Of a stretch of 64,000 nucleotides of DNA, positions 1 to 64,000 are shown in pieces. Both the position numbers and the translations under genes were made by a program. Source of the stretch: Chloroflexi bacterium bin125 (GTDB lineage Bacteria; Chloroflexota; Dehalococcoidia; Bin125); NCBI GenBank assembly GCA_002239025.1, contig MPNM01000002.1:1-64000 (forward strand), written 5' to 3'. Numbering within the stretch: the stretch's first letter is position 1; every line of letters begins with the position of its first letter. The notes under the pieces were generated by a model. It made no database searches. It was given only the letters and a program-made list of their open reading frames with translations, and was not told the DNA's origin.

Positions 1-1
1 C

Positions 2-856
2 CAACCACCACGTCGCCGCAGCAGGCGGGAGGTGAGGCCTAGCAACCACCATAGGGAGAGACCACGTCCGCCTCCGAGTGGCCTAGTCTTAGACCGATCA
101 ACTGGCCTAGATCAAGAGCGATCAAAACAGTACCTGAACGCGGTCGGGAAGCGAATGTCGTTGAACGTGTTGAATGGCAGGAGAGTGCCGCCAGTCATTC
201 CCTTGGGAGGACATCAGCCAGGGAAGGCGGCCGACATTGCAAGGGCCATGAAGACCTTCATCGGGGCGGACGTTCGGGTGTCAGTGGTGCTGGACCGAGA
301 CTATCGGTCGGATGAAGAGATAGTTGCGTGGGAGCAGGAACTGCAGCGGGAGTTCCATGTGGCGCACGTGCTGAGGAGGAAAGAGGTCGAAAACTACTTC
401 CTCAACCCGAAGCTGGTTGCGAAGACAATCACTGCGCGGAGAAGTGAATCTCCGACGAGCGAAGAGAAGGCCATCGAACTGCTCGAGTCAATCACAGACG
501 ACCTGCGCGACACGGCCGAAAGCCAGTTTCTGGCTCGATACCTGGAGTACGGAGGTAAGACGCGCCGAGGTACTGACCATTCGACACTGACAAAAGATGC
601 GCTCGCGCAGTTTCGGGTACGCTGGTCATCACTGCCCGGGCGACTGGACTTGGTATCTGGCAAGGAAGTGCTTCGCCGACTTAACAGGCTGCTCCAAGCT
701 GAAGGCCGGAAGGCGTTGACGATAGGCAATTTGTCCACGCATATGACGGAGGCCGAGATTCCACTTGAGTTGAGCGCACTGTTGAAGCAGCTCGATCAGC
801 TTTTGGTGAGCAAGGGCGACTCACGACCAGGAAGGCGGGAACGTTCCGGCGTCTGA
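2..856 (+). CDS. C-terminal fragment of an OLD/TOPRIM-type ATPase (5' end missing or decayed)
   Basis: The reading frame is open from base 2; the first usable start is GTG at 32 and an ATG lies at 155. From the GTG, residues 55-60 (IPLGGH) and the acidic motif VVLDRDY (84-90) followed by RRKEVENYFL (115-124) match the TOPRIM nuclease/primase fold at the C terminus of OLD-family and related AAA ATPases. The first 35 or so residues are Pro/Arg-rich and do not look like coding sequence. The VEG-type glutamate strand that normally begins a TOPRIM domain is not visible, and neither is any Walker A motif, so the ATPase half is outside the window or lost. OLD-family proteins are common in phage defence, which fits the methyltransferase/kinase genes nearby. 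The fold call is fairly good; whether the gene is functional is doubtful. Confidence 0.5.
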   Translation, partial: QPPRRRSRREVRPSNHHRERPRPPPSGLVLDRSTGLDQERSKQYLNAVGKRMSLNVLNGRRVPPVIPLGGHQPGKAADIARAMKTFIGADVRVSVVLDRDYRSDEEIVAWEQELQREFHVAHVLRRKEVENYFLNPKLVAKTITARRSESPTSEEKAIELLESITDDLRDTAESQFLARYLEYGGKTRRGTDHSTLTKDALAQFRVRWSSLPGRLDLVSGKEVLRRLNRLLQAEGRKALTIGNLSTHMTEAEIPLELSALLKQLDQLLVSKGDSRPGRRERSGV

Positions 857-1579
857 GCATGGATTTGTCCGCTTCCTCCCGGATTCCCCAGTGCTGTGCT
901 CCGCCTGCAGGTTCCGCCTAGCACATCGTACCCATGGTCTCGTCGTCGGAGTGGGCGGCCAGTCTCGTTCTGGCCCATTGACCATCGGGCGTTGGACGGC
1001 AGCCGCAAGGCCGACCTAGAGACAGATCCTCACGGGAAGAGAAACCCCTCCTTCTGACTGGCTGCCGTGTTGCGTTGCACGGCTGGAACCGAAGAGCCAG
1101 GTAAGGATGACTCGGTCCCAACCGAGATTAGCGAGCTTCTGATTCTCTGAGTTCATGACTACAGCGCGACCTCCCAGGAAAAAGTTCGCAGTTCGGTCTC
1201 GTGAGGGCCATCACCCTAACATAACGCAGCGCGTTTGGTTTGTAGTTCTTGTCGGAGATCTGAGGATCTTGACTTCTGGATTCAGCGGCGGGCAAGTGCG
1301 CTGATTGCGGGATAGTGGGTGCCGGCCGCGAGTGCGACTCCTGTTGGTTACACCATTCTGACTGGTCATGGAGCACCATCGCCTATCTCTGTTCCTCACG
1401 CCGCTGGCCGCGAGGAGACTGATGTGGAACCGATTGGCACAACATCGGCACATCGCGAACAATGAGCCGAACTTGTCCAACTCAGCGCACCTGCCTATAG
1501 CGCGCTATCGCGCTCAGACGAACGCTGCGCCATCCCAAAGCGAGCCGGCATGAGGAGAAACTGATTCACCCCTTGCCGG
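857..1579. other. Intergenic stretch carrying repeat copy A
   Basis: There is no convincing gene here. Short open frames exist on both strands but lack family features or ribosome binding sites. The only recognisable content is direct-repeat copy A (1097-1216). It separates the TOPRIM fragment, which reads rightward, from the leftward methyltransferase/kinase module. Confidence 0.6.
1097..1216 (+). repeat. Direct repeat copy A (about 120 bp)
   Basis: This segment begins CCAGGTAAGG and contains GAAAAAGTTCGCAGTTCGGT near its right end. By eye it aligns over its whole length with 14987-15106 in the same orientation, with scattered substitutions and few indels. The best conserved block runs from about 1165 to 1203. 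A shorter copy of that block recurs at about 7604-7645. No transposase or integrase is visible nearby. Confidence 0.75.
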
Positions 1580-2296
1580 TCAGATGAAACTGTCTGGCTG
1601 TGGAAGAGCTGCCTTCAATCCGAGCCACGGAGACCCACTACTAGCGTTCACTGCCTTGTACTGCCACTCCAGCCACTGGAGCAGATAACGACGCTGAGTG
1701 CCGCTACCTCCATTGCTCTTCCTGTCAACATGCCTTGGCCACTCGTCCTGAAAAAGTTCTCCAAGGACGAATTCAGCACATGCAGCTGGCGTAGCCACGA
1801 TGAACGGCAGCCTTGGCACTTCCAACCATTGCTTGAGAGGCTCGCCTAGTTGCGCGTGGAAGAAGCATCCAGGCGGGTCTCCGGCAGCGATCTCCATCCG
1901 CCACTCATACACAAGTCTTGGCGAGTCTTCCCTCGATAGGTCGAAGACCGTGGCCGTCGTACTGGCATTCTGGACAGAGAACCGCCGTTTCGGCCCCACC
2001 TCCTCGAGCGGAGTAATGTCCCAAGTCGTCGAAACCTCAGCTTGAACAGTCTGCCTTGAGCCGGATCTACGCCTGAATCCCTTCGTGGGGATGGTGCGTA
2101 GAGGATCTTCTCTTGTGATCTGCAATACTTGAGGCGATCTGTTGGGCGTGCGAGCGATTTGGCGAAGGGCGCCGGCAACGGCGAAGAGCTGATGGGTCGA
2201 CTCGAAGAACTTTGCAGCGTTTGCCGCAAACGCCTTCGTTTCTTGCTCGAGATCCTTGAACGAGAGCTCCAGAAATCCCGAGCGCTCGCTATCCAT
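1580..2296 (-). CDS. Unrecognised protein, last gene of the methyltransferase/kinase/response-regulator run
   Basis: This is a 238-residue soluble protein with no motif I recognise. The ATG at 2296 is preferred because it overlaps the stop of the upstream response regulator by 8 bases, which suggests translational coupling; in-frame starts at 2335 and 2323 would overlap further. The N terminus is predicted helical (FKDLEQETKAFAANAAKFF). The middle is beta-rich with a run typical of a folded domain (DITPLEEVGPKRRFSVQN). The C terminus is Trp-rich (LLQWLEWQYK). There is no signal peptide or membrane segment. Its position, last in an operon with a sensor-like ATPase and a response regulator, makes a partner or effector role possible. 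That is inference from position only. Confidence 0.6.
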   Translation of the reverse strand: MDSERSGFLELSFKDLEQETKAFAANAAKFFESTHQLFAVAGALRQIARTPNRSPQVLQITREDPLRTIPTKGFRRRSGSRQTVQAEVSTTWDITPLEEVGPKRRFSVQNASTTATVFDLSREDSPRLVYEWRMEIAAGDPPGCFFHAQLGEPLKQWLEVPRLPFIVATPAACAEFVLGELFQDEWPRHVDRKSNGGSGTQRRYLLQWLEWQYKAVNASSGSPWLGLKAALPQPDSFI

Positions 2297-3458
2297 TGGA
2301 ATCCTCGATGCGATGCCGGTCATCAGGAAGCACATAGCTCTTGAGATCGGGGTGGTCGTCTACGGTCTCAATCCTGATGACGGGCAGCGTTGCGAAAGAC
2401 GGCCATTCATCCAGCTGCAGGCGAACCACGCTATCCACAGACGAGAGCTCACCAGCGGGGTCAAAGTCCTCATTGAGAACTGGAACAACTGGTGTGCCTG
2501 CAATAATCCCATTCGCTGAGCCGGCGGCTTCGCTTACACGCCGGTTCACCAAATCACCGGAAAATGGATTGCCATCCGTGAGCCGCCACACGAGGTCCGT
2601 CACTCCAGCCTTCCACCAACGATCGCCAAGCAGAGAATTGAAGGGCCCCATGTAGCGCACCTTCCCGAGTTCTTCCGAGAGTTCGCTCGTGCCGGTCTTT
2701 ATGAGTTCCGCTAGTCCTTCAACTTCCATGCGGAGGTGTGCGGCCACATGCTCGATGGGCCAGAGGCAACTCGGATATGGAAGAATGCGATGCAAGAGCC
2801 ATCGGATGAATGGCGCTGCGCTCCGATGACGAGCGGCTACCTGAGAGATGTCACCGTGAATTGGTCCAAAGCAGGTTACGACATCCTCTCGCGCATCGAC
2901 CTCCCAAGGTTCCTTGTCTCCGAGGCCAAGAAGTCGATAGACCTCAATTTCACTCTCACTCGCGTCTGGCCATGTTGGCCCAAGTTGACTAAACCCTGCA
3001 GCGAGCGACAAGAGGGTTTTCTTGCGCCTTGGCTGATCGCGGCCCTTGAAAACGAACCAGTCTAAGTTCGTCAATCTCGCGATCAGGTGCTCGTGACGTT
3101 CTCCATATCGCAGCCTCGCTTCAGGGAACGCATCATCATCGCCCGAGTACAGAACAAAGCCCGGCGGTGTGTCCCCGCGCTCGACGCGCTTTGCCAAGAG
3201 GTGCGACCGCAGCACCTCAATCAGAGCTAATCCATTCATGGGTTTCAGCCCGGGATTGCCTAAGCTATCCCTCTCTTGCCACTTGTCCAGGCGATAGTCC
3301 ACAACGACAAGCTGTGCGGATTCCAACTCATCAGCTTCTATGCTGTCGGGTGTCCTGGGAAGAACAACAGCTGGCTGCCCGACGAGGTCGCCGGCGATTG
3401 CACTAGCATCGGGCAAATCATCATCAATCACAAAGATTGTCGGAAGCTCGGAAGTCAC
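2289..3458 (-). CDS. Response regulator with unrecognised C-terminal effector domain
   Basis: This is a 389-residue two-component response regulator. The GTG at 3458 lies four bases after the TAA of the upstream kinase gene, and the receiver domain begins directly after it (TIFVIDDDLPD). All receiver landmarks are present: the acidic cluster D12-D14, phospho-acceptor D54 in VVVDYRLD, S105 in LYSGDDD and K138 in FVFKGRD. The remaining 250 or so residues contain Trp/Pro-rich stretches (PFIRWLLHRILPYP, LLGDRWWKAG) and resemble no DNA-binding winged helix, GGDEF, HD or phosphatase domain that I know. The kinase partner is almost certainly the product of 3463-5769. The output is therefore phosphorylation-gated but chemically unknown. 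An in-frame extension up to 3674 overlaps the kinase gene and is rejected. Confidence 0.8.
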   Translation of the reverse strand: MTSELPTIFVIDDDLPDASAIAGDLVGQPAVVLPRTPDSIEADELESAQLVVVDYRLDKWQERDSLGNPGLKPMNGLALIEVLRSHLLAKRVERGDTPPGFVLYSGDDDAFPEARLRYGERHEHLIARLTNLDWFVFKGRDQPRRKKTLLSLAAGFSQLGPTWPDASESEIEVYRLLGLGDKEPWEVDAREDVVTCFGPIHGDISQVAARHRSAAPFIRWLLHRILPYPSCLWPIEHVAAHLRMEVEGLAELIKTGTSELSEELGKVRYMGPFNSLLGDRWWKAGVTDLVWRLTDGNPFSGDLVNRRVSEAAGSANGIIAGTPVVPVLNEDFDPAGELSSVDSVVRLQLDEWPSFATLPVIRIETVDDHPDLKSYVLPDDRHRIEDSNG

Positions 3459-3462
3459 GCCA

Positions 3463-5769
3463 TTACCCTCGAGCTCGTGTAGGTAATGTGAATTCAACGT
3501 GAACTGAGTAGTTTCCGCTTGGCTCTGCAAAACGAATCGTGCCACCGTACTCTTCGAGTAGTGCTCTTGTGATCGGAAGGCCGAGCCCCATACCTTGGCC
3601 AAGCACTGGATCAACACGATCCGAGGTGGTTTCGAACGGCAAGAACCAATGCTCTGACTCGGCGATGTCAACAATTGCCCCAGTATTTTGTAGGGATACC
3701 AACACTGTCTCCCTATCTTCGCGCTTCACAAGCCGGCTACTTGCGTCGATCTGGCCTCCTTGGCCAGCCGCCTTAATGGCGTTCGTCAAAAGATTGAGCC
3801 AGATGCTTACAAGCTCGGAACGGAACATAGGAAGCGAACGATGCTCAGCGTCGATGCGGTTACGAACCGATACTCCCATCGCATTGATTGAAGGATGCAG
3901 AATCTCACACGCAGAATCGAAAACACTGCGCATCCGTTGTCTGCTCCGCCGACGCCTAGCATCCGCCGAAGCGATATCGACCAAGTAAGAAGCCTGCCGC
4001 TCCAGTCCTTGTCGGATATCGCTAACCGCTTGGGCGATTTGTCCAAGCGCTGCTGACTCTGGTCCGGTAAGCCCGCCGCGCTCGCGAAGTCTTGCCAGTC
4101 GTGAGTCGAGACCTTGCACCACGCCTACCAGACCTCCGACTTCATGACTGAAGGCCGCGAGCTGTAATCCTGACGAAGCCAGAACAAGGATCGCCGCCCA
4201 TCGGTTGAGCCTCTCCCTTTCTGCTTCACTAGCCTCTCGGAGTGCATTACTCGCGCGCATCACCTTGTCTCTTGCCTGCTTGACTTCGCCATCGTCCAAG
4301 CTCGTCGTCACATCATTTAGAGCTGCTGTGGCAGCGTCTATACCAGTGTGGTAAACCTCATCTAGCTTGGCTGCTTGACGAGATTTACCGTTTCGCGGGT
4401 TTTCTGTAAGTACTTGTTCCGCTTTGGCTGATCGCAAGGCTTGGCGGGCTCTCGTGTTGAAATCGATTGCTGTGCGAACTATCGTCTCTACGGCGTCTAG
4501 CGACCGCCCAGGTACGAAGCCTTCTCTGTTGACCAACATCTTCAGGTCTGGTGCATTCTGCTCGGTGAGGAAAACACCTCCTAGCAATTGACGATTGGGG
4601 AGCGTGAGCAGACCTTCATTGTCCTGAACATGCCGAACCAGTGCGTCCGTATCGAATCCCGCTAGATCTCGTAGGCGGGTTAGCGATCGTTGCCGCCGCG
4701 TGCTCTCAAGGTCGAGAAAGAGCCAGTCATTTCCCTGCTCCCCATATGGGAGTACCCGAAAGCCTTCCATGAAAACACGCACACCGGAAACGCCATCCAG
4801 CCATCTGCGGGCCTCTGCAGGAGCATCAGCAGCACCCAGCCTTACCAACAAGCGCGCTTGAAACCTCGGGCGCGTCACGTCATACGGCAACTGCCACGAC
4901 GAGTCAATGGGCTTTACTTCCCCGTGGTCACGCTCGAGCTGACGTGTTGGGAGGTTACGCGCTCGAACAGTGCCATCTACCGAGGTGGCGTCAATGTCGA
5001 TAATCCAGCTTGCATTGTCAACGAGAGTGCGCCAATACTCGTCACCAACAGCAAAGTCGCCTTCAAGTGCTACGGTCATCCCCTGATCGACGCGAGATGA
5101 ATCGCGAACTAGAGGAGTGCTGAAGAGCGGCCGAAATGAGGATAACGAACTCTCGATCGGTTGCGTGAGCACATCGGGTGGGGCTGCCGAGTTAACCTCG
5201 CCAACGAATCGTGATCGCTCTCGATCCGTCCAGCGTCTTCTGAGGCGATTGAGCGTGATCTGTGTACCGCAGGTCTGTCCAGAGCGCCTCTCAACTGCGC
5301 TTATAGTGATCGCGTTGGAAGACGCAACTTCGTCCAGGGTCGTAACAGATTCAATGCGATCCCAGTCTATCGTCGCATCGATTCCGTCACTCTGTTCATC
5401 TCTTGGGATGGAGAGAATGCGAATGCTGCGAGCGAGCTTATGGGCGGCAAGCCTGCCGATCCCTTTCTCACCAGTGAGTTGACGCTCAAACCTCTTAGAG
5501 CGACGTGAGTCTTCTCTTTTGGAGCGGCCAGCAATGCGGAGGAAACCCTTCCGAAACTCCTCTTCGGTCATGCCATTCCCGTCATCTGTGACTACGATGA
5601 CGCCCGTTTCGGGATCTGCGAGCGATTTGCCGTAAATGGTGACGTGCGTCGCATCGGCGTCATACGAGTTCTTGACCAGCTCGTTGAGGGCCGTCGAGTC
5701 GCGGCCCACCAAGAGTTCGCCCAACTCGCGGAACAAGTGAGTATCGACAGTGAAGTGAGGGGACCCCAT
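3463..5769 (-). CDS. Dual GHKL protein: N-terminal Hsp90/MORC-like ATPase plus C-terminal histidine kinase
   Basis: This 768-residue protein has two separate GHKL ATP-binding modules. The N-terminal one (about 1-180) has NELVKNSYDADA (29-40), DDGNGM (62-67) and TGEKGIGRLA (99-108), the Hsp90/MORC/MutL pattern (HATPase_c_3). Residues 190-500 form a linker region with beta-rich and helical parts. The C-terminal module is a histidine-kinase core: H-box FSHEVGG with His542, N-box LLTNAIKAA (661-669) and G-box GQGMGLG (724-730). The G1 aspartate motif reads QNTGA rather than DNGxG. No transmembrane segment or PAS/HAMP domain is seen, so sensing would be cytoplasmic, perhaps through the N-terminal ATPase. 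The response regulator follows four bases downstream. MORC-like ATPases of this kind are known from bacterial conflict systems; a defence role here is inference. Confidence 0.82.
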   Translation of the reverse strand: MGSPHFTVDTHLFRELGELLVGRDSTALNELVKNSYDADATHVTIYGKSLADPETGVIVVTDDGNGMTEEEFRKGFLRIAGRSKREDSRRSKRFERQLTGEKGIGRLAAHKLARSIRILSIPRDEQSDGIDATIDWDRIESVTTLDEVASSNAITISAVERRSGQTCGTQITLNRLRRRWTDRERSRFVGEVNSAAPPDVLTQPIESSLSSFRPLFSTPLVRDSSRVDQGMTVALEGDFAVGDEYWRTLVDNASWIIDIDATSVDGTVRARNLPTRQLERDHGEVKPIDSSWQLPYDVTRPRFQARLLVRLGAADAPAEARRWLDGVSGVRVFMEGFRVLPYGEQGNDWLFLDLESTRRQRSLTRLRDLAGFDTDALVRHVQDNEGLLTLPNRQLLGGVFLTEQNAPDLKMLVNREGFVPGRSLDAVETIVRTAIDFNTRARQALRSAKAEQVLTENPRNGKSRQAAKLDEVYHTGIDAATAALNDVTTSLDDGEVKQARDKVMRASNALREASEAERERLNRWAAILVLASSGLQLAAFSHEVGGLVGVVQGLDSRLARLRERGGLTGPESAALGQIAQAVSDIRQGLERQASYLVDIASADARRRRSRQRMRSVFDSACEILHPSINAMGVSVRNRIDAEHRSLPMFRSELVSIWLNLLTNAIKAAGQGGQIDASSRLVKREDRETVLVSLQNTGAIVDIAESEHWFLPFETTSDRVDPVLGQGMGLGLPITRALLEEYGGTIRFAEPSGNYSVHVEFTLPTRARG

Positions 5770-5914
5770 GGGTGACCTTTACCCTGTCGATTCTGTAACG
5801 GCACTCGGCGCGAGCATCTGAAATCCTCCACTTTCGACGGTCGCTTGCAATCGGCCTGCCAAGTGAATCATGGTGCTGGAGCTAGATCCTTCACGTCCGC
5901 CCGGATCCACGTTA
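5770..5914. other. Gap between methyltransferase and dual-ATPase genes
   Basis: This 145-bp gap in the otherwise tight minus-strand run could hold a separate promoter for the kinase/regulator part. No clear promoter or terminator is visible. Confidence 0.3.
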
Positions 5915-7159
5915 TCAGCCCTTTGGTAGAGAACGGAAGTCAGCAAGAAGGCGGCTGACTCCCGAGGCAGTGATTCTTCGGTAGCCGCCGCTCACCGGCC
6001 GAGAGTGCCGAACCAAGGTGGCAGATGCCGCACCAGACATCAGCCAATCGAGCATTGCCTGCGTATCCACTGGCGTGCCGACTTTCACTGCGAACGCGGA
6101 GTTGAGGATGACCACACCATCCTCAACGATGGCTCCGCGAGGTTCGCGAAAGATCTCTGGCAAGACCAGTCGAGTTCCGAGGACGGCGAGCGGAGGACAT
6201 TGGATGAACAATCCTGGCCCGGCGGCACGGGAACTGAACGAGCCTCGGTGCGCGGCTATGAACGCCGCCAGGTCCGAGCGCTGTTTTGCCACTACTGGCT
6301 TGATTCGTGAGTCGCACTCGACGTACGGGAACACAATGAAAGGCCGATCCTTGAGCAGCCAACCTTGGCGAATGTCGCGTCCCCGTACAACGCTCCGTAC
6401 GTGGTGCGGCCGGAGCTTCTTGAGCCAATTGTCACTCTCCTCCCGAACAAACACCGAGTTTGCTCCAGTGGCTACGCCGACGCTCACCTGTGCATCCACA
6501 TCAAACAGGGGCGAAGCCCACTGATGCAAAGGTCCCCATGGCTCATCATTGCGATCAAAGATCAGAAGCTCAGGGATGACTGCGACATCGCTCGCGAATG
6601 CGGACTGAACATCCCGGTTGATCCTCCATTGAGAGTAGGCATTCAAGACGTCCCGCAGTCGCGCGGCAGCCGGACGTGTTTCGAGTCCGGCAGGTATCAG
6701 AAAGACCCCCCGGCCTCTTGGCTCAAGAATTTGCAACGCACGTTCGACAAAGGCGAACCAGAAGTCGAACTGGCTCCGCGCCGAGTAGAAGCGATCTCTA
6801 AGTCCATTTCGCCTGGCATGGCCTATGTCGACGGCTCTCTCGTATGGCGGATTCGAGATTATGCCCGAGAACCTGACGCCAAGATCGAGAGTGAGAATGT
6901 CACCTCGCACAAATCGGTGAGCTTCCTCCGGTTCGTTTCTCTCTGTGATGTCAACCGCCACGATTTTCGTGCGTGGCCACCGCGTGGCCACCGCCGCCGT
7001 AAGGGTCCCTGAGCCGGACCCCATATCGAGCACCAGTTGTCGCGGACCGAGCAGTTCGGCCATCTGATAGGCCACCGTGGCGGAGGTCTCGACAGTGACG
7101 TTGCGCAAATGAACTCTCACCACTTCCAGTACGTCCTCTTCCGGTACACCCTCGAGCAA
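5915..7159 (-). CDS. N6-adenine DNA methyltransferase (Eco57I/HsdM-like, NPPY type)
   Basis: The protein would methylate adenine N6 in DNA using S-adenosylmethionine. Motif I is LDMGSGSGTL (44-53) and the catalytic NPPY lies at 103-106; the order (motif I before NPPY, variable C-terminal half) fits gamma-type enzymes. The last 200 residues would carry target recognition, as in single-chain Eco57I-like enzymes. The only start in this frame is TTG at 7159, but the frame stays open upstream to 7229 and the extra codons (YVPPNFRKRHSILLEG) look like genuine protein. The true start is therefore unclear: a non-standard codon, or an N terminus truncated by rearrangement. It heads the minus-strand run containing the dual ATPase and response regulator. 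A restriction partner could be the divergent nuclease-like gene at 7700. Confidence 0.82.
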   Translation of the reverse strand: MLEGVPEEDVLEVVRVHLRNVTVETSATVAYQMAELLGPRQLVLDMGSGSGTLTAAVATRWPRTKIVAVDITERNEPEEAHRFVRGDILTLDLGVRFSGIISNPPYERAVDIGHARRNGLRDRFYSARSQFDFWFAFVERALQILEPRGRGVFLIPAGLETRPAAARLRDVLNAYSQWRINRDVQSAFASDVAVIPELLIFDRNDEPWGPLHQWASPLFDVDAQVSVGVATGANSVFVREESDNWLKKLRPHHVRSVVRGRDIRQGWLLKDRPFIVFPYVECDSRIKPVVAKQRSDLAAFIAAHRGSFSSRAAGPGLFIQCPPLAVLGTRLVLPEIFREPRGAIVEDGVVILNSAFAVKVGTPVDTQAMLDWLMSGAASATLVRHSRPVSGGYRRITASGVSRLLADFRSLPKG

Positions 7160-7699
7160 AATGGAATGGCGCTTGCGGAAGTTTGGAGGAACGTATGCAG
7201 CATGGCAGTTTAGCTCGCGAAGCTTAGACTACGCAGCCTTAGGTCATCGGTATCAGTAAAGAGCGTAGTCGGGAGTGAAGCTGCCTAGCCTCGGGGGGGT
7301 TCCTCAGCAGGACCGTTGTGGTCAAGCTCGAAGCCGCAGCAAGAAAGATCGACTGGACGTTCTGCAGACGGGCGATCCAGATGTTGTCCTGGCATGCGCA
7401 TGTCACCGACTCGTTCGAGCGACACTTCTCCGTGCGATGCCGCTAGCCTCCAGAGAACTCGTGGTCAGGCTGGCGGATACTCACTTAGGCCTCGCGCTTC
7501 ATCGTTGAGCCGCCGATCTGGAAGGCCGACGGGACAATCACAGTAGGATCGGGCACGTTGCGCGTGGCCATCTAGGACGGCCAAGGCAGCAGGATTCAGA
7601 GAACCACCTCCCAAACGAAGGTTCGCAGTACGGTCTCGTTAGGCTCACTAACATCCAACCATCTACTGGCCGCTCATCTGATCAGATAACTGTGGCCAT
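7160..7699. other. Intergenic stretch between divergent methyltransferase and nuclease-like genes
   Basis: This 540-bp stretch separates the leftward methyltransferase from the rightward nuclease-like gene and should contain both promoters. The first 70 bases continue the methyltransferase frame in antisense. A short open stretch near 7318-7450 (+) has no start codon context or recognisable product. The right part holds the partial repeat copy B. Confidence 0.5.
7591..7650 (+). repeat. Partial direct repeat copy B
   Basis: The block from 7604 (CCACCTCCCAAACGAAGG) through GTTCGCAGTACGGTCTCGTT at 7621-7640 matches the most conserved part of copies A and C, in the same orientation. The left two thirds of the 120-bp unit are not recognisable. 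It sits between the methyltransferase module and the nuclease-like gene. Confidence 0.6.
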
Positions 7700-9103
7700 G
7701 TGTGGTCAATCGAGCCTGGCTATTGGCAAGTTGGTGCTAGTACGCTCAGTGATTGGCACCACAAGCCCGTAGAAAGCAGACCCTCGCCAATGCCATCAGG
7801 CTGGCCTACTACGGAGAAGAAGCGCCCCAGAGTGGCTGCGATCGGATTGAACGATTCGCAACTGGCCGAGATCCGCCCGTTCTGCGGAGATCTCAGACCG
7901 GCGCAATCCGTGCAGGCATATCTGGCAGACTTCGAATGGTGGGAGACTGACGTCGTTGTGGCAAGTAGTCTCGACCAGGCCGTGATAGATCCTGGAGTTC
8001 ATCTGTTGACGGTTGGACCGATTTCGCTTGGGGTGTGGCAGCGAAATCGCAGTCGGCCGGGCCAGCACTTTCGAGAACTGGTGCGTATGCACACCCGTAG
8101 CCGCGCACGGGAGTTGGCAGTTGCGTACCAATGCCCGCCGACCTACCGCAATCTGGCCGAGACACTCGCGAAATCGCTGGGCAGCGACCAAAAGCCGCCG
8201 CCTACGATCACCGTCTCTGAAGCCGGTGAGTTGCTTCGGGAACCCGTGGTGTTGACTTCAGGAGATCAACCGGTGGCGTTGCGATTGCAGTGGGCCGACC
8301 GCGATTGGGGGCATTCCTCCGAGATCATCAAGGTAGATGTCGTGGCGTTGTACCTGCCGTTGCTCTCGAACCTTTCACATTGGTTCAGAACCTTCTTGGC
8401 CGACATCAGCGAGTTCGATCCAATACGAGTGCCCCAAGATCTCCATCTCTTCGGCGATTCATCTGACTGGTACACGCCAGAGGAGACTTCCCTTGCACGG
8501 CAGATCTCAGAGATCGAACAAGAGATTGAGCGACTGAAGAACGACCGGACTCGGGCAAGAGCGCAGCTCGCAAGAGCGGGGAAGACCGCCGACGCAACCG
8601 TTCGGCGCGCGATCACCGAATACGGAGACGAGCTAGTAGCCGCGGTCAGCGAGCTCCTGGGAGAGATCGGCTTCATCGTCGAAAGAATGGACGATGCGAT
8701 CGAGCCAAACGAAGCGAGGCGTGAAGATCTTCGGCTCACCCTCACTGGCCGACCCGATTGGGAAGCCATCGTAGAGGTCAAGGGCTACGGCAAAGGCATC
8801 AAGACCAACGACGCCAACAAGGTGCGGATGCACAGAGATCGCTACATCGCGGAAACAAGACGAGCGCCAGATCTGACCATGTGGTTGGTCAACCCGTTCC
8901 GTGAGATGGACCCTTCGCTCCGTCCCGCGCCGGACCAGCATGTTGATCAAACCGCGAAGATAGTAGGTGCGGCCTGCGTGCTCACAACGGACCTGTACCA
9001 ACAGTGGAAGCTGTTCAAGGAAGGCCAATGCGAAGCGAGTGAGATTGTGCAGCGGCTGGTCGCGGCGGAGCCTGGATTGTGGCGTCCGACCTCGGCTGGT
9101 TGA
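7700..9103 (+). CDS. Putative PD-(D/E)xK-family nuclease with central coiled coil
   Basis: This 467-residue protein is not a named family to me. Residues about 262-295 are a charged coiled coil (QISEIEQEIERLKNDRTRAR). After it come EDLRL (342-346) and, across a short turn, WEAIVEVKGYGKG (354-366). An acidic residue followed by E-x-K at the end of a beta strand is the PD-(D/E)xK nuclease signature, here D343, E359 and K361. Lys375 and Arg380 could complete a basic helix. The N-terminal 250 residues look like a folded alpha/beta domain (VAAIGLNDSQLAEIRPF) of unknown function. The start is uncertain: GTG/ATG codons occur from 7700 to about 7790 with no strong ribosome binding site. Divergent from a DNA methyltransferase, it may be a restriction enzyme. 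That is inference. Confidence 0.6.
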   Translation: MWSIEPGYWQVGASTLSDWHHKPVESRPSPMPSGWPTTEKKRPRVAAIGLNDSQLAEIRPFCGDLRPAQSVQAYLADFEWWETDVVVASSLDQAVIDPGVHLLTVGPISLGVWQRNRSRPGQHFRELVRMHTRSRARELAVAYQCPPTYRNLAETLAKSLGSDQKPPPTITVSEAGELLREPVVLTSGDQPVALRLQWADRDWGHSSEIIKVDVVALYLPLLSNLSHWFRTFLADISEFDPIRVPQDLHLFGDSSDWYTPEETSLARQISEIEQEIERLKNDRTRARAQLARAGKTADATVRRAITEYGDELVAAVSELLGEIGFIVERMDDAIEPNEARREDLRLTLTGRPDWEAIVEVKGYGKGIKTNDANKVRMHRDRYIAETRRAPDLTMWLVNPFREMDPSLRPAPDQHVDQTAKIVGAACVLTTDLYQQWKLFKEGQCEASEIVQRLVAAEPGLWRPTSAG

Positions 9104-9274
9104 AGCGCGCTTCAGGCGGCATCACGAATCGCCGTCCAACGACCCCGACTCGGTATCAAACAATACGAAGTCGGAGCCAATGAACATTCCTCCCGTGATA
9201 ACAAGCATCGAGCTGTCGCGATCCGCTGGTTGTGCCTCAGCAGTGTTTACCGCCGCCGGGACCAACCCGGGGGG

Positions 9275-9622
9275 CTAGCGCGTTGGCAGGGTCAGCTCGC
9301 GCTCTCTGATCGGTTCAATCTCCAGTTGCACGGTCAGCGGTTCAACATCCAAGCCCCACAGCTTGAGCAGTTGCTCGTTGAACCTCGAACCCTCGCTGGG
9401 ACGCACGACGCTCAGCATCCGGTCGTCGCCGCAGACCTAGAGGTTGCCCGGACGTTCCTCGATGACCAACCTACTGTCGTGGATGTGGCGGGGAGTGCAG
9501 TCGGGTTCCTCGTCGATTGAGTGCGACGCCCTGCGGGGCGAAGCGGGCTCCCGTTGCGACTGCTTAAGGTCAGTCCGACACACGAAGCACCAGGACGGCC
9601 GTTCCTGCTACGACTGACGCAT
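9275..9622 (-). pseudogene. Zinc-finger-like small gene interrupted by two in-frame TAG codons
   Basis: Reading leftward from ATG at 9622, one frame runs to the stop at 9275 with only two interruptions, both TAG (9608-9610 and 9437-9439). The translation looks like real protein: a CxxC pair in SWCFVCRTDL, then CTPRHIHDSRLVIEERPG, then after the second TAG VCGDDRMLSVVRPSEG, and an ordered C terminus (LLKLWGLDVEPLTVQLEIEP). The Cys and His residues suggest a zinc-binding module. I do not recognise the family. It follows the coiled-coil gene by 31 bases on the same strand. The simplest reading is a decaying gene; amber readthrough is the less likely alternative. Confidence 0.5.
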
Positions 9623-9653
9623 TAGACCGAGTGCTGCCCCCAGAACCCCAGGG

Positions 9654-10377
9654 TCAGCAACCGCAAGCCCAGCGTCGAAGCTGAGCCCAGCGCCGTCGGC
9701 GCCGCACCCGATCCAGCGACTGATTGAGCAGGCGCAGTTCGCGCTGCCGCCTGAGTCCGTCCCATGAGCGCTCGGCGGGGGGCAGGGTCAGGTGGTGCTC
9801 GCCGACCAGCACGAGCTCCAGCTCAAGCAGCCGCTCATCGGCCTGCAGCTGCTCCAACGTGCTAGACGCTCGCTTGCGTCTCCGCCTCGCCCGCCGCCAC
9901 TCGGTGATCGTTGGCGCGGCCCGGCCGTAGACCCGTCCCTCCCCCGATTCCTTCTCCGCTGTGACCAGCTGGGGGTAGGGGCGATGGAGGATGTCCGCCG
10001 CCCTCGCTGGTGATCTCGCTTGCGCCGAAGCCTCGTCCGACGCAGCCAGCCACGTGGCACCCCTACTCTCTTGCAGCACCTCCACCTGTTCCCGCAGTGC
10101 TGCCACCGTCGCCCCGAGCTGTTCCAGCGCCGCTCGGATCTCGGGCAGGTCTCTCGACACCGCCACCTCCACTGTGTCCGGACGCCTGTTGGAACCGGCC
10201 AGTTCCAGTGCCGACTCCTTCGGCAGCGTCCGAGCCAGCCAGGTCCGCCTCGTACTGCCCCAGCGCCCGGCAGAGCTATTCACTCAGGCCGCCGGTTTCC
10301 TCCCGTCTGTGTGTGCGTTCGCTGAGGCCCAGCTGGTCCGCCGCTTGCCGCCGTCCATGGGTATGGAGGATGTCCTA
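9654..10377 (-). pseudogene. HTH plus coiled-coil protein remnant, split by stop codons and a frameshift
   Basis: An intact frame from 10283 to 9654 encodes up to 209 residues: a heptad-like helix (EIRAALEQLGATVAALREQ), a low-complexity linker, then a strongly basic helical region (EWRRARRRRKRASSTLEQ) and a charged C-terminal helix. Just upstream, in another frame (about 10374-10290), the translation DILHTHGRRQAADQLGLSER resembles a helix-turn-helix and continues through one more TAG into LCRALGQYEADLAG. The two parts together look like one DNA-binding protein broken by a frameshift and amber stops (10375-10377 and about 10281). If the 209-residue frame is expressed alone it would lack the HTH. 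The family is not recognised. Neighbouring OTC-like and propeller genes read the other way. Confidence 0.45.
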
Positions 10378-10507
10378 TAGGAAAGGGGCCAGCCGCCCCG
10401 CCAGCCAACCTGAGTCTTGCTTGCTCCCGTGGTCCACTCACGCACATTCGAATAGATTCGGGACCCATATGTTGCAGGATATCCAAACGAGGCAGGGAGG
10501 CGACGCT

Positions 10508-11443
10508 ATGCAAAAGGACTTCATCACCTTTCTTGATTGGTCGGCAGGCGAACTGAGCGACCTGGTGGAAGCGGCACAGAACTTCCGCCAGTTGTGGGTG
10601 AGGGGTAAATCTCCACCAGCCCTCAAGGGGCGGCGCATCGCCCTGATGTGGGGTGCGACGGGATTCCGGAACCGAGTTGCGTTCGAGTTGGGCATAGCCG
10701 ATCTCGGTGGAGGGTCTGTCGAAATTCTCGGCACTGTCGACGTGAACGAACCTCTAGAAGATGTGGCCCGGTACTTGGATAACTGGTTCGATGCGATCGT
10801 CGCCAGGACAGCAACCCACGACCAAATGCTGAGATTGGCTCGTTCGGTTCGAGTTCCGGTGATCAACGCCAGAACACCGTTCAACCACCCCTGCGAGATA
10901 CTGGGAGACTTGGCCTACATCAAGGAACAAAGAGGCGACTTGACCGACTTGCGTGTCGCTTTCGTTGGCGAGGCGACGAACCTCGGGCATTCTTGGTTCG
11001 AGGCTGCGGCAAGATTTCCAATACACGTCGTCCAAGTGTGCCCGGCGGGATATGAGGTCGAAGCCCAGTTCCTTCAAAGGATCGCCCGCGAGGCCAAAGG
11101 AGAAGTGTCCGTTTCTCAGGATATGCACTCTGCATTAGCCGATGCAGATGTGATCTATACCGACTGCTGGCCGGCAAGAGGAACCGCCGAAGATCAACAG
11201 AAGATCAGGGATCTGTTCCTTCCTTACCAAGTCACGGAGGAGATACTGAAGGTAAGTCCGCAGGATGCCCTCTTCCTTCCCTGTCCACCCGTTCACAGAG
11301 GCGAGGAGGTATCTGCAGGGGCGATGAACTGGCCTGGCTGCCGCGTGTACGAGGCGAAAGAGTACCTCCTACACGCACAGAATGCCCTCTTGGTCTCCCT
11401 GCTCAACGCTGGTGGAGAAGGTGTCCAAGAATGGTTGAGGTGA
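10508..11443 (+). CDS. Ornithine/aspartate carbamoyltransferase-family paralogue with altered motifs
   Basis: This 311-residue protein starts at ATG 10508 behind a good ribosome binding site (GGGAGG). The fold landmarks of carbamoyltransferases are all in order: the carbamoyl-phosphate region (49-60, GATGFRNRVAFE), HPCE (127-130), the second-domain strand FVGEATNLGHSW (152-163), YTDCWPARG (217-225) and RGEEV (264-268). Several catalytic strings differ from classical OTC/ATC: the S-x-R-T-R loop reads TGFRNR, HPxQ reads HPCE, and the HCLP ornithine loop reads PCPP. The enzyme probably still binds a carbamoyl-phosphate-like donor, but the acceptor, and perhaps the donor, is unlikely to be ornithine with standard chemistry. 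No arginine-biosynthesis gene is nearby. The longer frame from 10010 runs antisense over the coiled-coil remnant and is rejected. Confidence 0.8.
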   Translation: MQKDFITFLDWSAGELSDLVEAAQNFRQLWVRGKSPPALKGRRIALMWGATGFRNRVAFELGIADLGGGSVEILGTVDVNEPLEDVARYLDNWFDAIVARTATHDQMLRLARSVRVPVINARTPFNHPCEILGDLAYIKEQRGDLTDLRVAFVGEATNLGHSWFEAAARFPIHVVQVCPAGYEVEAQFLQRIAREAKGEVSVSQDMHSALADADVIYTDCWPARGTAEDQQKIRDLFLPYQVTEEILKVSPQDALFLPCPPVHRGEEVSAGAMNWPGCRVYEAKEYLLHAQNALLVSLLNAGGEGVQEWLR

Positions 11444-11773
11444 GGGCAACGGAGTGTCGGCTGATTTCGCCTTCGAGTGAGCCAGAGATCAGCACCGTCT
11501 TAGTGGAGACGAACGAGGCCATTGCGCTGATGATGCTGGGTCACAGCTCTTGGACCCCGATATGCAGGCCGATAATGCCCCATACGGCTGAAGCATTTGC
11601 CAATCGGCGGATCGCGACTTTCCGCTGTAGCTAGCCGTCCAGTGAGGGCACGACCACCTACTCTCCAGGCAAGATCGACTCCCTCGATGTCCTGCTGTCT
11701 ATGCCAAGTTTGTCGAAGAGTGCCGTAGCGAAGCTGTCGCTTGACTCCCCACTAATCCTTGGAGGACGCTGCC

Positions 11774-11917
11774 ATGAGCAGTCAAGTAGTATCACTTGCT
11801 CTGATACGCGAGCACTGGCCGGACGTCTGGACTTGGCAGATATCTCTGGCGGAGCTCGCTCCTCCAAACTGGACAAAGTCAAGGACCTTCTCACTTACGT
11901 TCCGACTGGACCGTTGA
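11774..11917 (+). CDS. Possible small protein (47 aa)
   Basis: The ATG at 11774 is preceded by GGAGG at 11761-11765 with suitable spacing. The product is short and Trp-rich (REHWPDVWTWQISLAEL) with no homologue that I recognise. It may be a genuine small gene, or a remnant of a longer one, since the surroundings look degraded. Low certainty. Confidence 0.25.
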   Translation: MSSQVVSLALIREHWPDVWTWQISLAELAPPNWTKSRTFSLTFRLDR

Positions 11918-12058
11918 GATGACGCTGGCCCCGCGATGACTTTCAGTGATACCAGTGGCACGCCGAGTGATATGGGCCTCGTGACGAGGCAGATGGCTCA
12001 GCGAGTTCTTCCCGTATCCGAACGCTCGGACCGGTTCTGAGCGCTGAGCTTCGGTGCG

Positions 12059-12084
12059 GGAACTCCTGACCCTTAAGCGTCGTC
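12059..12084 (+). promoter_or_regulatory. Possible ECF-sigma-type promoter of the propeller gene
   Basis: GGAAC at 12059-12063 is followed 17 bases later by CGTC at 12081-12084, the usual spacing for extracytoplasmic-function sigma promoters. The ATG at 12094 is about ten bases further with no ribosome binding site, so the transcript would be close to leaderless. Two short motifs can occur by chance. Confidence 0.25.
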
Positions 12085-12093
12085 TCAACTCTG

Positions 12094-14601
12094 ATGAGAG
12101 TTTTTCTTGCAGGGTGCGTGCTGCTGATGGCAGCGGCTGGCGTAGGAACTGGCGCTGCGGCCGTATCGGGATCGCTCGTCGAGCGAGCGAGAGCGGACGA
12201 ATCTCTGCAAATGGGATCGCCTAGCGCCGGATCCACGCCAGTGCTGCCGTTCCATCCGCTCTGCGGCCTGGATACGCCACTCGTCTGGACGGAGGGACCA
12301 TATGTGGTGTTTCGGGAGTGGATTGCGGGCGACGGGTCGAGCGTATTCGTCTATGACGTTGGTCTGGGCAAGTATTGGATTGCGCTGGACCGGATACCCC
12401 TGACAGAAGTGCTGGTGGCCGGGGAGAAGCTGATTGTCTGGAGCGGGGATCAAATCCTCCGCGTCGGGTTGCATGGCTACACGGAACGATTGCTGTTCGA
12501 GCACAAGGAGATCCAGGAGCTACGGCTCTCGCCGGACATGAACAAGCTGGCTGTCTCGTATGGCAGACCGCTGAATCTCACGGTGTTCGAGGTCGGATCG
12601 GGTCAAGAGCTGTTGACCGTCGAGGCGGATGACTCGCGCCTCTTGTCGCTGAGGCAGATCGGATGGCTGAGCGACGACAATCCTGGCCGGTCGCTGACCC
12701 TGGGCGAGTGGAGCGAGGGCAGCGATGAACTCAACCTGCGTGCGCATCGCAACTTCCGTTGGTCTGACGAGCGCTTCGGCCTGCCCGAACAGCTGGCGAT
12801 CATCTCGCTCGATGATGAGATGTCCGTCCTGCCTGAAGGCTGGCTCCTGTCGGCAGGCCTGCGATACGGATTGAACCCGGGTGAGCTGGTCGGGGCGGAT
12901 CGCTTCTTCGAGTCGGACAAGTATCTGTGGAGCGAGTTCGACGTGGTCGACATGCAGAACGGTGAACTGCTCTGGACTGTCGAAGTCGATCAAGGTCAGG
13001 GGATTATCCCGTCCAACCCAAGCGTCTGGGGTCGCTGGAGAGACCTGAAGCGCGTGATCTGGGGATCTGAGCTGGAGCGTCTCGTGTACTTCGAGTATGG
13101 AGATCGACTTCCAGTTCATGCCTATGAGGACCTGGCAGAGGCGGCCGCCCGTACCTGGTGGGCCTGGGATGGCGCTGAGACCGACACAGGGATCACGGCC
13201 CATGTTCTCGATCTGGAGAGCGGGATAAACCGTGAGCTCACTCACCATCAATGGATCGCAATGGAAGAGAGTCACAATCTGATCTCGAGGCCCTGTCTCT
13301 ACTCAGGCAGAGGGGGCGATTGTCTGCTGACCGTTGAGTCACAGGTCCTCTGGCAGGGCAGTCCACATTTGATCGGGGTGATTCAGCCTGAACAGCCGCT
13401 CGCGTTGCGCGGCATCATCCTGCGGGAACAGGAGCAACTCACGTCCGTGTCCGACTCGCGGCCGAATGACGAGATCGTGGGTCCGCTGGTCAGCTACACG
13501 CTGCGCACTGCCGAGCGGGGGGCGGTCGGGCAGTCGGGCATGCAGTGGTTTCGGCGCGACCGGCTGATGGTGCACGATGCGGGCACAGGGCAAACATGGC
13601 CCGCTTTTGACTGGCGAGTGCCGTTTGGGGAGCCGAGCCCGCTTGATCTCAGGTTGACGCTGAATGGGTTTGTCGTGATCGAAGGAGACGTCGTTCGCTT
13701 CGCCGATCTTCAGGGAGTCAGCCGATCGATCCTGTTCGAAGAAGCCCTGCGCGAAAGGGAGTCGATCGCGCGTGTGGCGGTATCTCCAGACGGCCGATAT
13801 GTCGCGATCATGCTCTACAGGGACGAGACGCCGGTTGGCTATGTACACCCGGGCGAAGGGAATGCTCCCGCATCGTTCAGCGTCCTCGTGGTCGAGATCG
13901 CATCGGCCCGGACAACAGCGCGGCTCGACTTCGAGTACGCCGCCGTGAATGACTTCCCGTCCTATGGAATCTCCTGGAATGAAGAAGGTACGGCGCTCGG
14001 CCTGACCGCCTACCGCTATTCGGGAGTCTTCTGGGCTGGCACCGTCTATCCGGAGACAGGCGAGTTCAGTAAGCCGCCGACGGAGCGGTTTTTCGCGGAC
14101 GACATCTCGCCCGACTTTCGACACGGCTTGCGCGTCTGGATGGTCAACCAAGACGCTTACTCCAGTGGTCCCTTCCGTTACTCGGACCGAAACGAACCGA
14201 CGCAATTGCACGTGTTTGACTACGCAAGCGGAGAAGTGGTCTGGCGCTCGGAAATCCTTGGTGCACCGCCCTACACCAACCTCCATGATTGGCACTCAGC
14301 GGAGCAGGTTTTCTGGATCAGCGGCGGAGAGCGGACCTACTTCGACAGACAACAGAAACGAGTCGTTAACGTCATGAACGATGACGTGATCTCGATCGCG
14401 AACGTGTCGACCGGCGAGGTCAAGGTGATGAACGGCGCCGAGTACCTGGAGTGGATCGAGTCGGCCACACCCGAGGCAGAAGCCGGCGCAGTCGTGGATT
14501 GTCCGGACGACCGCGAGCAACTCTGCCAGGTGCTCCTGGAAGATTCGGTGATTGGAGAGGGGCGCTGGCTGCGGGTGGTGGGAGAGATGCCGGTCGACTG
14601 A
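12094..14601 (+). CDS. Secreted beta-propeller-like protein
   Basis: This 835-residue protein begins with a signal peptide (MRVFLAGCVLLMAAAGVGTG, small residues before about residue 34). The rest is built from repeated beta-rich units with WD40/TolB-like features: LRLSPDMNKLAVSYG (about 142-156), RVAVSPDGRYVAIML (about 564-578), YGISWNEEGTALGL and FVVIEGDVVRFADL. Repeats of the type hydrophobic strand, SPDG/SxDx turn, hydrophobic strand occur along most of the length, suggesting two propellers or a tandem-blade array. There is no catalytic motif, LPxTG or membrane anchor. Such proteins bind ligands or partners outside the cytoplasm; the role here is unknown. It stands alone between the OTC-like gene and repeat copy C, so it belongs to the accessory region. 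Confidence 0.65.
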   Translation: MRVFLAGCVLLMAAAGVGTGAAAVSGSLVERARADESLQMGSPSAGSTPVLPFHPLCGLDTPLVWTEGPYVVFREWIAGDGSSVFVYDVGLGKYWIALDRIPLTEVLVAGEKLIVWSGDQILRVGLHGYTERLLFEHKEIQELRLSPDMNKLAVSYGRPLNLTVFEVGSGQELLTVEADDSRLLSLRQIGWLSDDNPGRSLTLGEWSEGSDELNLRAHRNFRWSDERFGLPEQLAIISLDDEMSVLPEGWLLSAGLRYGLNPGELVGADRFFESDKYLWSEFDVVDMQNGELLWTVEVDQGQGIIPSNPSVWGRWRDLKRVIWGSELERLVYFEYGDRLPVHAYEDLAEAAARTWWAWDGAETDTGITAHVLDLESGINRELTHHQWIAMEESHNLISRPCLYSGRGGDCLLTVESQVLWQGSPHLIGVIQPEQPLALRGIILREQEQLTSVSDSRPNDEIVGPLVSYTLRTAERGAVGQSGMQWFRRDRLMVHDAGTGQTWPAFDWRVPFGEPSPLDLRLTLNGFVVIEGDVVRFADLQGVSRSILFEEALRERESIARVAVSPDGRYVAIMLYRDETPVGYVHPGEGNAPASFSVLVVEIASARTTARLDFEYAAVNDFPSYGISWNEEGTALGLTAYRYSGVFWAGTVYPETGEFSKPPTERFFADDISPDFRHGLRVWMVNQDAYSSGPFRYSDRNEPTQLHVFDYASGEVVWRSEILGAPPYTNLHDWHSAEQVFWISGGERTYFDRQQKRVVNVMNDDVISIANVSTGEVKVMNGAEYLEWIESATPEAEAGAVVDCPDDREQLCQVLLEDSVIGEGRWLRVVGEMPVD

Positions 14602-15118
14602 TTCGACTTGGCGGTACGGAAGCTCAAGTGTCCTGTTTCCGAGTTGCGGCAAAAGGCGTGATCCTGACGGAGTGAGTGGACAGGCAACGATTCTCGAAGT
14701 CGGCGGCCCAGGCGCGGCCAGTGTGTTGACGCCATAACTTAGCCCCATGGGTGGCGTCTCCTTCGGGAGGAGGGGCCAATAGCAGTTGCTCACAGTCAGT
14801 CGTGAGCATGTTCAAGGGGAGCTGAGCGTGCTACGGGCGCATGGACGCGCGCATGGACGCGACAAGAGGAGTAGTCCCGTAGCGAACCGAAGCGTGGCCG
14901 CTCCGCATGTGGATACGAAGCATCTGGACGTCCAAGGTCAACGCCAGCCAGTCCATTCAGATGAGCCGGATAATCGCCCATGAACTCCAGGTAAGGGGAC
15001 TCGAACCCAGCGGGGATTTGTGAGCTCCTGAGATTCTGAGTTGGTGACTAGAGCGCGACTTCCAAGAAAAAAGTTCGCAGTTCGGTCTCGTTAGGGGTAC
15101 CAGCCCGCCGTTTCCATC
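14602..15118. other. Intergenic stretch with small hairpin, 12-bp tandem repeat and repeat copy C
   Basis: No gene is supported here. A UUCG-type hairpin (TCTCC-TTCG-GGAGG, about 14757-14770) could end transcription from the propeller gene, although it has no T-run. GCGCATGGACGC occurs twice in tandem at 14837-14860. The right part is direct-repeat copy C. Confidence 0.5.
14987..15106 (+). repeat. Direct repeat copy C (about 120 bp)
   Basis: It has the same orientation as copy A and aligns with it from CCAGGTAAGG to the right end (TAGGGGTACCAGCCC). The right half, from GAGCGCGACTTCCAAG to GTTCGCAGTTCGGTCTCGTT, is nearly identical. It ends only 13 bases before the convergent methyltransferase gene, where the sequence changes from accessory to ordinary chromosomal content. 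The left part contains GGACTCGAACCC, the complement of a tRNA T-loop-like string, but no tRNA can be folded. Confidence 0.75.
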
Positions 15119-15937
15119 TCAGCTTGTCTTCCACGTGATCAGCATGCCGTTGGATGGTGTCCGCCAGGCAGGCCGATAGATATCTCCTCGCTCAAACAGT
15201 GCCTCGACACTTCGACGAATGTTCTCTTCAACGTCTGGTTGACCAAAGGCGGCGAGCTCGGACACCGCAAATTTGACGGCTTCATCCTCGGTCGTCGGTA
15301 AGCGCTCAGGCCAGGTGAAGGGCTGATCAACGACCTGGACATCGGGCACGATTCCCATATCCCAGATCACCGGAAGTAGTTCTTGGAATCCAGGGGACGG
15401 CGCTTCCGGTTCTCCGAATCCAACCTGGAACAGTTCGGCATTCACATTGGGAGGCGCAACGGTCCAGGTCAGAATGATGACTCTGCGACTCGCTGATTCG
15501 TGCATGGCTCGAAGGAACGGCTCGATGTCGGTGATGAAATACGTCACATCAACAGTAAGAACCACATCCGCAGCGAATTGGTCGGCAGTTGGCCAAGCTG
15601 ATGCGATGGCTTCGGCGTTCGCAATGTTGTTGTCTTCGACGGCGAGAGCGAACTGCTCTCGCATCGCCGCCGAGGGCTCGACGTTGCGTATTGAGCGTGC
15701 TCGCTGGGCCAGGGGCAATCCGATTCGTCCGGCGCCGCCGCCGATTTCGATGATGTCGTCGCCCGTCTCGATGTACTTCAGCGTCTCGGCGAGCTGCGGT
15801 TCTGGCTCGCGGTAGGGATCAAAGCGATATGTGTGCGCGAATCGTTCCCAGTACCACTCGCCGAAGGGTGTGGCCAACCGTGCTTGCTGGTCTTGTCGGG
15901 CCTTGACCATCGCGTTGTATCGCTCTGCCGCGTTCAT
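15119..15937 (-). CDS. SAM-dependent class I methyltransferase
   Basis: This 272-residue soluble protein has a Rossmann-type methyltransferase core. Motif I is DIIEIGGGAGRIGLPLA (61-77), followed by an acidic residue at the end of strand 2 (RNVEPSAAM) and a motif-IV-like strand ADVVLTVDVTYF (about 122-133). The C-terminal 80 residues are helical and probably contact the acceptor. The glycine-rich loop is typical of small-molecule methyltransferases; no NPPY or RNA-binding domain is seen, so a small metabolite acceptor is likely but unidentified. It is transcribed toward repeat copy C. The gap to the divergent cyclophilin gene (about 130 bp) must contain both promoters. Confidence 0.75.
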   Translation of the reverse strand: MNAAERYNAMVKARQDQQARLATPFGEWYWERFAHTYRFDPYREPEPQLAETLKYIETGDDIIEIGGGAGRIGLPLAQRARSIRNVEPSAAMREQFALAVEDNNIANAEAIASAWPTADQFAADVVLTVDVTYFITDIEPFLRAMHESASRRVIILTWTVAPPNVNAELFQVGFGEPEAPSPGFQELLPVIWDMGIVPDVQVVDQPFTWPERLPTTEDEAVKFAVSELAAFGQPDVEENIRRSVEALFERGDIYRPAWRTPSNGMLITWKTS

Positions 15938-16066
15938 GATTCTTTGTTCCTCACCGTTGCGATTCGACTGGCGTTGGGCGTTCCAGTGACATCGTCATAA
16001 CGTGGAGCGGTGATAGCGTAAGGCCTTGAGTGCGCTTGTGTGCTGTGCGCTCGGAGGGGATGGCCG

Positions 16067-17467
16067 GTGTCGCAACGAGGTCGCAGCGCCCGACGGCGTC
16101 CGCAGCGATTAGCCCGCCGACGCGCGGAAGTGCAGGGATTTGATCGAGGCGGCGTCCGCCGCTCCAGGTTGTTCTCTCGCCCGGTGATTGCCACCGTCGG
16201 GCTCGTCCTGGCGGCTGCATTGGTGGTCAGCCTGGCGCTGACGGCGTTCGATAGCAGTGGGCCATCGCCGACGACAGATCCTCCGCCGGTTCGCCGCACT
16301 GGGTCCGATGTCATCACCGGTGCCGTCGAAGGCAAACCGACCTGGAGTGCTCCGCCAGCGTTCGCCTTGAGCGAGGGCGTCGACTACGGCGCCGAAATCG
16401 AACTCGAAAGTGGCGATGTGATCGTGGTCGACCTGTTGGAGACCCAGGCTCCCGAGCACGTCAACAATTTCGTCTTCCTCGTCAACGAGGGCTTCTACGA
16501 CGAGTTGACTTTCCATGAGGTGCTGCCGGGATTGCGAGCCCACGCAGGCGATCCGACCGCCGGTGATCCCGATGCTGAGTACCCCGATGACGCTGGCTAC
16601 GTGCTGCCCGACGAACCGACGACTGGCGGTGCGACTGTCCTGGACTCGGAGGGATTGTTGGCCATGAGGCGTGGTGAAGCAGGCGCGTCGTCGTCGCAGT
16701 TCTTCATCACCCTGGCTGCCCAGCAATCGGAAACGGAAGACGGGGCCACGGCATTCGGACGGGTGACATCGGGCATCGAAGTGCTACATGGCTTCGGTTC
16801 CAGGGACCCATCCAGGATTCCGGTTCCTCCACCCGGACCGAAGATCGTCGCGATTCGAATCACCGAAGACGGCGCAGCTGCAACGGCCACTGAATCGGCC
16901 GACACTCCGTCCGGCGAAGACGAACCGCCGCCCGTTCCCAATCTGGCGTTGCGCTGGGACGAGCCGCCGGAGTTCTCACTTGAGGACGGCGTTGACTATC
17001 GTGCGACGATCGAGATGGTCGGCGGTGGAACGATCGAGATCGATCTGTACGAAGAACTCGCGCCCAGCCATGTGAACAATTTTGTCTTCCTGGCACGTGA
17101 GGGCTTCTATGACGCAGTCACGTTCCACCGCATCATTCACGGCTTCATGGCCCAGGGCGGCGATCCGACCGGCACCGGTACCGGTGGTCCGGGATATCTG
17201 TTGGATGCGGAATTCAACGACACGCCGCATGTGCGCGGAGTGCTGTCGATGGCTCGATCGGCCAATCCGAACTCGGCCGGGAGTCAGTTCTTCATTGTGT
17301 ACAACGATGCGCCGCATCTGGATGGTCAGTACACGGCCTTCGGTGAGGTGACATCGGGCATGGATGTCGTGGCTGCGTTCCCAGAGCGCGATCCGGCGGA
17401 TCCGAGCGAACCGCCTGGTCCGCAGATTGCCACGATCACAATCAGCGAAATCGCCCGCGCGGAATAG
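16067..17467 (+). CDS. Membrane-anchored protein with two cyclophilin domains
   Basis: GTG 16067 is chosen because CGGAGGGGA precedes it by about seven bases; the upstream in-frame GTG at 16040 has no such signal. The 466-residue protein has a basic N terminus (RSARRRPQRLARRR), one transmembrane helix (about 40-60) and two cyclophilin-type peptidyl-prolyl isomerase domains outside. The first (about 100-265) keeps the fold (NNFVFLVNEGFYD, SSQFFIT) but the catalytic FHRII string reads FHEVLPGLRA, so the active-site Arg is Glu. The second (about 305-460) has an intact site (FHRIIHGFMAQGGDPTGTG, NSAGSQFFI). It is followed 40 bases later by a single-domain paralogue on the same strand. It is probably an extracytoplasmic folding factor with one catalytic and one binding-only domain. 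Confidence 0.88.
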   Translation: MSQRGRSARRRPQRLARRRAEVQGFDRGGVRRSRLFSRPVIATVGLVLAAALVVSLALTAFDSSGPSPTTDPPPVRRTGSDVITGAVEGKPTWSAPPAFALSEGVDYGAEIELESGDVIVVDLLETQAPEHVNNFVFLVNEGFYDELTFHEVLPGLRAHAGDPTAGDPDAEYPDDAGYVLPDEPTTGGATVLDSEGLLAMRRGEAGASSSQFFITLAAQQSETEDGATAFGRVTSGIEVLHGFGSRDPSRIPVPPPGPKIVAIRITEDGAAATATESADTPSGEDEPPPVPNLALRWDEPPEFSLEDGVDYRATIEMVGGGTIEIDLYEELAPSHVNNFVFLAREGFYDAVTFHRIIHGFMAQGGDPTGTGTGGPGYLLDAEFNDTPHVRGVLSMARSANPNSAGSQFFIVYNDAPHLDGQYTAFGEVTSGMDVVAAFPERDPADPSEPPGPQIATITISEIARAE

Positions 17468-17507
17468 CGCTCGGGCCCAACAGTGCCGCATCGCGGCGGA
17501 GGTTTAG

Positions 17508-18014
17508 ATGGCTCAGTACAACAAGCGGCCCGAGATGGCCTTGACCGAGGGCGCTTCCTACAGCGCCACGATCGAGATGGAAGACGGCGGAACGATAGAA
17601 CTCGAGTTGTGGCCCGACCTCGCGCCGGAGCATGTCAACTCGTTCGTCTTCCTGGCTCGCGACGGGTTCTACGACGGCGTGACGTTCCATCGGATCATCG
17701 ACGGATTCATGGCCCAGGGCGGCGACCCGACAGGCACCGGCACCGGCGGCCCCGGTTACAACGTGCCTGCCGAGTTCAACGAGACATCGCACGTCGAAGG
17801 CGTGCTCTCGATGGCGCGCGCACAGGACCCAAACTCTGCCGGCAGCCAGTTCTTCATTTGCAACGCCGACGCGACGTTCCTGGACAAGCAGTACACGGCG
17901 TTCGGCAAGGTCACCTCGGGCATTGAGGTAGTCAAGGCATTCCCGGAGCGAGACCCGCAGCGGGCACGCGAGCCCGGCCCGAAGATGAAGTCCGTTACGA
18001 TCACTGAGTCCTAA
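17508..18014 (+). CDS. Cyclophilin-type peptidyl-prolyl cis-trans isomerase
   Basis: This 168-residue single-domain cyclophilin has no signal peptide, so it acts in the cytoplasm. The catalytic string FHRIIDGFMAQGGDPTGTG and the binding-pocket string NSAGSQFFI are intact, as are the C-terminal TAFGKVTSGIEVV and the final strand. It is very similar to the second domain of the preceding membrane-anchored gene, so the pair arose by duplication. The ATG at 17508 follows GCGGAGG with suitable spacing. The two genes probably share a promoter. Confidence 0.92.
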   Translation: MAQYNKRPEMALTEGASYSATIEMEDGGTIELELWPDLAPEHVNSFVFLARDGFYDGVTFHRIIDGFMAQGGDPTGTGTGGPGYNVPAEFNETSHVEGVLSMARAQDPNSAGSQFFICNADATFLDKQYTAFGKVTSGIEVVKAFPERDPQRAREPGPKMKSVTITES

Positions 18015-18041
18015 CTCATAGATCAGGGAAGCGTGGACGCC

Positions 18042-18293
18042 ATGTCGGCGCAACCACCTCAGATTCCGCCCATTCCTCCAGTCGCAGTAGTGCTGCGGGT
18101 GGTATCGATTCTTGGCATGGGTCTGACATTCTCAGGCTGCGTGTTGGCGCTCGTTGCTGCCGAGTGGTGGTGGGCGATCGGCACAGGCGTAGCGTTCGTG
18201 CCGTTCATGTTGATGATGAGCATCGTCGACCGGCTGATTCCCGATGTCTCGGAATGGGTGGCTGAGAACACACCGCAACAGGATCAGGATTAA
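18042..18293 (+). CDS. Small membrane protein with two transmembrane helices
   Basis: It is 83 residues from ATG 18042; a GTG at 18033 would add three. The N terminus is Pro-rich (QPPQIPPIPP) and is followed by two hydrophobic helices (about 15-37 and 41-63) and a short acidic tail. No family is recognised. It lies 27 bases after the cyclophilin gene on the same strand and is closed off by a strong hairpin at 18301, so it is probably the last gene of that operon. Confidence 0.6.
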   Translation: MSAQPPQIPPIPPVAVVLRVVSILGMGLTFSGCVLALVAAEWWWAIGTGVAFVPFMLMMSIVDRLIPDVSEWVAENTPQQDQD

Positions 18294-18300
18294 CGACGTT

Positions 18301-18328
18301 CGCCCGCAGCGAGTGATCGCTGCGGGCG
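18301..18328. terminator. Strong hairpin, probable bidirectional terminator
   Basis: CGCCCGCAGCGA and TCGCTGCGGGCG form a perfect 12-bp stem around a GTGA loop. It lies between the converging small membrane protein gene and the MaoC gene. There is no long T-run, as is common in high-GC genomes. Confidence 0.7.
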
Positions 18329-18360
18329 ACGAACTGTCTGAGATTGCTCAGTCGGGTCCG

Positions 18361-18783
18361 CTAACCGTCGATTCGAGCGGTGGCTGATCCCTTAACGACC
18401 TCTGCGCCGTCCTGGTTGACGGTTGAGACTGCTAGATCGACGAGGCTGACGCCGTCCTCTTCGCGGATATCCTCGACTGTGGCGGTCGCGGTCAGCGAGT
18501 CGCCGGGCCAGACCTGGGCGACGAAGCGCACGCCGTACTTGGTCAGGCGGCCGTCGCCGACGTAATTGGTCAGCATCTTGCCGGTCAGGCCCATGCTGAG
18601 CATGCCGTGCGCGAAGACGGTCGGGTAGCCGGCGATCTGCGTTGTGAAGATCTCGTCGGTGTGCAGCGGGTTGTAGTCGCCCGATGCGCCGGCGTACTGG
18701 ATGATCTGGGTGCGGGTGAGGTTGTCCACGACCTGCTCGCTGTGCTGGTCGCCGACGCTGATGTTGGACTTGCTGAGAGCCAT
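18361..18783 (-). CDS. MaoC-family dehydratase, catalytic HadB-like subunit
   Basis: This 140-residue hot-dog-fold protein contains the hydratase-2 motif ASGDYNPLHTDE, with the catalytic Asp36 and His41 both present. It follows the 18816-19301 gene by 32 bases. That gene encodes a related domain lacking the catalytic His, giving the arrangement of mycobacterial HadAB, where one subunit is catalytic and the other shapes the acyl tunnel. The likely reaction is reversible hydration of a 2-enoyl-CoA or -ACP to the (R)-3-hydroxyacyl form. The fatty-acid synthesis genes themselves are not in the window, so a catabolic or biosynthetic role cannot be decided. Confidence 0.85.
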   Translation of the reverse strand: MALSKSNISVGDQHSEQVVDNLTRTQIIQYAGASGDYNPLHTDEIFTTQIAGYPTVFAHGMLSMGLTGKMLTNYVGDGRLTKYGVRFVAQVWPGDSLTATATVEDIREEDGVSLVDLAVSTVNQDGAEVVKGSATARIDG

Positions 18784-18815
18784 GACGATTGCTTTCCGTG
18801 TGGTTGCCGGTGTGG

Positions 18816-19301
18816 TTACTCGACGACGCGTGAGGTCTGCACGCCGACCGAGCGGGCGGTGACGACCAGGACGCCATCCTGGTTGTAGTACTCGGTGATT
18901 GATTCGTTGAAGCTCAGGCTGCCACCGCGACGGCCTTCTCGGGTCCAGCTCTTGCCGGGCTTGTCGACGGCCTTAAGTACGTCTCCAGGCTGGATCGGTG
19001 CGTGGTACTCGTAGTGCTGCTCGGCGTGGAAGCCGGTGCCGCCGCCACCACCGGAGGATTCGCGCTTGACGCCGGTCGGCTCTTTGCCCGAGCCGAACCA
19101 CGGCTGTCCGGTCACTGGACGCAAGCTGTAGCCGTCGGTGAACTGGGCTGACGCCTGGACGAATGTGGGCGGCGGGATGACGTGACCGGGCTCGGTGTCG
19201 GCCGCGGCCTCGGGGTCGTGGTAGATGGGATTTTCGTCGCCGACCGAGCGGGCGAACAACATGATGTGTCCCTGCTCGACGGGGAATCGGTCGGTGGCCA
19301 C
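18816..19301 (-). CDS. MaoC-like (FAS1-type) dehydratase, non-catalytic HadA-like subunit
   Basis: GTG 19301 is chosen because AGGAAGGA lies just upstream and the hot-dog domain begins at once (RFPVEQGHIMLFARSVGDEN); the longer frame to 20399 runs antisense through the CoA-transferase gene. The 161-residue product has the N-terminal MaoC-like fold with the motif VGDENPIYHDP. The catalytic His of the hydratase-2 motif is Tyr here. A Gly-rich insertion (about 95-100) and a C-terminal strand (GVLVVTARSVGV) complete it. It most likely pairs with the 140-residue catalytic protein encoded 32 bases downstream. Confidence 0.82.
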   Translation of the reverse strand: MATDRFPVEQGHIMLFARSVGDENPIYHDPEAAADTEPGHVIPPPTFVQASAQFTDGYSLRPVTGQPWFGSGKEPTGVKRESSGGGGGTGFHAEQHYEYHAPIQPGDVLKAVDKPGKSWTREGRRGGSLSFNESITEYYNQDGVLVVTARSVGVQTSRVVE

Positions 19302-19427
19302 TGATGGGTCCTTCCTGGATGGTGTTCTGCTTACGGGCGATAGCTTAACGGACACTGCCGTGAGCATCGAATGGCCCGCCATTGAAGCTGCAGCCAGAAG
19401 TTGAGTCGTGATGAAGAGGTGGAATTG

Positions 19428-21863
19428 ATGACGAAGTCGTTTGTGCAGGTACGAGTGGTGGAGCTGGCTGGTTCTCACGCGGGCGCGTTTGCGGCGAAAG
19501 TGTTTGCCGACAATGGTGCTCGTGTGGTCAAGGTTGTGCCGCCTGGCGGCGATCCGCTGCTGCATCATGGCGAACTGCTGCCGTCGCATGCGCTGGGCGA
19601 TGGCGAGGTTGGGTCGATCTGGGCGTATTGCAACACGTCGAAACAGATCGTCGAGGCCGAACCGGATTCGACCGAGGTGAGAGCGCTGATCCTGGACGCC
19701 GACGTCGTGATCGAGAGCTCCGCGCCCGATCCGCTCATTCCTCTGACGCTTGATGTCGACGCTCCTGATCTGGTCAAGGTGTACCTGTCGCCGTTTGGAC
19801 TGAAGGGGCCGTGGTCTGAGCGCCGCTCGAATGTCTTCACCGACGATGCTGCCAGCGGGCACATGTATCTCAATGGAGAACCCGACCGACATCCGTTCCG
19901 CCGGCTCGGTCGGCATACGGAGTTCGCGGCTGGCATGTACGGTTTCATCGGTGCGATGGCGGCGCTGATTGCGCGCGAGTCGACCGGCGCCGGTCAGACG
20001 GTGGAGGTTGCTCACATCGAGGCGATGGTGGCAATGCACCAGCACACAACGACCATGTGGACGCACGCCGGACACGTCCTGACGCGGGTCGGCAATGGAC
20101 AGCCCGGCATGTGGCATCCGGCGGGCGTGTATGAGTGTCAGGACGGCTACGTCTTCCTCGGACACGCCGGAGCGGCCAAGTTGGATCCGTTCCTGCAAGC
20201 GGCCGGATTGGGACATGTGCTTGAGGATCCGTTGCTTGCGACGAACGAGTCGCGAGCGCGAAACAAGCAGGGTTTCGACGACGCGATCCGTCCCTGGCTG
20301 ATGTCGCACACTGTCGAAGAGATCTGTGAACTGGGCGAAGCGACGTTCTCGCCGATGGGACCTGTCTGGGACACTCATCAATTCCTGGCCGACCCTCACA
20401 TGGCTGCCAGGGAGTTCTTCGTCCCGCTGGACCGCGAGCGCGGCGAGGAGGTGATTCCCCGAGGCCTGTTCAGGCTGGGCGCGGACTACGCGGGGGCATC
20501 GCCGAAGCCACCTCGCACTGCCGCCCTTGACGACCTGACCGACTGGGAATTAGATGGCGCAATACCCGCAGAGTCGCGTGACTTGTCGGCCGGCCCGCTC
20601 ACAGGGCTGCGAGTGCTGGATTTGACGCGAGTCTGGGCCGGACCGATCGCAGGGCGGTTGCTGGGCGACCTGGGCGCGGATGTGATTCACATCGAATCTC
20701 CCTGGAATCGTGGGCCGCTGGAGGTACCGGACGATCTGGCGGACTTGACCCACCTGTTTCCCGACAATGAGCTTGGCGATCGGCCCTGGAATCGCAATGG
20801 TGGCTTCAACAAACTCGCGCGAAACAAGCGCGGCTTGTCGCTCGATCTCTCGACTCCGCAGGGCCAGGAACTGTTCCGCAGATTGATCGCCGAATCTGAC
20901 GTCGTGCTGGAGAACTACTCGCCGCGCGTGTTTCCGCAGTGGGAGTTGGACTGGGACTCCTTGCAACGGATCAATCTGAACATCCTTCACACCTCAATGC
21001 CGGGCTACGGCGCGACCGGGCCCGGCGCGAATCGCGTGGCGCTGGGACCGGTGATCGAGGCGGCGACCGGGATGACGATGATGGCGGGCTATCCCGATAG
21101 CATTCCCTATCGCTCAGGGGTGGCCTGGCCCGATCCGGTCTCCGGCATGAGTGCCGTAGCGGGGACGCTGGTCGGCCTCTGGCATCGCATGTCGAGGGGA
21201 GGCGACGGACTGCGGATCGAGACAGCGATGATCGAGTCAATGGGCTCATTCGCCGGCGACGAGTTGCTCACAGCACAAGTAATCGGTCATCCGCCGCCGC
21301 GCCGCGGCAACCGCGAGCCTGGTGTCGCTCCACAGGGCGTCTATCGCTGTCTCGGCGACGACCGCTGGATCGCAATCTCGGTCACGTCCGACGCCGAATG
21401 GCAGTCGTTGTGCGATGTTGTGTCCTTGCCTGATGGATGGGCTGGCTGGGAGCTGTGGGAGCGAGAATCGCGACACGACGAGATTGATGTGGCGCTGAGC
21501 ATCTGGAGCAGGTCAATCTCACCACCCGAAGCTGCGTCGAAACTGCAGAAAGCGGGAGTGATCGCCGCCGTAGTCGCAGATGCCCGAGATCTACTCGAAT
21601 CCGAGCACCTGGCCGAGCGCGAGTTCTGGGCGGAAGTCGGCGGAATCGACATGGGTGTATTGCGCTATCCCGGATGTCCGGTCCGTCTCAGTGCGACGCC
21701 GGCCACATACCGACGTGGCGCGCCTGGTCTCGGTGAACATAACGTCGAAGTGTTGGCAGAGGTTCTGGGGATGAGCGAAGAAGAGATTGCCATGTTGGCA
21801 GAAGACCGCGTCATCGCCGATCGACCGCCGAGTATGGCGGAGCTGGGGCGAGCAAGAATCTAA
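19428..21863 (+). CDS. Double-length CaiB/BaiF (class III) CoA-transferase
   Basis: The 811-residue protein contains two consecutive class III CoA-transferase modules. The first (about 1-385) starts QVRVVELAGSHAGAFAAKVF. The second (about 395-790) starts GLRVLDLTRVWAGPIAGRLL and has the more typical N terminus. ATG 19428 follows AGAGGTGG with good spacing. In most family members a G-x-G-Q-x-x-D string precedes the central helix; here it reads GAGQTVEVA in the first half and GDGLRIETA in the second, Glu in place of Asp in both. Class III enzymes work as intertwined dimers, so a covalent double protein could be a pseudo-dimer with one or two active sites. The substrate is unknown. It is divergent from the HadAB-like pair, consistent with acyl-CoA metabolism. 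Confidence 0.88.
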   Translation: MTKSFVQVRVVELAGSHAGAFAAKVFADNGARVVKVVPPGGDPLLHHGELLPSHALGDGEVGSIWAYCNTSKQIVEAEPDSTEVRALILDADVVIESSAPDPLIPLTLDVDAPDLVKVYLSPFGLKGPWSERRSNVFTDDAASGHMYLNGEPDRHPFRRLGRHTEFAAGMYGFIGAMAALIARESTGAGQTVEVAHIEAMVAMHQHTTTMWTHAGHVLTRVGNGQPGMWHPAGVYECQDGYVFLGHAGAAKLDPFLQAAGLGHVLEDPLLATNESRARNKQGFDDAIRPWLMSHTVEEICELGEATFSPMGPVWDTHQFLADPHMAAREFFVPLDRERGEEVIPRGLFRLGADYAGASPKPPRTAALDDLTDWELDGAIPAESRDLSAGPLTGLRVLDLTRVWAGPIAGRLLGDLGADVIHIESPWNRGPLEVPDDLADLTHLFPDNELGDRPWNRNGGFNKLARNKRGLSLDLSTPQGQELFRRLIAESDVVLENYSPRVFPQWELDWDSLQRINLNILHTSMPGYGATGPGANRVALGPVIEAATGMTMMAGYPDSIPYRSGVAWPDPVSGMSAVAGTLVGLWHRMSRGGDGLRIETAMIESMGSFAGDELLTAQVIGHPPPRRGNREPGVAPQGVYRCLGDDRWIAISVTSDAEWQSLCDVVSLPDGWAGWELWERESRHDEIDVALSIWSRSISPPEAASKLQKAGVIAAVVADARDLLESEHLAEREFWAEVGGIDMGVLRYPGCPVRLSATPATYRRGAPGLGEHNVEVLAEVLGMSEEEIAMLAEDRVIADRPPSMAELGRARI

Positions 21864-21957
21864 GAGTCGCTAGCGACGTTCAGGCGCGCAGTAGCTCTCT
21901 TGTCAAACCAGCGGCGAGCGCGGGAATGACGAGATCTGTGAGTCTCGTGCAAGAAAG

Positions 21958-22034
21958 TGGTCGGGGTGGGCGGATTTGAACCGCCGGCCTCACGGCCCCA
22001 AACCGTGCGCTCTGCCAAGCTGAGCTACACCCCG
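21958..22034 (-). tRNA. tRNA-Pro (anticodon TGG)
   Basis: Read on the minus strand the sequence begins CGGGGTGTAGCTCAGCTTGG and ends with acceptor strand CACCCCG, discriminator A and an encoded CCA. The anticodon stem CACGG/CCGTG encloses TTTGGGG, giving TGG. The T-arm has GGTTCAAATCC. All four stems pair. It lies 29 bases downstream of pyrD on the same strand. Confidence 0.97.
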
Positions 22035-22063
22035 GTCTTGATCACTGTATGGGCTGACGCGGC

Positions 22064-23050
22064 TCAGTCGACCTGGACCGCGCCGATCAGTTCGGAAATG
22101 TCCGACACACCGTTGTCTCGGCAATACTCGAAGATCTCCTCCAACACGCGAATTACGGCGAAGGGATCGCGGAACGAGGCCGTGCCGACTTGCACTGCAG
22201 TTGCTCCTGCGAGCAAGAACTCGACTGCATCACGCCCGTCGACGATGCCGCCGCAGCCGATCACGGGAATATCGACGGCACGAGCCGTCTCCCAGACCAG
22301 CCTGAGCGCGAGAGGCTTGATTGCCGGTCCTGTGAGACCGGCGACCGGACGATTGGTACGCGGGCGGCGAGTGTTGACGTCGATGCTCATACCAACGAAA
22401 GAATTTGCCACGCAGAGTGCGTCTGCGCCGGCGTCTTCGCACGCTCTGGCGATGACCGAGATATCGGTGACATCGGGAGTCAGCTTGGCGATGACCGGCA
22501 GCGTGGTCGACGTGACCACCGCCTCAATCACTCGACCAGCCGCAACAGGGTCTCGGCCGAATGCGACGCCTCCGACATCAAGGTTGGGGCACGAGATGTT
22601 GACCTCGAGTCCCGCGACGCCGGGCGCGCCGTCGAGCACTTGCGCCAGGCGAGCGAACTCGTCGACGGTGTCGCCGAGCATGTTGACCACGACTGGAACA
22701 TCCCATGTCTCCCAGACCGTCGCGACATCGCTGAGCAGGCGTCGTACGCCGATGTTCTGGAAGCCGATGCTGTTCAGCATGCCGGCGGGCGTCTCGACGA
22801 TGCGCGGCGTTGGATTGCCGCGTCGCGGCTTGAGCGTGACGCCCTTGGACAAGACGCCGCCGAGGCGGTTGATGTCGAAGAGACGGGCGAACTCGATCCC
22901 GTTGCTCGACGTGCCTGAGGCCGTCATCACGGGATTACGGAGGATCAGCTCACGCTTTGCGCCTGGTGCGAGATCGACGCTCAGGTTCGGCATCGCATCC
23001 CTGCCTGGCATGGATGCCGGTGGAATCGTCTCAGCGATGGGCGAGGACAT
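22064..23050 (-). CDS. pyrD: Dihydroorotate dehydrogenase, class 1B-type catalytic subunit
   Basis: This FMN-dependent oxidation of dihydroorotate to orotate is the fourth step of pyrimidine synthesis. The TIM-barrel protein has 328 residues. The catalytic loop is VNISCPN, with Cys as base, which places it in the cytoplasmic class 1 group. Upstream landmarks are NPVMTASG near the N terminus and KGVTLKPRRGNPTPR. The C-terminal flavin-phosphate strands are IGCGGI and AGATAVQVGTA. Class 1B enzymes usually work with the iron-sulfur subunit PyrK; none is adjacent, so it may be encoded elsewhere. The start at 23050 is supported by GGAGG six bases upstream. Confidence 0.93.
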   Translation of the reverse strand: MSSPIAETIPPASMPGRDAMPNLSVDLAPGAKRELILRNPVMTASGTSSNGIEFARLFDINRLGGVLSKGVTLKPRRGNPTPRIVETPAGMLNSIGFQNIGVRRLLSDVATVWETWDVPVVVNMLGDTVDEFARLAQVLDGAPGVAGLEVNISCPNLDVGGVAFGRDPVAAGRVIEAVVTSTTLPVIAKLTPDVTDISVIARACEDAGADALCVANSFVGMSIDVNTRRPRTNRPVAGLTGPAIKPLALRLVWETARAVDIPVIGCGGIVDGRDAVEFLLAGATAVQVGTASFRDPFAVIRVLEEIFEYCRDNGVSDISELIGAVQVD

Positions 23051-23127
23051 CGGACCTCCTGCCGCGCATGCTAGGGCGCGGGCGGAGTGAGAATCCGGTG
23101 GCGGCGAAAGCGCCGGGGAACGGGTGA

Positions 23128-23352
23128 CTAGTTGTCGTCGCCGGCGGCGCGGCGGCGCTTCGAGATACCCATGTCGTTCCAGCGCGAGCGGCCCTCGTTG
23201 CGATCCCAGATCGAGTCCTCAGACGAGTTGCGGAACTCTTTGGTCTCGCCACAACTGCACACGCCCTCGGACATCGGTCCGTTGGGGGCGTCGATCACCC
23301 AGTGGTGAATGTGGCTGGGCGCTTCGCTCTTCATACGAGTCTTGGCTGGCAT
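23128..23352 (-). CDS. Small Cys/His protein, possible zinc-binding
   Basis: This 74-residue protein contains HIHHWVIDAPNG followed by GVCSCGETKEF, that is, clustered His residues and a C-x-C-G string. This arrangement resembles short uncharacterised proteins in which His and Cys bind a metal. The C-terminal tail is basic (ISKRRRAAGDDN). It lies 77 bases upstream of pyrD on the same strand and may be co-transcribed. The function is unknown. Confidence 0.6.
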   Translation of the reverse strand: MPAKTRMKSEAPSHIHHWVIDAPNGPMSEGVCSCGETKEFRNSSEDSIWDRNEGRSRWNDMGISKRRRAAGDDN

Positions 23353-23901
23353 TCAAGGAACCTTCCTGGGGCTGAGCAACCGGGTTGAGGACGCAACCCG
23401 CTCTCTGTCAGTCCCACGTGAGCAGGACGCTACGTACGGCTCGGACGCTGGGCAATACAACGGGCAACACACGGCATTTGGGCCTGTAAAGTGGAATACG
23501 CGGCTGTAACTACTTGACGATTTGAGCGTCGATTTTGTTCCAGAGATTCACTAAGAGAACCCAAATCTGCATGATCGGCACGTCCCGTGTGATTCGATGC
23601 TGAGCCACGTTCAAGCGCGTCTGCACGTTGGAGTACGATGAAAGCAGCGAGAGTCGATCCTGCAGCAAACCGCTGCGACGATTTCTGCGACATTGATCAA
23701 CCTTGATTCCTACACACAATCACAACCGACCTTGCATGCCACGCCACCGCCGATTCAGGCGCTGGATTCCTCTCAATCGACACTCCGTCTCATCTCACAG
23801 TACCGCGGTAACGCGGACCTGGAACTGAGTCAGTAGTGGTCTGGCGGCGGCTGACAGGTCGAGGCGAGGGTCGGGAACAGCCCGGCGGGAAAGGCAGTGG
23901 C
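23353..23901. other. Intergenic stretch before the Mrp gene
   Basis: About 550 bases without a supported gene. It separates the leftward small Cys/His gene from the rightward Mrp gene, so promoters for both should lie here. I see no hairpin, repeat or RNA gene in it. Confidence 0.5.
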
Positions 23902-24972
23902 ATGGCGCTCACGGTTGAATCGGTCCGCGACACCCTTCGGACCGTTCGCGATCCGCAACTGGGTCGCGACCTGATCTCGCTGCGTATGTTTGGTGGAGCC
24001 GTGATTGACGGCGCATCCGTGACTGTGCACCTGACGCTGCCGATTCACGGATACCCATCGCAGGACGAGCTAGAAGAGCGGATCTCCAAGGCTCTTGGCG
24101 AAGCCGGCGCTGAGTCCGTGTCGTTCGAGTTCCGTGTCGATGTGCCGTCCTGGCAGGGCAGCGGGCAGCAGGCTGCAATTGGCGGAGTCAAGAACATCAT
24201 CGCCGTTGCCTCCAACAAGGGCGGTGTTGGCAAATCAACGCTTGCAACCAACCTGGCTGTCGCACTCGCAGAGTCGGGCGCGGCGGTTGGACTCGTCGAT
24301 GCAGATGCAACCGGACCCAATCTCCCAACCATGTTTGGTTTACCCAACGGCTTCCAGGCGCAAAGCGAGCAGGGACTACACCCGGTCGCGCGATATGGCG
24401 TCAAAGTGATTTCGCTGGGATTTCTACTGCCTCCGGGCGCGCCGGTGGTCTGGCGTGGACCGATGATCGGTTCCGCGATCAAACAGCTTCTGCACGATGT
24501 GGATTGGGGCGAGGTTGATTACCTGCTGATCGACCTTCCGCCGGGGACTAGCGATGCGTCAATGTCGATGGCACAGGAGGCTCCGATTGCGGGAGCAGTC
24601 GTAGTTTCGACTCCGCAGCAGGTAGCGCTGGAGGATGCAAGCAAGGCGGTGACAATGTTCGAGAAGCTCGACGTGCCGGTGTTCGGCATTGTCGAGAACA
24701 TGTCCTACTTCATTACGCCGGACACCGGTCAGCGAGTGGAGATTTTCGGACATGGCGGCGCACGGGATGCCGCGGATGATCTGGAGATTGACTTTTTGGG
24801 CGAAGTGCCCCTGGCGACGGAAGTCCGCGCCGGCGGCGACGACGGACAGCCGATCGTGGCCTTCGACGCCGAGAATCCGGCTGCCGAAGCCTTCGTCTCG
24901 ATAGCGAACCGAGTTGCGGTCAAAGCGGCCGCATCGGCGTTGCTCCAGCCAGTCACGATTCCCGTCCTATGA
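23902..24972 (+). CDS. Mrp/NBP35-type P-loop ATPase lacking the C-terminal CxxC
   Basis: The 356-residue protein has an N-terminal MIP18-like (DUF59) domain (4-80), deviant Walker A SNKGGVGKST (104-113), VDADATGPN (132-140) and DLPPGTSD (211-218), the signature of Mrp/ApbC iron-sulfur carrier ATPases. Family members normally have a C-x-x-C pair after the ENMSYF strand that bridges the cluster in a dimer; here the sequence reads ENMSYFITPDTGQ, with no cysteines. The following FGHGGA is kept. The protein may therefore be an ATPase that no longer carries Fe-S in the usual way. The start at ATG 23902 is the first Met before the DUF59 domain; the frame is open to 23836. It is probably co-transcribed with the NYN gene 15 bases downstream. 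Confidence 0.88.
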   Translation: MALTVESVRDTLRTVRDPQLGRDLISLRMFGGAVIDGASVTVHLTLPIHGYPSQDELEERISKALGEAGAESVSFEFRVDVPSWQGSGQQAAIGGVKNIIAVASNKGGVGKSTLATNLAVALAESGAAVGLVDADATGPNLPTMFGLPNGFQAQSEQGLHPVARYGVKVISLGFLLPPGAPVVWRGPMIGSAIKQLLHDVDWGEVDYLLIDLPPGTSDASMSMAQEAPIAGAVVVSTPQQVALEDASKAVTMFEKLDVPVFGIVENMSYFITPDTGQRVEIFGHGGARDAADDLEIDFLGEVPLATEVRAGGDDGQPIVAFDAENPAAEAFVSIANRVAVKAAASALLQPVTIPVL

Positions 24973-24987
24973 ACGGAAAGCTAGGTA

Positions 24988-25920
24988 ATGGCAAGGTTTT
25001 TGAGGCGGTCCGCTTCGACTGAAGCACCCGCGAGTGAACAACCAGAACAGCCCAATCCGCCGGCCGCGCCCACGCAGGCGCCCGCGCAGACCCGATCAAA
25101 TTTGCAGACCCCGGTTGAACCCCCGTCACGCGGTCCGTCGCGTCGCGGCGGACGCCGACGCTCACCCTCCAACGGTTCGAATGCTCCGGCATCATCCTCT
25201 GCTTCGGCCTCGACAGCGAAACCTCCACAACGTCGAAGTGGACGACGACCCGCGCAAGACTCGAAGCCAACGGATCCAACTGAGCAAATGCTGGCGTTGT
25301 TGGAACGCCAGACGGCTTTGCTGGAGCAGCAGCGCAGCACGATCGAGCAACTGGCCGAGTCGCAGATGCTGTTGACCGAGACCCTGCTGGGTCGCCGCGG
25401 CGACGCGGACGCGCCGGCGCGCATCGAGGTGTTGCCGAGGCTGGCCATCTTCGTCGATGTGCCCAACATCCTCTACGGGGCCGAATCGTCGGGCGTGCGA
25501 CTGAACTGGGGCAAGGTGGCAGACTTCCTGTCCCACGGACGAACCCTCGTCCGCGCAATCGCATATGCGCCGATATCCGATGATCCGACAGCGCGAACCG
25601 AGAACGAACGATTCGTTGTTCCGTTCCTCGATCACGGCTACCGGATCGCGACGAAGCCGCTGAAGCGCTTCTCAGGCGGATCAGTCAAGGCAAACTTCGA
25701 CGTTGAACTGGCGATCGATGTGCTGACGATGTCTGATCGCGTTGATGTGATCGTGTTGGTCTCGGGCGACGGCGACTTCCGTCGTCTCGTGGAGATCGTT
25801 GGGGCGCGTGGGGTCAGGGTCGAGGTGATGGCGTTCGGCAAGAGCACATCGGCCGACCTGCGTCAGGTCGCCGATCGCTACATCGATATCGCCAGCCACG
25901 CCGACCGCCTGCGGGACTAA
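24988..25920 (+). CDS. NYN-domain (LabA/DUF88-like) putative RNase with disordered N terminus
   Basis: The 310-residue protein has a long low-complexity N terminus rich in Pro, Ala, Ser and Arg (about 10-95), a helical or coiled-coil segment (LLERQTALLEQQRSTIEQL, about 104-122) and a C-terminal NYN domain (about 151-305). The acidic residues of this PIN-like nuclease fold are visible in AIFVDVPNILYG (D157), KANFDVELAIDVL (D238 and D244) and LVSGDGDFRRL (D261 and D263). Such proteins are thought to cut structured RNA. The basic disordered region could bind nucleic acid and the coiled coil could mediate oligomers. It follows the Mrp-type gene by 15 bases and ends in a hairpin. Confidence 0.82.
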   Translation: MARFLRRSASTEAPASEQPEQPNPPAAPTQAPAQTRSNLQTPVEPPSRGPSRRGGRRRSPSNGSNAPASSSASASTAKPPQRRSGRRPAQDSKPTDPTEQMLALLERQTALLEQQRSTIEQLAESQMLLTETLLGRRGDADAPARIEVLPRLAIFVDVPNILYGAESSGVRLNWGKVADFLSHGRTLVRAIAYAPISDDPTARTENERFVVPFLDHGYRIATKPLKRFSGGSVKANFDVELAIDVLTMSDRVDVIVLVSGDGDFRRLVEIVGARGVRVEVMAFGKSTSADLRQVADRYIDIASHADRLRD

Positions 25921-25931
25921 GCGTCCCGCAG
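25909..25931. terminator. Hairpin at the end of the NYN gene
   Basis: CTGCGGGAC and GTCCCGCAG form a perfect 9-bp stem with a 5-base loop that includes the TAA stop codon. It lies between converging genes and may stop transcription from both sides. There is no T-run. Confidence 0.5.
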
Positions 25932-25948
25932 CGGCGACGATTTAGCGC

Positions 25949-26788
25949 CTACTCGGCGGCGAAGTAACGGGTGCCGTCGCGTCGCGCTGCTCGCCCGATG
26001 CCGGGGAAGTTGAAGTGGCCGGAGGCGATCAGCGCGTTCTCCGCTTCGATCTGATCGAAGAGCTTGTGACGGCTGGCGGTGGAATCGTCGGTATTGACGT
26101 CTGCACCCGGGCACCAGTCAGTCTCTGTCAGTTGGACGAGGTGATGCGCAGCGTCGCCCAGGACGTACGCCTTCTCGCCGCCGCTCGAAACCACAAACGA
26201 GACGTGGCCCGGCGTGTGGCCCGGCGTTGGCACGGTGACGACCTCCGAAGTGAGCACGTGTTCGCCCTCGACAAAGTCGACCAGTCCAGCATCGACGATC
26301 GGAGCGAGCACGTTGTCGTAGCCGGCGCCCTGCTTGAGTTCGTCGCTGCTCGTCCAGTAATCCCACTCGGCCTGCTGGATGATGTGTCGCGCGTTGGGGA
26401 ACTGGGGAACGGGGGTGCCGTCGTTGTCGTAGGTGTTCCAGCCGGTGTGGTCGAAATGCAGGTGTGAGAACGCCACGACGTCGATGTCGTTGGGCGATAC
26501 GCCTGCCTCTTGCATCACCGTCGGTAGTGCGGGCGGCTCCTTGAGCGGCATCATGGTCGGACGTCCGCCGATGCCCGAGTCAACCAGGATCGTGGTCCCC
26601 TGCGAGATGACGAGCCACGCTCCAAGGTTGAGTGTGATGTTCCCGTCGTCGTCGAGCAGATCTCGGTAGTTGTCCCAGTCGGAATCTTCGGTTTTGTTGA
26701 AGAATGCCGTCGGTGGCATGGCGGCCCATGAGTCCTGAACCGCGATGAGCGTTGCTCCGCCGACCTCGAGCTGTTGGAACTGTCCCAT
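25949..26788 (-). CDS. Metallo-beta-lactamase-fold hydrolase (lactonase-like)
   Basis: The 279-residue protein has the MBL dinuclear zinc motif HLHFDHTGW (109-117), an upstream Asp strand ILVDSGIGG and a downstream TPGHTPGHVSF with the next metal His, then VLGDAAHH. The insertion and the order resemble AHL-lactonase/alkyl-sulfatase relatives rather than glyoxalase II. A hydrolytic role on a lactone or ester is likely but the substrate is unknown. It is the last gene of a long minus-strand run, 56 bases after glcF, so it may process glycolate-pathway related lactones. That is inference from position. Confidence 0.82.
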   Translation of the reverse strand: MGQFQQLEVGGATLIAVQDSWAAMPPTAFFNKTEDSDWDNYRDLLDDDGNITLNLGAWLVISQGTTILVDSGIGGRPTMMPLKEPPALPTVMQEAGVSPNDIDVVAFSHLHFDHTGWNTYDNDGTPVPQFPNARHIIQQAEWDYWTSSDELKQGAGYDNVLAPIVDAGLVDFVEGEHVLTSEVVTVPTPGHTPGHVSFVVSSGGEKAYVLGDAAHHLVQLTETDWCPGADVNTDDSTASRHKLFDQIEAENALIASGHFNFPGIGRAARRDGTRYFAAE

Positions 26789-26844
26789 GATTGCCGCCTT
26801 CCCAGTGCAATTGAACGTTGTTCTGCCGTAGGGAGGCTAGCGGA

Positions 26845-28203
26845 TTACCGAGTGCGTTCTTCGTCACCTAACCGGTATGACTCGTCCAGAAGCTCGATGG
26901 CGTGGGTCGAGCGGGTCATCATCCGTTGTTCTCCATCGAAGCGAGCAATGCCTGCGTCGAGCTGCAGCATGCAACCGGGATTAGCGGTACAAACCTGTTC
27001 GGCGCCCGTTGCGAGCACGTCTTCCATCTTCTCGGCCAGCACGCGCTGCGAAATGTCGCTCTGAACGACCGAGTAGATTCCTGCCGAGCCACAGCACTTG
27101 TCCGGCGTTCGCATCTCGTTCAGGGTGAGTCCCGGAATGCTGCGCAGGACGTCTCTCGGCGCGCTTCGAACATTCTGGGCGTGTGAGAGGTGGCAAGAGT
27201 CCTGGTATGTCACCGCGCGCTCTACACGGCCTCCAGGAGCGGCAAAGCCGATTTCGACGAGGTACTCATGCACATCGCGGACCCGCGCCGCAAACGCGGC
27301 CGCGCGTGCGGCGTACTCAGTGTCGTTTCGCAGCAGGTGACCGTACTCCTTCAGATGAGATCCGCAGCCGGCCGCGTTGATCAAGATGGCGTCGGGCAGG
27401 TCGGACGATTCCGGAGTGATGGCTTCGATGTTCTGTCTGGCGAGATCGCGTGCTGCCTCAACGTCGCCGCCGTGCGCGTGGAGCGCGCCACAGCAGACCT
27501 GGGCTTCCGGTGCGTTGACCGCGACGCCGTTTCGTGCGAACACGCGCACGGTCGCCCGGTGCGTTTCGGGATAGGCCAGTGGCATCATGCAGCCCGTGAT
27601 CAAGGCAGCACTTGCGCGAGCGGGTTGCGTCACCGGAACGCGAGCCGCCTCTCGATTCGAGTAGAACGGCTTGTCGGCGATTGGTGAGAGTTCGTCCACG
27701 CCTGCGAGCTTCGGGGAAAGCCGTTTCAGCAATCCAGTCTTGCGAACTAGCGTCTGCATACCTGTCCGCTGGTAGAGCTTCAGGCCGTAACCGGCCAATC
27801 TCATTCGTCCCGGATAGGGGAACAGTCCGCGCATGATCAATCGCCAGATGATTCGCTGGCGTCGCGGCCATTTGTCCTGTGCGAATGCCTCGGCCCGGGT
27901 TGCTTCCATCAGCCGTCCGTAGGGTACCTTCGAGGGGCAGGCAGTCTCGCAAGCGCGGCATTGCAGGCATTGATCGAAATGCTGTTGAACTCTGGGAGAC
28001 CACTCGATTCGTCCTTCGTCGAGGCCTCGCATCAGCGCAATGCGCCCGCGCGGCGAATCGGTCTCGACGCCGAGATCGTGGTACGTCGGACAGGCATTGA
28101 GGCAGAAGCCGCAGTGGACGCAGAGACCGAGTTCGGCGACATCGGGGCGATCTTCGGTCAGCCAGATCGTCTCGGCATTCGATGGAGTCGGAGCAATGCT
28201 CAT
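26845..28203 (-). CDS. glcF: Glycolate oxidase iron-sulfur subunit GlcF
   Basis: This is the electron-transfer subunit of glycolate dehydrogenase, which oxidises glycolate to glyoxylate. The 452-residue protein has two ferredoxin-type clusters, CVHCGFCLNACP (28-39) and CLQCRACETACP (79-90), and two CCG cysteine-rich domains in the C-terminal half (CCGALHAHG and CCGSAGIY) as in heterodisulfide reductase B. It starts nine bases after the glcE stop, and the order glcD-glcE-glcF is that of the E. coli operon. There is no membrane segment, so it would associate peripherally with the respiratory chain. Confidence 0.92.
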   Translation of the reverse strand: MSIAPTPSNAETIWLTEDRPDVAELGLCVHCGFCLNACPTYHDLGVETDSPRGRIALMRGLDEGRIEWSPRVQQHFDQCLQCRACETACPSKVPYGRLMEATRAEAFAQDKWPRRQRIIWRLIMRGLFPYPGRMRLAGYGLKLYQRTGMQTLVRKTGLLKRLSPKLAGVDELSPIADKPFYSNREAARVPVTQPARASAALITGCMMPLAYPETHRATVRVFARNGVAVNAPEAQVCCGALHAHGGDVEAARDLARQNIEAITPESSDLPDAILINAAGCGSHLKEYGHLLRNDTEYAARAAAFAARVRDVHEYLVEIGFAAPGGRVERAVTYQDSCHLSHAQNVRSAPRDVLRSIPGLTLNEMRTPDKCCGSAGIYSVVQSDISQRVLAEKMEDVLATGAEQVCTANPGCMLQLDAGIARFDGEQRMMTRSTHAIELLDESYRLGDEERTR

Positions 28204-28212
28204 GTATGCAGC

Positions 28213-29526
28213 TTAGATTCCGTCTACGTAGCGGCCCGGGTTGAGGATCGCCTGAGGGTCGAACGTCTCCTTGATGCTGTGCATTAGCCGAACCCCGGAC
28301 CCGCCCGGTCCCCAGACGTTGCACGCCTGCTTCAACTCGATCGGCGCGGATTCAATCGTCAAGCGACCCTGCAGCGGCCCGAGCTCGTTTCTTAGCGACT
28401 TGACAGTTTCTGCGTCCACACCTGGCACGTCGAGGAAGAGTAGTCCGGAATCCGCGGCGGCAATCCACGTCGTGGCATCGGGAAGTCGTCGATTTAGGAC
28501 TCCTTGGGCTTGGATCAGGTTTGCAGGGGGCAATCCAAGACGGAGCCGCACGTGGTTCTCGGGCGTCTGCAACTCAAGGTCCGTCACCGCTTGCCAGGTC
28601 TCCACGATGGCGGCGGTTCTCAGTTCTGGACCATCCAGACCACTCTGACGCGCCGCCCGCAGAGCCTGAGCAAGCACCTCGTTGGCCGAAGATTCCAGGC
28701 CGTTGGCTCGGAGTAAGAGCGCAGGCTGGTCGCTCAGAATCTCTGCACCGTGTGATCGGGCGTTGGCTGCAGCCTCGCCCGAGAGGGCGACGCAGCCATT
28801 GAGAAACGGCGCCGCCTGTGAGGCCGCGCGACCGGCTGCCAGGGCCAAATCGAAACTGTTGGCCGCTATCGCCACGATCTGGTCGCTGGCCGGTACCGGT
28901 CGCAGTTTGAAAGTGAGTTCGACGATGATGCCCAGGGTGCCGAGCGATCCGGCAAAGAGCTTCGGCAAGTCATAGCCGCTGACATTCTTTACGACTCGGC
29001 CACCGCCCTTGATGGCGGTGCCGTCGGCTTTGACCATACGCATGCCGATCAGCCAGTCGCGAGGACCGCCAAACGAGTTGCGTCGAAGTCCTCCGCGTCC
29101 GACCGCACAGAGTCCACCCAACGTCGCGCGTTCGAATTGAGGATGGTCGAGCGGTAGGAACTGTCCATTCATCGCCAGATGTCGCTGTAGATCCGCCAGC
29201 GTCATGCCGGCTTCCACAGTGATGGTGAAGTCGTTGGGCTCGTAATCGACGATCTGGGTCAGACCGGAAAGGTCGAGAGCGATGTCGTATCGGGTCGGTG
29301 GCATGCCGAGGTCAAGCATCGTGCGACCACCGAGCGGAGTCACTGAGTGTCCAGCCGACGAAGCGACCTCCATTGACCGCTCAACGTCAGCTATGGATTG
29401 AGGCCTGAGCACCGTGCCAGCAATCTTGCCATCGACTGCTGGAGAGGCAAGTTCTTTAGAACCTGAACCGAGATCAGCCGTCAAGTGTTCGAGGCCGATG
29501 ATGGAGACGGCCTCAGCGTGTTCCAC
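28213..29526 (-). CDS. glcE: Glycolate oxidase FAD-binding subunit GlcE
   Basis: The 437-residue FAD_binding_4 protein has the PCMH-type flavin-binding signatures VTPLGGRTMLDLG, TITVEAGMTLADLQRHL and GGLCAVGRGGLRRNSFG, with GRVVKNVSGYDLPKLFAGSLGT further on. GlcE is the second flavoprotein of the complex and is shorter than GlcD. It is 27 bases downstream of glcD and nine upstream of glcF. At 437 residues it is somewhat longer than E. coli GlcE. Confidence 0.9.
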   Translation of the reverse strand: MEHAEAVSIIGLEHLTADLGSGSKELASPAVDGKIAGTVLRPQSIADVERSMEVASSAGHSVTPLGGRTMLDLGMPPTRYDIALDLSGLTQIVDYEPNDFTITVEAGMTLADLQRHLAMNGQFLPLDHPQFERATLGGLCAVGRGGLRRNSFGGPRDWLIGMRMVKADGTAIKGGGRVVKNVSGYDLPKLFAGSLGTLGIIVELTFKLRPVPASDQIVAIAANSFDLALAAGRAASQAAPFLNGCVALSGEAAANARSHGAEILSDQPALLLRANGLESSANEVLAQALRAARQSGLDGPELRTAAIVETWQAVTDLELQTPENHVRLRLGLPPANLIQAQGVLNRRLPDATTWIAAADSGLLFLDVPGVDAETVKSLRNELGPLQGRLTIESAPIELKQACNVWGPGGSGVRLMHSIKETFDPQAILNPGRYVDGI

Positions 29527-29553
29527 TGGCGTTCCCCCGATTTGCCAGGAAGC

Positions 29554-31008
29554 TCACACGAACGCCTTGGGGCCGAACTTGGCGATTTGCTGTTGCGCGT
29601 GTTGGTGACCGGCCTCTCCGCAGCCGTGTCCCTTGGGGAAGATCTTGCAGGGATTGAAGTTGTCGGTGGGACCGAACGCGGCCCGGAGGGACTTCATGGC
29701 GTCCATGTCGGCGTCGGTAAAGATCCAGGGAAGATAGTCGCGCTTTTCCAGTCCGACACCGTGCTCGCCGGTGATCGCACCGCCGGCATCGACGCAGACG
29801 CGCATGATCTCTCCGCCGGCATCCAGTACCCGTTCGGTGGCGCCGGGTTCCCGCTCGTCGAATAGCAGGCAGGGATGCAGGTTGCCGTCGCCGGCGTGGA
29901 ACATGTTGGCGACCGGAAGGCGATATCGCTCAGCGATCTCATAAACAGCGTCCAGCACATCGGGCAGCTTGGTGCGTGGCACGACGCCGTCGAGCAGGTA
30001 GTAGTTGGGCATGATCTGGCCCAGTGCACCGATCGCGCCCTTGCGCCCGGCCCACAGGTGCTCGCGCTCCTCCGGGTCGGTCGCCGACCGAACTTCGCGC
30101 GGTTCGAAGCGATTGAGGATGCCCTCGACTCGAGCGCCTTCGGCGTCGACTTGCGATTGCGGACCATCCACCTCAACCAGCAGCACTGCTTCGGCATCGA
30201 GCGGGAAACCCGTGTTGAGCACCGGCTCGACTGCGGCGATCGTCATCTTGTCAATCATCTCCAGGGCGGCGGGCACAATCCCAGATGCAACAACGGCCGA
30301 AACGGCGTTGGATGCCTGTCGCACGCTGTCGTACACCGCAAGCATGGTCCGAACCGCTGTCGGCTTGGGGACGAGGCGGACCAGCGCCTGGGTCACGATT
30401 CCGACGGTGCCCTCGGAACCGACGACACAGCCAACGAGGTCGTAGCCGGGTTCGTCGCGGGTGTCATGCCCGATCCACTGCACCTCACCGTCGGCGGTCA
30501 CGAGCTCCAGCGCCAGGACATGGTTGGTCGTGGTGCCCCAGGCCAACGTGTGCGGACCGCCTGCATTCTCGGCGATGTTGCCGCCGATCGTGCAAGCTCG
30601 CTGAGAACTGGGGTCGGGCGCGTATGCCAGGCCGTGACGCTCGGCCTCAGCGCCGAGGTCGAGATTGACGACGCCCGGCTGAACGATCGCGGTCTTGTTC
30701 TCAACATCGACGTTAAGAATTCGCCGCATGCGGTTCATACCGATGATCACGCCGCCCTTGGCGGCGAGCGCTCCGCCGCTCAATCCGGTGCCAGCGCCTC
30801 GCGGAGTGACGGGCGCTTCGTACTTGTTGGCGATCTTGATGAGGTTGATCACATCGTCAGTGTTCGCGGGCAACACAATGACATCAGGGTTGCCACGATC
30901 GATGGTGCCGTCGTACTCGTAGACCAGCAGGTCTTCATCGTGCCAGACCACGGCTTGATCGCCAACGGCATCGATCAAATCGCGGACCATGGGTGTAGGA
31001 TTCTTCAT
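29554..31008 (-). CDS. glcD: Glycolate oxidase catalytic subunit GlcD
   Basis: The 484-residue FAD-linked oxidase has FAD_binding_4 signatures at the N terminus (TPRGAGTGLSGGALA, VQPGVVNLDLGAEAERHG, GGNIAENAGGPHTL) and an FAD-oxidase C-terminal domain with MFHAGDGNLHPCLLFD and GAITGEHGVGLEKRDYL. These place it with GlcD and D-lactate dehydrogenase relatives; the adjacent glcE and glcF favour glycolate. It sits 21 bases after the alpha/beta hydrolase gene on the same strand. Confidence 0.93.
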   Translation of the reverse strand: MKNPTPMVRDLIDAVGDQAVVWHDEDLLVYEYDGTIDRGNPDVIVLPANTDDVINLIKIANKYEAPVTPRGAGTGLSGGALAAKGGVIIGMNRMRRILNVDVENKTAIVQPGVVNLDLGAEAERHGLAYAPDPSSQRACTIGGNIAENAGGPHTLAWGTTTNHVLALELVTADGEVQWIGHDTRDEPGYDLVGCVVGSEGTVGIVTQALVRLVPKPTAVRTMLAVYDSVRQASNAVSAVVASGIVPAALEMIDKMTIAAVEPVLNTGFPLDAEAVLLVEVDGPQSQVDAEGARVEGILNRFEPREVRSATDPEEREHLWAGRKGAIGALGQIMPNYYLLDGVVPRTKLPDVLDAVYEIAERYRLPVANMFHAGDGNLHPCLLFDEREPGATERVLDAGGEIMRVCVDAGGAITGEHGVGLEKRDYLPWIFTDADMDAMKSLRAAFGPTDNFNPCKIFPKGHGCGEAGHQHAQQQIAKFGPKAFV

Positions 31009-31029
31009 GCTTCGATGATAGAGCGCTGA

Positions 31030-31824
31030 CTACGGCTTCCAGCGGCGATCGAGGAAGTCGAGGACAGCTTCGTTGAAGCGATCTGGTCGCTCGAAATACA
31101 CAGAGTGACCGGCCTCAGGTACGACGACGAACTCGGAGCCGTCCATCGCGCGATGGGAGGCTTCCATCGCCTGAGCTGGGACGATGCGGTCGTGCTCGCC
31201 GACGATGTAGAGCATCGGCATCCCGAACTGGCGCAGCAGCGGCATCGACGAGCCCCGCCAGGTCGCGAGCCCGGGTGTGGGAGCGAGGAAGGTTGACGGC
31301 CGCTTCGGATTCCAGCCGTTCATACGTCGATAGAGCCAGGTGAGTTGCGGATCGTTTGCCTCGGTCGATGGAGCGAGGGCGCGCTGACGGAGCGTCATGC
31401 CCTCGACGGTCTTGTAGTGGGCCGCCTGGATTTCGCGGACCTCATCATTGACTGCGCCAGCGAGTGTGCCTGACAGAATCAACGCTTCAATGCGCCCCGG
31501 GAAGATCAATGCAAACGGCGTCGCCGTGCGGCCACCCATCGAGTGCGCGACCATCGCGAATCGGTCGATGTTCAGATGATCCAGCAGGGCGTGCAGATCA
31601 TGCGGAAATGCGCGTCGGCCAGGACCTCCGGGAACATCGCGGCTGAGACCGAAGGCACGGTGATCAAACGTGACGGTGAAGTACTTCTCGCTCAGAACCG
31701 GCACATTGCGCCACCAGACGAGATGATTTCCGCCTGCGCCATGGGCGAGAATCAGCGCCGGGTTGTTGGGATCGCCGTGGGCCTCGTAGTAGAGGTCAAT
31801 CTCGTTGCAATGGAGGAATGGCAC
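31030..31824 (-). CDS. Alpha/beta-hydrolase-fold protein
   Basis: This 264-residue enzyme has the nucleophile elbow VAHSMGGR, an oxyanion-region HGAGGNHLVWW and the catalytic His in PEAGHSVYFE near the C terminus. The general shape resembles ester- or carbon-carbon-bond hydrolases of the MhpC/haloperoxidase group. GTG 31824 is preferred because the longer frame to 31881 overlaps the preceding CinA-like gene. It lies between that gene and glcD in a minus-strand run. The substrate is unknown. Confidence 0.82.
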   Translation of the reverse strand: MPFLHCNEIDLYYEAHGDPNNPALILAHGAGGNHLVWWRNVPVLSEKYFTVTFDHRAFGLSRDVPGGPGRRAFPHDLHALLDHLNIDRFAMVAHSMGGRTATPFALIFPGRIEALILSGTLAGAVNDEVREIQAAHYKTVEGMTLRQRALAPSTEANDPQLTWLYRRMNGWNPKRPSTFLAPTPGLATWRGSSMPLLRQFGMPMLYIVGEHDRIVPAQAMEASHRAMDGSEFVVVPEAGHSVYFERPDRFNEAVLDFLDRRWKP

Positions 31825-31849
31825 TGTGAGTTCGGAGTCTGTGAGCGGC

Positions 31850-32341
31850 TTAGTCGTCGACCGACGCTTGCGCGGCTTCAAGGACCAGTTCGACGCAACG
31901 GAGGGCCGTCAGTCGCTTATTGCCTTCGCGATCCGAGTCCCAGACCTGTCGCTCGGCATGGACGCGGTCGCCAGGTCCGACACAGGCCATCCAGACCGTG
32001 CCGACCGGTCGGCTCTCGGATCCTCCGGTGGGGCCGGTGATGCCGGTCTCAGAGACGCCGATGTCCGCGTTAAGCGTCTCACGTACGCCGTGAGCCATGG
32101 CCACGGCGGCTTCCTCAGAGACGGAGCCATGCTCCCGCAGCAGGTCGCGTGAGACGCCGATCAGATCGATCTTGGGATAGTTGTGATACGGAGACGCCCC
32201 GCCAATCCAAACCTTGGAACAGCCGGCGATGTCGGTAATCCAGTGACCAATCAGTCCGCCCGTGTCGGTTTCAGCGGTGGCGAGCGTTAGCTCGCGCTCG
32301 GACAGCGTGTCGATGAGCTGCTGCGCGATTGGTTCGGCCAT
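31850..32341 (-). CDS. CinA C-terminal-domain protein (NMN deamidase-like)
   Basis: The 163-residue protein corresponds to the stand-alone CinA C-terminal domain. PncC-type members hydrolyse nicotinamide mononucleotide to nicotinate mononucleotide. The family string AESCTGG reads AETDTGG here; ETGITGPTGG and the core VGTVWMAC are kept. The altered first motif touches the region of the active-site Ser in characterised members, so activity is uncertain. ATG 32341 is the first Met before the domain; the longer frame to 32479 overlaps the small membrane protein gene. Confidence 0.8.
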   Translation of the reverse strand: MAEPIAQQLIDTLSERELTLATAETDTGGLIGHWITDIAGCSKVWIGGASPYHNYPKIDLIGVSRDLLREHGSVSEEAAVAMAHGVRETLNADIGVSETGITGPTGGSESRPVGTVWMACVGPGDRVHAERQVWDSDREGNKRLTALRCVELVLEAAQASVDD

Positions 32342-32376
32342 CGTTTGGTCAGCTCTCCGCTGAGAGGTTGTAGTCG

Positions 32377-32697
32377 CTAGTCTTCGTTGCCGGTCGAGCG
32401 ATCCCAGGCGAACGTCAGGATCAGGATGAAGGTGACCAGCACGATGAACGGGGCGAGCAGAATGGAGAACTCGTACCACTCTTCACGGTCGAAGTTGTTC
32501 ACACCAGTGCCACCTTCGTCCGGGGCGGCTTGTTGCGGCAGCGACAGCGACGTCTCAGCCGGCGCCGTTTCGGCGGCGAGAAGGTCGCCGTCGCCCGAGA
32601 ACACCGGTTGAATGGCGGAGATGACAATCAGCGCCAGCGCGGCGGCCAGCGAGAGTCGGGCCATCGGCTTGATGATTGCTCGCAGGACGTCTCGCAT
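32377..32697 (-). CDS. Small membrane protein with N-terminal and C-terminal helices
   Basis: This 106-residue protein has an N-terminal hydrophobic helix (LSLAAALALIVISAI), a 45-residue extracytoplasmic segment rich in Ala, Glu, Pro and Gly, and a C-terminal helix (ILLAPFIVLVTFILILTFAW) ending in a short charged tail. ATG 32697 is preceded by GGAGGGG at the right distance; the upstream in-frame GTG overlaps that site. No family is recognised. It is located within the CoA-transferase/glycolate oxidase run. Confidence 0.65.
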   Translation of the reverse strand: MRDVLRAIIKPMARLSLAAALALIVISAIQPVFSGDGDLLAAETAPAETSLSLPQQAAPDEGGTGVNNFDREEWYEFSILLAPFIVLVTFILILTFAWDRSTGNED

Positions 32698-32744
32698 GGT
32701 CTTCCCCTCCACTGTCTCGCTCTGAGTGGCTATTGACTCACAGG

Positions 32745-34082
32745 TTATTCCAGCGCGCCCTCTCGCGCGAGAGCGTCGATCTGGTCCTGGCCGTAACCCA
32801 GCATTCGGCTCAGCACGTAGTCGGTGTCTTCACCGAGCCGAGGCGCTGGCGAGACGATTTCCGCCGGAGTCTCGGACAGCTTCCAGGGCGGCGGGAGGAC
32901 CTGTCGCAGATGCGTCTCGGGCGGCCTGACGCTGACCGCGCCGCCACGGGACTGGAAGTTCTCGGAGTGGTGGATGTCGCTGCCCCAGACCGAGGCAGCG
33001 GCCGGAACTCCGGCAGCGCGAAGCGTCTCGGCCGTTTCGACGGCTGACTGTTCCGATGTCCAGGCCTCGATCGTGGGTTTCAGTTCGTCGCGATGTTTCC
33101 AACGCTTGAGGCCCGTGCGGAAGCGAGGATCGTCTCGCAAATGGTCAAGACCACTGCATTCGCAGAGCGCGTTCCATTCTCGGTCCGAGCGACAGGCGAT
33201 CGCGAGCCAACCCGACTTCGCGCCTTTGTGATCCTCGGAGTACGCCTCAGGCGCGCGCATGGAAGCGCAACGGAACACATCGTGCGGGGCATAAGATCGG
33301 TGTCCATTTCCGAGCCGGTCGCCGTCCTTGCCGAGCAGGTCAACGTGCAGGAACTCTTCGCCGATGTGCATACCAATCGCTTCCGAGGACGAAGCGTCAA
33401 TGAACTGTCCTATTCCTGTGCGATCGCGATAGTGCAATCCGGCGATCATCGCGAACGCGGCCGCTGTGCCGGCACGCAGGTCGATCGAGCCGCCCATCAT
33501 CACTGGCGGCTCCTCGGGTTCGCCGGTCAGGTACGAGAGTCCGCTCATCGCCGCAAACGTCGGCGCGTATCCCGTGTAATGTCGCTCCGGGCCGGTCGCG
33601 CCGAGCGCAGAGGCGGAGATCATCACGATGTCGGGATTAATCTGGCGCAAATCGTCGTAGCCCAGCCCGAGCTTATCGAGAATGCCGGGTCGGAAGTTGT
33701 CAATCGCGCCGTCGGCGGTCCGGGCGAGGTCGCGGATGACCTGCTTGGCGCCCTCCATCTTGAGGTTGAGCTGGATTGAGTACTTGTTCAGGTTGACCTC
33801 GTTGAACATCGGCGCCTGGTTGACGCCGCCCTTGAACGAACCCATGGCCAGTGAACGTTGGCGTGAGTGGTCAATCCGAGTCGCCGACTCGATTTTGATC
33901 AGCTCAGCCCCGAGCAGCGCGAGCTGCATCGCGCCGTACGGTCCGGCCCATGCCCAGGTGAAGTCGATGATTCGCTTCCCCGAGAGCGGTCCAGGACGCG
34001 TCGCGGGCGCAACCGGACCGAAATGGCCGTTCAGATCATGCTGACCGTTGAGTGTGTTGATTCCGTTGCTGGTGGTGGTCAT
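32745..34082 (-). CDS. CaiB/BaiF (class III) CoA-transferase
   Basis: The 445-residue protein begins with a short polar leader and then KRIIDFTWAWAGPYGAMQLALLGAELIKIES, the N-terminal Rossmann-like domain. The family string GIGQFIDASSSEAIG with Asp is present, and the C-terminal GYGQDQIDAL helix is typical. These enzymes move CoA between carboxylic acids, or interconvert acyl-CoA stereoisomers. Its start overlaps the stop of the next upstream CoA-transferase by four bases (ATGA), so the two are translationally coupled and may form a hetero-oligomer. The substrate is unknown. Confidence 0.9.
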   Translation of the reverse strand: MTTTSNGINTLNGQHDLNGHFGPVAPATRPGPLSGKRIIDFTWAWAGPYGAMQLALLGAELIKIESATRIDHSRQRSLAMGSFKGGVNQAPMFNEVNLNKYSIQLNLKMEGAKQVIRDLARTADGAIDNFRPGILDKLGLGYDDLRQINPDIVMISASALGATGPERHYTGYAPTFAAMSGLSYLTGEPEEPPVMMGGSIDLRAGTAAAFAMIAGLHYRDRTGIGQFIDASSSEAIGMHIGEEFLHVDLLGKDGDRLGNGHRSYAPHDVFRCASMRAPEAYSEDHKGAKSGWLAIACRSDREWNALCECSGLDHLRDDPRFRTGLKRWKHRDELKPTIEAWTSEQSAVETAETLRAAGVPAAASVWGSDIHHSENFQSRGGAVSVRPPETHLRQVLPPPWKLSETPAEIVSPAPRLGEDTDYVLSRMLGYGQDQIDALAREGALE

Positions 34083-35326
34083 CCAATGACTCCGGCTCTA
34101 CGGGCTTGCGCGGGGCTCCAGGGTGCGAGGTGGGATCGCGTGACGTCGGCAGATGATGATCCGAGCAGCGGAGCAGAGGCTCTGGGGCTGCGAGACGTGC
34201 CTGTCCATTGTGCGGCGAACTGGGGATACCGGCCGCTCGGCGCGACCGGGTGATCAAGCAGATCAAAGAAGCCGCGGAAACGCTCCTGTTCGGAGTTCAT
34301 CACTTCGGATGGACGCATGACGGGTCCGGCCGGGGCGCTGTTGGTTTGCAGCGCGCGAAACACTTCGTCTCGTGTGCGGGCAAGGGCCCATTCGGCGATC
34401 GCGTCGCCAGCTTCCTCTCCGAGTTCCAATCGATCAATCAGCTTGCCTTCTGCGTCAAACGCCCATTCTGGATCGTCCATCGCTTTGATCAGGCCAGCCC
34501 ACTGATGACCCTGAGGCGTCACAGCGATGATGTGTCCGTCTGAACATTCGAGACGACCACCGAAGGCGCTGCCGCCCTTGGTCGGTGGACGCGCTGGTGG
34601 TCCGCCGTCGTTATGGGCGATGGAAATGTCGACTCGGTCCATGTTCATCATCGCGTCCGTCGAGGCGACATCAACGATCTGGCCGTGACCGAACCGGTCG
34701 CGTGCAATCAGGGCAGCCCACGTAGCCAATGCCAGCGCAGTGCCGCCATCGGCCTCGTGCACGTTCGCGCCAGCCATCAGCGGAGCGCCGGTGTTTGCGC
34801 CGAGGTTGCGCCGAACGCCTGCGGCGGAGCCTGAGGCGTGTGCTCGGGTCAGGGCGGTTGACGGCCATTCCGCGGCGCTGCCGATCAACCCAAAGGGCGT
34901 CACGGCGGCGATGATGAGCTGTGGGTAACGCTCCCGCAGGTCTTCAGGACTCAGGTCAAGTCGCGACAACTGCCTCGGTGTGCGGTCGGTGATGAAGACA
35001 TCGGATTCGGAGATCAGCTGTTGCAGCACACGGCGGCCAGAGTTGCTCTCCAGGTCGAGCGCCACGCTTCGTTTGGATGTGTTGTAGGCGAGCCACGTCG
35101 TCGAGGTTTCACGATGTGGCGACGGCTCGGCAAACGGAGCCGTGCGCCGCGCAACATCTCCAGTCAGAGGCTCAATCTTGATCGTTTCGGCGCCTGCGTC
35201 GGCAAACAGCTTGGACGCAAAAGGAGCAGCGACCTCTTCGGCCAGTTCGACGACACGCACGCCCTCCAGCAGCGGCGGGCCGAGGGTTTCAGGAGCTTGC
35301 GTGGGATCGCTGGATGGTGTGGTCAT
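34079..35326 (-). CDS. CaiB/BaiF (class III) CoA-transferase
   Basis: This 415-residue protein starts at ATG 35326 (MTTPSSDPTQ); a longer frame to 35392 crosses the divergent promoter region and the opposite gene. N-terminal domain: GVRVVELAEEVAAPFASKLFADAGAETIKIEP. The central family string GHGQIVDVASTDAMM has Asp. It overlaps the downstream CoA-transferase by four bases. It is the first gene of a nine-gene minus-strand run ending in glycolate oxidase and an MBL hydrolase. It faces another CoA-transferase pair across a 48-bp intergenic gap. Confidence 0.9.
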   Translation of the reverse strand: MTTPSSDPTQAPETLGPPLLEGVRVVELAEEVAAPFASKLFADAGAETIKIEPLTGDVARRTAPFAEPSPHRETSTTWLAYNTSKRSVALDLESNSGRRVLQQLISESDVFITDRTPRQLSRLDLSPEDLRERYPQLIIAAVTPFGLIGSAAEWPSTALTRAHASGSAAGVRRNLGANTGAPLMAGANVHEADGGTALALATWAALIARDRFGHGQIVDVASTDAMMNMDRVDISIAHNDGGPPARPPTKGGSAFGGRLECSDGHIIAVTPQGHQWAGLIKAMDDPEWAFDAEGKLIDRLELGEEAGDAIAEWALARTRDEVFRALQTNSAPAGPVMRPSEVMNSEQERFRGFFDLLDHPVAPSGRYPQFAAQWTGTSRSPRASAPLLGSSSADVTRSHLAPWSPAQARRAGVIG

Positions 35327-35333
35327 TCCGAGA

Positions 35334-35368
35334 CAGTCTAGAACGCAGTGGCAGGTGCTCATAGACTG
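35334..35368. promoter_or_regulatory. Putative divergent promoters, TAGACT elements on both strands
   Basis: CAGTCTA at 35334-35340 and TAGACTG at 35362-35368 form an inverted repeat with a 21-base spacer in the 48-bp gap between divergent CoA-transferase genes. Each arm reads TAGACT toward its gene, a -10-like TANNNT hexamer, and ends about seven to eight bases before the ATG. That spacing implies leaderless transcripts for both genes, neither of which has a ribosome binding site. The same hexamer occurs in the probable Crp/Fnr promoter at 39516. Confidence 0.4.
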
Positions 35369-35374
35369 CCTGCG

Positions 35375-36589
35375 ATGAGCGAGCACGATCAATCCCAGCC
35401 CAATGTCTCCCAGCCATATGACGGCGTGCGAGTCCTCGAACTCGCCGAGGGGATTTCCGGTCCCTACGCAGGACGCTGGTTAGCCGCGCTCGGAGCAGAT
35501 GTTGTCAAAGTGGAGCGAACGACCGGCGATCCTTCGCGGGCATTCGGTCCGTGGCCCGACGATCTGCCCGACGACGAGACCAGCGGACTCTTCCTGTACC
35601 TCAACGGGGATAAACGCTCGGTCACGCTGAACCTCGACACGTCCGACGGGCGCGAGATCCTGCGCGAGCTCGCTGCCTCAGCAGACATCGTGATCGAGTC
35701 GTTCGAACCGGGCTACCTGGCCGATCGCGGACTGGGCTACGACGCGCTGTCGAAGGACAACACCTCGCTGGTGATGATCTCAATCACGCCGTTTGGACAG
35801 ACTGGACCAAACGCCAATCTTCCGGCGACCGAACTGACCTTGTACGCCGCCTGTGGACAGATGTGGCTGACAGGTCACCCGGATCGGCCGCCGCTAAAGA
35901 ACGGCGGATCGCAGCCGTCGTACCAAGCTGGCTTGAATGCCTTTGCCGCAATCTCTGGCGCCTACTACGGCGCTGTGATGCATGAACAGGGTTCATACAT
36001 CGACCTGTCGATGCGCGAGACCTACGCGGCGATGGCCGAAGCGTTCCACACCCGAGCATCCCAGCTTGGAATCGAAACGCAGCGCTCGGGCAACAATCTC
36101 AACGCGCTCTGGGGCGTCTACGAGCTCTCCGACGGCTACGGCGGCATTTGCGCCTTGCCGCGCAACTACCCGGCGTTTGCGGAGGCCGTGGGACTTCCGG
36201 AACTGCAGGAAGACCGCTTCGCCGATCCCGGCCAGCGACTGCTCAACAACGACGAGTTGATGGCAATCATGTTTGGCTGGTTCATCGGCCAGACTCGCGA
36301 GGATCTGTTGCAGTTGGGCATCGAGAATCGCGTGCCCTTCGGATTCGTCGCGACGATGGAAGATCTGACGAATTCCGAGCACCTCCACAGCCGGGACTTC
36401 TTCGCTGAACTGAACGACGACCGAGCCGGTTCGTTGACCTATCCCGGACGCCTGTGGCTCAGCAACGGGCATGACTGGAAGATGGGCCGCGCGCCCTTGT
36501 TGGGCGAACACAACGTCGATGTCATTCACAGCGAGCTGGGGTATGAACGCGAAGACCTGGTCCGACTACGCGAATTGGATGCGATCTGA
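35375..36589 (+). CDS. CaiB/BaiF (class III) CoA-transferase
   Basis: This 404-residue protein starts at ATG 35375 (MSEHDQSQPN); the longer frame from 35348 lies in the promoter. Its N-terminal domain is GVRVLELAEGISGPYAGRWLAALGADVVKVE. The central string EQGSYIDLSMRETYAAM has the family Asp. It overlaps the next gene by one base (TGATG), so the two are coupled. It forms a divergent block with the minus-strand pair, giving four single-domain CoA-transferases side by side. Confidence 0.9.
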   Translation: MSEHDQSQPNVSQPYDGVRVLELAEGISGPYAGRWLAALGADVVKVERTTGDPSRAFGPWPDDLPDDETSGLFLYLNGDKRSVTLNLDTSDGREILRELAASADIVIESFEPGYLADRGLGYDALSKDNTSLVMISITPFGQTGPNANLPATELTLYAACGQMWLTGHPDRPPLKNGGSQPSYQAGLNAFAAISGAYYGAVMHEQGSYIDLSMRETYAAMAEAFHTRASQLGIETQRSGNNLNALWGVYELSDGYGGICALPRNYPAFAEAVGLPELQEDRFADPGQRLLNNDELMAIMFGWFIGQTREDLLQLGIENRVPFGFVATMEDLTNSEHLHSRDFFAELNDDRAGSLTYPGRLWLSNGHDWKMGRAPLLGEHNVDVIHSELGYEREDLVRLRELDAI

Positions 36590-37875
36590 TGTTTGATCCC
36601 GGCCGTCCGCTGACTGGTGTGCGAGTCGCCGACCTGACGATGATCTGGGCTGGTCCGTACGCCGCGAAGATCCTGGCCGACCAGGGCGCGGAAGTGATCA
36701 AGATCGAGTCGCCGCGCGCCTGGGACAACATCCGCACATTGCTTCCGCCCCCGGTTGCGCCCGGCGAACACTGGTGGAACACGAACTTTTATTTCCACGA
36801 GTACAGCCGGAACAAGAAGTCGCTCAGTCTCGACCTGGCGTCCGACGACGGCAAGGCGATCTTCGCCAAGCTGCTGGGTCACTGTGATGTCGTGATCGAG
36901 AACTATCGCACCGACGTGATGGACAATCTCGGTCTCTCATATGAGTGGCTGAGAGAGCAGAAGGAAGACATCATCGTGGTCGGAATGGCGGGCTTCGGCA
37001 AGACGGGTCCGGAGAAGGACGCCGTCGGCTACGGACCGATCATCGAGATGATGAGCGGAATGACATCCACGTCCGGCTATGGCGATGACGGCGTTCCTTA
37101 CAAGAGCGGTATCTCATACGGCGATCCAATCGCGGGCGTTTGTGCTGCTGCGGCCGTGGCGACTGCACTGATTCATCGCAAACGAACCGGACAGGGACAA
37201 TACATCGACCTGGCACAGAGGGAAGTGATGTCGACGCTGCTCGGCGAGTTCTACATGGACTGGTCGATGAACCAGCGACTGCCCGAACACATGGGAAATG
37301 GACACGACTGGATGGCGCCGCACAACGTGTATCCCTGCGCCGGCGAGGACGAGTGGATCGCGATCTGCGTGCGAACCGACGGCGAATGGGAAGGGCTGAA
37401 GCGGGCGATGGGGTCGCCGGAATGGGCCGAGCGCACCGAGTTCACCGATCAGATCCTGCGCTGGGAGCATCGGCAAGAACTCGATGAACTCGTCGGCTCG
37501 TGGTCGTCAACGATGTCGAAAACTGACGTATTCGATGCACTGCACGCGGAGCAAGTCCCCTCGTCGCCGGTCTGGAAGATGCTCGAAGTGTTGCGCGAGC
37601 CACACATCAAGGCGCGAGGCTTCTACGAGCCGCTGCGACATCCCGAAGTGGGCATCTGGGCGGTGCATGGTTGGCTATGGCGTACTGACGGAGCCGGTCC
37701 CTGCGTTTTGGCGCCGGCCCCTGAGTTTGGTCAGCACAATGCCGAGGTGCTGGGCGGCCTGCTGGGGATGTCCTACGAGGAACGGTCTGCACTCGAAGCC
37801 GCCGGCATCATCGCGTCACGCCCGGAAGGCGTGCCGCTCGCCTCAGAGATGCCTGCTACGCCTTCGATGCTCTGA
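36589..37875 (+). CDS. CaiB/BaiF (class III) CoA-transferase
   Basis: The 428-residue protein has the N-terminal domain GVRVADLTMIWAGPYAAKILADQGAEVIKIES, the central string GQGQYIDLAQREVMS with the family Asp, and a typical C-terminal domain with FGQHNAEVL. Its ATG overlaps the previous stop. Its 3' end overlaps the convergent gene at 37856 by 20 bases. The N-terminal domain resembles that of the second half of the double-length enzyme at 19428. Confidence 0.9.
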   Translation: MFDPGRPLTGVRVADLTMIWAGPYAAKILADQGAEVIKIESPRAWDNIRTLLPPPVAPGEHWWNTNFYFHEYSRNKKSLSLDLASDDGKAIFAKLLGHCDVVIENYRTDVMDNLGLSYEWLREQKEDIIVVGMAGFGKTGPEKDAVGYGPIIEMMSGMTSTSGYGDDGVPYKSGISYGDPIAGVCAAAAVATALIHRKRTGQGQYIDLAQREVMSTLLGEFYMDWSMNQRLPEHMGNGHDWMAPHNVYPCAGEDEWIAICVRTDGEWEGLKRAMGSPEWAERTEFTDQILRWEHRQELDELVGSWSSTMSKTDVFDALHAEQVPSSPVWKMLEVLREPHIKARGFYEPLRHPEVGIWAVHGWLWRTDGAGPCVLAPAPEFGQHNAEVLGGLLGMSYEERSALEAAGIIASRPEGVPLASEMPATPSML

Positions 37876-38338
37876 CAACTTCGGCTGATTCCAGGGCGAG
37901 CGCAAACTGCTCGACGTGCTCATCGACGCTTTGACCCACCGCCTCGACCCAGGTGTCGGACTGTTCCAGCCGTCGGCTGATCTCGACGATGTCCTCATAC
38001 CAGTGCCATGATTTGCCGATCGGCGAGGGTACAGCCAAGCGCAACGGCCGTTCGTCGTCCGGCAGCCAGAAGTACGCGTACCAGCCGTGGCGCCTGATGA
38101 CGCCCGCCTGCATCAGCAATACATGCGTCACGCGATCGCCCGGCGCAGGATATTCCTCGTCAATGGCGCAGCGAATCAGGAAGTTGAATACGGAGAATTG
38201 TCCGCCTCGTTCCCCCGTTCTCAGTTGGCCGATCGAGCAGAGGCCGTCGGCAATGGCGAGCAGCCGCGCCGCATGATCCTCCGGCAGCCTGGCTTCCTCG
38301 AGCGAAGTCGGCGGCTCATTTCTGCTTGTGGAAGTCAT
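37856..38338 (-). CDS. Unrecognised conserved-looking protein (160 aa)
   Basis: This soluble protein has aromatic-rich segments (VIRRHGWYAYFWLPDDE, GKSWHWYEDIVEISRRLE) but no motif I recognise. ATG 38338 overlaps the end of the upstream crotonase gene by 23 bases on the same strand, which supports co-expression. The 3' end overlaps the converging CoA-transferase. The compact size and central Trp/His cluster suggest a small binding or enzyme domain; nothing more can be said. Confidence 0.6.
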   Translation of the reverse strand: MTSTSRNEPPTSLEEARLPEDHAARLLAIADGLCSIGQLRTGERGGQFSVFNFLIRCAIDEEYPAPGDRVTHVLLMQAGVIRRHGWYAYFWLPDDERPLRLAVPSPIGKSWHWYEDIVEISRRLEQSDTWVEAVGQSVDEHVEQFALALESAEVVRASKA

Positions 38339-39122
38339 CGAGCGTGGCCCGGAGCCCTCGCTCCTTCAGCGAACGGTTCATTTCGAGCACGGGATTGGTG
38401 AAGTGGGCGATGGCGTCGATCTCGACGCCGCCCATCAACGCTTCGCGGAATCCCTGAACCTCCTGTGTGCGATTGATGGCCTTCTTCTGCAAGACCAAGA
38501 TTTCCTTCGGTGTCTTGGCGACGAGCTCGACATAATCATCAACAAATCCGTCCAGTTCATCGGCCGGTATGGAGCGGTTGAACAGCCCGATTTCTGCCGC
38601 CTCTTGTCCCGAGATCATGCTGCCGACCGGGAAGAAAAACTCCTTTGCGCGCTTTGCGCCGACTTGCCAGGCCCAGAACGACGCGACGAATCCTGCGCCC
38701 AGCGGCAGTTGCGGCGCTCCCACACGAGCGTTGTCGGCGACAAAGGTCACGTCGCAGATAGTGGCCAGTTGCGTGCCGCCAGCCAGACAGTGGCCGTGCA
38801 CTTTGGCGACGACGGGCAATCTCAGGTCCCAGATGCGCAACCAGTTTCGATTCAGTTCTTCCAGCCCGTCGCGGTCCCGTGAGATCGCTGATGACTGGTT
38901 GGCCGCGACCCCGGATCCGCCGACCAGGTCATAGCCGGCGCTGAACGCGCGACCGGCGCCGGATACCAGAGCGACGTGGATTGCATCGTCGCGCTCGGCC
39001 TCAACCAACGCCTCGACCAACTCGCGTTGTAGCTCTCGAGAAATGGCATTGAGTTTCTCCGGCCGGTTAAGCGTGATCCTCGCGACACGACCGACGTTTT
39101 CCACCGCAATGGTCTCTGGCAC
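38316..39122 (-). CDS. Enoyl-CoA hydratase/isomerase family protein lacking both catalytic glutamates
   Basis: The 268-residue crotonase-fold protein has the oxyanion-hole strings SGAGRAFSAGYDL (54-66) and HGHCLAGGTQL. The two glutamates that catalyse hydration in classical enoyl-CoA hydratase are both Gln here: Q118 in GGTQLATICD (normally GGCELA) and Q138 in GAPQLPLG (normally PEI). The fold should still bind an acyl-CoA, but water addition is unlikely by the classical mechanism. Crotonase paralogues with replaced glutamates do other reactions such as isomerisation, dehalogenation, decarboxylation or C-C bond cleavage. It overlaps the unrecognised 160-aa gene. Confidence 0.85.
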   Translation of the reverse strand: MPETIAVENVGRVARITLNRPEKLNAISRELQRELVEALVEAERDDAIHVALVSGAGRAFSAGYDLVGGSGVAANQSSAISRDRDGLEELNRNWLRIWDLRLPVVAKVHGHCLAGGTQLATICDVTFVADNARVGAPQLPLGAGFVASFWAWQVGAKRAKEFFFPVGSMISGQEAAEIGLFNRSIPADELDGFVDDYVELVAKTPKEILVLQKKAINRTQEVQGFREALMGGVEIDAIAHFTNPVLEMNRSLKERGLRATLDDFHKQK

Positions 39123-39196
39123 GTCGCAGCCTCCGTTCGAAGTCGCCAGCCGAGTCGAAGTTGGCGGGCATAACAGATCGTGGACATCGTATTGGG

Positions 39197-39226
39197 TTGC
39201 ATCCTGACGGACATCTGTTCTAGTGT
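39197..39226 (+). promoter_or_regulatory. Possible promoter of the small protein at 39251
   Basis: TTGCAT (39197-39202), an 18-base spacer and TAGTGT (39221-39226) resemble a sigma-70 promoter; the start codon is 25 bases further. Tentative. Confidence 0.3.
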
Positions 39227-39250
39227 CCTAGTAGAACGCAGGTACTACGA

Positions 39251-39463
39251 ATGAGGTTGGACATGGTGATCGTGACATTGCTGGTGTTGGCTGCATCGAT
39301 CTGGCTGCTGTGGGAATGGCGAACCGGTGCGTTGGCACCCTCTGAACACCTCGCTGGCCGCCGGATGGCGCCTACAACAGTGGGGCGGCCTCGGTCCTTG
39401 CCGACATCTGCGGCCCTGAATGTCGATGCTGACGTCAGCTCGCGCATGTCTCCAGGGTCTTGA
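39251..39463 (+). CDS. Possible small single-pass membrane protein
   Basis: The 70-residue frame starts at ATG 39251 and encodes one N-terminal hydrophobic helix (MVIVTLLVLAASIWLLWEW) followed by a polar tail without features. It ends in the inverted repeat at 39461. The helix looks like a genuine membrane anchor, but short frames of this kind can be fortuitous. Family unknown. Confidence 0.4.
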   Translation: MRLDMVIVTLLVLAASIWLLWEWRTGALAPSEHLAGRRMAPTTVGRPRSLPTSAALNVDADVSSRMSPGS

Positions 39464-39483
39464 CTGTTGATCGTCAACAGTCA
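39461..39483. promoter_or_regulatory. 10-bp inverted repeat upstream of the Crp/Fnr gene
   Basis: TGACTGTTGA and TCAACAGTCA are perfect complements around a TCG spacer. The core TTGA-TCG-TCAA resembles an FNR/CRP-type operator with slightly short spacing. It lies about 30 bases upstream of the probable -35 of the Crp/Fnr gene, so autoregulation is possible. Because it overlaps the stop of the small protein, it could also act as a terminator hairpin. Confidence 0.45.
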
Positions 39484-39493
39484 TGCTTCACAA

Positions 39494-39521
39494 TTGCGGA
39501 CTAGGCATGAGCGCCTAGACT
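39494..39521 (+). promoter_or_regulatory. Probable promoter of the Crp/Fnr gene
   Basis: TTGCGG (39494-39499), a 16-base spacer and TAGACT (39516-39521) resemble a sigma-70 promoter; the ATG at 39538 follows with a weak GGAG upstream. Confidence 0.4.
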
Positions 39522-39537
39522 GCCCACGGAGCGTGTA

Positions 39538-40263
39538 ATGACTACAAGACGAGCGATAGCTAGCGATAGAGGTGGCGAAGCCCTGGACCTGTTGTTGAAC
39601 GTCGTGCTGCTGAGAGGCATGCCGCGTTCGATGTTGCTGGACCTGGCATCGAAGTTGCGGCCTGTGCGGTATCGCGCACACACGGACATTTTTCACGAAG
39701 GCGACGAAGGCGCGACCCTCTACATCGTGCTCAAGGGCGCCGTGAAGATCTTCATTCCGTCGTTGGACGGACGTGAAGTCGTGTTGGCCGTCCACCGCAA
39801 GTACGACCTCCTCGGCGAGATGTCCTTGCTGGACGACCATCCTCGGTCGGCTTCTGCGACGACAATCGAAGACACCGAAGCGGTTAGTTTGAGCCGGCAT
39901 GATTTCCTCTCAGTGCTCGACCGCCATCCTGAAGCGCAGCGTGCGATCATCGATGTACTGGTTGCCCGCCTACGAGCGACGAATCAGTCGATACAGGATG
40001 CGTATCTGCTCGATGTTCCCGGACGCCTGGCACGTCGGTTGTTGACGATTGCTGAAGAGCACGGCGAAGAGACCGACGAAGGCATTGACATCGGACTGCG
40101 CGTGTCGCAGCAGGAGCTGGCCAACATGATCGGCGCCTCGCGAGTGGCGGTGAACAAACAACTGCAGCAATGGCGCAAGCAGAACATCGTGGACGTCAAC
40201 CGGCAACGCGTGACAATCCTGAAGCCGTCGGCGTTGGAGCGTGAGTACTCGTTGTCGCCGTAG
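39538..40263 (+). CDS. Crp/Fnr-family transcriptional regulator
   Basis: This 241-residue regulator has an N-terminal cyclic-nucleotide-binding-like beta roll (about 20-135; IFHEGDEGATLYIVLKGAV, LLGEMSLLDDHPRSASATT) and a C-terminal winged helix (about 160-235). In the wing region VSQQELANMIGASRVAVNKQ is the recognition helix and the Arg is followed by a Val-Asn-Lys triplet. The GEMSLLDDHPRSASA stretch matches the cAMP-binding pocket of CRP rather than the Cys-containing Fnr type; no N-terminal Cys cluster is seen. Cofactor unknown. An inverted repeat upstream may be its own operator. Confidence 0.9.
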   Translation: MTTRRAIASDRGGEALDLLLNVVLLRGMPRSMLLDLASKLRPVRYRAHTDIFHEGDEGATLYIVLKGAVKIFIPSLDGREVVLAVHRKYDLLGEMSLLDDHPRSASATTIEDTEAVSLSRHDFLSVLDRHPEAQRAIIDVLVARLRATNQSIQDAYLLDVPGRLARRLLTIAEEHGEETDEGIDIGLRVSQQELANMIGASRVAVNKQLQQWRKQNIVDVNRQRVTILKPSALEREYSLSP

Positions 40264-40335
40264 CCGCTCCGCTGCGTGGACCATTCGGTCAACGGCGACT
40301 AAGCAATCAAAGAACCAACCTGTGAAGGGTGAGTG

Positions 40336-41043
40336 ATGACCGAACCACTGAATGACGCACAACTGGCAGAATTGCGCGCCTGGCCCTCGCCAGCCATCGC
40401 GAACGCGATCGAAACGTTCGATGTGCAGAGTCGTGCGACGGGGTTCATGACCCCAGATATCCTCTGCCGGTTCCCGGACATGGATCCGATCGTCGGCTAC
40501 GCCGCGACGTGTAAGATTCGCGCTTCAATTCCACCAGGAGACGATCCAGAGACCAAGTCGGCGCCGGACTGGTGGGCTCACATTGAGTCGATCCCCGAGC
40601 CGCGAATCATCGTTATCCAAGATCTGGATCAGCCTCCGATCGGCTCGTTCTGGGGCGAGGTCAACGGCAACATCCACAAGGCATTGGGCGCGATTGGACT
40701 GATCACCGACGGCGGTGTGCGCGACCTGGACGAAGTAGAAGAGATTGGATTCCAGTTCCTGTCGAAGGAAATCCTGGTCTCCCACGCCTACGTACACATC
40801 GTCGAGATCGGACAGCCGGTCACGGTGGGCGGCATGACGGTGCACCCCGGTGACCTGTTGCATGCCGACAAGCATGGGGTCACTGGAATTCCGCAGGACA
40901 TTGCTCCGGAAGTCGCAGCCGCAGCACAGGCTGTTGAAGACCGGGAACGCGTGATCATCAACTACGCCAAGTCTGAAGACTTTTCGCGTCAAGGGTTGTT
41001 GAATGTGATGCAGGGTCGGGCGCCCTACGCCGACGAGGAGTAG
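40336..41043 (+). CDS. RraA-like protein (4-hydroxy-4-methyl-2-oxoglutarate aldolase family)
   Basis: The 235-residue protein has the RraA/HMG-aldolase motif GEVNGNIHKALGAIGLITDG followed by GVRDLDEVEE, which supply the substrate and metal-binding residues of 2-keto acid aldolases. GMTVHPGDLLHADKHGVTGIP is the other family hallmark. Members split 4-hydroxy-2-oxo acids or decarboxylate oxaloacetate; the true substrate here is unknown. ATG 40336 follows GAAGGGTGAG with suitable spacing; the GTG three bases earlier is an alternative. It is 72 bases after the Crp/Fnr gene on the same strand, so it may be regulated by it. Confidence 0.88.
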   Translation: MTEPLNDAQLAELRAWPSPAIANAIETFDVQSRATGFMTPDILCRFPDMDPIVGYAATCKIRASIPPGDDPETKSAPDWWAHIESIPEPRIIVIQDLDQPPIGSFWGEVNGNIHKALGAIGLITDGGVRDLDEVEEIGFQFLSKEILVSHAYVHIVEIGQPVTVGGMTVHPGDLLHADKHGVTGIPQDIAPEVAAAAQAVEDRERVIINYAKSEDFSRQGLLNVMQGRAPYADEE

Positions 41044-41121
41044 ACCTCGACTTCAAGAACTCCAGAGGGAGCAGCAACCGACGGCAGGCGGCAAGCCTTT
41101 CTGCGCCGGCGCGAAGCGGGC

Positions 41122-42348
41122 ATGTTTGCTCCCTTCGCGTCTCGCGACTTCCGAGTGCTCTGGTTGGCGATCTTCCTGCGGTCCGGCGCATTGTGGCTCG
41201 ACCAGGCCGCTCGCCCACTGCTGATCGCCGAACTGACCGGTTCGGCGTTTCTCCTGGGTGTCGTGCTCGCCGTGCGGATGGCGCCCAATTTGATCCTGGG
41301 CCTGTTCGCTGGCGCAGTCGTGGACCGCTATCCGCGACGGATGATCCTGGCGCTATCGCAGGTCGGAAATGTGGTGGCATCCGGAGCACTGTTCGCGTTG
41401 CTGCTGTTCGACGTCGTCGAAGCCTGGCACGTGATTGCATTGGCGGCAGCGGCCGGAGTGAACATCGCCTTCTTCCAGCCCGCCCGTCAGGCGATCCTGC
41501 CTGCGCTCGTCGATGACTCGGCCTTGCGACCGGCCGTGGCGTTGTCGCAGACCGCAAACACCATCATGCGAGTCGGTGGCGCGTTGCTGGCCGGACTGTT
41601 GCTGGCGTTTGCCGACTTCACCTGGATCTACGGCGCCATGACCGGCATTTACGTCGGAGCGGCGGTCTGCACGGCGCTGATCCGCACTCGAGGCACGGCC
41701 GCTGCGGCGGCCTCGCGAGCGAGCGGATCGCTCTGGCGACAGACGACAGCCGGTGTTCGCTGGGCCGTCGAGACGCGTTGGCCCATGGCAGTGCTGGCGA
41801 TCTCGGTGGTCATGTTCATCTTCCTGGTGCCTTATCAGGGCGTGTTCATTCCACTGATCGTTGTGGATGTGCTGGGAGAGCCAAAGTCCTGGGTGGGATA
41901 TCTGATGGCGATTGGAGGAATCGGAGCAGCCAGCGGTTCATTAGTCCTGGCTGGGCTTCGCTCGATCCCCGCTCCGGGTCGGCTGATGGCCATGCTGTTG
42001 ATCGCTGCCGGACTCGGAATGGCGGCGATGTCCGGAGCGCCGCACATTGCCGTGGTCGGCGTCTGCGTATTCGTTGCTGCCGCGTGCTCGACAAATGTAA
42101 TGTCCCTGGCCAATCTCACCTTGCTCGCGCAAGCCCGGGAAGGCATGGCCGGGAGGGCACTGAGTCTGATGAACGTTGCACGCGGGATGATTCTGGTCGG
42201 CGCGTTAGTCACAGGCGGTCTTGCCGATTTGCTCGGCGCGCGGACCGGTCTGCTCACGATGGGGGTCTGCCTCGCCTTATGCGCCACCCTGATGCTGGCA
42301 TCGCCACTGGCCCGTCGAGTGAGTGATGAAGATGGGGCTGTGAACTAG
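41122..42348 (+). CDS. Major facilitator superfamily transporter (EntS-like)
   Basis: The 408-residue protein has about 12 transmembrane helices. Motif A after helix 2 reads GAVVDRYPRRM, and the N terminus RDFRVLWLAIFLRSGALWL is typical of the enterobactin-exporter/multidrug subgroup. It is closely similar to the protein encoded at 42500-43843 over the whole length, so the two arose by tandem duplication. The paralogue has a longer N terminus, and ATG 41122 may therefore be slightly internal; the frame is open upstream. Substrate unknown. Confidence 0.85.
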   Translation: MFAPFASRDFRVLWLAIFLRSGALWLDQAARPLLIAELTGSAFLLGVVLAVRMAPNLILGLFAGAVVDRYPRRMILALSQVGNVVASGALFALLLFDVVEAWHVIALAAAAGVNIAFFQPARQAILPALVDDSALRPAVALSQTANTIMRVGGALLAGLLLAFADFTWIYGAMTGIYVGAAVCTALIRTRGTAAAAASRASGSLWRQTTAGVRWAVETRWPMAVLAISVVMFIFLVPYQGVFIPLIVVDVLGEPKSWVGYLMAIGGIGAASGSLVLAGLRSIPAPGRLMAMLLIAAGLGMAAMSGAPHIAVVGVCVFVAAACSTNVMSLANLTLLAQAREGMAGRALSLMNVARGMILVGALVTGGLADLLGARTGLLTMGVCLALCATLMLASPLARRVSDEDGAVN

Positions 42349-42499
42349 ACACACAGCGAGCGGTACTAGGAATAACGTCTCGGTACTTTCGTTTTCCCTA
42401 TGTGTATGTTGATACTCATCGACTCCTAGAATGCGCTCACTTCCAGCACGCTCGATCTTCAACCGACGCAGCGTCTCGGGAGTCGTTTGAGAGTGCGCG

Positions 42500-43843
42500 G
42501 TGACTTCAGACCCGAATGGTGACGCCGACTCTGCGCCGCAACAGCGGCTGTTTGGGCTACTGAATCCCGAGACCTTTGCACCGTTTGCTTACCGCGACTT
42601 CCGAGTGCTGTGGCTTTCAATCTTCATCCGCTCCGCTGCGTTGTGGCTGGAGATGGTGGCTCGGCCGGTCTTGATCGTTGAACTGACCGGCTCTGCGTTT
42701 CTCCTGGGTGCAGTCCTCGCCGCCTGGATGGCGCCAAACCTGGTGCTGGCGCCGTTCGCTGGGGTCATCATCGACCGCTACCCGTATCGAGTGGTGCTGG
42801 TCGGATCATTCGTCGCCAACATCGTTTCGTCTGGGATTCTCTTTGTGCTCTTGCTGTTGGACCAGGCCGAGGGCTGGCAGGTCATTGTGCTCGCTGCCGT
42901 CTCCGGGGTCAGCACCGGCTTCTTCAATCCAGGCAGGCGAGCCATGCTGCCAATCTTGGTCGACAAATCCCATCTGCGCTCGGCAATGGCGCTCTCGCAG
43001 ACTGGACAGACCTCAATGAGGATGGGTGGAGCTTTGCTGGCAGGATTGTTGTTGCATTTCGCGGACTTCACCTGGATCTTCGGACTGATGACGGCGTTCA
43101 GTGTCATCGCAGCCATCTTCATCATCCTGATTCGGGCGCGTGAGGAGCCACGAGACCAGTCGGAGCAAGAGAGGCAGTCGATTGTTCGTCAGTTCAGCGC
43201 AGGAGCGAAGTGGGCAATCGAAACTCGATGGCCCCTGGCGGTTCTGGCCATTTCCGCGGTGCTGTTCGTATTCCTCCAGCCCTATGAAGGCGTGATGGTG
43301 CCCCTAATCGTGATTGACGAGCTCGGACAACACCGTTCCTGGGTTGGCTACATGATCGCGATTGGGGGCGTCGGAGCCACACTGGGCTCCATCATCATGG
43401 CGTCGATGAGTGAGATTCGATCGCCGAACGCGCTGATGGTTGGCATCATCGTGATTGGTGGAGTCGCGCTTACGGTGCTGTCACAGGCACCGCATCTGGC
43501 GGTGGTTGCAGTCTGCGTCTTTTTCGCCAGTGCATGCGTCAACAACATGGTGGCGGTGGCAAATCTGGCGCTGCTGGCGCACGCGCCAGAGCGCCTCCGA
43601 GGTCAGGCGCTGACCCTGATGAATGTGGTTCTCGGCACCATTCTGATCGGAGCGCTGCTGGCCGGAACCCTGGCTGACTCACTGGGACCGCGAGTCGGCC
43701 TCCTGACGATGGGCGCTTGTCTCCTGGGTTGCGCGCTGCTGGCCTTGTCGACGCCGCGGGTACGTTGGTGGTTGTGGCGTCGACAGATGTACGCGGATGT
43801 GTCGAAGGAAGACTGGTTGAGGTCCAGTCAAGGAGATCGCTAG
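42500..43843 (+). CDS. Major facilitator superfamily transporter, tandem paralogue
   Basis: This 447-residue, roughly 12-helix MFS protein shares RDFRVLWLSIFIRSAALWLE and motif A (GVIIDRYPYRV) with its upstream neighbour. It carries an extra 30-residue N-terminal extension and a longer C-terminal tail (RRQMYADVSKEDW). A GTG at 42500 is the most likely start. A TAGAAT -10-like hexamer lies at 42427-42432, so it may have its own promoter. It overlaps the converging HtrA gene by four bases. Substrate unknown. Confidence 0.85.
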   Translation: MTSDPNGDADSAPQQRLFGLLNPETFAPFAYRDFRVLWLSIFIRSAALWLEMVARPVLIVELTGSAFLLGAVLAAWMAPNLVLAPFAGVIIDRYPYRVVLVGSFVANIVSSGILFVLLLLDQAEGWQVIVLAAVSGVSTGFFNPGRRAMLPILVDKSHLRSAMALSQTGQTSMRMGGALLAGLLLHFADFTWIFGLMTAFSVIAAIFIILIRAREEPRDQSEQERQSIVRQFSAGAKWAIETRWPLAVLAISAVLFVFLQPYEGVMVPLIVIDELGQHRSWVGYMIAIGGVGATLGSIIMASMSEIRSPNALMVGIIVIGGVALTVLSQAPHLAVVAVCVFFASACVNNMVAVANLALLAHAPERLRGQALTLMNVVLGTILIGALLAGTLADSLGPRVGLLTMGACLLGCALLALSTPRVRWWLWRRQMYADVSKEDWLRSSQGDR

Positions 43844-44949
43844 CCGCAACCACCTGTCGGCGGCTCGGTCGGCCAGGATCCTGCTGTCGCTTCCACCGTC
43901 ATTTCGTTCGAGCCACGAATGATTGTGATTACGAGTTCGTCGCTGGGCTTGATCGACGCCATCACGTCGATGAGCAGATCGAGAGAATGTGCTGGCTCGT
44001 CATTCACCTTAAGCACGTGGTCTCCGGAACGTAGGCCTGCGTCTTCGGCGGCGGAGCCGCATGTCACATCGAGAATCTCGAGCTCACCATCGCGCTCTTG
44101 CAGACTGACTCCGAGATAGCTGCGCTCGAAATCTTCCCCTGCGAGCAACGTCGGCAGCGAGCGCAGCATCGCGTCTGCACTGACGGCAAATCCGATCCCG
44201 CTGGAGACACGTTCGGGACTCTCGATCTGAGTCGGAATGCCAATGACGCGGCCGCGCTCGTCGATCAACATGCCGCCTGAGTTGCCTGGATTCAGCGCGG
44301 CGTCGGTCTGAATCGTGTCGCGCAGCGGCTCCCAGGTCTGGCCGCCGCTTGGCCGGTTTCGCCCAACCGCCGACACGATTCCAACGGTGAGTGTGTTGGG
44401 AAGGCTGAATGGCGCTCCCAGTGCCCCAACGGGATCTCCAACCTGGAGTTCATCGACTCTGCCATAGGTCGGCACGACGACTTCCAGTCCCTCGGGGTCG
44501 ACCTTGAGCAGCGCGAGATCGTTACCTGCGTCCTTGGCGATGTACTCGGCTTCGAGACGACTGCCGTCCTGCATGAACACGAACAGTTGCTCGGCGTCTG
44601 CGACGACGTGGAAGTTGGTGATGATGTGGCCGTCTTCGCTGACGAAGAAGCCTGAGCCAGCGCCCTCTTCGGTTTGCACGGTCACCAACGATGGCACAGC
44701 TTGCGTGTAGATGGCGGCCCAATCGACAGATGAACGTATGAAGTTTGATAGCGGGACCGACAGTTCAGCGGGCACGGGCGGAGTGGCCGTACGCCCCTGC
44801 GGTTCGGGGCGGCCATTCAGGATCGATACAGATGTCCCCGCACCTGTCGGCGGCTCCTGTTCGTCGAAAGCGACGAATGCCAGCGCGGTGACGAACGCTG
44901 CTATCGCTGCTGATGCGAGAAGGGAAACGAACGTTGCGCGTCGGGTCAT
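43840..44949 (-). CDS. HtrA/DegP-like serine protease with PDZ domain (membrane anchored)
   Basis: The 369-residue protein has one N-terminal transmembrane segment (about 8-28), a trypsin-like protease domain with His114 (TNFHVVAD), Asp144 (NDLALLKV) and Ser224 (GNSGGML), and a C-terminal PDZ domain (about 265-355; AGLRSGDHVLKVNDEPAHSL). This is the S1C family that degrades misfolded proteins outside the cytoplasm. A low-complexity linker (about 40-65) joins the anchor to the protease. It is convergent with the MFS gene and 53 bases downstream of the RlpA-like gene. Confidence 0.93.
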   Translation of the reverse strand: MTRRATFVSLLASAAIAAFVTALAFVAFDEQEPPTGAGTSVSILNGRPEPQGRTATPPVPAELSVPLSNFIRSSVDWAAIYTQAVPSLVTVQTEEGAGSGFFVSEDGHIITNFHVVADAEQLFVFMQDGSRLEAEYIAKDAGNDLALLKVDPEGLEVVVPTYGRVDELQVGDPVGALGAPFSLPNTLTVGIVSAVGRNRPSGGQTWEPLRDTIQTDAALNPGNSGGMLIDERGRVIGIPTQIESPERVSSGIGFAVSADAMLRSLPTLLAGEDFERSYLGVSLQERDGELEILDVTCGSAAEDAGLRSGDHVLKVNDEPAHSLDLLIDVMASIKPSDELVITIIRGSNEMTVEATAGSWPTEPPTGGCG

Positions 44950-45002
44950 GTCGGGTACTCCATGGCCTCAACGTACGTCAGCAATTTCTGGTCGAAGTCT
45001 AA

Positions 45003-45947
45003 CTATTCGGGACCTGCGAGAACTTCGATCAGAACGCTTACACGCCCTTCAGGAAGGATGGCCAATCGCTGGAAGGCAGCCTCGGACAGGTCGACGTGAT
45101 TGTGCCCCAGCAGCCCGGTGTCCTGGACGATCACATCGACAAATCGTTCGTCTCGCCAGATCCGTAACCGCGTGCCACATGGCCAAGTCACGGCGGCGCC
45201 CACGGTGACATCCTGAGGGTCGTACCGATTGTGCGGTGGACAGTACATCACACCGCCCGCCAACGAGGGATGGTAGTAGGTGATTTCACCGGGAACGACT
45301 CGTGACGCCCGATCAGCCTCAACGATGCCGTTGGCTGGATTCCAACGCGCACCGGCAACGCGCATCCGCAGCCAGACGGCGTTGCCCGGATGCAGAACGG
45401 CGAACAGTTGCTCGGCGGGCTGTCCTGGCGAGTATGAGATCCACTCCTGAAGATCAGTGTTCCAGCGGCGGGCCTCGCTAACCGACCCATATTCCTCGAC
45501 ACCGAACGCATCCCAGACTGGCTGATGTAGTCCCGACCAGCCCACATACGACCAACCAACCGGCAACTCGACCGCCTCGGGTAGCGCGCCTCGGAAGGCC
45601 GGTTGTGACCAGTGGGCGTCATCAATCATGTGGAGCCACAACGGCTGTCCATGTCGAAGGACGCCGATGGTGTTGATCGAAGTACGCGGTGCGTAAGCCA
45701 ACCATCGTTGTTCGGCGATGTCCCAGCCGTAGGCGATTCGCAAAGGTAGTGAGGATGTGGCTTCTGCAATCGGAAGATCGGGACCGCACCAGGTATGCGA
45801 ATTCCAACCGGCAACAAGCGCGATCCCGTCGGTCTCTCGAGCGAGTGCAGAGGTTCCAGGTCCGACGGCCGCTGTCAACGCGCACCATGCTCCTGCACGA
45901 AGGAGGCTTCGGCGGCTGAATCGGCGAGTCACCGACGAGCCTGCCAA
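45003..45947 (-). CDS. Secreted protein with Tat signal and RlpA-like double-psi barrel
   Basis: The 314-residue protein starts with a twin-arginine signal (SRRSLLRAG, about 11-19) and a hydrophobic stretch ending near Ala. A Trp/Gly-rich region follows (GWNSHTWCGPD, PVGWSYVGWSGLHQPVW), possibly carbohydrate-binding. The C-terminal 110 residues have a double-psi beta-barrel fold: ITYYHPSLAGGVMYCPPHN, CGTRLRIW, VDVIVQDTGLLGHNHVDLS. RlpA-like domains cleave or bind peptidoglycan; the catalytic Asp of RlpA-type transglycosylases could be the Asp in VQDTG. It overlaps the upstream HEAT-SpoU gene by 19 bases. Confidence 0.78.
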   Translation of the reverse strand: MAGSSVTRRFSRRSLLRAGAWCALTAAVGPGTSALARETDGIALVAGWNSHTWCGPDLPIAEATSSLPLRIAYGWDIAEQRWLAYAPRTSINTIGVLRHGQPLWLHMIDDAHWSQPAFRGALPEAVELPVGWSYVGWSGLHQPVWDAFGVEEYGSVSEARRWNTDLQEWISYSPGQPAEQLFAVLHPGNAVWLRMRVAGARWNPANGIVEADRASRVVPGEITYYHPSLAGGVMYCPPHNRYDPQDVTVGAAVTWPCGTRLRIWRDERFVDVIVQDTGLLGHNHVDLSEAAFQRLAILPEGRVSVLIEVLAGPE

Positions 45948-46927
45948 CCTCGGAACGCGAACATGGCAACGGATGTCGCGACGGCGACGTTGAGGCTGTC
46001 GATGTTGCCCGAGAGCGGCAGCTCCAACTGCAGCGCGGCGGCGTCGATGAATGTCTGAGGCAGCCCATCACCCTCGTTGCCTGCGACGATCAGCGGACGC
46101 TCTGGCCAGTCGGCCTCCCAGACCGGTTGAGCTGTCGGTCCCTGTTGGAGCGCCACAATCTCGAATCCGTCCGCGGCTGCTTGCTCGAGACACTCAGCCG
46201 GGGAATCGAACGTCAGCACCGGCAGCCACCAGTCCGAGCCCTTGGTTGACGGTCGGTAGTAGAAGTCGCGTCCGACAATCCAGACCGCCTCAGCGCCTGC
46301 GGCTTCGGCACTCCGTATCAGCGTGCCCAGGTTGACGCCGTACGAGAAGTTAAACGCAGCGACAGCAAACGACTGAGGCCTGGGCGGTGAAGCCTCCCGG
46401 AATGGCAAGCCGAAGGGACGCACATAAGAAAGGTTTCGGTTGCCGTTGTCAGGGGGTCGTGCGGCGATCGCGTCGAGCGCCCGTTGCGCTCGGTCGCGAA
46501 TCGCTTGATCTGGATCTTCCAGCAATCGTGTCAGGAGCGGAGCTGCCGGAGCACCGATCGCAGCCAGGGCGACGCAAGCAGCTCGCCGCGACTTTCGCTG
46601 TCCGGATTCAAGCACCGGATCGAGCTGGCGACAAACCTCGTCCGGGTCGAGCCTGGGCAACAACGTCATTGAGCGTCTGCGCATACGTTTGTTGGGCGAG
46701 AGCAAGGCCGGAAGCAGCGCCGCAACCACTTCCTTGGCTGGGCCAAGTTGAAGAGCAATCCGCGCCTCGCCCCGAGGAAAGCCGTGATTGGTGTTCAGCG
46801 CGACTTCGACGGTGCGCGCAATCCATCCCGGAGATCGAGCTTCCGCATCAGCACGGACCGCAAGCCCAGCCTCATAGGCGGCTTGCTCCTCGGCGTTGAG
46901 GTCGGGAACTGAATCGATTTCGGTCAT
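45929..46927 (-). CDS. HEAT-repeat/SpoU (TrmH) fusion: putative RNA 2'-O-methyltransferase
   Basis: This 332-residue protein starts at ATG 46927. The N-terminal half (about 20-155) consists of HEAT-like helical pairs (VVAALLPALLSPNKRMRRRS, ACVALAAIGAPAAPLLTRLL). The C-terminal half is a SPOUT methyltransferase with the trefoil-knot motifs FNFSYGVNLGTLIRSAEAAG, VAGNEGDGLPQTFI and LPLSGNIDSLNVAVATSVA. The usual SpoU substrate-binding N terminus (L30e-like) is replaced by the HEAT region. HEAT repeats usually mediate protein contacts, so the fusion may target the enzyme to a ribosomal or tRNA complex. An in-frame start at 46948 is less favoured. Confidence 0.85.
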   Translation of the reverse strand: MTEIDSVPDLNAEEQAAYEAGLAVRADAEARSPGWIARTVEVALNTNHGFPRGEARIALQLGPAKEVVAALLPALLSPNKRMRRRSMTLLPRLDPDEVCRQLDPVLESGQRKSRRAACVALAAIGAPAAPLLTRLLEDPDQAIRDRAQRALDAIAARPPDNGNRNLSYVRPFGLPFREASPPRPQSFAVAAFNFSYGVNLGTLIRSAEAAGAEAVWIVGRDFYYRPSTKGSDWWLPVLTFDSPAECLEQAAADGFEIVALQQGPTAQPVWEADWPERPLIVAGNEGDGLPQTFIDAAALQLELPLSGNIDSLNVAVATSVAMFAFRGWQARR

Positions 46928-47041
46928 GCGGGGTTTACTCTGCGCCACAGTGGATCATCGTATTGCGAATGCCAACCGTTGGGGCGCGAACCCAAACGCA
47001 TTGTCGGGCATTGGTAGACAGCGGCCGAAGAGGAGCGACGC

Positions 47042-47446
47042 ATGACCACGCGTGAGATTGAGATTGACGCTGAGCTGATTGACGCCTTTGAGGCGACCGT
47101 CGAGGTCCTCGAGCGGGCGATCACTGAGGGCGCGTTCAAAGAGATTGTGAGCGAGGCGCCTCGCCACTATGCGATCAAATGGTCAACCGCTGTGACCGGC
47201 GCTCGGTACGACTTTCGATTTGAACGAGGAATCGGCGGTACTACGCGGGCCGAGGCGGTCCTTGAGTTTTCCGGCGTTCTGGGTCCACTGTTGACTCTCC
47301 TGCGTGGCGCAGGTAACGGACGGCACCTGGAGCAGATTCTTGACGATATCCAGGATCTGGCCGAGTCGGAGGAGTTCTATGAAGACTCGGATGACGACGA
47401 AGCGGACGACTTGAACGACGAGGAACGAGAGGACGAAGAGGACTAA
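47042..47446 (+). CDS. Unrecognised small protein with acidic C-terminal tail
   Basis: The 134-residue protein starts at ATG 47042, preceded by GAGGAG. About 95 residues form a possible small alpha/beta domain (IDAELIDAFEATVEVLERAI, YAIKWSTAVTGARYDFRFE) and the last 35 are almost all Asp and Glu. The beta-rich middle vaguely recalls polyketide-cyclase/SRPBCC folds, but I cannot support that. The acidic tail suggests interaction with basic partners or nucleic-acid-binding proteins. Divergent from the HEAT-SpoU gene, 114 bases away. Confidence 0.6.
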   Translation: MTTREIEIDAELIDAFEATVEVLERAITEGAFKEIVSEAPRHYAIKWSTAVTGARYDFRFERGIGGTTRAEAVLEFSGVLGPLLTLLRGAGNGRHLEQILDDIQDLAESEEFYEDSDDDEADDLNDEEREDEED

Positions 47447-47501
47447 GTCGGCTGTTAGCCTCGCCGCGTACTGAAGTTCGATTGATCGAAGAGGTATCGA
47501 C

Positions 47502-48323
47502 ATGCAATTGAGCGGAATTGACGGTAAGGTCGCCGTGGTGACAGGCGCTGGACGGATGCGCAGCATCGGCCGTCCGATCGCGGTGGAGTTAGCCAGGCAA
47601 GGCTGCGATGTCGTGCTGACCGGCACCGGACGCGCGCCCGAGAACTATCCGGACGACGAAAAGGCCGTCGGCTGGCGGGATATCGAATCCGTCGCAGACG
47701 AGGTTCGAGCTGAAGGGCAGAGAGCCCTGGCGCTTGTCTCAGATGTCGCCGACTACGGCGCTGTTGAAGATCTGCTGGCGACGACGCTCGGCGAGTTTGG
47801 CCGCGCCGACTTCGTGGTCAACAACGCCGGCGCCGCTCGAGGATCTGACCGCGTGCCGGTCGTCGACATCGACCCTGAGCTGTGGCGCGTGGTCATGGAT
47901 GTCAATCTCAACGGCGCATTCTACATGAGCCAGGTCTTTGGTCGGCATCTGATTGAACAGGGCGACGGCGGAGCGATCATCAACATTTCCTCAATCGCGG
48001 GCAAGATGCTTGGTCCCAACACGGCGGCCTATGCCGCCTCGAAGGCAGGACTGCAAGCGATGACCGCTTCGATGGCGCAGGAGATTGGCAAGCACGGCGT
48101 TCGCGTCAACGCGATCTGCCCCGGAATCATCGACACGTCGCGGATGGATGACATGGGTCGGGGCGAATTCTGGCAGCGCGCGATCGACACTCGAATTCCC
48201 CTCGGTCGCGCTGGCGAAGGCGAGGACATTGCTTACATCACCGCGTTCCTCTGCTCGCAACAGGGAGAGTGGATTACAGGTCAGTCGTACAATGTGGACG
48301 GCGGGACCTGCGTCCAGCATTAG
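47502..48323 (+). CDS. Short-chain dehydrogenase/reductase
   Basis: The 273-residue Rossmann-fold oxidoreductase has the cofactor loop VTGAGRMRSIG (13-23), NNAG (107-110), catalytic Ser in NISSIAG (161-167) and Y177-x-x-x-K181 in AAYAASKAG. The loop is slightly unusual (GRMRSIG instead of GxxxGIG). The residues after the second beta strand (GTGRAPEN) include Arg, which favours NADP. It is a beta-ketoacyl-reductase or alcohol-dehydrogenase-like enzyme of unknown substrate, 57 bases upstream of an enoyl-CoA hydratase on the same strand, so a role in acyl-CoA metabolism is likely. Confidence 0.88.
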   Translation: MQLSGIDGKVAVVTGAGRMRSIGRPIAVELARQGCDVVLTGTGRAPENYPDDEKAVGWRDIESVADEVRAEGQRALALVSDVADYGAVEDLLATTLGEFGRADFVVNNAGAARGSDRVPVVDIDPELWRVVMDVNLNGAFYMSQVFGRHLIEQGDGGAIINISSIAGKMLGPNTAAYAASKAGLQAMTASMAQEIGKHGVRVNAICPGIIDTSRMDDMGRGEFWQRAIDTRIPLGRAGEGEDIAYITAFLCSQQGEWITGQSYNVDGGTCVQH

Positions 48324-48379
48324 TCCTGCCTTGACGAGACTGCACAACGCACAGGAACACACCTGAACAGGGGTTGAGT

Positions 48380-49180
48380 ATGGCCGACTACGAATTCATC
48401 AAGTACGAACAGGACGGCAACATCGTTACGATCACGATTAACCGCCCCGAGCGCATGAACTCGATTCATCCGCCGACGACGGCTGAGCTGTCCGACGCCT
48501 GGAACACCTTCGCGAATGACGACTCCGCCTGGATTGGCATTCTGACCGGCGCAGGCACTCGAGCGTTCTCGGCCGGCAACGACCTCAAGTACACGGCCGA
48601 GATGTCACGAGTGCCTTCGTCCGAGCGCCCGACATTCGATCCGGTTGCCGGCGGATTCGGTGGCATCACCGCTGACTTCGACTGCCCCAAGCCGATGATC
48701 GCCGCGGTCAACGGCTTCGCCCTCGGCGGCGGCTGCGAGATGGCTATGGCCTGCGACATCGTCGTTGCTGCCGATCACGCCGTGATGGGATTGCCAGAGC
48801 CGAAAGTCGGTCTGATGGCCGGCGCTGGTGGCGTGCATCGTCTGCCGCGACACATCCCGCTCAAGATCGCGATGGGCTTCATGCTCACCGGACGACACGT
48901 GCCTGCACCGGACGCGCATCGCTGGGGGCTCGTGAATGAGGTCGTTCCTGCGGAGGACCTGATGGCGACCGCACGCCGCTGGGCCGAAGAGATTCTGCTC
49001 TGCGCGCCGATCTCCGTGCGCGCTTCCAAGGAAGCGGCTTACAAGGGTCTCGACCTGCCGCTGCCGGCGGCGCTGACGCACTCGTTCCACCAGCAGCGCA
49101 TCATGGGCCAGTCGGAAGACCTGATCGAGGGCCCGCGCGCCTTCGCCGAGAAGCGCACCCCGAACTGGAAGGGCCGCTAG
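48380..49180 (+). CDS. Enoyl-CoA hydratase with intact catalytic glutamates
   Basis: The 266-residue crotonase has both catalytic residues: E120 in LGGGCEMAMACD and E140 in GLPEPKVGL, together with the oxyanion strings GAGTRAFSAGNDL and NGFALGGGC. It should hydrate 2-enoyl-CoA to 3-hydroxyacyl-CoA, in contrast to its paralogue at 38316. ATG 48380 is preferred over the TTG at 48374. With the SDR 57 bases upstream it could run two consecutive beta-oxidation-like steps. Confidence 0.9.
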   Translation: MADYEFIKYEQDGNIVTITINRPERMNSIHPPTTAELSDAWNTFANDDSAWIGILTGAGTRAFSAGNDLKYTAEMSRVPSSERPTFDPVAGGFGGITADFDCPKPMIAAVNGFALGGGCEMAMACDIVVAADHAVMGLPEPKVGLMAGAGGVHRLPRHIPLKIAMGFMLTGRHVPAPDAHRWGLVNEVVPAEDLMATARRWAEEILLCAPISVRASKEAAYKGLDLPLPAALTHSFHQQRIMGQSEDLIEGPRAFAEKRTPNWKGR

Positions 49181-49187
49181 GCCGCTT

Positions 49188-50219
49188 TCAGTCGCCCTTG
49201 CAGAAGGCGGCGATGTCGCGTGCCGTGTCCCTCGAGATTTCGGGGCACGGAGCGACAAAGACATCGCCGCCATGCACGGTACCCATCACCTGACGGCATC
49301 TGGCCTTCTGTCCTGCCTGGAGCAGGAGCCGATAGAACTCAACGCCATCGTCGCGCAGCGGGTCGCACTCGTTAACCGAGATGATCGTCTCTGGGAAGCC
49401 CTGAACGTCTTCCTCTGACGCGAACAGCGGCCAGGCCATCGGATCTTGAGCCTCGAATGCCTCGATGCCATACGCATACGCGTGCGAGTTGTCGTGCAGG
49501 TCGAGGAAGATACCGTTGTTCTCAATGGAGGACGGCAAGTCGTCGCGAGGCCAACTGCCGGCGATGTACGGGCAGAGCGCGTACAACCCTTGAATCAGGC
49601 TGGCGTCGCCTTCGCTCGTCAAACGCAGCCCTAACGCAAGCGTAAGATTTCCGCCGCCGCTCGCACCGGAAACGATGATGCGATTCGCGTCCAGACCGAA
49701 GGCGTCCGCCTGATCGATCAACCAGTGCAACCCGGATACGCAGTCATTGAGTCCTGCCGGATACGGCGCGATCTCGGGCACCGAAGATGGCACGACCGAA
49801 TTGCGGAAGTCGACCATGGCCACGGCGACGCCCATCTGCGCGAGCAGACGTCCCCATGCGCTGCTGAGTGGGTCGTAACAGGATCCGGATTGCATGCCGC
49901 CGCCGTGGATGTAGTAAACGGTCGGTAGCGGATCGTCGCTCTGGGGCCTGATCAGGAGCACGTTGACGGTGTTGCCGTCAGGCCTGGATTCGAATGTCTC
50001 GTCCGTGATTGTGAGTCCGTCCTTCGGGGCCAGCACTTCCAGCTCGGGGCTGGCCATCGATTGCATGGCTCTATAGCGGGCCTCTAGCGATTCTGGAGTG
50101 TTCAAGCGCTCGATGACCTCCTCACGGCTAGAAACGTTCGGCTCAGAGACCGGTGGCATGTTTCCAAAGATGACCTTGAATCGCGGATCAATCCGGGGGT
50201 CTTCGCTGATACGGCTCAA
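49188..50219 (-). CDS. Alpha/beta hydrolase of the HSL (hormone-sensitive lipase) group
   Basis: The 343-residue esterase-like protein has the oxyanion motif YYIHGGGMQSG and the nucleophile elbow VSGASGGGNLTLA, the pair that defines the HSL or alpha/beta-hydrolase-3 family. An acidic residue in SVNECDPLRDDG and the His in GTVHGGDVFV complete a plausible triad. There is no signal peptide, so it acts in the cytoplasm on an ester or lactone of unknown nature. It converges with the enoyl-CoA hydratase gene and lies downstream of the flavin reductase gene. Confidence 0.85.
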   Translation of the reverse strand: MSRISEDPRIDPRFKVIFGNMPPVSEPNVSSREEVIERLNTPESLEARYRAMQSMASPELEVLAPKDGLTITDETFESRPDGNTVNVLLIRPQSDDPLPTVYYIHGGGMQSGSCYDPLSSAWGRLLAQMGVAVAMVDFRNSVVPSSVPEIAPYPAGLNDCVSGLHWLIDQADAFGLDANRIIVSGASGGGNLTLALGLRLTSEGDASLIQGLYALCPYIAGSWPRDDLPSSIENNGIFLDLHDNSHAYAYGIEAFEAQDPMAWPLFASEEDVQGFPETIISVNECDPLRDDGVEFYRLLLQAGQKARCRQVMGTVHGGDVFVAPCPEISRDTARDIAAFCKGD

Positions 50220-50251
50220 GAGATAGCTCCAACTCGATGCTGTGGACGTGG

Positions 50252-50836
50252 CTAGGAGCCCGGCGTCCAGGGTGGATTGGCAGTTAGCTCAGCCATACGA
50301 CGACCCGAGTCAGGCACATCGTGGCTGAGTTTGCGTCCGTACTCCTCAGCCCATTCCGGCGGCAGGACCTGCTGCACCTCGTGCCAGCGGAGCGGCTGAG
50401 CGCGCGTGTTGCGCGATGCATCAGTCACATCGGCGAGCCAGATCGCCATGTCGCCGCCGTCCATGTAGTTGACCACGCGGCAGGTCATCCAGCCGAGCAC
50501 GCCATCGAGAATTGGCAATCCGTCGTCGTGATCATGCCAGCCAGGACCGTCGAATTTGTCGACCTCGGTCTGTGAGCGAAATCCCCAATGTTTGACCCAA
50601 TCCCATTGCTCGCGGGCGATGACGTGCACCGCCAGTTGTCCTGAAGCCTCGATGAGCGAGTTGGTGTGGTTCCGCTTTTGAATCTGCACCAGGACTCGTG
50701 GTTGAGCGGGAACGATTGACGCCGCGAATGCGCCGACCGCGATCTGACCGCCGCGTTGCCCGTTGTGAGCGGCGGTGACCACTGTGAGCGGCGACCACAT
50801 CAGCGTCAGTAGCGAGGGAGCATCGGAGAGCGGCAT
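50252..50836 (-). CDS. Flavin-reductase-like FMN-binding protein
   Basis: The 194-residue protein has the split-barrel fold of NAD(P)H:flavin reductases, the small partner of two-component monooxygenases. The visible landmarks are SPLTVVTAAHNGQRGGQIAV, AASIVPAQPRVLVQIQKRN and the later helix VKHWGFRSQTEVDKFDG. It may supply reduced FMN to an oxygenase, but no such oxygenase is adjacent. It lies nine bases downstream of the TVP38-like gene. Confidence 0.78.
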   Translation of the reverse strand: MPLSDAPSLLTLMWSPLTVVTAAHNGQRGGQIAVGAFAASIVPAQPRVLVQIQKRNHTNSLIEASGQLAVHVIAREQWDWVKHWGFRSQTEVDKFDGPGWHDHDDGLPILDGVLGWMTCRVVNYMDGGDMAIWLADVTDASRNTRAQPLRWHEVQQVLPPEWAEEYGRKLSHDVPDSGRRMAELTANPPWTPGS

Positions 50837-50845
50837 GTCCGGAGG

Positions 50846-51541
50846 CTAACGCTCCACTTCGGTTGGTTGCGCGCGACGCCGCTGTCGCCACCAGACCCAG
50901 ACGACCGGAGCCGCGAAAAACAGCACGATCGCGACGAATGCGCCAATCAGTATCTCTCGGTTGCGTTCTAGTACTGCGTCGCCGAGCACGGCCGCGAAAA
51001 TCAGGATCGGCGCCGAGGCCAGCACAGAAATCACGATGTAGTACGCGAAGCGCATTTGTGTGAGTCCAGCGGCATAAGAGACGTAATCGACGCCGGCCAC
51101 GGGGAACAGCCGGAGCACGATGAGTAGTCGAATCCCCAGTCGGGCCCCGAGCTCGTCGATCTTGTCAAGCGCCGCCTGCGATGTCAGCCGTCTGAGCACC
51201 GGCCGGCCCAGGCGCCTTGCGACCCAGAAGCAGATCGTCGAACCGATGGCCGTCGCTGTAATGGTGTAGAGGAAGCCCAGTGCTGGACCGAAGACCGCAG
51301 CGGCGACCAGTGGCATCGGGGCGGTCGGCAGCGGAGCGAAGAGCATCGACAGCGCGAACACCACGATGTACACGATCGGTCCCCAGACGCCGAAACCGTC
51401 GATCCATTCCTCGATTTCGGCCTGCTCCCAGGGGAACCAGCGCTCGTATGCGAGATACGCGCCGATCAGAATGGCAATGACAGCAACGCCGAGCAGGAAG
51501 AGCAGCGCTGCTCGGCGCCGATTGATATGCCAGTTCTGCAT
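50846..51541 (-). CDS. TVP38/TMEM64-family membrane protein
   Basis: The 231-residue protein has about five hydrophobic segments. The family signature lies in the middle: FAPLPTAPMPLVAAAVFGPALGF (a G/P-rich re-entrant helix) followed by FWVARRLGRPVLRRL and FPVAGVDYVSYAAG. Bacterial members of the wider DedA/TVP38 group are lipid-associated transport or scramblase-like proteins; the role here is not known. Its ATG at 51541 lies close to the divergent aminotransferase gene. Confidence 0.82.
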   Translation of the reverse strand: MQNWHINRRRAALLFLLGVAVIAILIGAYLAYERWFPWEQAEIEEWIDGFGVWGPIVYIVVFALSMLFAPLPTAPMPLVAAAVFGPALGFLYTITATAIGSTICFWVARRLGRPVLRRLTSQAALDKIDELGARLGIRLLIVLRLFPVAGVDYVSYAAGLTQMRFAYYIVISVLASAPILIFAAVLGDAVLERNREILIGAFVAIVLFFAAPVVWVWWRQRRRAQPTEVER

Positions 51542-51628
51542 GTCGTCACTCTAGTTTGACCCTTAGCCAGCGGATGCGCTCGCTGTTGTGCGCTAGTGTC
51601 GAATCATGGGTTACGCAGGAGGTCAACT

Positions 51629-52984
51629 ATGAGCGGGACGACGACAATTGACCAACAGTTTTTTTCGCAGCACGCAGAGTCGGCGAGACGGGCAGAAGAA
51701 GCGCGGACGGTGTTTCCTGGTGGGGTAACTCACGACGCTCGCCACTTCGAGCCATTCGGCATCGTCGTCGATCGTGCAATCGGGCCGCGAAAGTGGGATG
51801 TCGATGGCAACGAGTACATCGACTACGTGATGGGCCATGGAGCGCTGCTGTTTGGTCACAGTCATCCATACATGGTCGAGGCGGTCACGCAACAGGTGGC
51901 ACGCGGCACGCACATGGGCGGTTCGAGCGATCTGGAGCGTCGCTGGGCTCAAGCCATCCAACGATTGATTCCCAGCGCCGAGAAGGTGCGATTCACCTCA
52001 TCGGGCACCGAGGCGACGATGATGGCTGTGCGTCTCGCCCGGGCAGCGACCGGCCGAGACCGTTTGCTTCGTCTGGCCAATCACTTTCACGGCTGGAACG
52101 ACAGCGTCTTTGCCGCTGGTCGAACATCGGCAGGCGCTGTGGCCGCCAATGGCCAGCCAGAGGCGATGCAAGACTTGATCTCGGTCTTTGAGCAGACCGA
52201 CGTGTCGGGAATCGCGGCCGCGCTCGCCTCGAAAGAGTACGCAGCATTGATCATGGAACCGACTGGCTACTCCTGGGGGACGTGCCCGCTTGAACCGTCC
52301 GTGCCGCAAGAACTGCGCGATCTGACCGAACGGCATGGCACGCTCCTGATCTTCGACGAGGTGGTCACCGGCTTCCGTGCGAGTGCGGGCGGTGCGCAGG
52401 AACGGATCGGCGTTCGACCCGATTTGACGACGCTGGCCAAGATCGCCGCTGGCGGCCTGCCCGGAGGCGCAGTGGTCGGGCGTGCCGATCTGCTGGATCA
52501 GATCAGCTTCGAAGCCGGCGGCGGACGCGTGGCTCATCCCGGCACGTTCAACGCCAATCCGCTGTCCGCCGTCGCGGGTGAGCGAACGTTGCGGGCAGTG
52601 GCCGAGGAAGATCCTAACGCGGTGGCCAATGAGCGTGCTGCTCAGTTGTCACGCGGGTTGAATCGGGCGCTGGTCGAGGCAGAGCTACCCGGCTGCGTCT
52701 GGGCCGATGCGTCGATGGTGCACATCATCCTTGGTCAGGATGTCGAGCGCCCCGGCGACGGCGTGACCTGGGACTGGGGCCAGCATGGTGGCGCACGATC
52801 GATATTGCCGATGACCGTCTCCGAGGTCGCCTGGCCGTTCCGTCGCGCCTTGCTCAACCACGGAGTGGACCTCATGGGCATGGGCGCTCTGGTGTCCTGT
52901 GTGCACACCGAAGCGGATATCGATGCCACCATCGAGAGCTTCAGCGGGGCGTTCTCGGACCTGCGCCGGGACGAGATTCTGTAG
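51629..52984 (+). CDS. Class III aminotransferase (glutamate-1-semialdehyde 2,1-aminomutase-like)
   Basis: The 451-residue PLP enzyme starts at ATG 51629 behind GCAGGAGG. It has the PLP-binding strands FTSSGTEATMMAVRLARAATG, LLIFDEVVTGFRAS (Asp to the pyridine N) and LTTLAKIAAGGLPGG with the Schiff-base Lys. The sequence is close to GSAM (HemL) in GHSHPYMVEAVTQQ and NHFHGWNDS, but no heme gene is near and many bacteria have GSAM-like transaminases with other substrates. A HemL assignment is possible but not certain. Confidence 0.82.
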   Translation: MSGTTTIDQQFFSQHAESARRAEEARTVFPGGVTHDARHFEPFGIVVDRAIGPRKWDVDGNEYIDYVMGHGALLFGHSHPYMVEAVTQQVARGTHMGGSSDLERRWAQAIQRLIPSAEKVRFTSSGTEATMMAVRLARAATGRDRLLRLANHFHGWNDSVFAAGRTSAGAVAANGQPEAMQDLISVFEQTDVSGIAAALASKEYAALIMEPTGYSWGTCPLEPSVPQELRDLTERHGTLLIFDEVVTGFRASAGGAQERIGVRPDLTTLAKIAAGGLPGGAVVGRADLLDQISFEAGGGRVAHPGTFNANPLSAVAGERTLRAVAEEDPNAVANERAAQLSRGLNRALVEAELPGCVWADASMVHIILGQDVERPGDGVTWDWGQHGGARSILPMTVSEVAWPFRRALLNHGVDLMGMGALVSCVHTEADIDATIESFSGAFSDLRRDEIL

Positions 52985-53065
52985 CGGATGCTGGGTCGCG
53001 CAGTGACCCCAGAATCCTGTAACGAAGTCGCTAGCGTGGTGAGGTCGATTGTGGGATTATTCACG

Positions 53066-53071
53066 TATTAT
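53066..53071 (+). promoter_or_regulatory. Candidate -10 box of gltB
   Basis: TATTAT lies eight bases before the ATG of gltB at 53080, which would give a near-leaderless transcript. No matching -35 at 17 bases is visible, so the call is tentative. A short inverted repeat near 52990-53011 could end the preceding gene. Confidence 0.3.
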
Positions 53072-53079
53072 CCGCACTG

Positions 53080-56000
53080 ATGGCCTCATTTGCATTGACT
53101 CCGACAGTCAATGTCCATGGATCGATAGACGCAGACGATATGACACGTACCCAGTATCCCAACCAAGCGACGCCGGCCGACTATGCGGGACTGCACGATC
53201 CGCTGAGTTTCCGTGATGCTTGCGGTACTGGATTCATCGCTCGGCTGGACGGAGTCGCGACCCACGAGTTGGTCCAGCAGGCCGTCGAGGGCGTGGTCAG
53301 CCTGACGCATCGCGGCGCAGTTAACGCCGACCCGGATACGGGTGACGGCGCCGGTGTGACGATCAGCATTCCCTACGCAATATTGCAAGACGATCTGGCC
53401 CGCCTGGGCCGAGCCGACGTGAGCCAGGCCGATCTTGGCCTCGCCATGGTCTTCCTGCCGATGGACAAGACGGCGGCTCAGCGCGGTCGAGCGATTCTCG
53501 AATCGGCCGCCAAACGGACTGGACTTGACGTCATTGGCTGGCGTGTCGTGCCGACCGATCCGTCGGTGCTCGGCCATTGGGCTCTGGGCAAGCTGCCCTG
53601 CGTCGAACAGATGCTGTTCGCGCGACCCGCAGGCGTCTCAGACGACGAATATGGTCGCCGCGTGTATCTGTCCCGTCGCCGTGCCGACACCGAGTACCGG
53701 GCGCTCAGCGACGCCGGCGCGGACGATCCCGCCGGTGAAACCTACATCGTGTCCATGTCCACCTCGACGGTGGTCTACAAGGGGCTGATGGTCGCCCCGC
53801 AGCTCAGTAAGTTCTATCCCGATTTGACCAATCCCGAGACCGTCTCCGCGCTGGCGTTGTTCCACCAGCGCTACGCGACCAACACGCTGCCCGACTGGAA
53901 GATTGCCCAACCGTTCCGCTACATCGCACATAACGGTGAGATCAACACCTTGCTCGGTAACCGGCACTGGATGCGGGCGCGCGGACCGGCATTGCAGTCG
54001 GCTGCCTGGGGCGATGCCGTCTCCGAGCTGCATCCTGTGCTGGGATCGGTGAGTTCCGACTCTCAAGCGTTCGACGAAGCGTTCGAACTGCTCGTGGCGT
54101 CCGGACGCGGCGGATTGCACGCGATGATGATGCTGATCCCCGAGGCCTGGGAACAGTACGACGACATGGACCCCGAGCTGCGTGGGTTCTACGAATACCA
54201 CGCCTGTCTGACCGAACCGTGGGACGGCCCCGCGGCGATGGCCTTCACAGACGGCAAGATGGCCGCCGCAGCGATGGACCGCAACGGTCTGAGACCAGCG
54301 CGTTATCAGGTAACTCGTGGCGGATTGGTCGTGATGGCGTCGGAGGTCGGCCTGATTGAGCTGGACCAGTCGGAGATCATTGAGTCAGGCCGGCTCGGAC
54401 CAGGCCAAATGGTCGCAGTAGACACCGAGCGCCACGAGATTCTGCGCAACGATGACATCAAGAGCCGCGTGTCCTCGCGACGTCCCTATGGGCGCTGGGT
54501 GCGCCAGTACATGGGTCGGTTGGAACGAACTGCAAGCATCGACGCGTCGGCGACTCCACAGCCGGATGAAGGTGAGTTGCTGTCTCGGCAGATACTGCAC
54601 GGCTACTCGAAGGAAGAGATCGAATACGTCCTCAAGCCGATGGCCCGGCAAGCGAAAGAGCCGGTCGGTTCAATGGGCGACGATACTCCGCTCTCAGTGC
54701 TGCATGATCCCGCGCGGCCGTTGTACACCTACTTCAAGCAGAAGTTCGCCCAGGTCACGAATCCGCCGATCGACTCCATCCGTGAGCGCAACGTCATGTC
54801 GCTCGACACCTGGCTCGGTCGCCGACAGTCGCTGCTCGAGGAAGTCCCTGAGGCGGCGAGACTTGTGCATCTGGGCTCCCCGCTGCTGCTCAGCGACGAG
54901 TTCGACGCGCTGGTCGGTTTCCGACAGCCAGGATTCTCTGCTGCGGTGCTCGAGGCGTCGTTCCCTGTCGAAGATGGGCCATCCGGACTTGAGGCGGCCC
55001 TTAATGCCCTGTGCGACCACGTCGACAACGCGATTGAAGACGGCCACTCATTGATCGTTCTGAGCGACGAAGAAGTGGGACCTGAACGCGTACCGATTCC
55101 CATGTTGCTTGCCGTTTCGACCGTCCATCATCATCTCATCGACAGCGGACTACGCCTGTCCGCGTCAATCGTCGCTAACTGTGGCGACGCCCGCGACGTA
55201 CACCAGATCTCCTGCCTGATCGGCTTTGGCGCGGATGCGATCCATCCGTATCTGGCGCTGCAAACCCTCAACTCGCTGCATGCCGAAGGCGAGTTCGAAG
55301 GTATGGACGCTGCCGAAGTGATTGATCGCTACGTGCAGGCCGTCGATTCGGGGATTCTCAAGATCATGTCGAAGATGGGAATCGCAGCGCGCGCTTCCTA
55401 TCACGGAGCTCAGATTTTCGAAGCCCTGGGTATCGGACAAGAGGTCGTTGAGCGCTCGTTCCCCGGCACGCTCTCGCGGATCGGTGGCGTTGGATTCGAA
55501 GAGATCGGCGCTGACGCGCTCTCGCGCCACGAGCTGGCCTATCCGGCCGACGGCCTGGATGCCGGTGGCTGGTATCGATATCGCCGCAACGCGGACTATC
55601 ACGCCAATGAACCGCCGATCTGGCGCTCTTTGCACAAGGTCGTCCAGGGTGGCGGCGCCGAGGAGTATGCGACGTACGCCGAGCGCGCCAACAATAGGCA
55701 ACCGACCGCGTTGCGCGACATGCTGGGCTTCAAGTCGGACCGAGAACCAATCTCGCTGGACGACGTTCAAGCGCATGAGGAGATCACGCCAAGATTCAGT
55801 ACAGGTGCGATGTCGCTTGGCGCGCTCAGTCCCGAGACTCACGAGGACATTGCCCGTGCGATGAACGAACTCGGTGCTTCGTCCAACACGGGCGAGGGCG
55901 GCGAGGATCCGCGGCGCTTCCTTGAGTCTGGCGACAAGTCCGACGCGAACTCGAACATCAAACAGATTGCCTCAGGACGTTTCGGCGTCACTCCGGCTTA

Positions 56001-57693
56001 TCTGGGCAGCGCAAGCGAGATTGAAATCAAGATCGCTCAGGGGTCGAAGCCGGGCGAAGGTGGCCAGCTTCCCGGCCACAAGGTGACGCCGTACATCGCC
56101 ATGCTGCGGCATTCGACACCAGGCGTCGAACTCATTTCTCCACCTCCGCACCATGACATCTATTCGATCGAAGACCTCTCGCAGTTGATCTACGACCTCA
56201 AGATCGCCAACCCGCGGGCGCGGGTCTGTGTCAAGCTGGTCGCCTGCGAGGGTGTCGGCACGATCGCCACCGGCGTCGCCAAGGCATATGCCGATGTCGT
56301 GCACATCTCCGGCGCAGACGGTGGCACAGGAGCATCGCCCCTGTCGTCGGTCAAGTACGCCGGCGCGCCTTGGGAGCTCGGAGTCAAAGAGGCGCACGAG
56401 GCACTGGTCGTCAACGGATTGCGCGGACGAATTCGGCTGCGCACGGACGGCGGCTTCCATACCGGCCGCGACGTCGTCGTGGCTGCCATGTTGGGCGCCG
56501 AGGCATACGGCTTCGGGACTACTGCGCTCGTCGCCCTCGGTTGCAAGATGGCACGCCAATGTCATCTCAACACCTGCCCGGTGGGCGTCGCGACACAGCG
56601 TGAGGATCTACGGGCCAAGTACTTCGGCAAGCCGCAGATGCTGATTGACTTCCTGCTGCACGTTGCCGAAGAGGTTCGAGTCATCCTGGCCGAGCTTGGC
56701 TATCGCTCGATCGAGGAGATCATCGGCCGTAGCGATCTACTTGAACAGATTCCGCCACGGTCCGGTGAACGCGCAAATCTTGTCGATCTGTCGAAGCTGC
56801 TGGCCCCGATCGAAGCTGCCCCTGAGTTGCCCAGGATGCGCACTCAGGAGCGGAATGATCGTCGGGACGACGTCCGACTTGACGACGAGTTGCTGGAGAT
56901 TCTCGAGCCGCACATCCAGGGTGAAGAGCACATCTCGGCGAAGTTTGACATCACGAATAAGCATCGCACAGTTGGCGCGCGGGTCTCTGGCCGGATCGCG
57001 CAGCAATACGGCGATTTAGGAATGCAGCGCGGAACGATCGAGCTGCACTTCACCGGCTCGGCCGGTCAATCGTTCGGCGCATTCCTGGTGCGCGGACTGC
57101 GTCTGTTCCTGCGCGGAGAGGCGAACGACTACGTCGGCAAGGGCATGGCCGGAGGCATGATTTCGGTCGCGCCCAAGCATGGCGCCGGCTTCCGCGGTCG
57201 CGACGCCGTCCTGGTTGGCAACACCGTCCTCTATGGAGCGACGGGCGGAACGCTCTGGGTTGCTGGACGCGCCGGCGAACGATTTGCGGTCCGCAACTCA
57301 GGAGCGCGAGCGGTGGTCGAGGGAGTCGGCGATCACGGCTGCGAGTACATGACTGGCGGCACGGTCGTGGTACTCGGTCCGGTCGGCAGGAACTTCGCCG
57401 CCGGTATGAGCGGCGGTACCGCCTACGTTTGGGACGCCGACGGAGACCTCGAAAGCCGGATTAATCCGGCCATGGTCGACCTTGAGTCGGTCACCGATCC
57501 GCTCGAAGCGACAATGCTCGAGGAGATGATCGAGACGCACTCAGAGCGCACCGGCAGTCCATTCGCTCAGGAAGTGCTGGAAAACTGGGATGTGGTCCTG
57601 CGCCAGATCGTGAAGGTCATTCCTCGCGACTACAAGCGAGTCCTGAGAGAGCGAGAGGCCGAACGGGCGATGGCCCTGGCCACACAGGAGTAG
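53080..57693 (+). CDS. gltB: Glutamate synthase, large subunit
   Basis: The 1537-residue protein transfers the glutamine amide to 2-oxoglutarate. The N-terminal Ntn-type glutaminase has nucleophile Cys48 in FRDACGTGFIARL, expected to become residue 1 after removal of the leader. Next come the central domain (about 480-770) and the FMN/synthase domain (about 830-1200), with GDKSDANSNIKQIASGRFGV, HISGADGGTGASPLSSVK and the 3Fe-4S cysteines in GCKMARQCHLNTCPVG. The C-terminal GXGXG beta-helix (about 1260-1480) includes GAGFRGRDAVLVGNT. An ATG 60 bases downstream (53140) is an alternative start. The small NADPH subunit GltD is not adjacent, so electrons come from a distant gltD or ferredoxin. Confidence 0.96.
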   Translation: MASFALTPTVNVHGSIDADDMTRTQYPNQATPADYAGLHDPLSFRDACGTGFIARLDGVATHELVQQAVEGVVSLTHRGAVNADPDTGDGAGVTISIPYAILQDDLARLGRADVSQADLGLAMVFLPMDKTAAQRGRAILESAAKRTGLDVIGWRVVPTDPSVLGHWALGKLPCVEQMLFARPAGVSDDEYGRRVYLSRRRADTEYRALSDAGADDPAGETYIVSMSTSTVVYKGLMVAPQLSKFYPDLTNPETVSALALFHQRYATNTLPDWKIAQPFRYIAHNGEINTLLGNRHWMRARGPALQSAAWGDAVSELHPVLGSVSSDSQAFDEAFELLVASGRGGLHAMMMLIPEAWEQYDDMDPELRGFYEYHACLTEPWDGPAAMAFTDGKMAAAAMDRNGLRPARYQVTRGGLVVMASEVGLIELDQSEIIESGRLGPGQMVAVDTERHEILRNDDIKSRVSSRRPYGRWVRQYMGRLERTASIDASATPQPDEGELLSRQILHGYSKEEIEYVLKPMARQAKEPVGSMGDDTPLSVLHDPARPLYTYFKQKFAQVTNPPIDSIRERNVMSLDTWLGRRQSLLEEVPEAARLVHLGSPLLLSDEFDALVGFRQPGFSAAVLEASFPVEDGPSGLEAALNALCDHVDNAIEDGHSLIVLSDEEVGPERVPIPMLLAVSTVHHHLIDSGLRLSASIVANCGDARDVHQISCLIGFGADAIHPYLALQTLNSLHAEGEFEGMDAAEVIDRYVQAVDSGILKIMSKMGIAARASYHGAQIFEALGIGQEVVERSFPGTLSRIGGVGFEEIGADALSRHELAYPADGLDAGGWYRYRRNADYHANEPPIWRSLHKVVQGGGAEEYATYAERANNRQPTALRDMLGFKSDREPISLDDVQAHEEITPRFSTGAMSLGALSPETHEDIARAMNELGASSNTGEGGEDPRRFLESGDKSDANSNIKQIASGRFGVTPAYLGSASEIEIKIAQGSKPGEGGQLPGHKVTPYIAMLRHSTPGVELISPPPHHDIYSIEDLSQLIYDLKIANPRARVCVKLVACEGVGTIATGVAKAYADVVHISGADGGTGASPLSSVKYAGAPWELGVKEAHEALVVNGLRGRIRLRTDGGFHTGRDVVVAAMLGAEAYGFGTTALVALGCKMARQCHLNTCPVGVATQREDLRAKYFGKPQMLIDFLLHVAEEVRVILAELGYRSIEEIIGRSDLLEQIPPRSGERANLVDLSKLLAPIEAAPELPRMRTQERNDRRDDVRLDDELLEILEPHIQGEEHISAKFDITNKHRTVGARVSGRIAQQYGDLGMQRGTIELHFTGSAGQSFGAFLVRGLRLFLRGEANDYVGKGMAGGMISVAPKHGAGFRGRDAVLVGNTVLYGATGGTLWVAGRAGERFAVRNSGARAVVEGVGDHGCEYMTGGTVVVLGPVGRNFAAGMSGGTAYVWDADGDLESRINPAMVDLESVTDPLEATMLEEMIETHSERTGSPFAQEVLENWDVVLRQIVKVIPRDYKRVLREREAERAMALATQE

Positions 57694-57760
57694 CTCGGGG
57701 CTCAGTACAGGAACTCTATCGACTGGGACCTGGTTTCTTCGAATCCGCCGGTCCATACCT

Positions 57761-57985
57761 GGCGCGTCCGCATTCCCCGCTTCTTCCTGGCAGAGACTGA
57801 TGCACAACTCCCATTCTCCCCCCTTGCGGGGGAGATGCCGTAGGCAGAGGGGGGTCCTGACCGCAGCTTCTTTCTGGTACCCACCGACCGACCCCCCCTC
57901 TGTCACTCCGTGACATCTCCCCCCGCAAGGGGGGGAGAGCGGAATTGGAGGTTACGCACCGCTCTCTTGCAGTGGGAGTGGGGAA
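57761..57985. repeat. Hairpin-rich interspersed repeat, copy 1
   Basis: The stretch has two GC-rich hairpins (CCCCCCTTGCGGGGG and CCCCCCGCAAGGGGGG types), a TGTCACTCCGTGACA mini-hairpin and a unique middle of about 45 bp. Its reverse complement aligns with 63776-63985: the ends, both hairpins and the flanks are conserved but the middle differs. It lies in the 340-bp gap between gltB and the small membrane gene and may end transcription from both. The type recalls REP/MITE-like elements of other bacteria. No transposase is in the window. Confidence 0.8.
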
Positions 57986-58033
57986 TGCTGGCGCGCCAAG
58001 CATGGGTTGTCAACATCCATGTGAACACACCCG

Positions 58034-58507
58034 CTAGTTCAGCCAGCTCAGCAGTCTGTTGCGCTGCGGCTCGATGGGCTCAAGGGTCGGGTCGATAGTC
58101 AGCGCTATGCGCCGACGCAGCATCGTGATCCGGCTTGGAGGTGCGGGCTCGGGCGCCGGCACTTGTGCTTGACGCCATGTGTCGCCCAACCGTAGCGCTA
58201 CGACGATGGCCAGGGTCATGGTGACTGCCGGCACCAGCACGCGAACCATGCGAGCGTTGATTGACGGTCTCGCAACCTGATTCTTCGAACCGGACCTGAA
58301 GGTTTGACGCCAATCGTTGCCAGGTTGACTGACGGGAGCGACTGGAATCGCTTCTTCGACGATGACTTCAGGTTCGCTGCCATTTGCGCCATTGGACGGC
58401 GGTTCGGCGACAACAGGCCCCCAGCCATCCAGGGCGAGCACGGTGCTGGTCGCCTGACTGGTTGCGCCGTTGGGTTCGTGCGGGTGGTTGCCGTTGGGGG
58501 TCGACAT
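58034..58507 (-). CDS. Unrecognised single-pass membrane protein
   Basis: The 157-residue protein has a low-complexity N terminus (about 1-65; NGATSQATSTVLALD, EVIVEEAIPVAPVSQP), a transmembrane helix (VRVLVPAVTMTLAIVVALRLG, about 87-107) and a 50-residue Pro-rich basic tail (VPAPEPAPPSRITMLRRR). Topology by the positive-inside rule is ambiguous. It lies 11 bases downstream of the MFS exporter gene as the last gene of a five-gene operon. It may assist the exporter; no family is recognised. Confidence 0.6.
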   Translation of the reverse strand: MSTPNGNHPHEPNGATSQATSTVLALDGWGPVVAEPPSNGANGSEPEVIVEEAIPVAPVSQPGNDWRQTFRSGSKNQVARPSINARMVRVLVPAVTMTLAIVVALRLGDTWRQAQVPAPEPAPPSRITMLRRRIALTIDPTLEPIEPQRNRLLSWLN

Positions 58508-58518
58508 CGGAGCTCCGG

Positions 58519-60498
58519 TTAACCGTCTGAATCGAATCGGTCTGGTCGCTGTCTGGCCCAGGAAGCGATCAGCGGGACCGAATCATGCAGCCGTCTGGTA
58601 CGCGAGCCGCCATTCTCGGTGGCGGTTTCGACCGTTGCAGGTCGCGGTATGGAACCTACTGTAGGGCCTGGAGCGGCCGGCGTCGGCAAAGCGGGCGTCG
58701 GTTGGGTAACGGCAGCCGCTGGCATGGCTGGAGGTCCCGACGCGCCCGCTCCAACAGGTGCTGCCCCTGGTGGACCTCCGGGCGGACCCGGACCAGCGCC
58801 GGGCGGCCTGTTGGCGGACGCCATCGCGCGAGCATTGGCCATCATTTCCGCTTGTGTCTGGAATTTAACTCGGGGCAAAATGATCGCGATTGCCAGCACG
58901 ACCAGCATCAAAATCGACGAGTACAGGAAGACATCGGTTACCGGTACAGCCAAGGCCTCGCGGGCCGTCATGATCACTGCATCAGAGCTACCAGGCGATT
59001 GCCGTTCCAATCCCTGTCGGAAGCCTTCTAACGCGTCCGGATTGAGCAGCGTTTCCGGACGGTCTTTGAGCGCGTCAAATCCAACTGGGAACGCCTTGGT
59101 GAGCTGCCCGGAGAATCCACTGACGATCATCGCACCGAACAGCGAAACGCCGATCGCTGCGCCAATCTGCCGGAAGAACTGGTTCGTCGCGGTGCCCGCG
59201 CCGAGCAGATTGAAGGGCAGTGAGTTCTGCATCAGCAGCGAGTACAGCGGCATCAATGTGCCCATCGAGGCGCCCATGATGAACATGTAGACGCGAGCGA
59301 GCGTCAGGCTGGAATCGACTTCAAGCGTCGAGAGCAGGAACAGCGCAACGGCCGCGCCGCCGCCGCCAAGTACGGCGAGGACCTTGTACTGTCCTGTTCG
59401 CGCGAGCAATTGTCCGGTGATGATCGACATCGGAACGACGCCGAGGCTCATCGGCAGTGTCACCAAACCGGAATTTGTGGCGGAGATTCCCTGTGCTCCC
59501 TGAAGGAAGAAGGGCAGATTGATCATCGCGCCCATCATCGCGACCCCGACGGCGAACATCACCACAGTGCAGAGGAAATAGATCCGGTTCTGGAACATGG
59601 GCAGCGGCATGATGCCGTGCTCGCCCTTGCGACGCGCGGTCCGCCACCAGATGAATGCCGCGACCACAGCGACGATCAAACAGGCGATGATCGGCGAATC
59701 GAGCCAGCCGAACTGGTTGCCACCCATTGAGAAGGCCAGCAACAGCGGCGTCACGGCGACGATCAGCAAGCTCGCGCCTAGCCAGTCGGTCGGCTGCCGG
59801 TTGGGATGTTGCGGCTTCTGCCGCGGCATGAGCATGGTGATCGCGAGCAGTCCCACACCACCGACCGGAATGTTGATGTAGAAGACCCAGCGCCAGGAAA
59901 GTTCGTCGGTCAGTACCCCGCCGGCGAGCGGACCGATGATGCTGGCCAGCGCGAAGGTCCCACCGATAATCCCGGCCCAGCGGCCGCGCTCGGCAGGCGC
60001 GAAGTAATCGCCCATCGTCGTAAAGGCGTTGGCCATGATGAATGCAGCGCCGAAGCCCTGCAGCAATCGGAATCCGATCAGTTCCCACATGCTCCCGGAT
60101 GCACCACAGAGCGCAGAGGAGATCAGGAAGATCACGATGCCAACAAGCAGGAACGGCTTGCGACCATAGACATCGGAAAGCTTGCCGATGATCGGAACGA
60201 TGACGGTCGAGCCGAGCAGGTAGGAGGTCGCCGGCCAGGCGAAGAGGTCAAGCCCGCCGAGGTCGCCGACGGCTTTCGGCGCTGCCACGCTCCAGATGGT
60301 CTGGTCGAGCGCTGCCAGGAACAGCGCCAGCATGACACAGATCATGATCAGCACCTTGCGGCGCTGTGGCAACATCCAACCAGGTGGGACCTCTCCCATG
60401 CCCGGCATGCCCATCGGAGGCCCGCCTGGAGCTGTAGGAAGCGGTCCTGTCGGGGCGCCCCCTTGTCCGTTCGTCGAACGCGGCGGCCCCGCAGACAT
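58519..60498 (-). CDS. EmrB/QacA-type MFS drug exporter (14 helices) with low-complexity ends
   Basis: The 659-residue protein belongs to the DHA2 group: FLAALDQTIWSVAAP at helix 1, motif A GKLSDVYGRKPF and WRWVFYINIPVGG before helix 6. Fourteen helices span about 48-565. Both ends are unusual: a Gly/Pro/Met-rich N terminus (about 1-45) and a 90-residue Pro/Ala/Gly-rich C-terminal tail (RPPGAGPGPPGGPPG). The gene starts inside the TAA of the MarR regulator gene (TAATG), so expression is linked and repression by the MarR protein is likely. Substrate unknown. Confidence 0.9.
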   Translation of the reverse strand: MSAGPPRSTNGQGGAPTGPLPTAPGGPPMGMPGMGEVPPGWMLPQRRKVLIMICVMLALFLAALDQTIWSVAAPKAVGDLGGLDLFAWPATSYLLGSTVIVPIIGKLSDVYGRKPFLLVGIVIFLISSALCGASGSMWELIGFRLLQGFGAAFIMANAFTTMGDYFAPAERGRWAGIIGGTFALASIIGPLAGGVLTDELSWRWVFYINIPVGGVGLLAITMLMPRQKPQHPNRQPTDWLGASLLIVAVTPLLLAFSMGGNQFGWLDSPIIACLIVAVVAAFIWWRTARRKGEHGIMPLPMFQNRIYFLCTVVMFAVGVAMMGAMINLPFFLQGAQGISATNSGLVTLPMSLGVVPMSIITGQLLARTGQYKVLAVLGGGGAAVALFLLSTLEVDSSLTLARVYMFIMGASMGTLMPLYSLLMQNSLPFNLLGAGTATNQFFRQIGAAIGVSLFGAMIVSGFSGQLTKAFPVGFDALKDRPETLLNPDALEGFRQGLERQSPGSSDAVIMTAREALAVPVTDVFLYSSILMLVVLAIAIILPRVKFQTQAEMMANARAMASANRPPGAGPGPPGGPPGAAPVGAGASGPPAMPAAAVTQPTPALPTPAAPGPTVGSIPRPATVETATENGGSRTRRLHDSVPLIASWARQRPDRFDSDG

Positions 60499-60986
60499 TA
60501 CATCACCTCAGGATCCATTGGCCACGGCGCCAGGACGCCCTGGCGCTCTGCCTCGGCTGTCAGCAGTGTGAAGGTGCGGTCGATATCGTCGAGTTGCTGC
60601 TGGCTGAAGTTGCGGAAGATCTTCCATATCTGGGCCCGGTTGCGAGCCCGCAGTTCATTAATCACCCGCATCCCACGTTCCGTCAGCCAGATCCGGACCC
60701 GTCGCCGGTCCAGGTCATCGCGCTCGCGACGGACCAGACCGTCGCGGACCAGGCGGTCGACGATGCCAGTTGCCGTTGACGGTCGAACCTTGAGCTGCGC
60801 GGCGACCGCTCCGGCCGGTGTGCCAGGACCGGCCTGCAGCATGTACAGGACACGAAGCTGGGACATCGTCAGCCCCAGCTCCTCCCATACCTCCAGACGG
60901 TTGGGGTCGAAGACTCCTGCCGCCCGGCCGTAGTTGTCGAGGATGCTCTCAATCAAGGCGTCAATATTGGAGTTGACCGTGGTCAT
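60498..60986 (-). CDS. MarR-family transcriptional regulator
   Basis: The 162-residue protein has the winged helix-turn-helix of MarR regulators: MSQLRVLYMLQAGPGTPAG, then the recognition helix LKVRPSTATGIVDRLVRDGL and the wing DRRRVRIWLTERG. N- and C-terminal helices form the dimer interface. It sits directly in front of an EmrB-type exporter (one-base overlap) and overlaps the dehydrogenase gene upstream by four bases, so it probably controls the operon in response to an efflux substrate or an aromatic acid. An inverted repeat upstream of the operon (62907) is a candidate binding site. Confidence 0.92.
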   Translation of the reverse strand: MTTVNSNIDALIESILDNYGRAAGVFDPNRLEVWEELGLTMSQLRVLYMLQAGPGTPAGAVAAQLKVRPSTATGIVDRLVRDGLVRRERDDLDRRRVRIWLTERGMRVINELRARNRAQIWKIFRNFSQQQLDDIDRTFTLLTAEAERQGVLAPWPMDPEVM

Positions 60987-62098
60987 GATGAGCCGCCTTT
61001 GCCTCTTGATGCTGGGAACGAGATGCCGCGTTGTTCGCCCAGCGCGATCAGTTGCTCGATGGTTTCTTCGTCCAACGGGATTCCGTGCTTGGCGCGGTCG
61101 GCGCGGGCCATTTCTTCCGGATCGCCCGGAATCAGGACTCGCTCGACGCCGTCGACCGGGGCGATTTCACGAATCGCATCGGCCATTTCCTTCATGCTGG
61201 ACTTGAACTCGTCAGGATCGCAAAACAGGTCGATTCGCCAGGCTGCGAACCATTGTCCCTGGACAAGATTCTGTCCTCGAGGTGAGAACAGTCCGGAACC
61301 GTCGCCTGACAGCACACCCGTCATGATGTCAACCATCAGTCCGAGGCCATAGCCCTTGTGCGAACTCGTCTCAATCGTCGAACCGAGCGGCAACAGGCCG
61401 CCGTTCTTGCGCAGGATGAATGGGTCGTCGCTGTGGTTGCCATCTTCGTCAACGGCCCAGCCCTCGGGCAGCGGCTTGCCTTGCCGTCCGGCGATCTCCA
61501 GCTTGCCGCCCGCGACTGCTGTGGTTGCGACATCGAGCCGGAACGGAGTGCCGCCGGCGATCGGCGCAGCCATGGCGATCGGATTGGTGCCAAAGACGCG
61601 ACCCTTGCCACCCGAGGCCACCGCGATCGGTGGCACATTGCACATCGCCATCCCGATCAGATCGTGCTCGACCGCCATGTGCGCGTAGTACCCGGCGGCG
61701 CCGAAATGGCGTCCGTTGCGCACGGTGACCATGCCCATGCCGCTCGTTTCGGCCTTTTCGATGCAGGTTGACATCGCCTTCTGACAGACGATCGTGCCAA
61801 ATCCACCATCACCGTCCCAGGCAGCCGACACCGGCGTCTCGCGCAGCAACTTGATTTCAGGAGTCGGATTGACGACGCCCGATTCAAAGCCCGGCGCGTA
61901 GCCGATATGCCAGGGAAGGTGTGCGATCCCGTGAGACTCGATGCCAACCAGGTCAGCGTCGATCAGGACATCGGCGCCGATCTCCGCGTCATCGCTTGGC
62001 ACTCCATACGATTGCAGCACGGCCGAAGTGAAGCCACGCAAATCGGAGGCGTCAAAGCGATGACGTGTCTCGGGCGCTTCTCGCCCGATCCAGGCCAC
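60983..62098 (-). CDS. Malate/L-lactate dehydrogenase family (type 2) oxidoreductase
   Basis: The 371-residue NAD(P)-dependent oxidoreductase belongs to the MDH2/LdhA-like (YlbC, AllD, ComC) family, which lacks a Rossmann fold. The substrate-binding string IESHGIAHLP with the catalytic His and the nucleotide-binding region NGRHFGAAGYYAHMAVEHD are visible; KGRVFGTNPIAMAAP follows. Members oxidise or reduce 2-hydroxy acids such as malate, ureidoglycolate and sulfolactate. GTG 62098 lies two bases after the aldolase stop. With the HpcH-type aldolase it may process an aldol product. Confidence 0.9.
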   Translation of the reverse strand: MAWIGREAPETRHRFDASDLRGFTSAVLQSYGVPSDDAEIGADVLIDADLVGIESHGIAHLPWHIGYAPGFESGVVNPTPEIKLLRETPVSAAWDGDGGFGTIVCQKAMSTCIEKAETSGMGMVTVRNGRHFGAAGYYAHMAVEHDLIGMAMCNVPPIAVASGGKGRVFGTNPIAMAAPIAGGTPFRLDVATTAVAGGKLEIAGRQGKPLPEGWAVDEDGNHSDDPFILRKNGGLLPLGSTIETSSHKGYGLGLMVDIMTGVLSGDGSGLFSPRGQNLVQGQWFAAWRIDLFCDPDEFKSSMKEMADAIREIAPVDGVERVLIPGDPEEMARADRAKHGIPLDEETIEQLIALGEQRGISFPASRGKGGSS

Positions 62099-62100
62099 GT

Positions 62101-62877
62101 CTAGTCCTGGCCATAGCTACGGACGGTGCGCAGTCCCTGCGACGAGGCCTGTGCCATGAACTGTCCGTCACTGCCAGAGGGAATGTAGAGCCAGCCCTCC
62201 TCGGCGCGGCGCTTCGCTTCGACGGGGCCAGATGTGAAGATGCCCGGTGCGACGCGGTTGTCGATCCGCCCTGAGGCAGCCAGCACCTCGGCGCATGCGG
62301 CGACATGGTCCGGGTGAGGGTTGTCGGGTCGGACCGGGATGCCCATCGACTTGGCCAGGTCAGCCGGGCCGATGCAGGTTGCGTCGATGCCGGGTACAGA
62401 GAGAATCTCGTCGATTCGCTCGACGGCCTCGATCGTTTCGATTTGAATGATGCAGGCAATTTCGTTGTTTGCCTCGTCGCCGTAGTCGGGACCGCCGTAG
62501 AGAAAGCCTCGATATGCACCAAAGCCGCGCAGTCCATCGGGCGGATACCGGCAGGCGGAGACTGCCTGCTCGGCCTCGGCGCGGTTGTTGACCCAGGGAA
62601 TCACGACGCCGTAGGCGCCGCCGTCGAGGATGCGCTTGATGGTCACCGGGTCGTTCCACTGCGCTCGCGCCATTGGAATTGTATCGGTGGTCGAGATGGC
62701 CTGGAACATCTGAATCATGGTTTGGAGGTCGACGGGAGAGTGTTCGCCGTCGACGACGAGCCAGTCCCAGCCCTGGTGAGCCATAGACTCAGCCGCGAGT
62801 GTCGAGCAGGTGCCAAGCCAGGCGCCGAACGCCGGCTTGCCCTCGGCCCACAGCTGTTTCACCGTGTTCGGTCGCAT
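62101..62877 (-). CDS. HpcH/HpaI-family aldolase
   Basis: The 258-residue TIM-barrel class II aldolase has the metal and substrate residues of the family: WLVVDGEHSPVDLQTMIQMF (His base), CIIQIETIEAVE (metal Glu) and CIGPADLAKSMG (metal Asp). Family enzymes split 4-hydroxy-2-oxo acids into pyruvate and an aldehyde. ATG 62877 follows GGAGGTACTTA on the minus strand. It is the first gene of the five-gene operon; the downstream 2-hydroxy-acid dehydrogenase could act on pyruvate-derived products. Substrate unknown. Confidence 0.9.
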   Translation of the reverse strand: MRPNTVKQLWAEGKPAFGAWLGTCSTLAAESMAHQGWDWLVVDGEHSPVDLQTMIQMFQAISTTDTIPMARAQWNDPVTIKRILDGGAYGVVIPWVNNRAEAEQAVSACRYPPDGLRGFGAYRGFLYGGPDYGDEANNEIACIIQIETIEAVERIDEILSVPGIDATCIGPADLAKSMGIPVRPDNPHPDHVAACAEVLAASGRIDNRVAPGIFTSGPVEAKRRAEEGWLYIPSGSDGQFMAQASSQGLRTVRSYGQD

Positions 62878-62906
62878 TAAGTACCTCCGCTAGCGGGAAC
62901 TAGAAC

Positions 62907-62945
62907 TGTCATCTACGTTGCAAAAAGCCTACACGATAGATGACA
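62907..62945. promoter_or_regulatory. Inverted repeat in the divergent promoter region, probable operator
   Basis: TGTCATCTA (62907-62915) and TAGATGACA (62937-62945) are perfect complements with a 21-base spacer. They lie in the 78-bp gap between the aldolase operon (leftward) and the PP-loop gene (rightward). The 30-base centre-to-centre distance, about three helical turns, suits a dimeric regulator binding one face, perhaps the MarR protein of the operon. Confidence 0.5.
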
Positions 62946-62955
62946 AATTTCTGCC

Positions 62956-63684
62956 ATGAATGCCACTCCCGTTCTGGTCTCCTGGTCATCGGGCAAAGAC
63001 TCTGCGTGGGCGCTGCATGTGCTGCGCCAGCAACCCGAGCGATATGACGTTCGCGGAATCTTCACCACCGTGACGCCACATTTCGATCGCGTCGCCATCC
63101 AGGCGACGCCCCGTCGAGTGTTGCGACTTCAAGCAGACCGTTTGGGACTACCGCTCTACGAAATCCCAATCCCGTATCCATGCCCTAACGAAGCGTATGA
63201 AGCGGCGATGTTGCAATTCCTGGAGCGCGTCCGCAACCTTCCTGATGACTTGACGGCTGAAACCGTTGCCTTCGGTGATCTGTTTCTTGAGGACATTCGC
63301 GAGTATCGAGAATCGAATCTCAACGGAACCGGATTCAATGCGATATTCCCAGTCTGGGGAAGTCCGACGGCCGAGCTCGCCCAGACCATGTTGGAGTCAA
63401 ACCTCAAGGCAATCGTGACGGCGGTCAGTCCGACGTCGCAGTTGGATCGCAGCTTCGCCGGTCGGTGGTTCGATCAGTTGTTCCTGGAAGACCTACCCGA
63501 GGGGACAGATCCGCTGGGCGAAAACGGTGAGTTCCACACGTGCGTCGTCGATGGTCCAATGTTCGACCAACCGATCGCCGCTCGGCCTGGAGAAATCGTC
63601 GGGCGGCCGGTCAGTCGCAACCACGACGGAAGCGGCGGAACGGTCACCGCCTGGTACGCCGACGTGGAACTGCTGGAGAGCTAG
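62956..63684 (+). CDS. Dph6/MJ0570-like PP-loop ATP-binding protein
   Basis: The 242-residue protein has the N-type ATP pyrophosphatase loop SWSSGKDSAWAL (9-20) and the family C-terminal string DPLGENGEFHTCVVDGP. This is the diphthine-ammonia ligase (Dph6) group, although bacteria make no diphthamide, so bacterial members must do another ATP-dependent amidation or adenylation. LFLEDIREYRESNLNGTGF fits the substrate-binding half. ATG 62956 begins directly after the operator-like repeat. No partner gene is obvious. Confidence 0.85.
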   Translation: MNATPVLVSWSSGKDSAWALHVLRQQPERYDVRGIFTTVTPHFDRVAIQATPRRVLRLQADRLGLPLYEIPIPYPCPNEAYEAAMLQFLERVRNLPDDLTAETVAFGDLFLEDIREYRESNLNGTGFNAIFPVWGSPTAELAQTMLESNLKAIVTAVSPTSQLDRSFAGRWFDQLFLEDLPEGTDPLGENGEFHTCVVDGPMFDQPIAARPGEIVGRPVSRNHDGSGGTVTAWYADVELLES

Positions 63685-63775
63685 GGTCTGTTCAGATAGG
63701 GCAGCGAATAGTCGCATGCGTGGATCAGTGCATCGCCGGTGGGGAGCGGGACCCCCTCAGCCGTCGGCAGTTCCC

Positions 63776-63985
63776 CTGCAAGAGACCGATGCACAACCTC
63801 CAATTCCCCTCTCCCCCCCTTGCGGGGGGAGATGTCACAGAGTGACAGAGGGGGGCGGCTGGCGACGACCAGATAGGGCCAACAGGCAGGGAACCCCCTC
63901 TGCCTTCGGCATCTCCCCCGCAAGGGGGAGAAGGGGAGACATGTATCAGTTTCTGCAATGAGGAGCGGGGAACCCAGATGCGGGC
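63776..63985. repeat. Hairpin-rich interspersed repeat, copy 2 (inverted relative to copy 1)
   Basis: It begins CTGCAAGAGACCGATGCACAACC and contains CCCCCCCTTGCGGGGGG, TGTCACAGAGTGACA and CCCCCGCAAGGGGG hairpins. The reverse complement of 57761-57985 matches it at both ends and in the hairpins, while the 45 or so middle bases differ. Beyond 63985 only window-edge sequence remains. The 300-bp stretch from 63685 to 64000 holds no gene. Confidence 0.8.
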
Positions 63986-64000
63986 GGCACGACGTTCGCA

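What the first reader, a model, noticed from the sequence alone, without database searches (positions are those of the whole stretch)
3463..5769. Two GHKL ATP sites in one chain
A MORC/Hsp90-like clamp at the N terminus and a histidine kinase at the C terminus without any membrane or PAS sensor suggests that clamp closing (on DNA, RNA or protein) is the signal that sets the kinase. That would be an unusual sensing mode.
Basis: partly seen in the sequence, partly recalled or inferred. Interest (0 to 1): 0.6.

Follow-up and report, generated by a model that had tools for sequence, protein, structure and literature searches.

The report
Clamp-kinase module beside DNA-marking enzymes
The protein really does carry two different ATP-binding units, a DNA-clamp type and a histidine kinase; it is the first gene of a mobile three-gene signalling module, found across bacteria and archaea, that sits beside enzymes marking a cell's own DNA, so it probably turns recognition of foreign DNA into a phosphorylation signal for defence.

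Summary
Downstream lie a receiver protein (2289-3458; AlphaFold pLDDT 92, phospho-Asp54 in 61/61 relatives) and a third protein of unknown fold (1580-2296); upstream lies an Eco57I-type methyltransferase. In 91 homologues from bacteria and archaea (selected for similarity to this protein) the clamp ATPase motifs and His542 are essentially invariant. The receiver gene follows in 88 of 89 loci. In 67 of 89 a co-directional DNA-marking gene adjoins: 53 N6/N4 methylases, 8 C5 methylases, 6 phosphorothioation sspD genes; 0 of 82 pseudo-loci in the window. The third slot is swapped with HNH, PIN-like or metallo-beta-lactamase proteins. Best reading: a restriction-like defence module in which a paraMORC clamp feeds a His-Asp relay. 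The architecture and its R-M link were published in 2021 (HEF_HK/Response_reg_2, PMC8011034), but this family fails those Pfam models; its N6 and Ssp coupling and exchangeable third gene look new. That clamp closure is the signal is plausible and untested. New variant of a known kind.

The parts
3463..5769 (-). 768-aa two-GHKL protein (paraMORC-type ATPase + histidine kinase)
   Evidence: ORF; Pfam; 91 homologues aligned
5218..5754 (-). N-terminal GHKL ATPase module, aa 6-184 (Glu30 codon 5680-5682)
   Evidence: HATPase_c_3 aa 26-145; NCBIfam BbrUII/HgiDII profile aa 6-184, 2.3e-27, below its equivalog cut-off; motifs 91/91
4480..5217 (-). region after the GHKL fold, aa 185-430, presumed S5-like transducer, with invariant Gly397 and Arg415 (NREGF)
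   Evidence: conservation; S5 fold inferred, not modelled
3970..4197 (-). DHp/H-box helices, aa 525-600; His542 codon 4144-4146
   Evidence: H542 91/91, Glu543 87/91
3478..3816 (-). C-terminal HATPase_c kinase domain, aa 652-764; N-box Asn659/663, G1 Asn695 (3685-3687), G2 Gly726/728/730
2289..3458 (-). receiver protein, 389 aa (GTG start just after the kinase stop): receiver domain aa 1-165 with Asp12/13, Asp54 (3297-3299), Ser105, Lys138; C-terminal domain of unknown family
   Evidence: A2/A4 conservation; AlphaFold pLDDT 92; receiver folds Z about 13; profile hits to solved receivers 6.7e-5
1580..2296 (-). third protein, 238 aa, start overlaps the receiver stop (ATGGATAG); unknown fold; His147 and Arg162 invariant; predicted effector or effector partner
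   Evidence: 54 homologues in the same slot by BLAST linkage; no Pfam hit; AlphaFold pLDDT 86; no confident structural match
5915..7159 (-). Eco57I-type N6 DNA methyltransferase, 414 aa, NPPY motif; start codon uncertain
   Evidence: Pfam PF07669 1.1e-9; weak BLAST matches to methyltransferases at relatives' loci

Best explanation
The gene is the sensor-kinase of a mobile, modification-linked two-component defence module of four parts: (1) an enzyme that marks self DNA (here an Eco57I-type methyltransferase; elsewhere a C5 methylase or the Ssp phosphorothioation enzymes); (2) this soluble, presumably dimeric protein, whose N-terminal paraMORC/BbrUII-type GHKL clamp surveys DNA and, on ATP binding and closure on unmarked or foreign DNA, rearranges the helical stalk so that the C-terminal kinase autophosphorylates His542; (3) a receiver protein that takes the phosphoryl group on Asp54; (4) an exchangeable third protein that carries out the response (HNH, PIN-like or metallo-beta-lactamase proteins in some loci, an unknown fold here). 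Shown: domain anatomy, intact active-site residues of clamp, kinase and receiver, conserved gene order, linkage to three chemically different DNA-marking systems, exchange of the third slot, patchy distribution. Inferred: DNA as ligand, clamp closure as trigger, direction of the signal, phosphotransfer, effector role of the third protein, anti-phage function.
For: Two domains: and all 39 relatives scanned. Motif conservation in 91 homologues. Receiver: Asp13 and Asp54 61/61, Ser/Thr105 59/61, Lys138 52/61; fold Z about 13. Order kinase-receiver-third: receiver-type ORF immediately downstream in 88 of 89 loci with a downstream ORF. Kinase and receiver distances correlate 0.93, receiver and third 0.89, N and C halves 0.90. 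DNA-marking gene adjacent and co-directional in 67/89, against 0/82 pseudo-loci (where the only condition for the null was proximity); the MTase, C5/Vsr and SspB-C-D identities were confirmed on samples by profile. SspC and SspD profiles match in all 7 genomes whose locus carries the PAPS-reductase motif, and no GmrSD_N gene (the SspE-type domain) was found close to them. Third slot: HNH, metallo-beta-lactamase, PIN-like by motif. Patchy: 2 of 294 genomes of the class, none of the 14 other genomes of the genus. Precedent that a GHKL N-module controls a defence output: VcSduA E27A abolishes protection (PMC12137116).
Against: No experiment on any member of this family was found. The G1 Asp of the kinase is Asn throughout the window's subclade, so its ATP handling could be altered. 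The third protein has no recognisable nuclease motif here, and its fold is unknown. The receiver's C-terminal domain could be a DNA-binding output, which would make this a transcriptional system. The 80 collected loci are the best of 543 hits ranked by similarity to this protein, so full-length architecture is enriched by selection. DNA-marking genes were counted by sequence motif; only a sample was confirmed by profile.
Confidence: 0.57

Rival explanations
1. A soluble two-component regulator of gene expression: the receiver protein's C-terminal domain binds DNA or RNA polymerase and tunes expression of the neighbouring restriction-modification genes, as suggested for the HEF_HK/Response_reg_2 pair.
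For: Known precedent proposal (PMC8011034); the receiver has a conserved C-terminal domain of about 200 aa; response regulators commonly act on transcription (general knowledge).
Against: No Pfam DNA-binding domain in 61 receiver proteins. A third gene in the same slot is kept and swapped for HNH, PIN-like or MBL proteins, which a pure transcription switch does not need. The receivers paired with HNH or MBL partners are short (164-254 aa) and so lack most or all of that C-terminal domain.
Confidence: 0.22
2. The N-terminal GHKL domain senses nucleotide levels (ATP drain or phage nucleotide changes) rather than DNA, and the kinase reports NTP state.
For: Proposed in PMC8011034 for HATPase_c_3 + HEF_HK; the ATP-binding residues are invariant.
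Against: The long conserved region after the GHKL fold (aa 185-430, invariant Arg415) and the tie to DNA-marking genes are not needed for NTP sensing; the closest curated N-module profile is that of BbrUII/HgiDII restriction enzymes.
Confidence: 0.1
3. The C-terminal kinase fold is a structural dimerisation or clamp element and the system restricts DNA directly without phosphotransfer.
For: G1 Asp replaced by Asn in the window's subclade; other paraMORC proteins act with fused nucleases and no kinase (PMC12137116, PMC2292703).
Against: His542 91/91, N-box Asn663 90/91, receiver Asp54 61/61 with the acidic pair and Ser/Thr conserved: hard to explain without phosphotransfer.
Confidence: 0.08

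Closest known systems
HEF_HK / Response_reg_2 two-component-like pair (Bellieny-Rabelo et al. 2021, PMC8011034)
   Same: HATPase_c_3 + DHp + HATPase_c in one soluble protein, receiver gene next door, linked to restriction-modification genes
   Different: Neither PF19191 nor PF19192 matches the window proteins or genome above cut-off, and HEF_HK matches only 1 of 39 relatives weakly. That set is tied mainly to C5 methylases and Vsr; this one mainly to N6 methylases, plus Ssp phosphorothioation, with a conserved third gene not described there
paraMORC GHKL ATPases of restriction-modification loci (Iyer et al. 2008, PMC2292703)
   Same: N-terminal GHKL with intact motifs, laterally mobile, next to DNA methylases
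   Different: paraMORC1-5 carry nuclease, TIR or unknown C-termini; no histidine-kinase fusion or receiver was found described there
VcSduA / paraMORC3 Shedu (PMC12137116)
   Same: GHKL clamp module controlling a C-terminal output; the motif-I Glu is needed for defence
   Different: The output is a fused PD-(D/E)xK nuclease, not a kinase
BbrUII/HgiDII family type II restriction enzymes (NF050001)
   Same: N-terminal about 180 aa homologous (2.3e-27)
   Different: The C-terminal restriction part is absent; the score is far below the family cut-off
Ssp phosphorothioation defence (SspABCD with SspE or SspFGH)
   Same: In seven relatives' genomes SspC and SspD genes lie at the locus, and no GmrSD_N (SspE-type) gene was found nearby
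   Different: The window itself uses a methyltransferase. An Ssp cluster without nuclease but with a nearby histidine-kinase two-component system was noted in Acinetobacter baumannii (PMC12421847)
Detocs (own knowledge, not tested)
   Same: Phosphorelay proteins used for phage defence
   Different: From memory, no clamp ATPase and no DNA-marking enzyme

Membership tests
HEF_HK/Response_reg_2 TCS-like system (PMC8011034) | HEF_HK domain PF19191 in the kinase | tested here: not met
   no hit in P0001 or own genome; 1 of 39 relatives at 0.0015. The profile is narrow: it also misses Vsr/C5-type controls
HEF_HK/Response_reg_2 TCS-like system (PMC8011034) | Response_reg_2 domain PF19192 in the partner | tested here: not met
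   no hit in the window protein; own genome only 13.3 bits on another contig, below the cut-off
HEF_HK/Response_reg_2 TCS-like system (PMC8011034) | HATPase_c_3 at the N-terminus and HATPase_c at the C-terminus of one soluble protein | tested here: met
HEF_HK/Response_reg_2 TCS-like system (PMC8011034) | adjacent receiver gene and restriction-modification neighbourhood | tested here: met
paraMORC ATPase (PMC2292703) | N-terminal GHKL domain with intact ATP-binding motifs | tested here: met
paraMORC ATPase (PMC2292703) | S5 domain after the GHKL domain | tested here: inconclusive
   conserved region aa 185-430 with Arg415; no structure was predicted for this protein
MORC family proper | MORC-specific motif unifying the family | not tested
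   only weak MORC2 similarity, E 0.17, aa 27-78
Histidine kinase | H-box His, N-box Asn, G2 glycines | tested here: met
Histidine kinase | G1-box Asp (DxGxG) | tested here: not met
   Asn695 and loss of the second Gly, Asn in 17/17 of the window's subclade; so filed as a predicted kinase of variant G1 box
Histidine kinase | autophosphorylation | not testable with these tools
   needs biochemistry
Receiver domain | acidic pair, phospho-Asp, Ser/Thr, Lys and the receiver fold | tested here: met
BbrUII/HgiDII restriction enzyme (NF050001) | full-length match over the equivalog cut-off of 550 bits | tested here: not met
   95.9 bits, N-terminal part only
Known PADLOC defence systems | receiver or third protein matching a PADLOC model | tested here: not met
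   0 hits for 61 receivers; 3 isolated weak hits among 55 third proteins, none for the window

The most novel reading that the evidence does not exclude
A restriction principle in which recognition of foreign DNA is relayed by His-to-Asp phosphotransfer to an exchangeable effector, so that one clamp-kinase/receiver module works with N6-methyl, C5-methyl or phosphorothioate self-marks, and the third protein of the window is an effector of a new fold.
Probability: 0.33. Interest if true: 0.82.

Novelty: new variant of a known kind. Interest (0 to 1): 0.6.

Why it matters
If right, this is a way of doing restriction in which sensing and response are separated by a phosphorelay, letting one sensor core be paired with different self-marks and different effectors. 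It would offer a test case for how GHKL clamps transmit closure to another catalytic unit, and could explain Ssp clusters that lack their usual nuclease (for example the one noted in Acinetobacter baumannii, PMC12421847). It also gives a family-level set of invariant residues for direct mutational tests.

Tried and rejected
Viral-contig scan with P0001: no relatives. Phage records: 2 weak, unannotated, partial hits. Fold searches of the third protein: best Foldseek E 0.15, best VIA Z 5.5 over 92 residues at 4.1 A (a viral DNA ligase), treated as no match. Profile of the third family against solved structures: nothing at E 1. The receiver's C-terminal domain was not searched alone, since the receiver fills the list. 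A remote link between the third family and the 'fam10' third proteins is suggestive only (hmmsearch 2e-4 for one member, hhalign probability 9.5). Idea that the flanking 19-bp repeats are integron attC sites: rejected, no matching R'' arm seen. tRNA remnant: ARAGORN and Rfam negative. Idea that the system is one cassette cut out by these repeats: not supported, since the conserved arms suggest the repeats may bound other segments. DefensePredictor (PMC13092281) abbreviates HATPase and REC in a figure legend; its text does not say whether this family is meant.

Full report
Observation. The ORF 3463-5769 is real, on the minus strand, 768 aa. Pfam finds HATPase_c_3 at aa 26-145 (1.8e-20) and HATPase_c at aa 652-764 (5.4e-21). 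The N-terminal 180 residues match the NCBIfam profile of BbrUII/HgiDII restriction enzymes (2.3e-27, below the equivalog cut-off), then MutL; the C-terminal part matches many sensor kinases. Solved-structure hits are histidine kinases for the C-terminal half and MutL/PMS2/MORC2 weakly for the N-terminal half. No PAS domain and no membrane segment was found.

Neighbourhood in the window. The gene sits in a minus-strand run: Eco57I-type methyltransferase 5915-7159 (PF07669 1.1e-9), the two-GHKL gene, a 389-aa protein 2289-3458 whose GTG start lies just after the kinase stop, and a 238-aa protein 1580-2296 whose ATG overlaps the receiver stop (ATGGATAG; sequence). The 389-aa protein has no Pfam match, but by structure prediction (pLDDT 92) its first 165 residues are a receiver domain (best matches Z 12-13.6, about 115-130 residues at 2.5-3.5 A), and a profile of the family finds solved receivers by sequence (6.7e-5).

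The family. A plasmid search gave full-length relatives in Clavibacter, Rhizobium and the archaeon Halomicrobium; their loci show the same order, most with a DNA methylase. A scan of about 85,000 species genomes gave 543 relatives, of which the best 80 were kept; they span many bacterial phyla and archaea. In 91 aligned proteins the clamp residues Asp62, Gly64, Gly66, Gly100, Lys102, Gly103, Gly105 and Arg415 and the kinase His542 are 91/91; Asn659 and Asn663 are 90/91. Glu30 and Asn34 are also 91/91, but they lie in the search pattern. The G1 Asp is Asn in all 17 members of the window's subclade and Asp in 72 others, so adenine contacts in the kinase site may differ there. In 61 receivers Asp13 and Asp54 are invariant, with Ser/Thr105 in 59 and Lys138 in 52. 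All 39 relatives scanned have both GHKL domains. Distances of the two halves of the protein correlate at 0.90, of kinase and receiver at 0.93, and of receiver and third protein at 0.89, as for one inherited unit. In the class of the host genome only 2 of 294 genomes carry the receiver family, and none of the 14 other genomes of the genus: a mobile, patchy system.

Gene order and partners. A receiver-type ORF is immediately downstream in 88 of 89 loci that have a downstream ORF; the exception is L043 (the divergent groups were judged by the acidic pair and Asp by eye). The third slot holds one uncharacterised family in 55 loci including the window (no Pfam match in any member; His147 and Arg162 invariant in 50 aligned members), HNH endonuclease-like proteins in 7 (one confirmed by Pfam), PIN-like proteins in 4 (motifs by eye), a metallo-beta-lactamase protein in 2 (one confirmed) and a further uncharacterised group of 10. 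A DNA-marking gene is adjacent and co-directional in 67 of 89 loci: 53 N6/N4, 8 C5, 6 with the PAPS-reductase motif. The same motif test, by proximity alone, found none near 82 pseudo-loci in the window. Profile checks on samples: N6_Mtase/Eco57I, C5 methylase and a Vsr-C5 fusion, SspB-SspC-SspD upstream and PbeA downstream at L061, and DISARM DrmA/DrmB upstream at L096. Seven of eight genomes tested carry SspC and SspD at these places; GmrSD_N (the domain of SspE-type effectors) occurs only elsewhere in those genomes, or not at all. SspF-H were not tested.

What is known. [quoted passage not shown] GHKL/paraMORC proteins in restriction loci were described in 2008 (PMC2292703). A paraMORC3/Shedu protein needs its motif-I Glu and its nuclease for defence (PMC12137116). 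An Ssp cluster without a nuclease but with a nearby histidine-kinase two-component system was noted in A. baumannii (PMC12421847). The window's proteins and genome do not match PF19191 or PF19192 above cut-off, and the N-half of a Vsr/C5-type relative aligns with P0001 over 466 columns (26%, 5e-24) while its kinase half is far diverged. I therefore file this as a sibling branch: it works like the published pair but does not pass its domain tests. Those profiles are narrow and also miss Vsr/C5-type controls.

Mechanism. Shown: an intact clamp ATPase site, the kinase His and N/G2 boxes, and an intact receiver, genetically tied to DNA-marking genes, with an exchangeable third gene. Inferred: the clamp closes on DNA lacking the self-mark, possibly with help from the marking enzyme; closure is passed through the helical linker to the DHp helices; His542 is phosphorylated; Asp54 of the receiver takes the phosphoryl group; the third protein is released or activated. 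The coupling of the same module to three chemically unlike marks argues that the sensor does not read one specific modification chemistry alone, or that it adapts in its less conserved parts. The main rival is a transcriptional regulator of the locus.

Limits. The homologue set is biased towards full-length similarity. DNA-marking genes were counted by sequence motif, with only a sample confirmed by profile. The null for adjacency comes from one genome window. Taxonomy of the host was not determined. No structure of the two-GHKL protein was computed.

Noticed in passing
window 1184-1202, 7621-7639, 15073-15091 (+): A 19-bp motif GTTCGCAGTWCGGTCTCGT within a longer (about 40-100 bp) repeat occurs 3 times in the window, same strand (expected 0.01), and 11 times in the whole genome with none in the reversed control. 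Some copies share about 90 bp of left arm, others only the 40-bp core, like attachment sites. Two copies flank the four-gene system. No tRNA, no integron attC; nature unknown.
   Followed up: partly
window 32-856 (+): ORF near the contig start resembling the TOPRIM part of OLD/Ari-type proteins (weak PADLOC hits PDC-M55B 0.001, AriAB 0.003), possibly a truncated defence gene.
   Followed up: no
window 7700-9103 (+): Divergent 467-aa ORF upstream of the methyltransferase with a coiled coil and a PD-(D/E)xK-like stretch (RPDWEAIVEVKGY) by eye; no Pfam hit.
   Followed up: no
L061 (Alistipes MAG) 2682-14112; also L045, L050, L072, L073, L080, L097: The same kinase-receiver-third module lies with SspB-C-D phosphorothioation genes (PADLOC), with no GmrSD_N (SspE-type) gene nearby; these loci fall together in the kinase tree. 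Possible new Ssp effector module.
   Followed up: partly
L096 2254-7043: Kinase module downstream of DISARM-type DrmA and DrmB genes.
   Followed up: no
L108 4944-7214 (Klebsiella variicola plasmid): A relative of the kinase is annotated as three separate ORFs behind an N-6 methylase, apparently a broken copy.
   Followed up: no
P0001 Asn695, window 3685-3687: G1-box Asp to Asn change is fixed in the window's subclade (17/17) while the phospho-His is kept; its effect on nucleotide use is unknown.
   Followed up: partly
L043: Only locus where the gene after the kinase is not a receiver; it looks like an NAD-dependent epimerase, perhaps a degenerate or rearranged locus.
   Followed up: no
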